Source: an uncultured Pelagibacteraceae bacterium (GTDB lineage: Bacteria > Pseudomonadota > Alphaproteobacteria > Pelagibacterales > Pelagibacteraceae). Taken from it: 38,751 nt of DNA. This document shows, piece after piece, positions 1-38,751 of this stretch (its first letter is position 1; every line of letters starts with the position of its first letter). The stretch lies in the NCBI GenBank assembly GCA_902510635.1, contig CABXCB010000005.1, forward strand, positions 1 to 38,751. Direction: 5' to 3'. A program made the position numbers and the translations under genes. Below the pieces are notes generated by a model, which ran no database searches, was not told the origin of the DNA, and was given only the letters and a program-made list of their open reading frames with translations.

Positions 1-1479
1 ATCTTTCAATAAATTTAATATTTGCGCTTGAATACTCACATCTAAAGCTGAGGTTGGTTCATCACAAACAAGAAGTCTTGGCTGCGTAGCTAGAGCTCTT
101 GCTATTGATATTCTTTGTCTTTGCCCTCCAGAAAATTCATGTGGATATCGTTCTGCTGATTGTTGAGTTAATTCAACAGATTCTAATAAATCATAAATAT
201 AACTATCTATATCTTTGGAGCTTATTGAAGGATTGTGAAGTTTAATAGGTTCTGAAACTATATCTTTAACTTTTAATCTTCCGTTTAAAGATGAATAAGG
301 ATCCTGAAATATCATTTGGATTTGTTTTCTAAATTTCATCATTTCTTTATTATTTTTAATTTTTGTTATGCAAACATTATCAAAATCAATATCTCCGGCG
401 CTTGGGCTGTATAAATTTACTATCATTTTTGCAATTGTTGATTTGCCACTGCCACTTTCACCAACTAATCCAAAAGACTCACCTTCTTTTATATTAAATG
501 ACACATCATCTACAGCCATTACAGAGTTTTTAGTGCTTTCTGTAAAAAAATTATCATCAAATGTTTTACATAAATTTTTAACCTTAACTAAGTCCTGATC
601 AATAATTTCTTTTTTTGTCCATCTATTTAAAATTTTAATATTGGTTTCACCTTGAGTTTTGTTTTCCTTTTCAATAATTTTAAATCTATCTATTTTTTTA
701 TTGGTAGGAGGAACAGAGCTTACAAGTGCTTTTGTATAAATCTCTTTGGGTTTTGTTAATATTTCTTTAGTTGGTCCAATTTCAACTAAATCTCCATTTT
801 TCATTACAGCTACTCTGCTTGTTGTTTCTGAGATAACACCCATGTCATGAGTGATTAATATAACTGCTAAATTTCTCTCTTTGGTTAATCTTTTAATTAA
901 ATCTAAAATTTGAGATTGTATTGAAACATCCAGTGCAGTAGTTGGTTCATCAGCGATAAGAAGTTCAGGTTCACAGCAAAGAGCCAATGAAATAACAACT
1001 CTTTGTCTCATGCCACCTGAAAATTGGTGTGGATAGTTATTAAATCTAGTTTCAGCATCTTTTATTCCTACTTCTTTTAATAAGTTAATAGCTTTATTTT
1101 TTGCTTCTTCTGTAGTTAATTTTAAATGAGTTTGAATTGTTTCAATTAACTGTTCGCCTATTGTTAGTATAGGATTTAAAGATGTTTGTGGATCTTGAAA
1201 AATAAGACCTATTTTTTTTCCTCTTAATTTAAGAATATTCTCTGGATTTTCATAAATATCAGTTCCATCTAAAATTATTGATCCACCAGATACTTTGCCA
1301 GGTTCATCTATAAGATTAATTATTGCATTACCTACTGTGCTTTTTCCTGATCCAGATTCTCCTACTAGGCCAAGTATTTCACCTTTTTCAACATTTATAT
1401 TTACTTTTTTTGCAGCATAAATGGTTTCTCTTCTCATTTCATAGTTAACGCTTAAATTATTTATTTTTAAAAATGTCAT
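1..1479 (-). CDS. dppDF: Peptide/opine ABC transporter, fused double ATPase (partial)
   Basis: This is the ATP-hydrolysing part of a dipeptide/oligopeptide-type ABC importer. The ORF track misses it because the gene runs off the left edge. Reading from the ATG at 1479, 493 codons stay open to base 1. It holds two nucleotide-binding domains. The first has Walker [10 protein letters not shown] and signature FSGGMRQR followed by Walker B ending DEPTTALD. The second has [17 protein letters not shown] and DEPTSALD. This is a DppD-DppF fusion as in YejF/GsiA-type proteins; families of this kind are about 530-620 residues, so some C-terminal residues lie outside. The start overlaps the stop of dppC by one base (TAATG), so translation is probably coupled. 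Substrate cannot be told from the ATPase. Confidence 0.93.
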
Positions 1480-2405
1480 TAGTTAAGTTTTGGATTAAGA
1501 GTATCTCTCATCCAATCTCCTAAAAGGTTAATTGAAAATGCTAATATTACTAAAAATATTGCTGGAAAAAATGTAATCCACCATTCACCAGAAAATAAAA
1601 AATCATTACCTAATCTAATTAATGTACCTAATGAAGGTGTTGTAGGAGGAACGCCTACTCCTAAAAAACTTAAAGTCGCTTCAGCTATTATTGCAAGTGC
1701 AAGTCCTATTGTTCCAATTACTAAAACTGGTCTCATTATATTTGGTAAGATATGTTTGAACATAATAATTACATTTGAAACACCAATAATTGTTGATGCA
1801 GAAACATAATCTTTATTTTTTTCAACTAAAGTCGCTGCTCTTGAAACTCTTGCAAACTGGGGCCACTCAGAAATTCCAATTGCAAAAATTAAAACATATA
1901 TTGCCATTTCATCATGTAATTCTCTTGAGATAATTCCTCTTGCAATTCCATCAACTAAAAGTGCCATTAAAATACTTGGTACCGTTAATTGCACATCTGT
2001 TAATCTCATTACAATCATTTCATATTTTCCACCAAAATATCCTGCGCTTAATCCTAATCCTACCCCCAAAACTAAGGCAAATATAACTGCAGAAAAACCT
2101 ACTATTAAAGAAATTCGTGATCCATAAAGAATTGTCGCCAACATATCTCTACCTTGTCCATCTGTTCCTAAAATAAATTTAGCAAGACCTTCTTCTGTCC
2201 ACGAAGGTGGTGTAAATGCATCCATTAAAGACAATGATGATGGGTCAAATGGATTATATGGTGTTACGAATTCTACAAAAAAAGAACAGAAAAAAATTAC
2301 AATTAATAAAAAAGTAGAAACTATGGCTGTAGGTGATTTTATAAAACTGTAATAAATATCACTGTCTTTAATTCTATTAAACAAAGTTAATTTTTTGTTA
2401 TCCAC
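1479..2405 (-). CDS. dppC: ABC transporter permease, DppC type
   Basis: Second inner-membrane permease of the peptide-type importer. The 308 residue protein begins with a cytoplasmic stretch and a membrane segment (about 27-50), as in the OppC N-terminal domain. The BPD_transp_1 domain follows, with the loop that contacts the ATPase in the region EWPQFARVSRAATL. Length fits the family (about 300). The start codon is GTG; an AGAGG ribosome site sits six bases before it, inside the end of dppB, and the two genes overlap by eight bases (2398-2405). The stop overlaps the ATPase start by one base. It is therefore a tightly coupled cistron of dppABC-DF. Transport substrate (peptide, opine, other small amine) is not shown by the sequence. 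Confidence 0.93.
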   Translation of the reverse strand: MDNKKLTLFNRIKDSDIYYSFIKSPTAIVSTFLLIVIFFCSFFVEFVTPYNPFDPSSLSLMDAFTPPSWTEEGLAKFILGTDGQGRDMLATILYGSRISLIVGFSAVIFALVLGVGLGLSAGYFGGKYEMIVMRLTDVQLTVPSILMALLVDGIARGIISRELHDEMAIYVLIFAIGISEWPQFARVSRAATLVEKNKDYVSASTIIGVSNVIIMFKHILPNIMRPVLVIGTIGLALAIIAEATLSFLGVGVPPTTPSLGTLIRLGNDFLFSGEWWITFFPAIFLVILAFSINLLGDWMRDTLNPKLN

Positions 2406-3381
2406 TTACTGCCTCTGCTTTAACTCTAATCCTAGGGTCAATAAAATAATACAAAATATCTACTATGAAATTTATCATAACAAAAACAAATGCTATAAAA
2501 ACTAAGTAAGCAGACATAATGGGTATATCTACAAATTGAACAGCTTGAATAAATAAAAATCCCATACCAGGCCATTGAAAAACAGTTTCTGTAATTATTG
2601 AAAATGCAATTAAAGTACCGATGTTTATTCCTGCAATTGTAATTACTGGTATTAATCCATTTTTTAATGCATGTTTATAATGAATACTTTTTTCACTTAT
2701 ACCTCTTGCTCTTGCAAATTTAATATAGTCGGTTTGTAATATTTCCATCATTTCAGCTCTGACAAGTCTAATGATATAAGTCATTTGAAAAAGGCTAAGA
2801 GTTACAGAAGGAAGAATTATAGCTTTTAGTCCAGATAAAGTTAAAAAACCTGTGGACCAATAGCCAAGACTAACAACATCTCCTCTACCAAAAGAAGGTA
2901 ATACTCCTAAAATTACTGCAAATAGATAAATAAATAATATACCTATTACAAATGTGGGGAGTGAGACACCAAGTAAAGAAATAGCTAATATTGTATCACT
3001 TAAAAAACCTTTTCGATTTATACCAGTATAAACTCCTAATAAAGTTCCAGATACAAGTGCAATTAAAGCTGAAACCAAAACAAGCTCAATTGTTGCTGGT
3101 AGTCTTTCAGAAATTAACTCTGAAACTGGCCTTTTTAATTGATAAGAGATACCAAAATTACCTTTTGATGCATTAACTACAAATCTAGAAAACTGCATAT
3201 ATATAGGATCTGTTAATCCTAGAGTTTCTCTTAGTTCTGCTCTATCTTCATCTGATGTTTCTTCTCCAACCATGTTATTGATAGGATCTCCCACAAAGTT
3301 AAATAATGAAAAAGAAACAAATGCAACAACAAGCATAACCATTGCTGATTGAAACAGACGCTTGAAAAAATATTTTATCAA
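2398..3381 (-). CDS. dppB: ABC transporter permease, DppB type
   Basis: First inner-membrane permease of the importer, 327 residues, the usual DppB/OppB length. It shows the DppB N-terminus (a membrane segment followed by FVGDPI and a periplasmic stretch with LRETLGLTDPIYMQ), then six membrane segments and the conserved YIRLVRAEMMEILQTDYIKFARARG coupling region. The start used by the track is TTG at 3381; I see no in-frame ATG until the MVMLVV about 14 residues in, and the TTG gives the expected N-terminal helix. No clear Shine-Dalgarno site precedes it. It follows dppA after 56 bases that hold a strong hairpin, so permease expression may be lower than that of the binding protein. Confidence 0.92.
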   Translation of the reverse strand: MIKYFFKRLFQSAMVMLVVAFVSFSLFNFVGDPINNMVGEETSDEDRAELRETLGLTDPIYMQFSRFVVNASKGNFGISYQLKRPVSELISERLPATIELVLVSALIALVSGTLLGVYTGINRKGFLSDTILAISLLGVSLPTFVIGILFIYLFAVILGVLPSFGRGDVVSLGYWSTGFLTLSGLKAIILPSVTLSLFQMTYIIRLVRAEMMEILQTDYIKFARARGISEKSIHYKHALKNGLIPVITIAGINIGTLIAFSIITETVFQWPGMGFLFIQAVQFVDIPIMSAYLVFIAFVFVMINFIVDILYYFIDPRIRVKAEAVSG

Positions 3382-3399
3382 TTTATGAAAATTTTGCTT

Positions 3400-3426
3400 A
3401 CAAGCCCTTTAATAAAAAGGGCTTGT
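3400..3426 (-). promoter_or_regulatory. Intercistronic hairpin between dppA and dppB
   Basis: A perfect 11 base-pair stem (ACAAGCCCTTT / AAAGGGCTTGT) with a five-base loop lies in the 56 base gap after the dppA stop. In the transcribed direction it is not followed by a clean U-run, so it is less likely a full terminator than a partial terminator or an mRNA 3'-end stabiliser. Such elements are known to give excess periplasmic binding protein over permease in ABC operons; that role here is inferred from position. Confidence 0.7.
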
Positions 3427-3437
3427 AAAAAGTTAAT

Positions 3438-4997
3438 TTATCTTACGTTAGAAAAACGGAATAATGGCTCATTATTCGGTCTTATAGGAACATCAACACT
3501 TCTTTTTGATGCCCAAGAAATTACCTGGTGGTGTAAAGGCAGATAAGCAATGTTATCTTTTACTATTTTCCAAGCATCTGCTATTGCAGCATTTCTTTTA
3601 TCTAGATCAACTTCACCTTCCATTACTCTTATTGCAGCATCAACTTCAGAATCGCTGAAGTTAACTTTGTTCCAGCTTGCGCCAGATTCGTATAAGTAAT
3701 GAAATACATAGTGACTATCTAAAGTAGGAACTCCCCAACCTAGCATGTAAAAATCACCCTGATTGTCTTTAAGTTCCTTAAAGTGTTTACTTTTAGTTTG
3801 AGCAAACAAACTTACATTAACACCAATTTTCCCTAACATTCCAACAACAGCTGTGCAAATTGCTTCGTCGTTTACATATCTGTCATTAGGACATCTTAGT
3901 TCTACTTCAAAACCATCAGGATAACCCGCATCAGCTAATAACTGTTTTGCAGCATCAACATCGTAAGGTAATCTTTCATCAAGTTCTTTAGTGTATCCAG
4001 TAACTCCTGGGAAAGTAATTATTCCCGCAGGTTCACTTAAACCTCTCATAACTTTTTTCTTAATAGCCTCTATATCAATTGCTTGATAAAGAGCTTGTCT
4101 AACCTCTTTTTTCTTAAATGGGTTATCACCAGTATTACCAGTTCTAAGTTGGTCAGCGGCTTGATCCATTCCTAAAAAGATTGTACGCATTTGTGGTGTG
4201 CTTTGAACTTTATGAGCACCCGATCCTCTTATTCGCTCTAAGTCTTGAACTGGAGCATCTGTAACAACATCAAGCTCTCCAGATAACAATGCAGCAACTC
4301 TAGTAGCAGCATTTTTAATTGGAAGCAAATGTATCTCTGTTAAATTATGTTCAACATTTCCCCACCATTTACTATTCTTTTTAAAAACAGTTTTTGTATT
4401 AGGCTCTCTTAAAGTAATTTTAAATGGACCAGTTCCCATAGAATTAGTTGCAGAAAATGTTTCTTGTCCTGCATCCCAGTTTTGTGGAGCCATTGCAAAG
4501 TTTTCTTCACACCATTTTTTAGACATCACAAATATATTCGACAATTGGTTCAAAAGAATTGGATTTGGTTCTCTAGTTTGAATCTCAACTGTATATTCAT
4601 CAAGAGCTTTAACTGAAGTAATAGTACTAATATACTCTTTAAAGTCTGATGTACGTTGTTGAGCTCTTAAGATACTAAACACAACATCTTCAGATGTCAT
4701 TGGCGTTCCATTGCTGAATTTTACATCTTGTCTAAGATTAAAAACCCACGTTGTTGGATTTGTAGCTTTCCAATCAGTAGCTAATTGTGGTCCAATAGAC
4801 ATATCTAAACCTCTAGTAACTAAAGCTTCATAGATTTGTCTTGATACCATTGTTGTTGGTCCTTCGTTTTGAGCATGCGGATCAAGTGTTAAACTATCTC
4901 CTTGCATTGACCATTTAATTGTATTTGCAAATGTTTGTGTAGATGAAAAAACAAATAAAATAGCTATCAAAAATTTGACCAAATTTTTAGATTTCAT
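3438..4997 (-). CDS. dppA: Periplasmic peptide-type substrate-binding protein
   Basis: Solute-binding protein (SBP family 5) that captures the substrate in the periplasm for DppBC. The 519 residue protein starts with a typical signal peptide: lysines at 2 and 4, a hydrophobic core, and a likely cleavage after TQTFA (about residue 24). No lipobox cysteine is seen, so the protein should be soluble. Family marks include LDPHAQNEGPT, the DWKATNPTTWVFNLRQDVKFSNGTP stretch (here TPMTSEDVVFSI) and the late MLGWGVPTLDSHY. A strong AGGAGG ribosome site precedes the ATG at 4997. Of the operon genes it has the best translation signal, in line with a highly made binding protein. Family 5 proteins bind peptides, opines, nickel, glutathione or other compounds; I cannot choose. 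Confidence 0.94.
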   Translation of the reverse strand: MKSKNLVKFLIAILFVFSSTQTFANTIKWSMQGDSLTLDPHAQNEGPTTMVSRQIYEALVTRGLDMSIGPQLATDWKATNPTTWVFNLRQDVKFSNGTPMTSEDVVFSILRAQQRTSDFKEYISTITSVKALDEYTVEIQTREPNPILLNQLSNIFVMSKKWCEENFAMAPQNWDAGQETFSATNSMGTGPFKITLREPNTKTVFKKNSKWWGNVEHNLTEIHLLPIKNAATRVAALLSGELDVVTDAPVQDLERIRGSGAHKVQSTPQMRTIFLGMDQAADQLRTGNTGDNPFKKKEVRQALYQAIDIEAIKKKVMRGLSEPAGIITFPGVTGYTKELDERLPYDVDAAKQLLADAGYPDGFEVELRCPNDRYVNDEAICTAVVGMLGKIGVNVSLFAQTKSKHFKELKDNQGDFYMLGWGVPTLDSHYVFHYLYESGASWNKVNFSDSEVDAAIRVMEGEVDLDKRNAAIADAWKIVKDNIAYLPLHHQVISWASKRSVDVPIRPNNEPLFRFSNVR

Positions 4998-5058
4998 TTC
5001 CCCTCCTAATTATTAAATATAAAAATCTAGCTTAATAATCAGAGAAACTAAAGAAGAA

Positions 5059-5781
5059 TTATTGCACTAATTTTTTGAAATTTTCGTACAATTTTTTGGA
5101 ATATTCATTCATACTGGACATATGAGTTTGAGAGTCCTTATCAAATTTATCTAGTGCCCCTTCTCCAAGCTGTTTTTCTAAAGCCGATTTATATTCAGGA
5201 ACACAACCCCATTCGCTAACTGTATTTTTTTTAATTTCTATATGAAATTGAATTCCATAAGCATGATTTTTGTACTTAAAAATTTGATATTTTGTTTCAG
5301 GTGATGAAGCAATTAAAGTTATGTTATTATTGCTTTCTAATTCTTGAACCTCGTATGAATGCCATTGTAGAGATTTAATTTTTTCTGGAAATTTGGAAAA
5401 TAACAAGTCATTTTTTTTATTTTCTGAAAAATTTATATCTAGCATCCCAATTTCAGGATTTTTTGACTTTACAACTTTTCCACCTGTGATTTCTCCCAAT
5501 AATTGGCATCCTAAACAAAAACCTAAATAAGGTTTTTTTAAAAAAATAACAAATTCATTAATTGCTTTTTTTTCTTCAATCAACCATGGATAATCTTTTT
5601 CCATCCAGGTATCCATTGGACCGCCCATACAGAACATTGCATCAAACTTTGACAAATCAGATGGTATTTTTTGACCTTCATCAAGCTCGATTGTAGTTAA
5701 CTCAAAACCATCCTTGATCATTAAATCTTTAATGTATCCTGGATCTTCTATACTGATGTGTTGTAAAATAATTACCTTCAT
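5059..5781 (-). CDS. Class I glutamine amidotransferase-like protein
   Basis: A stand-alone class I glutamine amidotransferase domain, 240 residues, of the sort related to the GuaA amidotransferase half. Such domains hydrolyse glutamine or gamma-glutamyl compounds. The nucleophile is Cys89 in GFCLGCQ; the His179-x-Glu181 pair is in QFHIE; CMGGPMDTW near residue 51 is the conserved oxyanion-side loop. It is followed by dppA 61 bases downstream and preceded by hisN with three bases between, so it may be part of the same transcript. No synthetase domain is attached, so the acceptor is unknown; gamma-glutamyl hydrolysis of an imported compound is possible but is only inference from the neighbouring transporter. 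Confidence 0.85.
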   Translation of the reverse strand: MKVIILQHISIEDPGYIKDLMIKDGFELTTIELDEGQKIPSDLSKFDAMFCMGGPMDTWMEKDYPWLIEEKKAINEFVIFLKKPYLGFCLGCQLLGEITGGKVVKSKNPEIGMLDINFSENKKNDLLFSKFPEKIKSLQWHSYEVQELESNNNITLIASSPETKYQIFKYKNHAYGIQFHIEIKKNTVSEWGCVPEYKSALEKQLGEGALDKFDKDSQTHMSSMNEYSKKLYENFKKLVQ

Positions 5782-5784
5782 TTT

Positions 5785-6588
5785 TTAAAGTGCAGGCTTT
5801 AAAAGTTTTAACATTTTTTTATGAATATTTTTATTTGAAGAAATTAAAATGCTACCTCCATACTTAGCATCTCCATTTTTCCAATTAGTAGCTATTCCAC
5901 CCGCTGCAGAAATTATAGGAATTAAAGCATGCACATCCCATATTTTATTTTGACATTGTAAAACAACGTCAATTTTTCCTTCACAAAAATGAGCATAACT
6001 TAATGCATCAAAACATGGGAATTGCATAAGTTTTAAAACTTTGGGAATTTTACTTTGCTTTTTTAATGAAAGCCAACCATGAAAAGCTCCAGCAACTTTA
6101 ATATTTTTAAAAGTTACTTTTTTATTTACTGATAACTTCTTTTTTTTACCATTCTCAATTACATAAGCATTTTTTTTTGAAATATTTAAATAATACTTAT
6201 TTAATTTTGGAAAGTTTGCTAAACCAACCACTGGATTTCCTTTAAAATTTAAAGCAATTAAATTACTCCAAGTTGGGTTGCCAATTATAAATGATCGAGT
6301 TCCATCAATTGGATCAATTACCCAGGTAAAATCGCTTTTAGTTTTTTTGTAACCAAATTCTTCTCCAATAATTTCATGTTTTGGAAATTTCTTATGAATT
6401 TTAGATCTTATAAATCTTTCAAAAGCTCTATCTGCTTTGGTTACAGGATCATAACCTTTTCCTCTGCTTTTATTTATAGGTTTAAAAGGTTTTTTTAGTT
6501 TTAGGTTATAAAACCTGGTCATATCCTTTGCTAATCCATTTAAAAAATTAGCATAATATATGAATTCTTTTTTACTTAATTGATCCAT
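5785..6588 (-). CDS. hisN: Inositol-monophosphatase family, HisN-type histidinol phosphatase
   Basis: Magnesium-dependent phosphatase of the inositol monophosphatase fold. The metal-binding motifs are visible: GEEFGY, then DPIDGTRSF, and WDVHALIPIISAAGG near the C-terminus. The stretch DPIDGTRSFIIGNPTW is the form seen in HisN histidinol-phosphate phosphatases, the step before histidinol in histidine synthesis, rather than SuhB or CysQ. The ORF track opens at a GTG at 6600; I prefer the ATG four codons later at 6588, because AAGAG lies about five bases before it, giving 267 residues, close to the family length of about 260. The next gene downstream is three bases away. A broader sugar-phosphatase role cannot be excluded. 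Confidence 0.85.
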   Translation of the reverse strand: MDQLSKKEFIYYANFLNGLAKDMTRFYNLKLKKPFKPINKSRGKGYDPVTKADRAFERFIRSKIHKKFPKHEIIGEEFGYKKTKSDFTWVIDPIDGTRSFIIGNPTWSNLIALNFKGNPVVGLANFPKLNKYYLNISKKNAYVIENGKKKKLSVNKKVTFKNIKVAGAFHGWLSLKKQSKIPKVLKLMQFPCFDALSYAHFCEGKIDVVLQCQNKIWDVHALIPIISAAGGIATNWKNGDAKYGGSILISSNKNIHKKMLKLLKPAL

Positions 6589-6657
6589 ATAACTCTTCAC
6601 ATACTATCTTATTTATCTTGATTAAAGCTAAATTTTAAATAATCCTCAAAAAATCTT

Positions 6658-7761
6658 ATGAAAATTGAACTAAACGAAAATAAAATATTTCTTAATAACG
6701 GTAAAACAGTTCAAGAAATCCATCCTTTTTGGTTGAGAGAAAGAGTTGATGGGGTTGAATTTTTAGATAAAGGTACAAAACAAAGATTGTTTGATCCTTC
6801 AACAATGAATGGAGAAGTAATTATAAAAAAAGCTCAGATAAAGAACGGTTTTCTTGAAGTATGTTTTAATGACGGCGTAAAATCTAAACTTGATATAAAT
6901 AAGCTTAAATCTGAATTTTCAAATAAAGATATAGTAGTAAAATCAATTCCTAAAAAAAAATGGGACTCTACTCTAAGAGATATAAAAAATTTTGAATTTA
7001 AGGAAAACTTTTTTGAGTCAAAAGAAATGCATGATCTGTTAGTTTCATTTTATGAGTTTGGTTTTGTTGTTATAAAGAATGTTCCAACAGAAAATAATTA
7101 TGTTGTTAAGTTTGCAAACTCAATTGGCAGTGTAAGAAGAACTAATTTTGGCGAACACTTCAATGTTAAATCTAAGTCTAATCCAAATGATTTAGCTTAT
7201 ACAACTTTACATTTAAGCCCACATACTGACAATCCTTATAGAAATCCAGTGCCTTGTATTCAATTACTACATTGTATTGAAAATGAAGTAAAAGGCGGTT
7301 TTTCAACACTTGTAGATGGTTATACAGTAACTGAAAATCTTAAGAAAGATTATCCTGAATTTTACAAAGTTCTTTCAGAAGTAAAGGTTAGATTTAAATT
7401 TACTGATAAAACTGTAATGTTAGAAGATTGGTCTGAATTAATTCATTTAGATGAAAATAAAGAATTTAAACAAGTAAGATTTAGCCCAAGATTAGATTAT
7501 GTGCCAATGCTAAAAAAAAATAAGTTAGATTTATATTATAAGGCTAGAAAAAAATTATCTGATTTATATAACTCTGAAAAAAATAGAGTAGAATTTAAGT
7601 TATCTCCAAAAGATCTCATGATGATGGATAATTATAGAATTTTACATGGAAGAACAAAATTTGATCCTAGTGAAGGAAAAAGATTTTTACAAGGTTGTTA
7701 TATAGATTTCGACAGTACAGAAGGTAAATTAAGACATTTAAAAAGAAAATTTAAGCTTTGA
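6658..7761 (+). CDS. Gamma-butyrobetaine dioxygenase-like 2-oxoglutarate/Fe(II) oxygenase
   Basis: TauD/TfdA-superfamily oxygenase with the two-domain build of gamma-butyrobetaine hydroxylase and trimethyllysine hydroxylase: a small N-terminal GBBH-like domain (about 1-95, with HPFWLRERVDG) and a jelly-roll catalytic domain. The iron ligands are His189, Asp191 (SPHTDNPYRNPVP) and His340 (RILHGRTKFD), with Arg352 placed to bind 2-oxoglutarate. The 367 residue length fits. In the known enzymes the product is L-carnitine from gamma-butyrobetaine. The N-terminal zinc cysteines of the human enzyme are not seen here. The next gene, an EamA transporter, overlaps it by four bases, so substrate or product movement may be linked. 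The exact quaternary amine is inferred, not shown. Confidence 0.85.
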   Translation: MKIELNENKIFLNNGKTVQEIHPFWLRERVDGVEFLDKGTKQRLFDPSTMNGEVIIKKAQIKNGFLEVCFNDGVKSKLDINKLKSEFSNKDIVVKSIPKKKWDSTLRDIKNFEFKENFFESKEMHDLLVSFYEFGFVVIKNVPTENNYVVKFANSIGSVRRTNFGEHFNVKSKSNPNDLAYTTLHLSPHTDNPYRNPVPCIQLLHCIENEVKGGFSTLVDGYTVTENLKKDYPEFYKVLSEVKVRFKFTDKTVMLEDWSELIHLDENKEFKQVRFSPRLDYVPMLKKNKLDLYYKARKKLSDLYNSEKNRVEFKLSPKDLMMMDNYRILHGRTKFDPSEGKRFLQGCYIDFDSTEGKLRHLKRKFKL

Positions 7762-8618
7762 CGCTTCGTGACTCATTAATAGCAGCACTTGTTCCAATTT
7801 TTTTAGGATTTGGTTTTGTTATCGCTAAACCTGCAATGGAGTATTTACCTCCCTTTTTATTGATGGGTTTACGGTTTACATTTGTTGCTTTACTTTTAAT
7901 ATGGTGGTTTCCCATACCAAAAGGTTATCTTAAAAAAATATTTTTTGTATCTTTAATAGCAAACACAGTTCAGTATAGCATTACGTACACTGGTTTAAGC
8001 TTAATAGATGCGTCTGCAGCAGTTTTAATTGTTCAAACTGAGGTTCCTTTTGGTGTTCTTTTTGCATATTTTATGCTTAAAGAAAAACCAACTGCGAGAA
8101 GTCTAGTAGGTATAAGCATAGCTTTTGTTGGGGTTTATATTTTAACTGGTTCGCCTAATTTAGATGGTAAATTTTTCGGGGTGAGTTTAGTAATTATAGG
8201 ATCAGGTGTTTGGGCTTTAGGACAAGTTCTAGTAAAACCTTTAAGTAAAGAAATAAATCCACTAGCTCTTGTTGCTTGGCTAGGTTTATTTTCTGGACCA
8301 ATATTAATAGTACTTTCTTCCATTTTTGATGGCAATACAATTAGCTATTTTAAAAATGCAAGTTTTGAAAGTTGGATGATTGCAATATATTTAGGATTTA
8401 TTATGCAACCAATAACATATGGCTGTTTCTATTACGTTCTAAAAAACAATCCTATATATAAAGTTTTACCTATTGTTACTATGGGTATACCTCCTACTGG
8501 ACTATTGGCGGCAATTTTTCTATTAGGTGAAGAGCCAACAAAAGAATTATTTATTGGTGGAACAGTTATTATTATAGGTGTAATGATGATTGTTTTTACT
8601 AAGCCAAATAAAACATAA
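7758..8618 (+). CDS. EamA/DMT-family transporter
   Basis: Integral membrane protein of the drug/metabolite transporter superfamily, 286 residues, with ten predicted membrane segments in two EamA repeats (about 5-130 and 140-280). Repeat marks include the end of the first half ISIAFVGVYILTGSP and the second half GTVIIIGVMMIVF, each preceded by a glutamate-containing LGEEPT or MLKEKPT loop. The start is TTG at 7758; its TTGA overlaps the TGA stop of the oxygenase gene, which argues for coupling and for this start although no ATG is near. Family members export or import amino acids, nucleotides or other metabolites; the neighbour suggests a small amine or carnitine-type compound but this is inference. 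Confidence 0.88.
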   Translation: MTLRDSLIAALVPIFLGFGFVIAKPAMEYLPPFLLMGLRFTFVALLLIWWFPIPKGYLKKIFFVSLIANTVQYSITYTGLSLIDASAAVLIVQTEVPFGVLFAYFMLKEKPTARSLVGISIAFVGVYILTGSPNLDGKFFGVSLVIIGSGVWALGQVLVKPLSKEINPLALVAWLGLFSGPILIVLSSIFDGNTISYFKNASFESWMIAIYLGFIMQPITYGCFYYVLKNNPIYKVLPIVTMGIPPTGLLAAIFLLGEEPTKELFIGGTVIIIGVMMIVFTKPNKT

Positions 8619-8637
8619 TCATTAAATTATTTTAGAT

Positions 8638-9345
8638 TTAACCAAAATTTTGTAAAAATGGGAAAATATTTAAAATATAATAACCCAATGCTTGTAACTG
8701 ATTAGTTAAAATTAAAATACCCGTAATAAGTAAAATTATCCCACCAATTTTTGATACTAGGCTAATATTCTTTTTAAAATTTTTTGAAAATATTAAAAAT
8801 CTTTGTATTAAATATCCTGATAAAATAAATGGAATTGCTAAACCCAGTGAATAAAAAAACAGCAGTAGTATTCCTTTATTAATATTTTCTTCTGTTGCTG
8901 CTAAAGCTAAAATAGACCCTAAAATAGGACCTATACACGGAGTCCATCCAAAACCAAAAGCAGCTCCGATAAGTACTGGACTAAATAAATTTTTGTTAGC
9001 ATTAGTTTGAATTCTTTTTTCATAATTCAAAAACTTTAAATTTATTATACCAATTATATGAAGTGAAAAAATAATAATAATCACTCCTGCTATAATTCTT
9101 AACTCAAATGAATTTTGAAGTAATAATTGACCTAAAAAAGTTGACGCAGCTCCAAAAATTACAAAGACTATAGAAAAACCAACAGTAAATAAAACAATTG
9201 GAAATAAGTTTATATTTTTTTTCTCAACTAATTCATTAAGTGAGCTTCCAGAAATATAAGAAATATAGCCCGGAATAAGAGGTAAAACACAAGGAGATAA
9301 AAAACTAATTAGTCCTGCTCCCAAAGCAATAAATAATTCAAACAT
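8638..9345 (-). CDS. ccdA: Cytochrome c biogenesis / thiol-disulfide transmembrane protein CcdA
   Basis: CcdA carries reducing equivalents from cytoplasmic thioredoxin across the inner membrane to periplasmic thiol proteins used for cytochrome c maturation. The 235 residue protein has about six membrane segments, like the DsbD central domain, without DsbD's periplasmic domains. The redox cysteines are Cys19 in SPCVLPLIPGY and Cys137 in GWTPCIGP, both followed by the family-typical proline-rich turns. Length fits CcdA (about 190-240). It follows the FAH/aldehyde dehydrogenase genes in the same direction with eight bases between, so it probably shares their transcript despite the unrelated role. 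It converges with the EamA gene across 19 bases. Confidence 0.93.
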   Translation of the reverse strand: MFELFIALGAGLISFLSPCVLPLIPGYISYISGSSLNELVEKKNINLFPIVLFTVGFSIVFVIFGAASTFLGQLLLQNSFELRIIAGVIIIIFSLHIIGIINLKFLNYEKRIQTNANKNLFSPVLIGAAFGFGWTPCIGPILGSILALAATEENINKGILLLFFYSLGLAIPFILSGYLIQRFLIFSKNFKKNISLVSKIGGIILLITGILILTNQLQALGYYILNIFPFLQNFG

Positions 9346-9353
9346 AATTTATT

Positions 9354-10196
9354 TTATTTGATTACAACTTTTGAATTTTGTTCACCCAAAAAATCTATAC
9401 CCAATTTAATATTATCGCCTAATTTTAAAAATACTTGTGGCTTCATTCCCATTCCAACTCCTGCAGGAGTTCCAGTGGTAATTAAATCACCTGGCTGTAA
9501 AGACATAAACTTACTCAAATAAGAGATTAAAAAATTTACATTAAAAATCATATTCTTTGTATTTCCAGATTGCATTTTTTTTCCATTAACTTCTAATATT
9601 AAATTTAAATTATTAATATCAGAAATTTCATCTTGAGTTACTAAATAAGGTCCTGTTGGTCCAAATGTATCACCTGATTTTCCTTTAACCCATTGACCTG
9701 ATTTCTCAAGTTGCCATTCTCTTTCACTAACATCATTAACAATACAGTAGCCCAATATATGATCTGACGCTTCTTTCTCAGAAATATTTTTTGTTTCTTT
9801 TCCAATAACTATTGCTAACTCAACTTCCCAATCTAATTTGGATGAATCTTTTGGCATTTCTATATCGTCATACGGTCCTGAAATACAACTAGTTGCCTTC
9901 ATGAAGACTATTGGCTCTGATGGTGGTGTGGCTCCTGTTTCTTTTGCATGATCAGAATAATTTAGTCCTATTGCAACAAATTTACCTGGCTTATTAATGC
10001 AAGCACCTATTCTCTCGCTACTTTTTATTTCAGGCAATGTATCTAAATTTATATTTTTTAATTTTGAAACTGTTTCTAATTTTAAATTATCAGAATTAAA
10101 ATCTTCGATATGAGAACTTAAATCCCTAATTTTACTATTTTTATCCAGTGTGGCTGGTTTTTCTTTTCCTTTTTCACCAACTCTTAATAACTTCAT
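9354..10196 (-). CDS. Fumarylacetoacetate hydrolase family protein
   Basis: Metal-dependent C-C bond hydrolase or isomerase of the FAH fold, 280 residues. An N-terminal lid domain (about 1-65) precedes the catalytic domain with FVAIGLNYSDHAKETG, the metal-binding DWEVELAIVIG, GYCIVNDVSEREWQ and GDLITTGTPAGVGMG. From memory of the family, the opening MKLLRVGEKGKEKPA and the overall run most resemble proteins labelled ureidoglycolate lyase or 2,4-diketo-3-deoxy-L-fuconate hydrolase, which split a diketo acid into pyruvate plus a hydroxy acid. The ATG follows directly on the TAG stop of the aldehyde dehydrogenase, so the two act as a pair in one transcript. An aromatic or sugar-acid breakdown role is inferred; the substrate is not fixed by sequence. 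Confidence 0.85.
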   Translation of the reverse strand: MKLLRVGEKGKEKPATLDKNSKIRDLSSHIEDFNSDNLKLETVSKLKNINLDTLPEIKSSERIGACINKPGKFVAIGLNYSDHAKETGATPPSEPIVFMKATSCISGPYDDIEMPKDSSKLDWEVELAIVIGKETKNISEKEASDHILGYCIVNDVSEREWQLEKSGQWVKGKSGDTFGPTGPYLVTQDEISDINNLNLILEVNGKKMQSGNTKNMIFNVNFLISYLSKFMSLQPGDLITTGTPAGVGMGMKPQVFLKLGDNIKLGIDFLGEQNSKVVIK

Positions 10197-11639
10197 CTAA
10201 CCTTTAATTCCTAGATGAGTATATTTAACATTTAAGTAATCTTTAATTGCCATGGACCCGCCTTCTCTTCCATAGCCCGTTTGTTTAATACCACCAAAAG
10301 GCGCTTCTGCTAAAGCTACTAAAGGAGTGTTGACAGCAACAGTGCCTGTTTCCATTAATTCTGATGCTCTATGCGCTTGTTCCATTGAGTTTGTACATAT
10401 GTAGCTACTAAGACCTAAATCATTATTGTTTGCTCTTTCAATTACTTCATCAAATGATTTAAAAGATAACATTGGTACTAGTGGACCAAATGGTTCTACT
10501 TTCATAATAGTAAAATCATCTTTTACATTATCAAAAATTGTTGGCTCATAATAAAAACCTTTATTAAATCCAGCAGGTCTTTTTCCACCTAATAATACTT
10601 TTGCACCTTCTTTTTTTGTTGTTTCAACTAATTCTTCTACTTCATTTAATCTTTTTTTTGTTGTTAAAGGGCCAAGTTGAACACTTGGATCCATACCATC
10701 ACCTATTTTTAATTTTTTTGTTTTTTCTATAAATAAATTAACAAACTCATCTTTTTTCTTTTCTTGAATATAAAATCTATTTGGTGAAATACAAACTTGT
10801 CCATTATTTCTATACTTTGCAGAAATTGCCATATCAGTAGCTTTTTCTATATTTGAATCATCAAAAACAATAAATGGAGAATGACCACTAAGCTCCATTG
10901 TAACTCTTTGTACTTTATCAGCAGCTTGTTTAAGAATTAATTTTCCAACTCTTGTTGAGCCAGTTACTGAAATTTTTTTAATTATATCTGATGAAATTAA
11001 CTGTTGTGCAATACTCGGAGGATCTCCAGATAATAAATTTACTACTCCAGGAGGAACTCCACATTCTCTGCATATATCAATAAGTTCCATCACTGTGCCT
11101 GGTGTTATAACATCTGGTTTAACTATTACTGAACATCCTGCTGCTAAAGCTGTTGAAATTTTTCTTGAAGATAAAACTAATGGAAAATTCCAAGGTGTTA
11201 AAGCTGCAACAACTCCTATTGGCTGATAATAGACATGTACTCTTGTGTCTGCAAATCTACTTTCAACTGTTTGTCCATAAATTCTTTTAGTTTCTTCGGC
11301 ATTCCATTCAAATATATCTGCAGCTCCACCAACTTCACCTTTAGCTTCCGCAAACGGTTTACCTACCTCAAGCGTCATCCACTTGGCTAAGACATCTTGT
11401 TTTTCTCTCATCTTGTCTGCTATTTTTCTAATAATATAAGATCTTTGCCAAGGCGGTGTTTGCTTCCAAACTTCTAAACCTTTCGCAGCAGACTTTAGTG
11501 CTTTATCAACATCGGCAGGTGTTGCTTTTGATGCATGACCTATAACTTCTTCATTAGCTGGATTAATAACTTCGTATGTTGATTTGTCGGATGATTTTTG
11601 CCACTTACCATCAATAAATTGTCCAAATTTTTCGTACAT
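10197..11639 (-). CDS. NAD(P)-dependent aldehyde dehydrogenase, succinate-semialdehyde type
   Basis: Oxidises an aldehyde to its carboxylic acid with NAD(P)+. The 480 residue length is usual. Catalytic parts are all present: Asn151 in TPWNFP, the general base Glu249 in TMELSGHSP, the nucleophile Cys283 in NNGQVCISPNRF, and the cofactor loop TGSTRVGK. Overall it is closest in feel to succinate-semialdehyde, lactaldehyde or related dehydrogenases (GabD/AldA group). The FAH-family gene starts at the base after its stop. If the partner is a diketo-sugar-acid hydrolase, lactaldehyde or another short aldehyde is a plausible substrate; that is inference. Its promoter should lie in the 95 bases shared with the divergent GYD gene. 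Confidence 0.92.
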   Translation of the reverse strand: MYEKFGQFIDGKWQKSSDKSTYEVINPANEEVIGHASKATPADVDKALKSAAKGLEVWKQTPPWQRSYIIRKIADKMREKQDVLAKWMTLEVGKPFAEAKGEVGGAADIFEWNAEETKRIYGQTVESRFADTRVHVYYQPIGVVAALTPWNFPLVLSSRKISTALAAGCSVIVKPDVITPGTVMELIDICRECGVPPGVVNLLSGDPPSIAQQLISSDIIKKISVTGSTRVGKLILKQAADKVQRVTMELSGHSPFIVFDDSNIEKATDMAISAKYRNNGQVCISPNRFYIQEKKKDEFVNLFIEKTKKLKIGDGMDPSVQLGPLTTKKRLNEVEELVETTKKEGAKVLLGGKRPAGFNKGFYYEPTIFDNVKDDFTIMKVEPFGPLVPMLSFKSFDEVIERANNNDLGLSSYICTNSMEQAHRASELMETGTVAVNTPLVALAEAPFGGIKQTGYGREGGSMAIKDYLNVKYTHLGIKG

Positions 11640-11734
11640 AGTTATTTTAAAATTTAACTTGAAGTTGATTATAAAAAATTACCAAAATTTTAACAAATAT
11701 GTTTTAATGTTTCAAATAATAAAAGGAGAAATCA

Positions 11735-12058
11735 ATGGCTAAATTTATTACATTAGGATGTTACACTGCAAAAGGTCTAGCTGGATTTGTAAGTAATCCA
11801 GATACTGATAGAAAAGCAGCTACATCTGCATTAGCTGCTTCAGCTGGGGCAAAAGTGACTCGTTATGCTGGACTAAGAGGTAAGTATGATTTTATGGCAG
11901 AAATAGAAGGCACTTTTGAACAATGTGCTGCTGCTGCAATGACTGCAGTAGGAAGTGGAGCTGTTTCTGATTTTACAATTTTAGAAGATGTAGATCTGAA
12001 TAAAATTGCTGAGACTGCTAAAAAAATGGCTTCAGGATATAAAGAACCTGGTAAATAA
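11735..12058 (+). CDS. GYD domain protein
   Basis: Small 107 residue protein of the GYD family (dimeric alpha/beta ferredoxin-like fold, function unknown). The family mark appears as RGKYDFMAEIEG about residues 48-59, with G-x-Y-D in the K-Y-D form. A strong AAAGGAG ribosome site lies a suitable distance before the ATG, and a perfect terminator hairpin begins 12 bases after the stop, so it is a single-gene transcript. Its composition (many alanine and glycine codons) differs from the lysine- and asparagine-rich neighbours, which often marks a well expressed protein. It is divergent from the aldehyde dehydrogenase. A role in that pathway is possible but there is no direct sign. Confidence 0.85.
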   Translation: MAKFITLGCYTAKGLAGFVSNPDTDRKAATSALAASAGAKVTRYAGLRGKYDFMAEIEGTFEQCAAAAMTAVGSGAVSDFTILEDVDLNKIAETAKKMASGYKEPGK

Positions 12059-12069
12059 AAAATAGATAT

Positions 12070-12102
12070 TTAACTTCCAGTTTTTTTTAAACTGGAAGTT
12101 AA
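12070..12102. terminator. Bidirectional hairpin terminator
   Basis: A perfect 14 base-pair stem, TTAACTTCCAGTTT paired with AAACTGGAAGTTAA, closes on a five-T loop. It lies just after the GYD gene and reaches into the stop codon (12099-12101) of the convergent PhyH gene. The A/T-rich arms and flanks can serve as tails in either direction. It is the clearest terminator in the window. Confidence 0.8.
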
Positions 12103-12935
12103 GTAGCTTCATATAAAGTCGGAAACATTTCACCACCTAATGGATCACCATTTTTATATCCTGCATCTTGCATAGCTTTTCTATAGTTATAACTAGTCCA
12201 GTCCCCAATATAACTTATTTTTGTATCTTCTTTTGCAACTCTTAAAGTATAACGGCTCAATGTTTTATTTGGTATAGAAGGACTAATAGCTCCATGTAGT
12301 GTTCTCATATCAAAAATTACACAATCTCCTAAATCACAATCCCAGTTTAAAAATTCATATTTATCTTTATTTCCTAAAATATCTGGAGGTGTTTCATATT
12401 TTTTTCCATTAATTACACATTCGTTACCTTCTATTTTGTGTCCATCTTTAAAAAGAACTCTTAAAAATAGTTTGTTCCATAAATGTGATCCTTTTACCCA
12501 AGCAACACCTTCATTTTTTTTGCTTGGTTGAAGTGGTAACCAAAGTACACACATTGTACCTTCCATATCAAAATAACTAACATCATGATGAAAAGGAGTT
12601 TTAGATTTTGATCCACTTTCCCTTAAAAACCAATTATCCATAACAAGGTTAATTTTTTTTGCTGACATTAGCTCTGATGCTATTTTTGCATAAGGTGAAT
12701 TGTATACAAAATCTTTAAACTCAGGCACTAAATGCCAGGTCCAATAATCTTCTAAATAGGCCGGAACACCTTTTTCTAAAGTATGAGATTTAAATCTTGG
12801 ACTTGGATTTTTTATATCTTTTTCTATTCCAGTCTGAAGTTTTGTTATCCAGCTGGTATCAAATTTTCCTTTTAAAAATATAGCTCCATCTTTTTTGAAC
12901 TGATTTATCTCATCATTGGTAAGGATTTTGGTCAT
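12099..12935 (-). CDS. Phytanoyl-CoA dioxygenase (PhyH) family protein
   Basis: Fe(II)/2-oxoglutarate oxygenase of the PhyH family, 278 residues. The iron ligands are His116 and Asp118 in PFHHDVSYFD, and His214 in MRTLHGAISPS; Arg228 in TLSRYTLR is placed to bind 2-oxoglutarate. The N-terminal LTNDEINQFKKDGAIFLKG is the standard PhyH opening. Bacterial members hydroxylate varied substrates (phytanoyl-CoA, ectoine, quaternary amines, alkylphosphonates), and no more precise claim is possible. The gene stands alone: it is divergent from moaA across 50 bases and convergent with the GYD gene, with which it shares the terminator. Stop codon is within the terminator stem. Confidence 0.88.
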   Translation of the reverse strand: MTKILTNDEINQFKKDGAIFLKGKFDTSWITKLQTGIEKDIKNPSPRFKSHTLEKGVPAYLEDYWTWHLVPEFKDFVYNSPYAKIASELMSAKKINLVMDNWFLRESGSKSKTPFHHDVSYFDMEGTMCVLWLPLQPSKKNEGVAWVKGSHLWNKLFLRVLFKDGHKIEGNECVINGKKYETPPDILGNKDKYEFLNWDCDLGDCVIFDMRTLHGAISPSIPNKTLSRYTLRVAKEDTKISYIGDWTSYNYRKAMQDAGYKNGDPLGGEMFPTLYEAT

Positions 12936-12985
12936 GATATAATTTAATAATTATGATAACTTAAAATAAAAAAAAATAAATAAAA

Positions 12986-13972
12986 ATGCTTAAAGATAGT
13001 TTTGGTAGAACATTTCCGTATATTAGAATGTCAATTACAGACGTTTGTAATTTTAAATGCGGCTATTGTTTGCCAAATGGTTACCAAGTCGATAAAAGTG
13101 ATAATAGAAAATTTCTTCATCTTGATGAAATAAAACGTCTTGCAAAATGCTTCTCTGAATTAGGGGTTAATAAAATTAGAATTACAGGTGGTGAGCCAAC
13201 TGTAAGAAAAGATTTTTTTGAAATTATTAAAGTTTTAAAAGTAGATGCTGGAATAAAAAAAGTTGTAATTACAACAAATGGCTATCATTTAGATAAAAAA
13301 GCAAAGCTATTAGTTGATAGTGGTTTAAATGGAATTAATATAAGCATGGATAGTCTTAACCGTGAAACTTTTAAAAATGTTACTGGACATGATAGGTTGC
13401 CAGAAATTTTAGAAGGTATAAAAAATTTACAAGAATTAGGTTTTGAAAATATTAAAATTAATGCTGTTTTACTAAATGGAATTAATTCATCAGAAAAAGA
13501 TTTTGATGCATGGTCAAAATTTGTTCAAATTAATAAAATTGATTTTAGATATATAGAACTAATGCAAACAGGTGATAATTTAGAATATTTTAAAAAATAT
13601 CATTCTTCATCCAAGATATTTAAGAATTATTTAAATGAAAATAATTGGATATATCAAACTCTAGGAAAAGACGCCGGTCCATCCATAAATTATATAAACC
13701 CTGAATATAAAGGTAAATTTGGAATAATTGCTCCTTATTCAAAAGACTTTTGTAAAACTTGTAATCGTTTAAGAATTACATCTAGAGGAGATTTAAGACT
13801 TTGCTTGTTTGGAAATACTGGAATAAGTGTAAGACATTTATTACAAAAAGACGACCAACTTAATGAGTTAAAAGATCTTATATTAAAACAAATGCAGTTT
13901 AAAAAAGAATCTCATTATTTAGAGCTTGGAGATACAGGTTCAACTAAAAATTTATCTAAAACTGGGGGATAA
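12986..13972 (+). CDS. moaA: GTP 3',8-cyclase MoaA
   Basis: Radical SAM enzyme for the first step of molybdenum cofactor synthesis, turning GTP into 3',8-cyclo-dihydro-GTP. The N-terminal cluster motif is Cys21, Cys25, Cys28 (CNFKCGYC), followed by ITGGEPTVR. The second cluster is bound by Cys256, Cys259 and Cys273 (CKTCNRLR..CLF). The chain ends in the Gly-Gly tail (SKTGG) that MoaA needs for catalysis. Length 328 is normal. It opens a rightward moaA-moaC-moaD-moaE run whose genes are spaced by 0-2 bases or overlap. It serves the molybdenum hydroxylase encoded just to the right. Confidence 0.97.
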   Translation: MLKDSFGRTFPYIRMSITDVCNFKCGYCLPNGYQVDKSDNRKFLHLDEIKRLAKCFSELGVNKIRITGGEPTVRKDFFEIIKVLKVDAGIKKVVITTNGYHLDKKAKLLVDSGLNGINISMDSLNRETFKNVTGHDRLPEILEGIKNLQELGFENIKINAVLLNGINSSEKDFDAWSKFVQINKIDFRYIELMQTGDNLEYFKKYHSSSKIFKNYLNENNWIYQTLGKDAGPSINYINPEYKGKFGIIAPYSKDFCKTCNRLRITSRGDLRLCLFGNTGISVRHLLQKDDQLNELKDLILKQMQFKKESHYLELGDTGSTKNLSKTGG

Positions 13973-14518
13973 TTGACTAAATTAAAAATAGTAAATCAAG
14001 ATGAGTTAAAAGATTGGGCTAAAGAAATTTTTAAAAAAAATTCATTTAATATGGTTGATGTTTCTTCAAAAAAGGAAACATTTAGAAGAGCTCTTGCATC
14101 GGGAAAAATTTATGTTGGTAAAGAAGTTTTTAATATGATTAAAAACAAAGAAATGCCCAAAGGTGATCCTATAACTCTAGCAGAAGTTTCGGCCTTGTTG
14201 GGTGTGAAAAAAACAAGTGAATTAATTCCTTTGTGTCATCCTCTTCCAATAGATCACACCGCAACTAAAATTATTATGCACGAAGAAGATTCTTCTTTAG
14301 AAGTATTTTGTGTTGTTTCAACAGTTGCCAAAACAGGTGTTGAAATGGAAGCAATTATGGGGGTTAATGCAGCACTAATTACTATTTACGATCTGAGTAA
14401 AATTGTAAATCCACATCTTAAAATTGATAATATTAAATTATTAATTAAAGAAGGTGGGAAGAGTGGATTATGGACAAATCCAGATGGACTTCCTAAATTT
14501 TTAAAAAATATTTTTTAA
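13973..14518 (+). CDS. moaC: Cyclic pyranopterin monophosphate synthase MoaC
   Basis: Converts the MoaA product to cyclic pyranopterin monophosphate. Conserved parts are NMVDVSSKKETFRRA, LIPLCHPLPIDHT and VAKTGVEMEAIMGV, the last holding the catalytic lysine region. At 181 residues it is about 20 longer than usual, owing to a lysine-rich N-terminal stretch before NMVDVS. The start is TTG at 13973, immediately after the moaA stop, with GGGGG about five bases upstream. The ATG at the NMVDVS methionine would give a shorter, more standard protein and cannot be excluded. It is co-transcribed with moaA and moaD. Confidence 0.95.
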   Translation: MTKLKIVNQDELKDWAKEIFKKNSFNMVDVSSKKETFRRALASGKIYVGKEVFNMIKNKEMPKGDPITLAEVSALLGVKKTSELIPLCHPLPIDHTATKIIMHEEDSSLEVFCVVSTVAKTGVEMEAIMGVNAALITIYDLSKIVNPHLKIDNIKLLIKEGGKSGLWTNPDGLPKFLKNIF

Positions 14519-14520
14519 TT

Positions 14521-14790
14521 ATGAAAGTTAAACTTGAACTTTTTGGTGCGAGTAGAGATTTAAGCGATAAAAACTTTTTAGAATTTAGCATTGAAGAAAA
14601 GATTTCAATTAAAGATTTAAAGAAAAAAATAATTAATTATGTAGATGAAAATTTTAAAGGAAACGAAAATTATAAAAAAATAATTGAAACTTCAGCTTTT
14701 TGTTCAGAAGATGATAATATTATTTCTGAAAATTATAAAATTACAAAAGATCAAAAGATTGGAATTATTCCCCCTATTGGAGGCGGTTAA
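14521..14790 (+). CDS. moaD: Molybdopterin synthase small subunit MoaD
   Basis: Ubiquitin-like sulfur carrier of molybdopterin synthase. The 89 residue chain ends in the needed Gly-Gly (PPIGGG), which is adenylated and thiocarboxylated before sulfur is passed to the pterin. It starts two bases after the moaC stop and its stop overlaps the moaE start (TAATG), so subunits D and E are made together. The usual MoaD length is about 80. The activating enzyme MoeB is not in the window and must be supplied from elsewhere. Confidence 0.92.
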   Translation: MKVKLELFGASRDLSDKNFLEFSIEEKISIKDLKKKIINYVDENFKGNENYKKIIETSAFCSEDDNIISENYKITKDQKIGIIPPIGGG

Positions 14791-15236
14791 TGCTTCATAC
14801 AAAAATAATAGATATTAAAAAAGAAAAAATTAAAGTTAATAAAGCTGAAGAATTTATATCTTCATCTAAATTTGGCGCTTCATTAATTTTTAAAGGAACT
14901 GTTAGAGAAAATAATGATAATAAAAAAGTAACAGGAATTACTTATGATAGTCATGATACAATGGTGATTAAAAGTTTTGAGGAAATTTATAATGAAGTTG
15001 ACCAAAAATTAAAAATTAAAGACAAAGCAGTTTATATAGAACATGTGAAAGGATATTTGGAATTAGGAGAAATAAGTATAATTATTGCAGTTGCTTGTCC
15101 TCATAGAGCGGAGACATATATTCTTTCTAGGTACATAATTGAAGAAATTAAGAAAAGATCTCCTATTTGGAAAAAAGAACATTATGAAAATAAGGAAAGT
15201 GAATGGTTAAAAGGAAATCCTATCCAAACTAATTAA
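14790..15236 (+). CDS. moaE: Molybdopterin synthase catalytic subunit MoaE
   Basis: Large subunit of molybdopterin synthase, 148 residues. It inserts two sulfurs into cyclic pyranopterin monophosphate using MoaD thiocarboxylate. Family marks are GASLIFKGTVRENN near the start, YIEHVKGYLELGEISIIIAVACPHR, and the lysine-rich active end RSPIWKKEHYENKESEW. The ATG overlaps the moaD stop by one base. Its 3' end overlaps the convergent mocA gene by eight bases, so the two opposite transcripts run into each other with no terminator between them. Confidence 0.96.
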   Translation: MLHTKIIDIKKEKIKVNKAEEFISSSKFGASLIFKGTVRENNDNKKVTGITYDSHDTMVIKSFEEIYNEVDQKLKIKDKAVYIEHVKGYLELGEISIIIAVACPHRAETYILSRYIIEEIKKRSPIWKKEHYENKESEWLKGNPIQTN

Positions 15237-15801
15237 AATCTTTTCTCACATCCAAATCTTTAAAAACTCTTTTACTTAAAACTTTTATAAAATTAGTATT
15301 ATTTTTTAATCTTTTAACCATAAACTTGGCCCCAACATCACCTTTCATTCTTTTAAATTTAGTTAATATTGAGTTGTCAAAACCTATAGGATTACCAATT
15401 TTATTCTTAAATTTTAATACGTGAACTAAATGTCTTTTTTTTAATATTGAATTATATATTTTATTAATATCTGAAGACTTTATAAATGGCATATCAGACT
15501 GAACAATTATAAATCCTTTATCTTTTTTTGAAATTTTTTTTAACCCAGTATTAATTGAAGATGACATTCCTAATCTAAATTTTTTGTTTAATACAAAAAT
15601 ATTTTTTTTATTATTCTTAATCACTTTTCTTACTTCTTTATTCTGATATCCAAGAACAATGATAATTTTATCTACTTTGCTCTTAATTAATGCTTGTAGC
15701 GAATGATTAATTAAAGCTTTATTTTTAAACTTTTTGATCAATTTATTTTCGTTTTTAAGCCTTTTGGATTGTCCTGCAGCTAACAGAATAACTTTAATCA
15801 T
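15229..15801 (-). CDS. mocA: Molybdenum cofactor cytidylyltransferase (MocA type)
   Basis: Nucleotidyltransferase of the MobA/MocA fold, 190 residues. The nucleotide loop is LLAAGQSKRLKNENKL, with LAAGxS as in MocA rather than the LAGG of MobA. GMSSSINTGL and VQSDMPFIKSSDI match MocA too. MocA makes molybdopterin cytosine dinucleotide, the cofactor form used by CO-dehydrogenase and related hydroxylases, which agrees with its place at the end of the cox-like operon. Start ATG at 15801 lies three bases after yjbQ. Residues usual for cytidine selection cannot be proved by eye, so MobA remains a weaker alternative. It is one of the most A+T-rich, lysine-rich genes here. Confidence 0.87.
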   Translation of the reverse strand: MIKVILLAAGQSKRLKNENKLIKKFKNKALINHSLQALIKSKVDKIIIVLGYQNKEVRKVIKNNKKNIFVLNKKFRLGMSSSINTGLKKISKKDKGFIIVQSDMPFIKSSDINKIYNSILKKRHLVHVLKFKNKIGNPIGFDNSILTKFKRMKGDVGAKFMVKRLKNNTNFIKVLSKRVFKDLDVRKDFN

Positions 15802-15804
15802 TTT

Positions 15805-16224
15805 TTAATCTCCAATTAAATGATGGGATAAAATTCTTGATTGGTTTTCAAGTCTATGTTCAAACAAATAAAGACCTTGCCAAGTTCCAAGAATTAATTT
15901 TTTATTTTTTAAACTTAAAGTTAGTTGATTATTAGTAAGTGCAGATTTTATATGAGCTGGCATATCATCTTTTCCTTCTGTGGTATGCTTATATAATTTT
16001 TGATCCATTGGTACTAATTTATGAAAAAAATTTTTAAGATCATATAATACATCTGGATCTGCATTTTCTTGAATAATTAATGAAGCACTAGTGTGTAATA
16101 TATTAATATTTAAAATACCATTTCGAATTTTTTGTTTATCAATCCAATCTAAAGTATTTTCAGTAAAATTATAAAAGCCTTGTCCTTCGGTATTAATTTT
16201 TATTTCTTCAAATACTTGTTGCAT
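15805..16224 (-). CDS. yjbQ: YjbQ family protein (UPF0047, secondary thiamine-phosphate synthase)
   Basis: Small 139 residue protein of the YjbQ/UPF0047 family. Conserved signs are LHTSASLIIQENADPDVLYDL, the histidine in DMPAHIKSALT, and LGTWQGLYLFEHR near the end. Family members form a trimer and have weak thiamine-phosphate synthase activity in E. coli; the physiological role is unsettled. It lies between the coxF-like gene and mocA: its ATG follows the coxF-like stop directly and mocA starts three bases after its stop. Such a position in a molybdenum hydroxylase operon suggests a link with that enzyme or its cofactor, or only a shared transcript. Confidence 0.92.
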   Translation of the reverse strand: MQQVFEEIKINTEGQGFYNFTENTLDWIDKQKIRNGILNINILHTSASLIIQENADPDVLYDLKNFFHKLVPMDQKLYKHTTEGKDDMPAHIKSALTNNQLTLSLKNKKLILGTWQGLYLFEHRLENQSRILSHHLIGD

Positions 16225-16905
16225 TTATTTTTTATAAGTTTCTGATACTAATTGAGCAATAATAGATAGTGCTATCTCTGGGGCTGATCTTCCACCTAAT
16301 TTAATACCAATAGGACCGTGTATTGAATTAATTTGGTCATTATTAAATCCTGCATCTTTTAATCTTTGACATCTGTTTTCATGAGTTTTCTTACTACCTA
16401 ACGCACCTACATAATAAAATTTTTTATTAAGAGCATGTTGTAATGCTGGATCGTCTATTTTGGGATCGTGAGTTAATGCAATTAGTGCAGAATTTTCATT
16501 TGTTTCTATTTCTTTAAAAGCTTCATCTGGCCATTTATTGATAATTTTCATATCAGGAAATCTTTGTTCCGATGCAAAATAGCCACGCGGATCTATAATA
16601 GAAATTTCAAAGTTCAAACTTTTTGCAAAATCTACCAGATATTGAGCTATATGAACTGCACCTACAATAATAACTTTTATAGGTCTAATATATGTTTCAA
16701 TAAAAATTTCAGTATTTTCTATTACTCCATTTTTTTTTAATTTAAAAAAATTATCAATTTGCTCTTTATAAATTTCAAATTCTTTGGTTAATGATTTTCC
16801 AGGTTCATATATTTCACTCAAACCATTTTTAAGATTAGTTACAATTGCAAATTCTATCTTTGAAGCCTTTTTTTTGATTATTTCCTTAAGTTGAGAGTGT
16901 TTCAT
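16225..16905 (-). CDS. XdhC/CoxF-like maturation factor, Rossmann domain part
   Basis: C-terminal half of an XdhC-type maturation factor as a separate protein, 226 residues. XdhC binds the molybdenum cofactor, aids its sulfuration and inserts it into xanthine-dehydrogenase-type enzymes. An N-terminal part (about 1-75) precedes a Rossmann fold with VIVGAVHIAQYLVDFA, ISIIDPRGYFASEQRFP, ALTHDPKIDDPAL, VGALGSKKTHENR and GIKLGGRSAPEIALSI, the classic XdhC C-terminal signature. The N-terminal domain is encoded upstream at 17045-17374. A 44 residue membrane ORF lies between. Its ATG follows the stop of that ORF with no gap. The role in cofactor insertion is inferred from family and operon. Confidence 0.9.
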   Translation of the reverse strand: MKHSQLKEIIKKKASKIEFAIVTNLKNGLSEIYEPGKSLTKEFEIYKEQIDNFFKLKKNGVIENTEIFIETYIRPIKVIIVGAVHIAQYLVDFAKSLNFEISIIDPRGYFASEQRFPDMKIINKWPDEAFKEIETNENSALIALTHDPKIDDPALQHALNKKFYYVGALGSKKTHENRCQRLKDAGFNNDQINSIHGPIGIKLGGRSAPEIALSIIAQLVSETYKK

Positions 16906-17040
16906 TTAAACAATAAAAAAATGGTAGATTAAAAGTCCAATGATTAGGCCTTTAATAAACGTTATCCAAAGCACTGCATAATCAGAAAGATTAAGATTTT
17001 TTTTCCACCAGTCTATATATTTTTTATGCATCTCAATCAT
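16906..17040 (-). CDS. 44-residue single-pass membrane protein, unknown
   Basis: A short ORF absent from the track. Starting ATG ATT GAG at 17040, it reads 44 codons and a TAA at 16906-16908, and the next codon is the ATG of the coxF-like gene. It begins four bases after the stop of the XdhC N-terminal gene. The N-terminal half is charged (HKKYIDWWKKN), the C-terminal half is one strong membrane helix (about residues 22-44). Spacing is exactly that of its neighbours and it fills the gap completely, so I take it as real. No family was recognised. It may anchor the XdhC parts or the enzyme to the membrane, as CoxG may also do, but that is inference. No strong Shine-Dalgarno is visible. Confidence 0.6.
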   Translation of the reverse strand: MIEMHKKYIDWWKKNLNLSDYAVLWITFIKGLIIGLLIYHFFIV

Positions 17041-17044
17041 AAAT

Positions 17045-17374
17045 TTAATTTATTTGTTCTAAATAAACTGCTATTTCACCACCACATGCAAGTCCAACTT
17101 CCCAAGCACTTTCGTTAGAAACTTTAAATTCAATTTTTTTACATGGTTTATTATCTTTAATTAAACCAATGCATTCTCTTACAACCGCAGATTCAACACA
17201 TCCACCTGAAACAGAACCTGAAAAATCTCCTTTTTCGTTAACAATCATTCTGCTTCCGACCTGTCTCGGAGATGATCCCCATGTTTGAATTACAGTTGCT
17301 AGAACAACTTTTTGATTAGTTTTTATCCAATCATTTGCTTCTTCAAGAATTTTTTCATCAAATGAATTTTTCAT
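17045..17374 (-). CDS. XdhC/CoxI N-terminal domain protein
   Basis: Stand-alone XdhC_CoxI domain of 109 residues. The signature runs VLATVIQTWGSSPRQVGSRMIV followed by GSVSGGCVESAVV and, near the end, LACGGEIAVYLE; the Cys in GGCVE and that in ACGGE are the expected conserved cysteines. In many bacteria this domain is fused to the Rossmann domain found here as a separate gene; the two-piece form is common in CO-dehydrogenase-type operons. It follows coxM with a 21 base gap and precedes the 44 residue ORF. It is thought to help load sulfurated molybdenum cofactor into CoxL. Confidence 0.92.
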   Translation of the reverse strand: MKNSFDEKILEEANDWIKTNQKVVLATVIQTWGSSPRQVGSRMIVNEKGDFSGSVSGGCVESAVVRECIGLIKDNKPCKKIEFKVSNESAWEVGLACGGEIAVYLEQIN

Positions 17375-17395
17375 TTGATAAAATATAAATGTTTA

Positions 17396-18181
17396 CTAAC
17401 AGGCCTCAACAGCTTTTTTTGCTTGAATAACTACAAGATTGGCTCTGTATTCTGCTGATGCATGGATGTCAGAATTCATATCAGAGCTTTTTAACTCCAT
17501 CCCTGCTATTGAATTTACAGAAAAATTAGAATCTAATACTTTTGATAAATCTTTATCATTGTACACACATGGTTTAGCGCCTGTTACAGCTACTCTTGTT
17601 CCATCTTTATGTTTTGCCACATAAACTCCAACTACTGCGTATCTTGATGCAGGATTTGGATATTTTTGATAACTTGATTTTTCAGGAATTTTAAATTCAA
17701 TTGCTTCAATTAATTCTCCTTTTTTCAAAGCAGTTTCAAACATTCCTTTAAAAAACTTAGATGCTTCTATTTTTCTTTCGTTAGTATGTATTGTAGCATC
17801 TAAAGCTATACAAGCTGAAGGATAATCTGCTGAAGGATCATTGTTTGCAATTGATCCACCGATAGTTCCTCTATTTCTTACTTGTGGGTCACCAATTCCT
17901 TCTGCTAATGCAGCAAGAGAAGATATAGCTTTTTTAACATCTTTAGAGTTTGCTACTTCAACATGTTTTGTTGTAGCTCCAATAGTGACAGACTTTCCGC
18001 TGACTTTTATTCCAGAAAGTTTTTTAATATTTTTTATATCAATTATATCTTTATAACTTGCTAAACCTAGTTTCATTGAAGGTATTGTTGTCATCCCTCC
18101 CGCTAAGTAAGCTGAATTTGATGAAGATAGTTTTGATGCTTCTTTACTGTCTTTTGCTGAATGATAATTAAATGATTTCAT
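17396..18181 (-). CDS. coxM: Molybdenum hydroxylase FAD-binding subunit (CoxM-like)
   Basis: FAD-binding medium subunit that passes electrons from the 2Fe-2S subunit to the acceptor. The 261 residue chain shows the two glycine motifs of the family: YLAGGMTTIPSMKLGLASY near residue 26 and VRNRGTIGGSIANNDPSADYP about residues 100-120, followed by a C-terminal CO_deh_flav_C domain. It is slightly shorter than the usual 265-290. A strong AGGAGG site five bases before the ATG and an eight-base gap to coxL mark tight coupling. Gene order here is S-L-M rather than the M-S-L of Oligotropha. The acceptor (quinone, possibly) is unknown. Confidence 0.93.
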   Translation of the reverse strand: MKSFNYHSAKDSKEASKLSSSNSAYLAGGMTTIPSMKLGLASYKDIIDIKNIKKLSGIKVSGKSVTIGATTKHVEVANSKDVKKAISSLAALAEGIGDPQVRNRGTIGGSIANNDPSADYPSACIALDATIHTNERKIEASKFFKGMFETALKKGELIEAIEFKIPEKSSYQKYPNPASRYAVVGVYVAKHKDGTRVAVTGAKPCVYNDKDLSKVLDSNFSVNSIAGMELKSSDMNSDIHASAEYRANLVVIQAKKAVEAC

Positions 18182-18189
18182 ATTCCTCC

Positions 18190-20571
18190 TTAAGCTGCCT
18201 TAGCATTAGATTTTTTCATTGATTTACATGCTTTCCAAACTTTTTCTGCAGTAGCTGGCATTGTAATTTCTTGCCCCCCTAATGCATCTATAACTGCATT
18301 CATTACTGTTGGAGGAGCAGCTATTGCTCCAGCTTCTCCACATCCTTTAACTCCTAAAGGATTAGTTGTAGCATGTGTGCAAGTGTAACCTATGTTAAAC
18401 TCTGGAAAATTATCTGCTCTAGGCATCGTATAATCCATGTATGAGCCTGTCATTAATTGGCCAGTTTCATCATATTCTGCATTTTCATAAAGTGCTTGAC
18501 CTATACCTTGTGCTAAACCACCATGAACTTGTCCTTCAACTATCATTGGATTAACAATTCTTCCAAAATCATCACATGCAGTATACTTTTCAAGTTTTAC
18601 TTCTCCAGTATCTGGATCTATCTCAACTTCTGCAATATGCGATCCTGCTGGAAATGAAAAATTTGCAGGATCAAAAAAAGATGTTTCTTTAAGTCCTGGC
18701 TCTTCACCTTCGGGTAAAGGGGATTTAAATTCACTATCTCTTGAACCTGGTAAATATAAAGCAAATGCAACTTCACCAATTGTTTTCTTTTTATTTGATT
18801 TTGCAACAATGAATTCTCCATCTTTAAAATCAACTTCATCAGGACTTGCCTCAAGCATTTTTGCTGCAACTCTTTTACCTTTTTCAACAATCTTATTACA
18901 TGCTTTAACGATTGCAATTCCACCAACAGTCAATGATCTGGATCCATATGTTCCCATACCGAAAGTACCTTTGTCAGTGTCTCCATGTACTATATCTATA
19001 TTTTCCATTGGAACTCCAAGTTCATCTGCAGCTATTTGTGCAAATGTTGTTTGGTGACTTTGACCGTGTGAATGGGATCCTGTATAAACTGTTACTTGTC
19101 CTGTAGGGTTGAATCTGACTTCTGCGGATTCCCATAAACCAACTCCACATCCTAATGACATAACTGCTGCCGATGGCGCGATACCACAAGCTTCAAAATA
19201 AGATGTAACACCTATTCCTCTTAATTTTCCTCTAGACTCAGAATCTTTTTTACGTGCTTGAAAACCATCATAGTCAGCCATTTGTTTAGCTTTATCTAAA
19301 CCCGCAACATAATCACCAGAATCTACAGTATGGACTAAGGTTTGTTTAAATGGAAAACTTGATGGAAAATTTTTCTTTCTAATTTCTGTTCTATCAATTC
19401 CTAATTCCATGGCAGTTTTTTCAACAAGTCTTTCAATAGTGTATGTAGCCTCTGGTCTGCCTGCTCCTCTGTAGGCATCTACTGGTGCAGTATTTGTAAA
19501 AACGGCTTTTACATTTGAGTAAGCTGCAGGGATATCATAAACACCAGTGGCGCATGGTCCAAACAAATAAGTTGGTGTAACAGTTCCAAATACTCTTGCA
19601 TAAGCTCCTAAGTTAGCAATAGTTTCATTTTTAAATCCTAAAAATTTTCCATCGTTTGTTACTGCTAATTCAGCATGAGTAACATGGTCTCTACCATGTA
19701 TATCTGTTAAAAATGATTCAGATCTTTCTGCAACCCATTTTATTGCTCTATTAATTTTTTTTGCTGCCCAACTACAGACAATATCTTCGTTATAAACATT
19801 AATTTTTGAACCAAAACCACCTCCTACATCTGGAGCAACAACTCTTAATTTATGCTCTGGAGCCACATTTCCAAACGCAGACATAATTAATCTTGATAAA
19901 TGAGGATTTTGACTTGTAGTATAAAGTGTAATTTCATCACTTCCAGAATTGTAATCAGCAACACATGCCCTTGGTTCCATTGCATTTGGTACAAGCCTAT
20001 TATTGATTATATCTATTGAAATTACTTTATCAGCTTTATCGAAAGCTTCTTTTACTTTCTGTCTATCACCAAGCAACCAATCAAAGCATAAATTTTTATT
20101 TATACCATCATGAATAGCATCACCTTTCATTGCATCAGCAGTGCCTGTTACTGCTTTTAAAACTTTATAATCAACTTTAACCATCTCTGCTGCAACTTTT
20201 GCCTCGTCTAGGCTATCGGCTATAACAATTGCAATTGGGTCTCCAACGAAATTGACGTTATCTTTTGCTAAAGGAGGGTTAGCAGGACATTTCATTTCAG
20301 TACCATCTTCACTTCTAATTGCCCATCCAGCAATTAAACCTCCAATTTTATCTTCAGCAATTTCATTTCCAGTTAAAATACTCACTACACCAGAGGCTTT
20401 TGATGCTTTAGAAATATCTAATTTTTTAATTTTTGCTCTTGCATGTGGAGATCTAACAAATACGGCATGTGTTTGGTTAACTAAATTAATATCAGATGTA
20501 TATCTTCCTTTACCTGTTAAAAATCTTTTATCTTCTTTTCTTTCAACTCTTGATCCTACTAAACTTGCCAT
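18190..20571 (-). CDS. coxL: Form II CO-dehydrogenase-like molybdopterin subunit (CoxL-like)
   Basis: Catalytic large subunit of a xanthine-oxidase-family molybdenum hydroxylase, 793 residues, near the family norm of 780-810. The N-terminal a/b hammerhead domain (about 15-130) begins VGSRVERKEDKRFLTGKGRY. The molybdopterin domain includes VVAPDVGGGFGSK (about 255-267), the active-site loop AYRGAGR at 366-372, and the catalytic glutamate in GCGEAGAIAAPP near 750. True aerobic CO dehydrogenases (form I) carry AYRCSFR with the copper-bound cysteine; this one has the form II loop with no cysteine. CO oxidation by form II enzymes is disputed, and purine, nicotinate-like or other N-heterocycle and aldehyde substrates are possible. 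Many antisense ORFs across this gene reflect its codon use. Confidence 0.93.
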   Translation of the reverse strand: MASLVGSRVERKEDKRFLTGKGRYTSDINLVNQTHAVFVRSPHARAKIKKLDISKASKASGVVSILTGNEIAEDKIGGLIAGWAIRSEDGTEMKCPANPPLAKDNVNFVGDPIAIVIADSLDEAKVAAEMVKVDYKVLKAVTGTADAMKGDAIHDGINKNLCFDWLLGDRQKVKEAFDKADKVISIDIINNRLVPNAMEPRACVADYNSGSDEITLYTTSQNPHLSRLIMSAFGNVAPEHKLRVVAPDVGGGFGSKINVYNEDIVCSWAAKKINRAIKWVAERSESFLTDIHGRDHVTHAELAVTNDGKFLGFKNETIANLGAYARVFGTVTPTYLFGPCATGVYDIPAAYSNVKAVFTNTAPVDAYRGAGRPEATYTIERLVEKTAMELGIDRTEIRKKNFPSSFPFKQTLVHTVDSGDYVAGLDKAKQMADYDGFQARKKDSESRGKLRGIGVTSYFEACGIAPSAAVMSLGCGVGLWESAEVRFNPTGQVTVYTGSHSHGQSHQTTFAQIAADELGVPMENIDIVHGDTDKGTFGMGTYGSRSLTVGGIAIVKACNKIVEKGKRVAAKMLEASPDEVDFKDGEFIVAKSNKKKTIGEVAFALYLPGSRDSEFKSPLPEGEEPGLKETSFFDPANFSFPAGSHIAEVEIDPDTGEVKLEKYTACDDFGRIVNPMIVEGQVHGGLAQGIGQALYENAEYDETGQLMTGSYMDYTMPRADNFPEFNIGYTCTHATTNPLGVKGCGEAGAIAAPPTVMNAVIDALGGQEITMPATAEKVWKACKSMKKSNAKAA

Positions 20572-20590
20572 AACTATTTTTCCCTTTCTT

Positions 20591-21052
20591 TTACATTTTA
20601 GATGATGCTTCTTTTACTGCGGCTACTATATTTTGGTAACCAGTGCATCTACAAATATTTCCTTCTAGCCAATCTCTAATTTCTTTATCTGATGGATCTT
20701 TATTTTTATTTAATAAATCTATTGCACTCATAACCATGCCTGGAGTGCAAAATCCACATTGTAATCCATGCATCTTTTTAAATGCTTCCTGCATTGGATG
20801 CATTTTTCCATTACTAGCCAAGCCTTCAATTGTTGTAACTTTTGAGTCCGCTATATCAGCTGCTAATGTAGTGCAACTTTTTAAAGATTCTCCATCTACA
20901 TGAACTACACAAGCTCCGCATTGGCTAGTGTCACAACCAACGTGTGTTCCTGTTAAATTTAAATGATCTCTTAAAAAAGTTGATAACAAAGTATTATCTG
21001 GAACGGTTTTGGTAACTTTTTTGCCGTTCACATCAAGTGTGATCTCAGTCAT
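20591..21052 (-). CDS. coxS: Molybdenum hydroxylase 2Fe-2S subunit (CoxS-like)
   Basis: Small electron-transfer subunit with two [2Fe-2S] clusters, 153 residues. The plant-ferredoxin-like cluster is bound by Cys40, Cys45, Cys48 and Cys60 ([12 protein letters not shown]); the second by Cys99, Cys102, Cys134 and Cys136 (QCGFC..CRC). It carries electrons from the molybdenum site of CoxL to the FAD of CoxM. AAGGAAGG lies before the ATG. coxL follows after 19 bases. The coxG gene lies 89 bases upstream in the same direction, and this gap holds a possible promoter. The clusters could be supplied by the SUF system in this window. Confidence 0.95.
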
Positions 21053-21082
21053 AAGGTTCCGCCTTCCTTAATTATTTAAATT

Positions 21083-21111
21083 ATCTTATGATTTTATCGA
21101 TGGTGTAACAA
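21083..21111 (-). promoter_or_regulatory. Possible promoter for coxSLM
   Basis: In the 89 base gap between coxG and coxS a TTGTTA (-35-like, 21106-21111) and a TAAGAT (-10-like, 21083-21088) are spaced by 17 bases in the transcribed direction. The match to sigma70 consensus is moderate and the DNA is A+T-rich, so chance matches are easy. If real, coxSLM could be transcribed apart from coxG. Confidence 0.3.
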
Positions 21112-21141
21112 GCAAAAATAATTCTACTTATACTAGAAGAT

Positions 21142-21720
21142 TTAAAAAAAATTGTATAAAACAATGATAATTATTAAGGCTACTAAAGAATATAAAATAA
21201 TTTTTTTATTTATTTTATTCGATTTTATGATTTCGACATTTGCTACTTTCTCTTCTTTAGAATTAGAATCTTTAGGCTCACTTGAAGGGGATATTAGCTC
21301 TGAAAACTTTCCAAAAAATACATCTGCCATTTTTTTAGCTGTCATGTCTATAAGTCTTGATCCAACCTGTGCAATTTTTCCACCTACATTCGCATCAACA
21401 GTATATATTAAATTTGTCTCACCATTTATATCTTCTAATTTTACATCTGCTTCACCAGATGCAAATCCTACTGGTGAATTTCCAGACCCACTAATTTTAT
21501 AACTATTTGGTGCGTCGATGTCCTTAAGCTCTATATCTCCTGTAAAACTTGCATTAAATGGACCAATTTTATTTTTTGCAGTAGCTGTAAATTCAGTATC
21601 TGATTTTTTTATAAATTCTTCACAGCCTGGTATTGCTTTTTTAAGAATTTCTGGATTATTTAATGCTTCCCAAACCTTTTGTTTTTCTAGTTTAATTTGA
21701 TATGATCCAGATAATTTCAT
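21142..21720 (-). CDS. coxG: CoxG-like SRPBCC protein with C-terminal membrane anchor
   Basis: CoxG-family (polyketide-cyclase/SRPBCC fold) protein, 192 residues. The soluble domain (about 1-140) starts MKLSGSYQIKLEKQKVWEALNNPEILKKAIPGCEEF and has GPFNASFTGDIEL and KISGSGNSPVGFASGEADVKLED, all CoxG marks. A charged linker (about 143-168) leads to a membrane helix, KIILYSLVALIIIIVLYNFF, at the very C-terminus. In Oligotropha and Mycobacterium, CoxG is tied to membrane attachment of the hydroxylase or to quinone delivery; the anchor here fits that. It is the first gene of the leftward operon and is divergent from the DUF1244 gene across only 30 bases. Confidence 0.92.
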   Translation of the reverse strand: MKLSGSYQIKLEKQKVWEALNNPEILKKAIPGCEEFIKKSDTEFTATAKNKIGPFNASFTGDIELKDIDAPNSYKISGSGNSPVGFASGEADVKLEDINGETNLIYTVDANVGGKIAQVGSRLIDMTAKKMADVFFGKFSELISPSSEPKDSNSKEEKVANVEIIKSNKINKKIILYSLVALIIIIVLYNFF

Positions 21721-21750
21721 TAGTATAACAAAACTTTAACACAAATTATT

Positions 21751-21996
21751 ATGGATGATAATACAAAAAAGGAATTACAGTCAGCTGTATTCGAAAGACT
21801 GGTAAATCATTTTAGAGAAAGAAAAGATGTTCAAAATATAGATATAATGAATCTTGCTGGTTTTTGCAGAAACTGTTTATCAAAATGGTACAGGGAAGAG
21901 GCAGAAAAAAAAGGTATTTCAATATCAGACCCTGATGCGAGAAAACATGTTTATGGAATGCCCTACTCAGAGTGGAAAGAAAAATATCAAAAATAA
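21751..21996 (+). CDS. DUF1244 family protein
   Basis: Small conserved proteobacterial protein, 81 residues, of the DUF1244 family, function unknown. The family core is clear: LAGFCRNCLSKWYREEAEKKGI followed by DPDARKHVYGMPYSEWKEKYQ at the end. The two cysteines in FCRNC are a conserved pair. It lies 30 bases from the divergent coxG start and 12 bases before an EamA transporter, so it is likely transcribed together with the transporter. Confidence 0.9.
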   Translation: MDDNTKKELQSAVFERLVNHFRERKDVQNIDIMNLAGFCRNCLSKWYREEAEKKGISISDPDARKHVYGMPYSEWKEKYQK

Positions 21997-22008
21997 TTTT
22001 TTTTTCCA

Positions 22009-22866
22009 GTGATAAAATTTCTACCACTAATATTTATTTTACTTTGGTCTTCTGCTTTTATAACTACAAAGCCAATCATTGACTTTAGTGATCCATTTGC
22101 AGCTTTAAGTTTTAGATTTTTTATAGTTTCAATAGGGTTCTACTTATTCTCGGTATTTACAAAACAAAAAATTTTAGCTGACTTAAAAAATATTTTACCT
22201 TCAATTTCAACAGGAATATTATTTCATGGTTTTTATCTTGGTGGCGTTTTTTATTCTATTTCAATAGGTCTTCCTACTGGAATAACAGCGCTGATAGTTA
22301 CATTACAACCTGTTTTAACAAATGCTTTAGCTGGACCTATGTTAAATGAAAAAATTACTTGGAAAAAATGGTTAGGTGTTTTTTTAGGATTTGTTGGAGC
22401 AAGTTTAGTAATAGGTTTTGATATAGGAAAAACACTACCTGCAGCTGGAGTAGTGGCAGCATTTATATCATTAATATCGGTTACATCAGCAACACTATGG
22501 CAAAAAAAAATAAGTAATAATCTCCCCTTGTCGACAAGTAATATGTATCAAGCAATTGGAGGATTTTTATTCCATTTAATTATAATTATTTTTTTTATTC
22601 AAAAACCATTTATAGATTTTTCATCTACATTTATAATTGCAATGAGCCATCAAATATTATTGGTTTCATTTGGAGCATTTACTATTTTAATGTTTTTAAT
22701 AAAAAGAAATTCAGCAAGTAAAACTGTCTCTGTTTTTTTTCTAATACCTCCTACTTCAGCAATTATGGCTTTTGTTTTTTTAGGAGAAAATTTAGATGCT
22801 ATTGATATATTTGGTTTTTTAATTGCAACCTTAGGAGTTTATATTGCAACAAGAGAAAAAAATTAA
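22009..22866 (+). CDS. EamA/DMT-family transporter
   Basis: Ten-segment membrane transporter of the DMT superfamily, 285 residues, with two EamA repeats (about 1-130 and 140-280). Marks include LPLIFILLWSSAFITTKP at the start, PMLNEKITWKKWLGVFLGFVGASLVIG in the middle and GFLIATLGVYIATREK at the end. The start is GTG at 22009, giving the usual N-terminus that opens directly with the first helix. It follows the DUF1244 gene after 12 bases and converges with moaB with four bases between. It belongs to the RhaT/EamA group; the cargo is unknown. It is one of three EamA genes in the window. Confidence 0.88.
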   Translation: MIKFLPLIFILLWSSAFITTKPIIDFSDPFAALSFRFFIVSIGFYLFSVFTKQKILADLKNILPSISTGILFHGFYLGGVFYSISIGLPTGITALIVTLQPVLTNALAGPMLNEKITWKKWLGVFLGFVGASLVIGFDIGKTLPAAGVVAAFISLISVTSATLWQKKISNNLPLSTSNMYQAIGGFLFHLIIIIFFIQKPFIDFSSTFIIAMSHQILLVSFGAFTILMFLIKRNSASKTVSVFFLIPPTSAIMAFVFLGENLDAIDIFGFLIATLGVYIATREKN

Positions 22867-22870
22867 AATT

Positions 22871-23371
22871 TTATTTTTCCTTAAGTCTTGGAAATAATTC
22901 TACAAAATTACAAGGTTTATGATTAATATCTAATTGATGAACTAAAACTTCATCCCATGCATCAGTTACACCTCCTGATGAACCTGGTAATGCAAATATA
23001 TATTTGCCATTAGCCAGTACCGCACATGCTCTTGACTGAATTGAGGAAGTGCCAACAGTTTTTAAACTAATTGTTCTAAATATCTCACCAAATCCTGGTA
23101 TGTGTTTATCTGCTATTTCATCTAATGCTTCAGGAGTAATATCTCTTCCTGTCAAACCGGTACCTCCAGTTGTGATAATTACATCAATTTTTTTTTTCTT
23201 TATCCAGTCTTTTAATATTTTTTTAATTGCTTTTTTACTATCTTTACAAATTTTTCTCTCTACTAAATTATGATTGGCCTTACTTATTTTATCTACTAAA
23301 ATATTTCCTGACTTGTCAGTTTTTAAAGTTCTTGTATCCGTAACTGTTAATAATGCTATATTTACAATCAT
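22871..23371 (-). CDS. moaB: Molybdenum cofactor biosynthesis protein MoaB
   Basis: MoaB/MogA-family molybdopterin adenylyltransferase, 166 residues, typical of MoaB. Motifs: TVTDTRTLKTDKSG near the N-terminus, DVIITTGGTGLTGRDITPEAL in the nucleotide loop, and FALPGSSGGVTDAWDEVL near the C-terminus. It adenylates molybdopterin before metal insertion by MoeA. Organisms without a separate MogA can use MoaB for this. It is a few genes away from moaACDE and not in that operon. Its start lies nine bases from the divergent TauE-like gene, so both promoters must overlap the opposite gene. Confidence 0.93.
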   Translation of the reverse strand: MIVNIALLTVTDTRTLKTDKSGNILVDKISKANHNLVERKICKDSKKAIKKILKDWIKKKKIDVIITTGGTGLTGRDITPEALDEIADKHIPGFGEIFRTISLKTVGTSSIQSRACAVLANGKYIFALPGSSGGVTDAWDEVLVHQLDINHKPCNFVELFPRLKEK

Positions 23372-23380
23372 AAAATTTAA

Positions 23381-24127
23381 ATGATTATATTATCAATTTT
23401 ATTTTTTGTAACTGCTATATTATATGCCAGTGTTGGTTTTGGTGGTGGGTCAACTTATCTAGCGCTACTGCTAATATGGGGCGTACCCTACTATATTTTT
23501 CCAGTGATAGCTTTGATATGTAATATATTTGTTGTTTCAGGGAATAGCTTTAATTACATAAAAGCTGGAAATCTAAATTTAAAATTATTGATACCTTATT
23601 TAATAGGTTCAATTCCTTTAGCTTTTATTGGTGGCTCCTTAGAAATAGATAAAAACCAATTTGAAATTTTTTTATTTATAGTCTTAACAATTGCTGGAAT
23701 ACTGCTTTTAATAAATTTCAAATCCTATGAGGATAATGAATCGACATATAGAAATATTCCAATTTTAATATCAATTTTAATTGGAGGAATATTAGGTTTT
23801 GTTTCTGGAGTAGTTGGAATTGGAGGAGGAATATTTTTAAGTCCTATACTTTTTTTAATGAAAGCAGCTAAACCAAAACATATTGTTACAGCTGCCTCTT
23901 TATTTATTCTTATCAATTCTACATCTGGAGTTATTGGTCAATTAACTAAAAATATAGTTTTAAGTGATATATCGAATTACTGGTATTTATTTTTAATAGT
24001 AATTATTGGTGGTCATTTTGGCAATTTTTTAAATTTAAAAATATTTCCAACGAGATTACTTGCATTGGTTACATCTGTTTTGGTATTATTTGTAGCTATT
24101 AGAATGGGTATTAAATTATTTTTTTAA
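23381..24127 (+). CDS. TauE/SafE-family sulfite exporter-like membrane protein
   Basis: Integral membrane protein of the TauE/SafE (DUF81) family, 248 residues, with about eight membrane segments in two repeats. Each repeat has the family's glycine-rich turn: ASVGFGGGSTYLALLL near the N-terminus and SGVVGIGGGIFLSPILF in the middle. Members move sulfite, sulfoacetate or other sulfonates. The gene is followed after one base by a homocysteine methyltransferase, which suggests a sulfur-compound theme, though only by position. The ATG is nine bases from the moaB start; with no room for a leader, transcription probably starts inside moaB or gives a near-leaderless mRNA. Confidence 0.9.
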   Translation: MIILSILFFVTAILYASVGFGGGSTYLALLLIWGVPYYIFPVIALICNIFVVSGNSFNYIKAGNLNLKLLIPYLIGSIPLAFIGGSLEIDKNQFEIFLFIVLTIAGILLLINFKSYEDNESTYRNIPILISILIGGILGFVSGVVGIGGGIFLSPILFLMKAAKPKHIVTAASLFILINSTSGVIGQLTKNIVLSDISNYWYLFLIVIIGGHFGNFLNLKIFPTRLLALVTSVLVLFVAIRMGIKLFF

Positions 24128-24128
24128 T

Positions 24129-25046
24129 ATGGATTTAAATTATTTTAAAAAAACAAGAATTTTAGATGCAGGTATGGGTCAAGAGTTGCTTGCAAGAGGA
24201 CTTGTAACTAAAGGAACCCTTTGGTCAGCGACTTCGTTAATAGATAAAAAATTTAATAGCTTGGTAGTTGATACTCATCTTTCTGCTATCGAAGCAGGAG
24301 CAGAAGTAATATTAACAAATACTTTTACTACTAGAAGAGTAAGAATGGAGCAAAATCAAGTTGGAGATCTTTTTCAATTTGCAAATCAAAAAGCTTGTGA
24401 GCTTGCTGAAAAGGCAAGAGAATTATCAAAAAAAAATATTTTAATCGCAGGTAGTCTTCCTGCTCAAAATGACACTTATGAGGTTGATAAAAGAGATCGA
24501 AATATAATTGAAAAAGATTTTTTTGATCAAGCCAGTTTAATTAATCCTTATATTGATTTTTTTTATTTAGATGTACTCTCTAGTGGAAGAGAAGTAGAGA
24601 TGGCATTAAATGTTATTCATAAATTAAATAAACCAGTGTTAGTTGGTTTGCATTTAAAGAAAAATGGAAAGCTTCCATCTGGTGAATCAATAACTGAAGT
24701 TGTAAAAAAATATAAGAATACTAAATGGTTAGGAGTAGTTGCTGCATGCGTATCGTTAGAAATAATAGATCAAACGGCAAATGAATTAAAAAACTTAGAC
24801 ATGCCATTTGGTTTTAAAGCAAATTTATGGGCTGTGGATGAGCCCTTGCCTGTTCATAGATTCAATACAGCTGGACACAATGAAGTTGGAAAAAATCCAA
24901 ATATTACTTTAGGAAAAAGGGAAGAAATTACAGGTAAAGTATTCTGCGAATTTGCAAAAAAAATTATTAAAAAGGGAGCAACAATTTTAGGAGGTTGTTG
25001 TGAAACTGATTCATCTCACATTAAAGAATTGTCTAAACTGAAGTAA
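24129..25046 (+). CDS. Homocysteine S-methyltransferase family protein
   Basis: Zinc-dependent methyltransferase of the betaine-homocysteine / S-methylmethionine-homocysteine methyltransferase family, 305 residues. The (beta/alpha)8 barrel opens ILDAGMGQELLARG. The three zinc cysteines are Cys207 (VVAACVSL), Cys290 and Cys291 (GGCCETDSSHI). Methyl donor could be betaine, S-methylmethionine or DMSP-type compounds, which are common substrates in SAR11; the sequence alone does not decide. It starts one base after the TauE-like gene. Its 3' end overlaps the convergent EamA gene by 14 bases. Confidence 0.88.
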   Translation: MDLNYFKKTRILDAGMGQELLARGLVTKGTLWSATSLIDKKFNSLVVDTHLSAIEAGAEVILTNTFTTRRVRMEQNQVGDLFQFANQKACELAEKARELSKKNILIAGSLPAQNDTYEVDKRDRNIIEKDFFDQASLINPYIDFFYLDVLSSGREVEMALNVIHKLNKPVLVGLHLKKNGKLPSGESITEVVKKYKNTKWLGVVAACVSLEIIDQTANELKNLDMPFGFKANLWAVDEPLPVHRFNTAGHNEVGKNPNITLGKREEITGKVFCEFAKKIIKKGATILGGCCETDSSHIKELSKLK

Positions 25047-25926
25047 CTTTAGTTTTATTCGATGTTTTAACTAAATAAATTCCTAAAATAACTAGCAGTA
25101 ATGAAACAATAACTTTTGAAGTTATAAGTTCATTTAAAAATATATATCCAAGTATAACTCCAAATATTGGAATTAAAAAAGCAACTTGAGATTGGAAAAT
25201 TACACCATTATTTTTCAAAATATGAAATCTTAATAACCACGCAACACCAGTTGGAAAAACACCAAGATATAATAATGCAATCATAGAATCTAAACTTGGG
25301 GATAAATTCCAGGGTTGCTCAAAGAACATTGAAATCGGAAATACAATTATTGATCCCCAAATTAATATTGAGGCTGTTACATTTTCATTTTTCTTTTTAC
25401 TAATTTTTAAAGTTAAAATCCCTCCAATAACATAGCATGTGGAACCTAGTAAAATTGCGAGAGCATAAATTATATTTTCTGTATTAATTAATACTTTATC
25501 TGAAAATAAAAAAACTATTCCCGAAAATCCAATTAATATTCCAAAACTCTTAAACCAATTAAATTTTTCATTTTCAGTAAAAAAATGTGCAAGAATAGTT
25601 GCGCTTAGAGGTGTAGTTGCCATAAGAATTGCAGCAAGATTACTTTGTACTTTTTGAACGCCATAAGCAATTAAAAAAAACGGTATTACAAGATTTATGA
25701 ATCCAATTGATGCAAACCATAACCAGTCTTTTGAAAATGCTTCAATCTTTATTCTTTTTACTAAACATAAAAATACAACTGGTATAGCCCCAAGAAAAAT
25801 TCTAAAAAATGCAATTGTTACAGGTCCAAAAGAGTAAGTTGCAATTTTAATATTAAAAAATGCAGATGCCCAAATTAAAGATAATGTTCCTAACAATAAA
25901 TAATCTAGAGGTTTTGGATTATTCAT
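25033..25926 (-). CDS. EamA/DMT-family transporter
   Basis: Third EamA/DMT transporter, 297 residues, ten membrane segments in two repeats. The opening LDYLLLGTLSLIWASAFFNIKIA is the standard EamA first helix; PFFLIAYGVQKVQSNLAAILMATTPL in the first half and FPTGVAWLLRFHILKNNGVIFQSQVAFLIPIFGV in the second are also typical, resembling the YedA/RhtA group. The start overlaps the stop of the upstream YbaK-like gene by four bases, so both are likely on one transcript. Lysine-rich C-terminus. Cargo unknown. Confidence 0.88.
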   Translation of the reverse strand: MNNPKPLDYLLLGTLSLIWASAFFNIKIATYSFGPVTIAFFRIFLGAIPVVFLCLVKRIKIEAFSKDWLWFASIGFINLVIPFFLIAYGVQKVQSNLAAILMATTPLSATILAHFFTENEKFNWFKSFGILIGFSGIVFLFSDKVLINTENIIYALAILLGSTCYVIGGILTLKISKKKNENVTASILIWGSIIVFPISMFFEQPWNLSPSLDSMIALLYLGVFPTGVAWLLRFHILKNNGVIFQSQVAFLIPIFGVILGYIFLNELITSKVIVSLLLVILGIYLVKTSNKTKVTSV

Positions 25927-26405
25927 TCAGATATATCTTTTACTGATCCTTTTGTAATTTTACAAAGATTATCAAAATTAATTTTGAAAATACTATAAGG
26001 ATGACCTGCAGCCGCAAATAAATTTGTAAATCTTGCTAATGACTTGTCTATAAAAATATTAACTTTATTTAAATGTCCTACTGGAGAAACTCCTCCAATT
26101 GTAAACCCTGTTATTTCTTTTACTTGATCAGCATTTGCCATACTTACATCTTTTTCATTTAACAATTTTTTTATTTTATTTAAGGAACACCTCTTATCAC
26201 CAGCAACTAAACATAACAAGAATGAGCTTTGTCTTCTAAGTAATAAGCTTTTTACGATAGAGCCAATTTCGGTTTTTAAACTTTCTGCAGCATCTTTTGC
26301 TGTTCTAGCTGTAGTATCTAAGTTTTGGACTTTTATCGATTGATCAAAGTCATTCAAAACTTTCGTTACCCGTTTTACTGACTCTTTATTTAATAAATCA
26401 TCCAT
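25923..26405 (-). CDS. YbaK/EbsC family aminoacyl-tRNA deacylase
   Basis: Single-domain YbaK/ProRS-insertion family protein, 160 residues. These free-standing editing domains remove wrongly attached amino acids, such as Cys or Ala from tRNA-Pro. Signs are VKSLLLRRQSSFLLCLVAGDKRCSL in the middle, the conserved GFTIGGVSPVGHL (about 111-123) and RFTNLFAAAGHPYSIFKI near the end. The conserved lysine is in GSIVKSLL. It is divergent from glnA across 149 bases and overlaps the EamA gene by four bases. The precise tRNA substrate is not known. Confidence 0.87.
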   Translation of the reverse strand: MDDLLNKESVKRVTKVLNDFDQSIKVQNLDTTARTAKDAAESLKTEIGSIVKSLLLRRQSSFLLCLVAGDKRCSLNKIKKLLNEKDVSMANADQVKEITGFTIGGVSPVGHLNKVNIFIDKSLARFTNLFAAAGHPYSIFKINFDNLCKITKGSVKDISE

Positions 26406-26554
26406 TCAACTAATAATTGTAATAATTTGTGAATTGATAATTTCATATTAATAGCCATTTATCCATGTAAGAAGTGCATAGGTGATATCTTATTATATTA
26501 TCTACTTATTACTGTATTTTTTGATATTAAATTCGAATATAAGCAGAAAAAATT

Positions 26555-27961
26555 ATGAGTTCAAATAAAGTTTTAAAATTAATGAAAGACAAGGAGATTG
26601 AATTTGTCGACTTAAGATTCACTGACCCTAGAGGTAAATTACAACATTTAACAATGGACTCAACAATAGTTGATGATGATATGTTAAATGATGGTGTTTT
26701 TTTTGATGGTTCTTCAATAGCCGGATGGAAAGCTATTAATGAGTCTGATATGATTTTAAAACCTGACCTAAATAGACAGGTAATTGATCCTTATACTTCT
26801 CATAACACTCTTATTCTTTTTTGTGATGTTTTAGATGCGGTTAAAAAAAACCCTTATGAAAGAGATCCAAGAGGAATAGCGAAGAGAGCTGAAGCATATT
26901 TAAAAACTACTAAAATAGGAGATAAAGCTTACTTTGGTCCTGAGCCTGAATTTTTTGTTTTTGATGATGTAAAAATAAAAAATGAAATGAATGAAATAGG
27001 ATTTAAAATTGATAGTTCAGAAGGTCCCTATAACTCTGGAAAAAGTTATGAAAATGGAAACATGGGCCATAGACCAGGAATAAAAGGAGGATATTTTCCA
27101 GTTCCTCCAGTTGACAGTGCTCAAGATATGAGGGGTGAATATTTAAAAGGTTTAAGAGAAGTCGGTATAACTGTAGAAAAACATCACCACGAAGTAGCTC
27201 CAAGTCAGCATGAACTTGGAATGTTATATAATACATTAGTAACCCAAGCAGATAACGTACAACTTTATAAATACGTAGTTCAAATGGTTTCTAATTCATT
27301 TGGTAAAACTGCAACTTTTATGCCAAAACCAGTAAAAGGAGATAATGGATCAGGAATGCATATTCATCAGTCGATCTGGAAAAATAATAAACCTACTTTT
27401 TCTGGAGACAAATACGCAGGATTATCAGAAACCGCTTTACATTACATTGGTGGAATATTGAAACATGCTAAAGCTATTAATGCTTTTTCAAATTCAACAA
27501 CAAATAGTTACAAAAGATTAATTCCAGGTTTTGAAGCTCCAGTTTTATTAGCTTACTCAGCAAGAAATAGATCTGCTTCATGTAGGATTCCAATAACATT
27601 AAATAAAAAAGGTGCAAGATGTGAAATTAGATTTCCTGATGCTGCAGGAAACCCTTACTTAACTTTTTCAGCAATGTTAATGGCAGGATTAGATGGAATT
27701 AAAAATAAAATTAAACCTGGACAACCTCTTGATGAAGATTTGTATGCTTTGCCAGAAGATAAGGTAAAAAATATTCCTACAGTTTGTGGATCATTAAGAG
27801 AAGCAATGGAGAGTTTAGATAGAGATAGAAGTTTTTTAAAACAAGGTAATGTATTTTCTGATGATCAAATAGATGCTTTTATAGCATTAAAATTTGAAGA
27901 AATTTATAACCTAGAGCACACTCCACATCCTATGGAGTTTGAAATGTACTATAGCTCTTAA
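26555..27961 (+). CDS. glnA: Glutamine synthetase, type I
   Basis: Makes glutamine from glutamate, ammonia and ATP; central to nitrogen assimilation. The 468 residue length is that of GSI-beta dodecamers. Motifs: FDGSSIAGWKAINESDM, the glutamate-rich YFGPEPEFFVFD, KHHHEVAPSQHELG (ATP and metal binding), NRSASCRIP and GAKCEIRFPD-like GARCEIRFPD. Tyr397 sits in DEDLYALPED, the adenylylation site, so GlnE-type control is possible. The gene ends in HPMEFEMYYSS. A 149 base A+T-rich upstream region holds neither a clear sigma54 TGGCAC-TTGCA site nor a convincing sigma70 pair by eye. It converges with the 62 residue ORF at the end of the suf operon across two bases. Confidence 0.97.
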   Translation: MSSNKVLKLMKDKEIEFVDLRFTDPRGKLQHLTMDSTIVDDDMLNDGVFFDGSSIAGWKAINESDMILKPDLNRQVIDPYTSHNTLILFCDVLDAVKKNPYERDPRGIAKRAEAYLKTTKIGDKAYFGPEPEFFVFDDVKIKNEMNEIGFKIDSSEGPYNSGKSYENGNMGHRPGIKGGYFPVPPVDSAQDMRGEYLKGLREVGITVEKHHHEVAPSQHELGMLYNTLVTQADNVQLYKYVVQMVSNSFGKTATFMPKPVKGDNGSGMHIHQSIWKNNKPTFSGDKYAGLSETALHYIGGILKHAKAINAFSNSTTNSYKRLIPGFEAPVLLAYSARNRSASCRIPITLNKKGARCEIRFPDAAGNPYLTFSAMLMAGLDGIKNKIKPGQPLDEDLYALPEDKVKNIPTVCGSLREAMESLDRDRSFLKQGNVFSDDQIDAFIALKFEEIYNLEHTPHPMEFEMYYSS

Positions 27962-27963
27962 AA

Positions 27964-28152
27964 TTATTTTTTACTTTTTAATATTTTATCGTCAGCAATT
28001 TTATTCTTATTTACACCCTTTTTTATAGTATATTCCAGAGTACCATGAGCGCCTGCTTCAACTGCTTTACGTTGAGTTCTAAATAGTTCTTTTTCTTTTT
28101 TGCTTTCTGCTAACCTGTTAGCATGTTTTTCTAAATGTTTAGTATCTCTCAT
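27964..28152 (-). CDS. 62-residue basic protein, unknown, end of suf operon
   Basis: Short lysine-rich protein that I do not recognise. The N-terminal half is a likely charged helix (KHLEKHANRLAESKKEKELFRTQRKAVEAG), followed by GAHGTLEYTIKKG. The predicted protein has no membrane helix and no cysteine, so it does not itself bind an iron-sulfur cluster by thiol. It begins nine bases after the sufA stop, in the same direction, and so is probably the last cistron of the suf operon. It ends two bases from the glnA stop on the other strand. Whether it has a role in cluster assembly is open. Confidence 0.65.
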   Translation of the reverse strand: MRDTKHLEKHANRLAESKKEKELFRTQRKAVEAGAHGTLEYTIKKGVNKNKIADDKILKSKK

Positions 28153-28161
28153 TAAATATTA

Positions 28162-28497
28162 TTATATCTTAAATGATTCTCCACATCCACATCTTTCAGT
28201 TTCGTTAGGATTTTTAAAGACAAAAGATGAGGAAAATTCTTCTTTTTTATAGTCCATTTCGGTGCCTAAAAGATACATTATTGCTCCGGGATCAACGAAA
28301 AGTTTAACTCCTTTTTCTTCAATTATCTCATCATTTGGATTAATTTCTTTTGTATATTCCATTATATAAGACATACCTGCGCAACCACCAGACTTAACGC
28401 CTACTCTTACTCCAACAGCATTACTTTCTGCTTTTGTCATTATTTCTTTAATTCTAGTAGCAGCATTTTCACTTAACGTAATTATTTGATTTGTCAT
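28162..28497 (-). CDS. sufA: A-type iron-sulfur carrier (SufA/IscA/ErpA family)
   Basis: HesB/IscA-family carrier that takes clusters from the SUF scaffold to target proteins. The 111 residue chain has the three cluster cysteines, Cys39 (KSGGCAGMSY), Cys103 and Cys105 (ERCGCGESF), and the usual length. Its start overlaps the sufT stop by four bases. SufA, ErpA and IscA cannot be told apart with certainty; the operon supports SufA. Confidence 0.94.
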   Translation of the reverse strand: MTNQIITLSENAATRIKEIMTKAESNAVGVRVGVKSGGCAGMSYIMEYTKEINPNDEIIEEKGVKLFVDPGAIMYLLGTEMDYKKEEFSSSFVFKNPNETERCGCGESFKI

Positions 28498-28793
28498 AAA
28501 TTTAATTCTAGTTTTGCAGCATCAGACATCATTGATTTATCCCACGGTGGCTCCCAAACTAATTGTAAATCAACATCTTTTACTTCTTTTATTTCTTTAA
28601 CACTATTTTTTACTTCATTAGGCAAACTTTCGGCAACTGGACAATTTGGCGTCGTTAATGTCATGTCTATTTTAACATTTTTCTTTTCATCAATGGTAAC
28701 ATCATAAATTAAACCTAATTCATAAATATTAACAGGTATCTCTGGATCATAAATTTTTTTTATTTCAGCAATAACTTTGTCCTTTAGTTCCAT
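28494..28793 (-). CDS. sufT: SUF system protein SufT (MIP18/DUF59 family)
   Basis: Small 99 residue MIP18-family protein, linked in bacteria to maturation of iron-sulfur proteins under high demand. The core is KKIYDPEIPVNIYELGLIYDV, then TLTTPNCPVAESLP, with the conserved cysteine. It lacks any extra domain, so it is the stand-alone form. Its ATG overlaps the sufU stop by one base (TAATG), and it overlaps sufA by four. Confidence 0.93.
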   Translation of the reverse strand: MELKDKVIAEIKKIYDPEIPVNIYELGLIYDVTIDEKKNVKIDMTLTTPNCPVAESLPNEVKNSVKEIKEVKDVDLQLVWEPPWDKSMMSDAAKLELNL

Positions 28794-29266
28794 TATAAAT
28801 CCATACTTTCAGTATTAATTTCATTTTGTGATTTGTTTATTGCTGAAGATAATGTATGCCATGATAATGTTGCACATTTAACTCTCATTGGATATTGTTT
28901 TACTCCTGACAAACACATTAATTTAGTTTTTTCATCATCTTTTAAAAGATTTGTTTTAATTTCATTTTTTTCTTTAATCATCTCTAAAAAATTGTTTACT
29001 ATTTCTTTTACATCATTTTCTTCTTTTCCTCTAAGCAAATCAGTCATTATTGATGCTGAAGCCATCGAAATTGCACAACCTTCTCCTTCAAATGAAATAT
29101 CTTCTACTTTTTTATTTTCATTTAATTTTAAATATATATGAACTTTATCACCACATAATGGGTTATGACCTTTAGCATCTTTATTAAAATTTTCTGTTTT
29201 TCTTAGATTTCTTGGATTCTTTCCATGATCTAAAATTATTTCTTGATAAAGTTCTTTTAAGTTCAT
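28793..29266 (-). CDS. sufU: SufU-type sulfur-transfer / scaffold protein
   Basis: SufU accepts persulfide sulfur from SufS through a zinc site. The 157 residue protein has the expected ligands Cys38 and Asp40 (NPLCGDKVH), Cys64 (GEGCAISMASAS) and Cys131 (RVKCATLSWHTL). The extra stretch before the last cysteine (GVKQYPMR) is usual for SufU and absent from IscU. Here it replaces SufE, which is not found in the window. Overlaps sufS by four bases. Confidence 0.93.
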   Translation of the reverse strand: MNLKELYQEIILDHGKNPRNLRKTENFNKDAKGHNPLCGDKVHIYLKLNENKKVEDISFEGEGCAISMASASIMTDLLRGKEENDVKEIVNNFLEMIKEKNEIKTNLLKDDEKTKLMCLSGVKQYPMRVKCATLSWHTLSSAINKSQNEINTESMDL

Positions 29267-30483
29267 TTTAATTCAAATATTTTTTTACATTTATTGATTG
29301 ATGAATTTAGTTTATCAAGATCATCTTTGGTATTATAAATTCCTAATGATGCTCTTGCGGAAGCAGCTATATCAAGTTTGTCATGTAATATTTGACAACA
29401 GTGATGGCCAGCTCTTATTGCAACTCCATCTTCATCTAAAATAGTTGCAATATCATGAGGATGTATTCCATCAATAGTAAAAGATAAAACAGATCCTTTT
29501 ATTTTTGGATTTCCAATTAATTTAACAGAATTATTTTTTCTCAACAATTCTTGACCATATTCAATAAGTTCTTTTTCATGTTCAATAATATTATCCATTC
29601 CTATTTTATTTAAAAATTTAATAGATTCGTCAAATGCTATTACTTGTGCTGTTGCCATTGTTCCAGCTTCATACTTATTTGGTAAATCGCCATATGTTAT
29701 ACCTTCCTTTTTGACTTCATTAATCATTCCTCCGCCACCTTGGTATGGTGGCAATTCCTCTAACCATTTTTTTTTTGCATAAAGGATACCCAAACCTGTT
29801 GGTCCATACATTTTATGACAGGAGATTGCATAAAAATCACAATCTAAGTCTTGCATATCTAATTTTAAATGTGGAGCTCCCTGACAACCATCTACCAATA
29901 CTGGTATATTTTTTGAATGAGCTAATTGAACTATTTCTTTAATTGGCAAAATAGCTCCAGTAACGTTTGATAAATGAGTTATTCCAATAATTTTGGTTTT
30001 TGGTGTTATTTTTTTTTCTATATTTTCTAAAGTAACATCTCCATCTTCATTTATCTCAGCAAACTCTATTTTAATACCCTTTGATTTTCTTAAATAATGC
30101 CAAGGAACATAATTTGAGTGATGTTCAAGCTCAGTTAATAAAACTTCATCACCTTCTTCCAAATGATTTTGTCCAAAAGTGCTTGCAACCAAATTTATTG
30201 CCTCGGTAGCTCCTTTAGTAAAAACAATTTCATTTGCATCTTTTGCATTAATAAATTTTTGAACTGACGATCTAGTATTTTCATATAAATTTGTTGCTGC
30301 AACAGCAAGATAATGAACACTTCTTCCTACATTAGAAAATTCTTTAGTATAAAAATCATAAATTCTATCAACAACTACTCTTGGCTTTTGAGAAGAATTG
30401 GCACTATCTAAATATACAAGATCATTATTATGAATTTTATTATCAAATATAGGAAACTCTTTTTTTATATTACTAATGTTCAT
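29263..30483 (-). CDS. sufS: Cysteine desulfurase SufS
   Basis: PLP enzyme that takes sulfur from cysteine and leaves alanine, the sulfur source for cluster building. The 406 residue chain is the normal length. Signs: YLDSANSSQKPRVV near the N-terminus, ELEHHSNYVPW, the PLP lysine in AISCHKMYGPTGLGILY (near residue 225), and the catalytic Cys362 in RAGHHCCQ. Group II (SufS/CsdA) rather than IscS, because the cysteine loop is short. sufD upstream and sufU downstream overlap it by four bases each. It pairs with SufU here. Confidence 0.96.
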   Translation of the reverse strand: MNISNIKKEFPIFDNKIHNNDLVYLDSANSSQKPRVVVDRIYDFYTKEFSNVGRSVHYLAVAATNLYENTRSSVQKFINAKDANEIVFTKGATEAINLVASTFGQNHLEEGDEVLLTELEHHSNYVPWHYLRKSKGIKIEFAEINEDGDVTLENIEKKITPKTKIIGITHLSNVTGAILPIKEIVQLAHSKNIPVLVDGCQGAPHLKLDMQDLDCDFYAISCHKMYGPTGLGILYAKKKWLEELPPYQGGGGMINEVKKEGITYGDLPNKYEAGTMATAQVIAFDESIKFLNKIGMDNIIEHEKELIEYGQELLRKNNSVKLIGNPKIKGSVLSFTIDGIHPHDIATILDEDGVAIRAGHHCCQILHDKLDIAASARASLGIYNTKDDLDKLNSSINKCKKIFELK

Positions 30484-31727
30484 TGTTTTAAGCTCATAAT
30501 ATTTTTTATTAAGTTTTTTATTTCAGAATCTGTAATTTTTTCAACAACATCTAATAAGAAACCATTAATTAAAAGTTTTTTTGCTTCTTTATAGTTTAGC
30601 CCTCTAGACATTAGATAAAATATTGATTCTTCATTTAAACTTCCAGATGAAGAGCCATGGGAACATTTAACATCATCAGCATAAATTTCTAGTTCTGGCT
30701 TGGCATTAAATTCAGTATTATCGTTTAATAAAATAGCTTTGCTCAATTGATATCCATCAGTTTTTTGAGCTTTTGAATCAACAAAAATTTTTCCTTGATA
30801 AACTGCTTTTGATGTATCATCTAAAACACTTTTGATTAATTGATAGCTTTTAGTGTTTTCAACTAAATGATTTATATTAGTTTTAATTTCATGATGTTTT
30901 GTTTCATTTAACATAAAAACTCCATTAACAAATGCTGAGGCATATATCCCATTCAAATTACAATTTATTTCATTTTTTATAAATTCTGATCCAGATGATA
31001 GAAGGAATATTTCTGATACGCTATTAGTATCCTGACTAATATTATTAAAATAATATTTTATATTACTATTTGAATTATTATCAATTTTATAATTTTTTAA
31101 GATAGAATTTTTTTGAAGATCAAAATTATAATTAATATTTATAAAATTAGTAGTTGATTTATCATTAGAAAATTCAATAAGTTTTAAAGAACTATTTTCT
31201 TCAAGCATTATATCAACTTTCAAATTAACATTTTTTGAAACTAAATCTTTATTAGTAATATTGTAAATAATCAAAGGTTTTTGAAGTGCATAGTTTTTTT
31301 TGACAGTTAGTTTGAAATAGTTACTTACAAATGCATTATTCAAAAAAAGCAATGAATTATTGACATCGTTAAATTTTTCTAAAACTAAATCATCTAATAT
31401 TTCAATTTTATTTTTTTCTTCATAATCAAATTCTATTTTTTCTATTTTACCATTTACAAAAACAAGTTTATTATGTTCCAAGCCGTCAATAAAAATAGAC
31501 TGATCTATTTTATTTGGCTTAGATAAATCATTGTAAAAACTTAAATTTTTTATATTTTTTGAAATTATTTGATTAAGATCTGAAAATTTCCAATTTTCTT
31601 CTCTTCTGTTGGGGAAACCTTTTTTGATAAAATTATCAAAATTTTTTCTTTTAAGCTCTACATTTTTTTTAGAAAAATTTGAGTTTTCTAGTAATTTTTC
31701 AAAATCTATTTTTAATTGTTCTTCCAT
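30480..31727 (-). CDS. sufD: Fe-S assembly scaffold subunit SufD
   Basis: Partner of SufB in the SufBC2D scaffold. The 415 residue protein has a weakly conserved N-terminal helical part (FPNRREENWKFSDLNQI) and a beta-helix core. The family end is clear: AKPELEIYADDVKCSHGSSSGSLNEESIFYLMSRGL, with the His of CSHGSS conserved. It is unusually rich in Asn, Lys and Ile, as expected of a poorly conserved part in an A+T-rich genome. It starts directly before the sufC stop in the operon and ends in a four base overlap with sufS. Confidence 0.93.
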   Translation of the reverse strand: MEEQLKIDFEKLLENSNFSKKNVELKRKNFDNFIKKGFPNRREENWKFSDLNQIISKNIKNLSFYNDLSKPNKIDQSIFIDGLEHNKLVFVNGKIEKIEFDYEEKNKIEILDDLVLEKFNDVNNSLLFLNNAFVSNYFKLTVKKNYALQKPLIIYNITNKDLVSKNVNLKVDIMLEENSSLKLIEFSNDKSTTNFININYNFDLQKNSILKNYKIDNNSNSNIKYYFNNISQDTNSVSEIFLLSSGSEFIKNEINCNLNGIYASAFVNGVFMLNETKHHEIKTNINHLVENTKSYQLIKSVLDDTSKAVYQGKIFVDSKAQKTDGYQLSKAILLNDNTEFNAKPELEIYADDVKCSHGSSSGSLNEESIFYLMSRGLNYKEAKKLLINGFLLDVVEKITDSEIKNLIKNIMSLKQ

Positions 31728-32462
31728 TTAATTAAAATTTTCATATCCTTTATTTTCTAATTCTAATGCTAGTTCTGGACCACCAGATTTAATTATTTTA
31801 CCATTCATCAACACGTGAACATAATCAGGTTTTATATAATCTAATAATCTTTGGTAGTGTGTAATTATTAAAAATGAATTATCTTTTTTTCTTAATGAGT
31901 TAACTCCATCAGCAACAATTTTAAGTGCATCAATATCTAGGCCTGAGTCAGTCTCATCTAAAATTGAAAGCTTTGGATTTAAAATTGACATTTGCAATAT
32001 TTCATTCTTTTTTTTTTCACCACCTGAAAATCCTACATTCAATTGCCTATTTAATTTTTCTTCATCAAATTTTAAATCTTTTGCTTTTAATTTTACTAAT
32101 TTCAAAAATTCAATTGCATCAAGTTGTTTTTCTCCCCTGGCTTTTCTAATTGCATTAAGTGACGTTTTTAAAAAAATATTTGTATTTACACCTGGTATTT
32201 CTAGTGGGTATTGAAATGCTAAAAATATTCCTTTGTGTGCTCTTTCTTCAGTTTCAAGTTCGAAAAGATTTTTATTTTCAAATAAAATTTCTCCGGAGAC
32301 ATCGTATCCTTTTTTTCCTGATAAAATATTGGATAAAGTACTTTTTCCTGATCCGTTTGGTCCCATAATTGCATGAACTTCACCTGGTTTTATTTCAAGA
32401 TTAAAGTTATTTAAAATTGATTTATTTTCAATATCAGCTTTTAAATTTTTGATTTTTAACAT
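31728..32462 (-). CDS. sufC: Fe-S assembly ATPase SufC
   Basis: ABC-type ATPase of the SUF scaffold, 244 residues, cytosolic. Walker A is GPNGSGKST (34-42), the signature is NVGFSGGEKKKNEILQM, Walker B ends SILDETDSGLDIDAL, and the switch histidine lies in LIITHYQRLL. All are typical of SufC, including the DETDSGLD form. ATP binding drives SufB-SufD reshaping. It follows sufB with no gap and precedes sufD with no gap. Confidence 0.97.
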   Translation of the reverse strand: MLKIKNLKADIENKSILNNFNLEIKPGEVHAIMGPNGSGKSTLSNILSGKKGYDVSGEILFENKNLFELETEERAHKGIFLAFQYPLEIPGVNTNIFLKTSLNAIRKARGEKQLDAIEFLKLVKLKAKDLKFDEEKLNRQLNVGFSGGEKKKNEILQMSILNPKLSILDETDSGLDIDALKIVADGVNSLRKKDNSFLIITHYQRLLDYIKPDYVHVLMNGKIIKSGGPELALELENKGYENFN

Positions 32463-33899
32463 TTAACCAACACTTCCTTCTAAGCTTATTCCAACAAGTT
32501 TTTGTGCCTCAACAGCAAACTCCATAGGTAATTGTTGTAATACTTCTTTGCAAAAACCATTAACTATCAATCCTACAGCTTCTTCTGGATTTAAACCTCT
32601 TTGCTGACAATAATAAAGTTGCTCTTCACTAATTTTAGATGTGGTAGCTTCATGAGCTATATTAGATTCTGGATTTTTATTTTTTATATAAGGAATAGTA
32701 TGAGCCCCACATTTGTTGCCCATAAGTAATGAGTCACACTGTGTATAATTTGTTGAATTTTTTGCTTTAAAGGAAATATCAACTAACCCTCTATATGTCA
32801 TGTCAGAAAAGCCAGCACTAATTCCTTTAGAAATAATTTTACTTTTAGTATTTTTTCCTAAATGTATCATTTTAGTTCCTGTGTCAGCTTTTTGATGATT
32901 GTTAGTAATTGCAATTGAATAGAATTCTCCAATAGAGTTATCACCTTGTAAAATACAACTTGGATATTTCCATGTAATTGCTGAACCTGTTTCTACTTGT
33001 GTCCAAGAAATCTTAGAGTTTATTCCTTTGCATAAACCTCTTTTGGTTACAAAATTATAAATACCTCCTTTTCCATCTTCATCTCCTGGGTACCAATTTT
33101 GTACTGTTGAATATTTAATTTCAGCATCATCTAAAGCAATCAACTCAACGTTTGCAGCATGTAATTGATTTTCATCTCTCATTGGTGCTGTACAACCTTC
33201 TAGATAGCTTACATAGCTTCCTTTATCTGCAATTATTAACGTTCTTTCAAACTGTCCAGTTTGAGAAGCGTTAATTCTAAAATAAGTTGAAAGTTCCATT
33301 GGACACCTTACTCCTGGTGGAATGTAAACAAATGAACCGTCAGTGAAAACCGCTGAATTTAAAGTAGCAAAATAGTGATCTGTCAAGGGAATCACTGATC
33401 CTAAATATTTTCTTACAAGTTCTGGATGTTTTTTTATTGCTTCAGAGATTGGACAAAAAATCACTCCAACCTCATTTAATTTATCTTTGAATGTTGTAGC
33501 AACAGAAACTGAATCAAATACGGCATCTACAGCAATACCATTTAACCTTTGTTGTTCTTGCAATGGTATGCCAAGTTTTTTATAAGTTTCTAAAAGTTTT
33601 GGATCAAGTTCGTCTAAATTTTTTGGATTTTCGCTAGTACTTTTTGGTGCTGAATAATAATAAATATCTTGATAGTCAATTTTAGGATATTTTGGTTTTT
33701 GCCAATTTGGTTCTTTTAAATTTTTAAATCTTTCATAAGCTTTCATTCTCCAATCCAACATCCATTTTGGTTCTTTCTTTGCCTTAGATATAAATTTGAT
33801 AACTTCTTTATTTAGACCCTTGGGTGCTCTAATATTTTCAATATCAGTAGTGAAACCATATTTATAATCTTTTAGTTTAGTTATCTCTTTTTCTCTCAT
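32463..33899 (-). CDS. sufB: Fe-S assembly scaffold subunit SufB
   Basis: Main scaffold on which clusters are built in the SufBC2D complex. The 478 residue length is usual. Long conserved runs are present: [63 protein letters not shown], and the late [30 protein letters not shown] with the conserved cysteine and glutamate for cluster handling. It follows iscR with no gap (33899/33900) and precedes sufC with no gap. Confidence 0.97.
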
Positions 33900-34322
33900 T
33901 TAAATTCTATTATCTTTCTGATTTATTAAGTCACTTAACTTCTTTTTTTGAAAAAAATTATTAATATAATCTTCAAGTTCATCCCATAAATTATGAGTTA
34001 TACATTTTGCACTTTTTCCATTACATCCTTTTTTGGAATGCTTTTCACAGCCTACTGTTTTGATCTTTTCTTCTACTGCTACAAATACATCTGAAATTCT
34101 TATCTCCGATGCTCTTCTATTTAAAATATAACCACCTTTATTTCCTCTTACGCTGTTAACAATTTTATTTTTTTTTAGTTTTAAAAATAACTGTTCTAAA
34201 TAAACTAACGATATTCCTTGTCTTAAAGAAATGTCTCTAAGAGATATTGGTTCATTTGGATCAAACTTTGCTAGATCCGCAAGAGCCATTACAGCATATC
34301 TACCTTTGCTTGATAATTTCAT
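33900..34322 (-). CDS. iscR: Rrf2-family iron-sulfur regulator, IscR type
   Basis: Transcription regulator that binds a [2Fe-2S] cluster and controls the operon it heads. The 140 residue chain has the Rrf2 winged helix (SSKGRYAVMALADLA; ISLRDISLRQGISLVYLEQLF) and a sensor segment with Cys92, Cys100, Cys107 and His110 (GCEKHSKKGC..CITHNLW). The cysteine spacing (7 and 6 residues between) is wider than the 5 and 5 of E. coli IscR, as in many alphaproteobacteria, with the same C-x2-H end. It leads sufBCDSUT-A; the promoter and operator are just upstream. Confidence 0.93.
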   Translation of the reverse strand: MKLSSKGRYAVMALADLAKFDPNEPISLRDISLRQGISLVYLEQLFLKLKKNKIVNSVRGNKGGYILNRRASEIRISDVFVAVEEKIKTVGCEKHSKKGCNGKSAKCITHNLWDELEDYINNFFQKKKLSDLINQKDNRI

Positions 34323-34342
34323 AAATTCCGCGATTCACGGGC

Positions 34343-34370
34343 TTTATACATACCTGACTATTTTAGTCAA
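34343..34370 (-). promoter_or_regulatory. sigma70-type promoter of the iscR-suf operon
   Basis: On the reverse strand TTGACT (34365-34370) and TATAAA (34343-34348) are spaced by 16 bases, very near the sigma70 consensus. The expected start lies about 34335, leaving a leader of roughly 14 bases before the iscR ATG at 34322, with only a weak GCGGA in place of a Shine-Dalgarno. The -35 box is inside the palindrome given below, so regulator binding should block it. Confidence 0.72.
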
Positions 34371-34372
34371 GT
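34352..34372 (-). promoter_or_regulatory. Palindromic IscR-like operator
   Basis: The reverse strand reads ACTTGACTAAAATAGTCAGGT, a palindrome of TGACTA and TAGTCA about a three base spacer that extends imperfectly outwards. It resembles known IscR/Iron-Rhodo-type sites upstream of suf/isc genes. It covers the -35 box and spacer of the iscR promoter, so repression by IscR is expected. This is inference from sequence and position. Confidence 0.65.
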
Positions 34373-34460
34373 TTAAAGCTTATTTTAAAACTTGCATTTT
34401 GTCACTCAATTTTGGTAAAAAAATGTAAATTTTTAATGATAACAATAATCAATATCTTAT

Positions 34461-35117
34461 ATGGATAGTAAAATAGTAGAAATATTTATTCCTGGACCCG
34501 CAGGAAGACTAGAAGCAAAATATTATAAAAGTAAAAAAAATACTTCACCAATCGCTTTAGTTTTACATCCTCATCCTCAATACGGTGGAACTATGAACAA
34601 TAAAGTAGTTGTTGATACATTTCATGTATTTATGGAAAATGATTTTTCTGTTTGTAGAGTAAATTTTAGAGGTGTTGGCAAAAGTGATGGTGAATTTGAT
34701 AATGGTCAAGGTGAGCTTGCAGATGCTGCAGCAGCTCTTGATTGGTTAGAAAGAGAAAATTTTGATAACTCTCAATGTTGGATTTCAGGATTTTCTTTTG
34801 GATCATTAATTTCAATGCAATTATTAATGAGAAGACCTGAGATAAATAGATTTATTGCAATTTCTCCACAACCGAATGTTTATGATTTTTCATTTTTATC
34901 ACCATGTCCATCATCAGGTTTAATGATTTATGGAAAAAAAGATGAGCTTGTACCAGTTGAACATATAAATGAATTAAATAAAAGATTAAGCGCACAAAAA
35001 AGTATTAAAGTTGAATTTGAATCTATTCCAGATGCAAATCATTTTTTTTCAAAAGCTGAGCAGCAACTAATCAAGTCTTTAAATAAATATATTAAAAAAG
35101 AATCTGCATTATATTAA
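34461..35117 (+). CDS. Alpha/beta hydrolase
   Basis: Small alpha/beta hydrolase, 218 residues. The oxyanion region is LVLHPHPQYGGTMNNKVV, a form seen in a family of conserved bacterial hydrolases, followed by FRGVGKSDGEFD. The triad is Ser112 (GFSFGS), Asp161 (KKDELVPV) and His194 (DANHFF). No signal peptide is seen, so it should be cytosolic. Substrate unknown. It is divergent from iscR across 138 bases and overlaps the convergent anmK by four bases. Confidence 0.88.
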   Translation: MDSKIVEIFIPGPAGRLEAKYYKSKKNTSPIALVLHPHPQYGGTMNNKVVVDTFHVFMENDFSVCRVNFRGVGKSDGEFDNGQGELADAAAALDWLERENFDNSQCWISGFSFGSLISMQLLMRRPEINRFIAISPQPNVYDFSFLSPCPSSGLMIYGKKDELVPVEHINELNKRLSAQKSIKVEFESIPDANHFFSKAEQQLIKSLNKYIKKESALY

Positions 35118-36214
35118 AAATTTTTAACTATTGTACCACCTGTACAAGGTTTTTTACAACCAGTAGTCTCTGGAAAAGAAATTGGTAATTGAAGATAAGA
35201 TCTTATAGCAAGATAAGCAAAAGCTTGGGACTCTATATAGTTTCCATCTACACCTAGATTGTCAATTTGTGAAATTTTATTTTTTATTTTACTTTGTATA
35301 GAATCCATTAAATGTTTATTTTTTCTTCCTCCTCCACAAACATAAATATCTTTGTCTGATAATTTTTTAGATATAATATCTGCTGTTAATTCAGTAATTG
35401 TTGCAGCTCCATCTTCTAAAGAAAGTCCTTTGACAAAAGAAATATCAAAATCATTAACATCAAAGGATATCTTTTTGTTAGCTGCATTGTAATAAAAACT
35501 ATCTATTGCTTGTTCTAAAATAAATTTATTTATTTTTCCTAATCTTGCAACATCTCCATTCTTGTCAAAATTTTTATCAGAATTAGCTATAATCCATTTA
35601 TCAATTAAACAGTTGCCTGGTCCTATATCCATGCTTGTCATTTCATAATTTTCATTGATTGATGTGATATTTGCAATTCCACCAATATTTAGAATTATAA
35701 TTGGTAGCTTTATTATTCCTTTTTTCTTAAAAGTTTTAGCTAATAAATTATGATAAATTGGAGCTAATGGTGCTCCTTGACCATCATTTTTTAAGTCGTT
35801 TTGTCTAAAATCATAAATAACTAATTTTTTAGTTAATTTAGACAACATATTTCCATCTCCTAATTGTTTAGTGATTCTTTTTTTAGGATCATGAAATATT
35901 GTTTGTCCATGAAAACCCAGGAAATCAATTTCTACTTTTGAAGACTCAAGAATTTTATTAACAGCATTTGCATGAAATAATGTGATTTCTATTTCTAGCG
36001 ATTTAATCTCATCAGAATGTACCTTTAAATCATCTATAACTAAAACTTTTTCTCTGATATTTATTATTTTTTGACGAAGATCACTGTCATATTCAAAATA
36101 TTCGTCCTTTTTTATTGAATATTCTATAACTCCATCTGACTTAATGATTGATGCATCTACCCCATCCATAGAAGTTCCACTCATTAAGCCTAATGCTGTA
36201 TATATCTTTCCCAT
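35114..36214 (-). CDS. anmK: Anhydro-N-acetylmuramic acid kinase
   Basis: Phosphorylates and opens 1,6-anhydro-N-acetylmuramic acid from cell wall turnover. The 366 residue length fits. Motifs: GLMSGTSMDGVDASII at the start (ATP and sugar site), FLGFHGQTIFHDP, GGIANIT, MDIGPGNCLID and VCGGGRKNKHLM. The end KPCTGGTIV is also typical. It is divergent from tyrS across 47 bases. In alphaproteobacteria anmK and tyrS are often neighbours, which agrees with the call. Confidence 0.95.
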   Translation of the reverse strand: MGKIYTALGLMSGTSMDGVDASIIKSDGVIEYSIKKDEYFEYDSDLRQKIINIREKVLVIDDLKVHSDEIKSLEIEITLFHANAVNKILESSKVEIDFLGFHGQTIFHDPKKRITKQLGDGNMLSKLTKKLVIYDFRQNDLKNDGQGAPLAPIYHNLLAKTFKKKGIIKLPIIILNIGGIANITSINENYEMTSMDIGPGNCLIDKWIIANSDKNFDKNGDVARLGKINKFILEQAIDSFYYNAANKKISFDVNDFDISFVKGLSLEDGAATITELTADIISKKLSDKDIYVCGGGRKNKHLMDSIQSKIKNKISQIDNLGVDGNYIESQAFAYLAIRSYLQLPISFPETTGCKKPCTGGTIVKNF

Positions 36215-36261
36215 TCTTATTTTTTTTTATTAAATAATGTATATTGTAAAACTATAGACCT

Positions 36262-37494
36262 ATGAATAAATTTTTAAAAGAATTTAAAGATAGAGGGTAT
36301 TTCTACCAGTGCACTAGCGAAGATGAATTATCTAAATTAATAGATAAAGAAAAAATCAAAGGTTATATCGGCTTTGATTGTACTGCAGAAAGTCTTCATG
36401 TTGGAAGTTTGTTACAAATAATGTGTTTAAGATTATTACAAAAACATGGACACAGACCAATTGTGTTGATCGGAGGTGGAACAACTAGAATTGGAGACCC
36501 TTCTGGTAAAGATAAAACAAGAAAAATTCTAAGTGATGAAGAAATAGAAATAAATATTAAAAATATAGAAAAAATATTAAAAAATTATTTAGATAATAAT
36601 GATCCAAATACTAAACCTATATTCGTAAATAATTATTCTTGGCTTAAGGGATTAAATTATATTTCTTTTTTAAGGGATATTGGAAAACATTTTACAATAA
36701 ACAAAATGCTTACTTTTGAAAGTGTAAAAACTAGATTGGATAGAGAACAGTCTCTAAGCTACATGGAATTTAACTATATGATATTACAATCATATGATTT
36801 TTTAGAACTAAATAAAAAAGAAAATTGTGCTTTACAAATTGGTGGCTCAGATCAATGGGGCAATATAGTTAATGGAACTGAACTTATAAAAAGATATTCA
36901 AATAAACAAGCCTATGGTTTAACTACTCCTCTTATTACATTAGCTTCTGGTGCTAAAATGGGAAAAACAGAAATGGGTGCAGTTTGGTTAGATAAAAAAT
37001 TATTATCACCTTATGATTACTGGCAATTTTGGCGAAACGTTGATGACAGAGATGTAATTAAATTTTTAAAAATGTTTACAGATTTAGATACTAATGAAAT
37101 AAATAAAATAAAAGATGATGATATTAATCAATTAAAAATTAAATTAGCAAATGAAACTACATCTATGTTGCATGGAAAAGATGAGGCTATATCTGCTGAA
37201 AAAACTGCAAAGAAGACTTTTGAGGAAAATTCTTTAGGAGACAATCTACCATCAGTAGATATTACATTAGCTAACCAAATCAGTGGTATAAATATAATTG
37301 ATTTAATTATCCTATCAAAAATAGAAAAATCAAAAAGTGAAATAAGAAGACTAATAAAAAGTAATGGTATCAGAATAAATAATGAAATAATCAAAAATGA
37401 AAAGTTTTTAATACAGGCAAAGTCATTTGATGAGAATAATTTTTTAAAATTATCAATTGGCAAAAAGAAACATATTAAAATTAAATTATCTTAA
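36262..37494 (+). CDS. tyrS: Tyrosyl-tRNA synthetase
   Basis: Charges tRNA-Tyr. Class I synthetase of 410 residues. The HIGH-like motif is in GFDCTAESLHVGSLLQ, the tyrosine site in GSDQWGNIVNG, and the KMSKS-like loop is GAKMGKTEMG. A C-terminal S4 domain (about 345-410, SEIRRLIKSNGIRINNEII) binds tRNA. All is standard for bacterial TyrS. The last four bases overlap the convergent AsmA-like gene. Confidence 0.97.
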   Translation: MNKFLKEFKDRGYFYQCTSEDELSKLIDKEKIKGYIGFDCTAESLHVGSLLQIMCLRLLQKHGHRPIVLIGGGTTRIGDPSGKDKTRKILSDEEIEINIKNIEKILKNYLDNNDPNTKPIFVNNYSWLKGLNYISFLRDIGKHFTINKMLTFESVKTRLDREQSLSYMEFNYMILQSYDFLELNKKENCALQIGGSDQWGNIVNGTELIKRYSNKQAYGLTTPLITLASGAKMGKTEMGAVWLDKKLLSPYDYWQFWRNVDDRDVIKFLKMFTDLDTNEINKIKDDDINQLKIKLANETTSMLHGKDEAISAEKTAKKTFEENSLGDNLPSVDITLANQISGINIIDLIILSKIEKSKSEIRRLIKSNGIRINNEIIKNEKFLIQAKSFDENNFLKLSIGKKKHIKIKLS

Positions 37495-38751
37495 TTTTTT
37501 TTTATTTTTTCTAAAGTTCTTGTTATAAATCTAGGTGTTAAAGTTTTAATAGGATTTACCTTTGTTTTTAAATTTTTAGGTGGTCCTTTAATTTTAAAAC
37601 TTACTCCAAAAACACCTTCTCCAACTTTTTTTCCAACTAACAAATCTCCAATTAGTGGTATTGATGAAATTGTTCTGTTTATAGTTGTAGCAGGTACCAA
37701 AGTTCCTCTTAAACTTATGAGTTTTTTGTCTTCTAGATAACCATCCATCATGATTGATAAAGCAGGACCAATAGCATAAATTTCATCAATAGTTGTTAAG
37801 CCTTTATTTTTTTTGTATATCATTTCGAAATCAGTAAACCTTACTCCTTCTCCTGTTAAAAGATCCGCAATACCTTGAAGGGATGCTAAAGTTAATATTT
37901 TGGCTAATACAGGAATCTCTTTAACCTTAAAATTATCAATGATTAGTTTAGACTTTGAAACTTTATTAACTTTAATAGAACTAAAATCTAGAGTTCCACC
38001 TTCAAAACCTTTGATAAATTTATATTTTTTAACAAAAGGCTTCGCCCTATCTGAATAAAATGTTGTTACAATACTATTGTCATTTTTTGTTTTAACTTTA
38101 ACAAATAACTTTTCATTATTACTAAAATTCGAATTTAGGTTTAAATCATTAATTTTACTGCTCTTGATTTTTATATTACCATTTAAACTTTTAAGTATAT
38201 TTTTATCATCTAGCTTGATCCTATCAATAATTATATTTATTTTTGTATTTAAATTTTTAAAAATTTCAAAAAAATTACTATCAGTGTCAGAATTTGAGAT
38301 ATTTTTAATAAGCTGAATACTGTCAAAACTTTTACCTGTTAATTTGTAATTGCCATCCTTTTTTTTGATTAAATTAACTTGGTTTTTAAAATTATTATTA
38401 GTTAAATAATTAAACCTTACTTTATCAATATTAAATATTTTATTATTATTTATTACTAAATTATTAAGCTCAATTATATTATTACTTTCTTTATAGCTAA
38501 TATTTTCTAGAAAAAATTTTTTATTTCTTTCATATCCTTTAATTTGTAAAGTTGCTTTTTTATTTTTATCTTTTTTGTAAGAAATATCTTCAACTAATAA
38601 ATCTAGATATTTTAAATTTAAAAAAGTATCAAATTTTATTTCTTTTTCATTTTTTTCGATTTGAAATTTTATTAAATTTTTAAAATTTTCATCAATATAG
38701 AATTCACTATTTCCATTTATTAAAAACTTCTTTTTAGAATATTTAATGTGA
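37491..38751 (-). CDS. AsmA-like / YhdP-type protein, C-terminal part (partial)
   Basis: C-terminal part of a large membrane-linked protein of the AsmA-like/DUF3971 kind (YhdP or TamB related), thought to help lipid movement between inner and outer membrane. The track gives only 110 residues from an internal ATG at 37823, but the frame is open through to the window edge, about 419 codons, without a stop. The end region has the typical EIPVLAKILTLASLQGIADLLTGEGV followed by FTDFEM and later AIGPALSIMMDGYLEDKKLISLRGTLVPA. The earlier part is rich in Lys, Asn and Ile repeats of beta-strands as expected. The start lies outside the window. Confidence 0.78.
   Translation of the reverse strand, partial: HIKYSKKKFLINGNSEFYIDENFKNLIKFQIEKNEKEIKFDTFLNLKYLDLLVEDISYKKDKNKKATLQIKGYERNKKFFLENISYKESNNIIELNNLVINNNKIFNIDKVRFNYLTNNNFKNQVNLIKKKDGNYKLTGKSFDSIQLIKNISNSDTDSNFFEIFKNLNTKINIIIDRIKLDDKNILKSLNGNIKIKSSKINDLNLNSNFSNNEKLFVKVKTKNDNSIVTTFYSDRAKPFVKKYKFIKGFEGGTLDFSSIKVNKVSKSKLIIDNFKVKEIPVLAKILTLASLQGIADLLTGEGVRFTDFEMIYKKNKGLTTIDEIYAIGPALSIMMDGYLEDKKLISLRGTLVPATTINRTISSIPLIGDLLVGKKVGEGVFGVSFKIKGPPKNLKTKVNPIKTLTPRFITRTLEKIKKN

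Follow-up and report, generated by a model that had tools for sequence, protein, structure and literature searches.

A 44-residue membrane microprotein of SAR11 bacteria related by sequence to a module of marine T4-like phages

The 44-codon open reading frame (ORF) found between the two XdhC genes of a SAR11-type genome bin is, judging from the conservation of its sequence, a genuine gene of marine SAR11 bacteria that encodes a membrane protein. Our overall reading, to which we give a probability of about 0.6, is that it encodes an accessory inner-membrane microprotein module shared with marine T4-like phages. The window, meaning the whole 38,751-nucleotide stretch of DNA analysed here, belongs to a bin of 912 kb that is 68% complete. 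The protein encoded on the minus strand at 16906-17040 reads MIEMHKKYIDWWKKNLNLSDYAVLWITFIKGLIIGLLIYHFFIV. The ORF, its parts and the flanking genes are as follows.

16906..17040, minus strand: gene of the 44-aa membrane microprotein, ATG at 17040 and TAA at 16908-16906; homologues, purifying selection.
16996..17037, minus strand: codons 2-15, charged amphipathic helix (H2-15), predicted to lie on the cytoplasmic face; AlphaFold pLDDT about 90, side deduced from lipoprotein relatives.
16912..16983, minus strand: codons 20-43, predicted membrane helix (AlphaFold H20-43) with W25, F28, K30-G31, G35 and Y39-H40.
17041..17044, minus strand: 4-base spacer ATTT from the XdhC_N stop to the 44-aa ORF; read from the sequence.
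17045..17374, minus strand: flanking gene, XdhC N-terminal domain protein of 109 aa (PF02625, E 5.6e-24).
16225..16905, minus strand: flanking gene, XdhC C-terminal Rossmann domain protein of 226 aa (PF13478, E 6.8e-39).

Along the minus strand, the TAA of the XdhC_N-like gene is followed by ATTT, the 44-aa ORF and, with zero gap, the ATG of the XdhC_C-like gene at 16905. The coordinates bear out the original prediction that the ORF fills the gap exactly, four bases after one stop and none before the next ATG. It had further been argued that random sequence would not fit so neatly. When 139-base sequences with matching dinucleotide composition were simulated, just 0.6% contained an ATG ORF spanning 44 codons or more on this strand; taken alone, however, the exact fit is weak-to-modest evidence for a gene, and it is conservation that decides. 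TTTA is present at both edges of the ORF (17043-17040 and 16910-16907). A molybdenum cofactor neighbourhood adjoins the XdhC operon in the window: at 12986-15801, moaA, moaC and moaE-like genes on the plus strand, named by eye, stand head-on to a MobA/MocA-like gene (190 aa) on the minus strand.

A first search of 60 relatives gave six same-genus genomes with full-length, stop-free homologues of 52-74% identity. The profile built from these six homologues was run on 250 same-genus genomes and found an intact full-length copy in 55 of them, one apiece and never two; weak matches inside large frames of other genomes, with E above 0.005, were taken as noise. Breakage by stops or frameshifts in close relatives had been named as the result that would tell against the ORF, and no broken copy was seen among the 250 genomes. 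Intact copies are also present in two single-contig, 99%-complete genomes (G280 and G281). Since many of the relatives are single-cell or metagenome bins, absence from one genome is weak evidence; absence of the ORF at intact junctions is strong evidence.

Selection was evaluated over 74 distinct DNA sequences of equal length. Pairs were grouped by DNA identity from 60 to 100%, and all classes gave a pN/pS ratio within 0.16-0.37. Because synonymous sites approach saturation among the more distant pairs, it is the close classes that carry the weight of this result; pairs at 85-90% identity have a pS of 0.42 and a pN of 0.066. Residues F28, K30, G31, G35, Y39 and H40 are invariant among 46 distinct host proteins. 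The homologues in 55 of the 250 genomes and the pN/pS values uphold the description of the ORF as a real, conserved, unlisted single-span membrane protein. A chance open frame, such as an AT-rich gap yields in the above 0.6% of simulations, is contradicted by the homologues and by selection, and was rejected as vanishingly improbable.

Outside the genus, a related stretch was found in other SAR11 families, free-standing in one genome (G330) and as the N-terminus of a 345-aa alpha/beta hydrolase in three others (G041, G293 and G295). The start of this module-hydrolase fusion overlaps the end of a 646-aa acetyl-CoA synthetase-like gene, named by eye, at L010, L296 and L298. The module is also part of a 274-aa lipoprotein encoded on a 4.2-kb contig in a SAR11 bin (L130, G081:C63), a contig possibly of phage origin. 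For homologues outside SAR11, 289 alphaproteobacterial genomes gave nothing above noise, and in a phylum sample of 299 genomes only the window matched. With one genome scanned for each GTDB species, 201 relatives were confirmed; among the 80 listed, all but one are labelled Pelagibacter relatives, the sole exception being a MAG labelled Parcubacteria that is probably mis-binned. The 44-aa protein had no match in Pfam, NCBIfam, PADLOC or PDB (the last by sequence and by fold), with 0 PADLOC anti-phage defence families at E 10 and noise only in PHROGs (best E 0.13). The earlier remark that it matches no known family thus holds for the curated families.

Sorted by site, 54 homologues lie at the XdhC junction (site A, 11 copies), between a uracil-DNA glycosylase gene (PF03167, 233-265 codons) and rnhB (site B, 33 copies) or behind a hisE-like gene (site C, 10 copies), and two further genomes hold a homologue at other locations (L301 and L306). 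Among 30 same-genus XdhC loci, only the window, L019 and L033 are occupied; in the other 27, which lack the ORF, the stop codon of XdhC_N touches or overlaps the start codon of XdhC_C (TAATGA and similar), except for 5 bases in between in L023. A PhyH gene comes after the ORF of the 44-aa type at L033, and at another occupied XdhC site an M23-peptidase gene has been pushed in after the homologue. At site C the gene directly follows hisE, with a 5-base gap, in 8 of 10 cases. The genes downstream vary by genome (C5 methyltransferase, trypsin-like protease, glycosyltransferase), and the only clear defence-type neighbour is a type II methyltransferase in L099. Site B is empty, with stop and start overlapping or abutting, in most genomes that lack the gene there, including that of the window (L289). 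Eight genomes (L277-L282, L284 and L286) share a fixed 19-base spacer, ATTTTTAATAATATTTTAT, before rnhB, which the others do not have. This spacer is possibly the scar of a lost copy; five of the eight genomes have the gene at site C.

The position of the ORF had led to the suggestion that it tethers cofactor insertion by XdhC to the membrane, alongside the CoxG-anchored enzyme. A tether or accessory subunit of this kind would account for a gene placed between two XdhC genes at coupling-range spacing, and for the same position in 11 of the 54 homologues. However, the site is empty in 27 of 30 XdhC loci, 43 of the 54 homologues are elsewhere, so that linkage with the XdhC/CoxI-CoxF accessory set is not constant, and phages carry homologues. 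No XdhC gene was found beside the phage homologues in the neighbourhoods examined, and no constant neighbour gene pointing to one pathway was found in the phage or host loci examined. The distribution of homologues led us to reject the tether, which we regard as very improbable. The ORF does not depend on XdhC, whose junction is just one among several places where the ORF has landed, and its co-transcription with XdhC is probably by position only.

Several landing sites, an exact fit between abutting genes and TTTA at both ends might instead point to a selfish mini-cassette hopping between operon junctions with no benefit to the host. A junction in keeping with this is that of L023 (G025:C3), which reads TAA-ATTTA-ATG, 5 bases with no ORF; this would be expected if the ORF had been deleted between two TTTA copies, or if the site were in a pre-insertion, unoccupied state with a 4-base duplication. 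But the protein is under selection and no genome holds more than one copy. On the gene tree of the 54 copies the site label changes only three times, the minimum possible being two, and the site C copies form one clade (support 100/99). As regards the marks of a mobile element (conserved ends, multiple copies, a linked recombinase), there is one copy per genome and TTTA microhomology only. Relocation is rare and the gene is missing from most genomes; we therefore conclude that it is not an active element, and selfish hopping is an improbable explanation.

A first viral scan gave six loci. Among the viral loci, L132 and L135 hold standalone ORFs like that of the host, and in L133 and L134 the module is placed ahead of a lipobox. 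A tblastn search of isolated phages with the standalone viral protein L135 gave no match; the link to cyanophages was made via P-SSM4 and profile comparison. P-SSM4 has a standalone, largely unannotated 51-aa ORF between gp3 and the next annotated gene, and with this ORF as query matches were obtained in P-SSM2, P-SSM5, P-SSM7, P-RSM3, metaG-MbCM1 and marine single virus genomes. Three of these proteins are annotated as T4-GC 221 (PSSM2_226 in P-SSM2, PSSM7_102 in P-SSM7 and MbCM1_114), the P-SSM7 homologue being tucked in between gp15 and gp16. Neither P-SSM4 (L218, AY940168.2, about 121399-121554) nor P-RSM3 (HQ634176.1) has this T4-GC 221-type ORF annotated between gp3 and the annotated gene that follows, which in P-SSM4 overlaps the final bases of the ORF. 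A scan with the P-SSM4/T4-GC 221 subfamily confirmed at least 477 viral contigs. Of the 103 viral loci analysed, about 19 have the module fused to a lipoprotein, and in most it stands alone.

The host profile aligned with T4-GC 221 over 38 columns (hhalign E 6e-16, probability 98.6%), and on this comparison the window protein is homologous, along its whole length, to the T4-GC 221 phage cluster. The phage proteins (45-58 aa) and the stand-alone 44-aa window protein with helices 2-15 and 20-43 are alike in having one membrane helix and the pattern W..K...S.Y......F.KG, and in being products of accessory genes placed differently in different genomes. Unlike the host gene, T4-GC 221 is a phage gene, and its C-terminus stops right after the helix (GAILL) without the host YHF ending. 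The term T4-GC 221 is absent from the main text of a comparison of T4-like cyanophages (PMC3037559), and we found no literature on SAR11 small membrane proteins and phage.

Comparison of the host profile with the lipoprotein modules gave E 6.4e-23 (profile-profile), and identity to the window protein reaches 57% (L133). Among the fusions, the best understood belongs to a set in which an M15 endolysin (phrog_894) is followed by an i-spanin (phrog_739) and, overlapping it, the o-spanin-like fusion protein (phrog_812, Rz-like spanin). These o-spanin-like lipoproteins of marine T4-like phages (L133, L225, L231 and L240-L243) share the N-terminal module with the window protein but continue into a lipobox cysteine and a periplasmic domain, whereas the window protein stops there; lacking both, it was rejected as an o-spanin or lipoprotein. 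In the T4-like pelagiphage HTVC008M, a related C-terminal part of an o-spanin is preceded by an ordinary short signal peptide instead, and the module is therefore an exchangeable N-terminal piece. The o-spanin-like region of HTVC008M (L223, KC465899.1, about 117300-117790) lies in two frames, one with the lipobox start and the other with the conserved C-terminal part, which reflects either a sequencing error or a frameshift; the region carries no spanin annotation. The pelagimyophage paper (PMC7029224) makes no mention of spanin, holin or lysis. Phage lipoproteins of 461-463 aa (L233, L234 and L236) also have the module in front, and L233, the one tested, had no Pfam or PHROG match.

The fused phage forms resemble the extended signal peptide regions (ESPRs) known from autotransporters and two-partner secretion proteins (PMC2805444), which are likewise conserved charged extensions ahead of the signal peptide on varied cargo proteins, although their sequence and cargo are different. 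The free protein appears partly signal-anchor-like; with no signal peptide and secreted passenger, and no cargo, it was rejected as a member of the ESPRs. We know of no ESPR that exists as a free-standing gene.

AlphaFold predicted, with a mean pLDDT of 92.6 over 46 sequences, helices at residues 2-15 and 20-43, the latter a 24-residue membrane helix that contains the invariant K30-G31-x3-G35. A charged N-terminal half and a membrane helix were therefore correctly foreseen. The amphipathicity of helix 2-15 is by itself weak (hydrophobic moment 0.45, shuffle p 0.09). The window protein, which has no cysteine, terminates 13 residues past the KG pair. The cyanophage proteins finish 8 residues past it, and the membrane helix must therefore include the preceding S.Y...W, with the conserved lysine inside it. 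In this model the buried lysine and the GxxxG-like spacing suggest pairing with itself or with a partner helix. Because in the phage lipoproteins the stretch after the module must reach the periplasm, the N-terminus of the free 44-aa protein is, by analogy, probably inside.

We propose that the ORF encodes a stand-alone version of an inner-membrane module, roughly 44 residues long, that is common to SAR11 and marine T4-like phages. Its charged helix would lie along the cytoplasmic face, and the 24-residue helix with its central lysine and GxxxG-like spacing would span the membrane, N-terminus in. In SAR11 the gene is accessory, single copy where present, and has come to lie in a small number of tight operons, in the window between the XdhC halves; the module would be exchanged with phages and rarely relocated (three site changes on the tree). 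The patchy distribution, phage sharing, lack of a constant partner and strong conservation fit autonomous action at the inner membrane. Such action might take place during phage infection, for example as superinfection exclusion, the protein having served phages first and been kept later by the host; this part is tentative, and a phage role unrelated to superinfection could apply as well. T4 Imm is a small phage membrane immunity protein. Immunity proteins of its kind are similarly small, membrane-bound, patchy and without a constant operon partner, but T4 Imm is larger, has two membrane spans and is likened here by description, not by sequence. The tree built from host and phage modules has little resolution: a branch separates off the host proteins in 64% of bootstraps, and its 46 columns are too few to give the direction of host-phage transfer.

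The role in phage infection is our leading guess, and an ordinary cellular role ranks close behind it or equal to it. The protein may be a host membrane microprotein engaged in assembly or regulation of an inner-membrane complex, or in envelope stress, that phages carry as an auxiliary host-type gene. Its single copy, purifying selection, intact state in the 99%-complete genomes G280 and G281 and retention through relocations make this a plausible reading, though one at less than even odds: the gene is missing from most same-genus relatives, near-complete ones included, it has no constant operon partner, and sequence and architecture are far more varied in phages than in hosts. The small single span with a lysine inside the helix and GxxxG-like spacing, together with the presence of the module in a phage lysis cassette (endolysin, i-spanin, o-spanin), could suggest a membrane-active lysis-type peptide, holin/antiholin-like or toxin-like, that is domesticated or silent in the host. 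Yet the cassette module is a lipoprotein N-terminus and not a separate holin, the standalone phage copies adjoin structural or metabolic genes and not endolysins, and a toxic peptide would hardly be expected in constant operons of streamlined genomes; we consider this unlikely. Also unlikely is that the free SAR11 copy acts as a decoy for the partner or membrane site of the lysis-lipoprotein module, so that spanin maturation and lysis are delayed or a second infection is blocked.

The accessory microprotein module described here defines a small-protein family missed by curated libraries and shared by marine T4-like phages and the ocean's most abundant bacteria. The same membrane module is used in two ways, on its own as a free protein and at the N-terminus of several unrelated lipoproteins, o-spanins among them. 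The case also cautions against inferring function from operon position in streamlined genomes. To our knowledge, few defence systems have been described for SAR11; should the free protein turn out to alter infection, it would represent a new phage-host factor at the level of the membrane in these bacteria.
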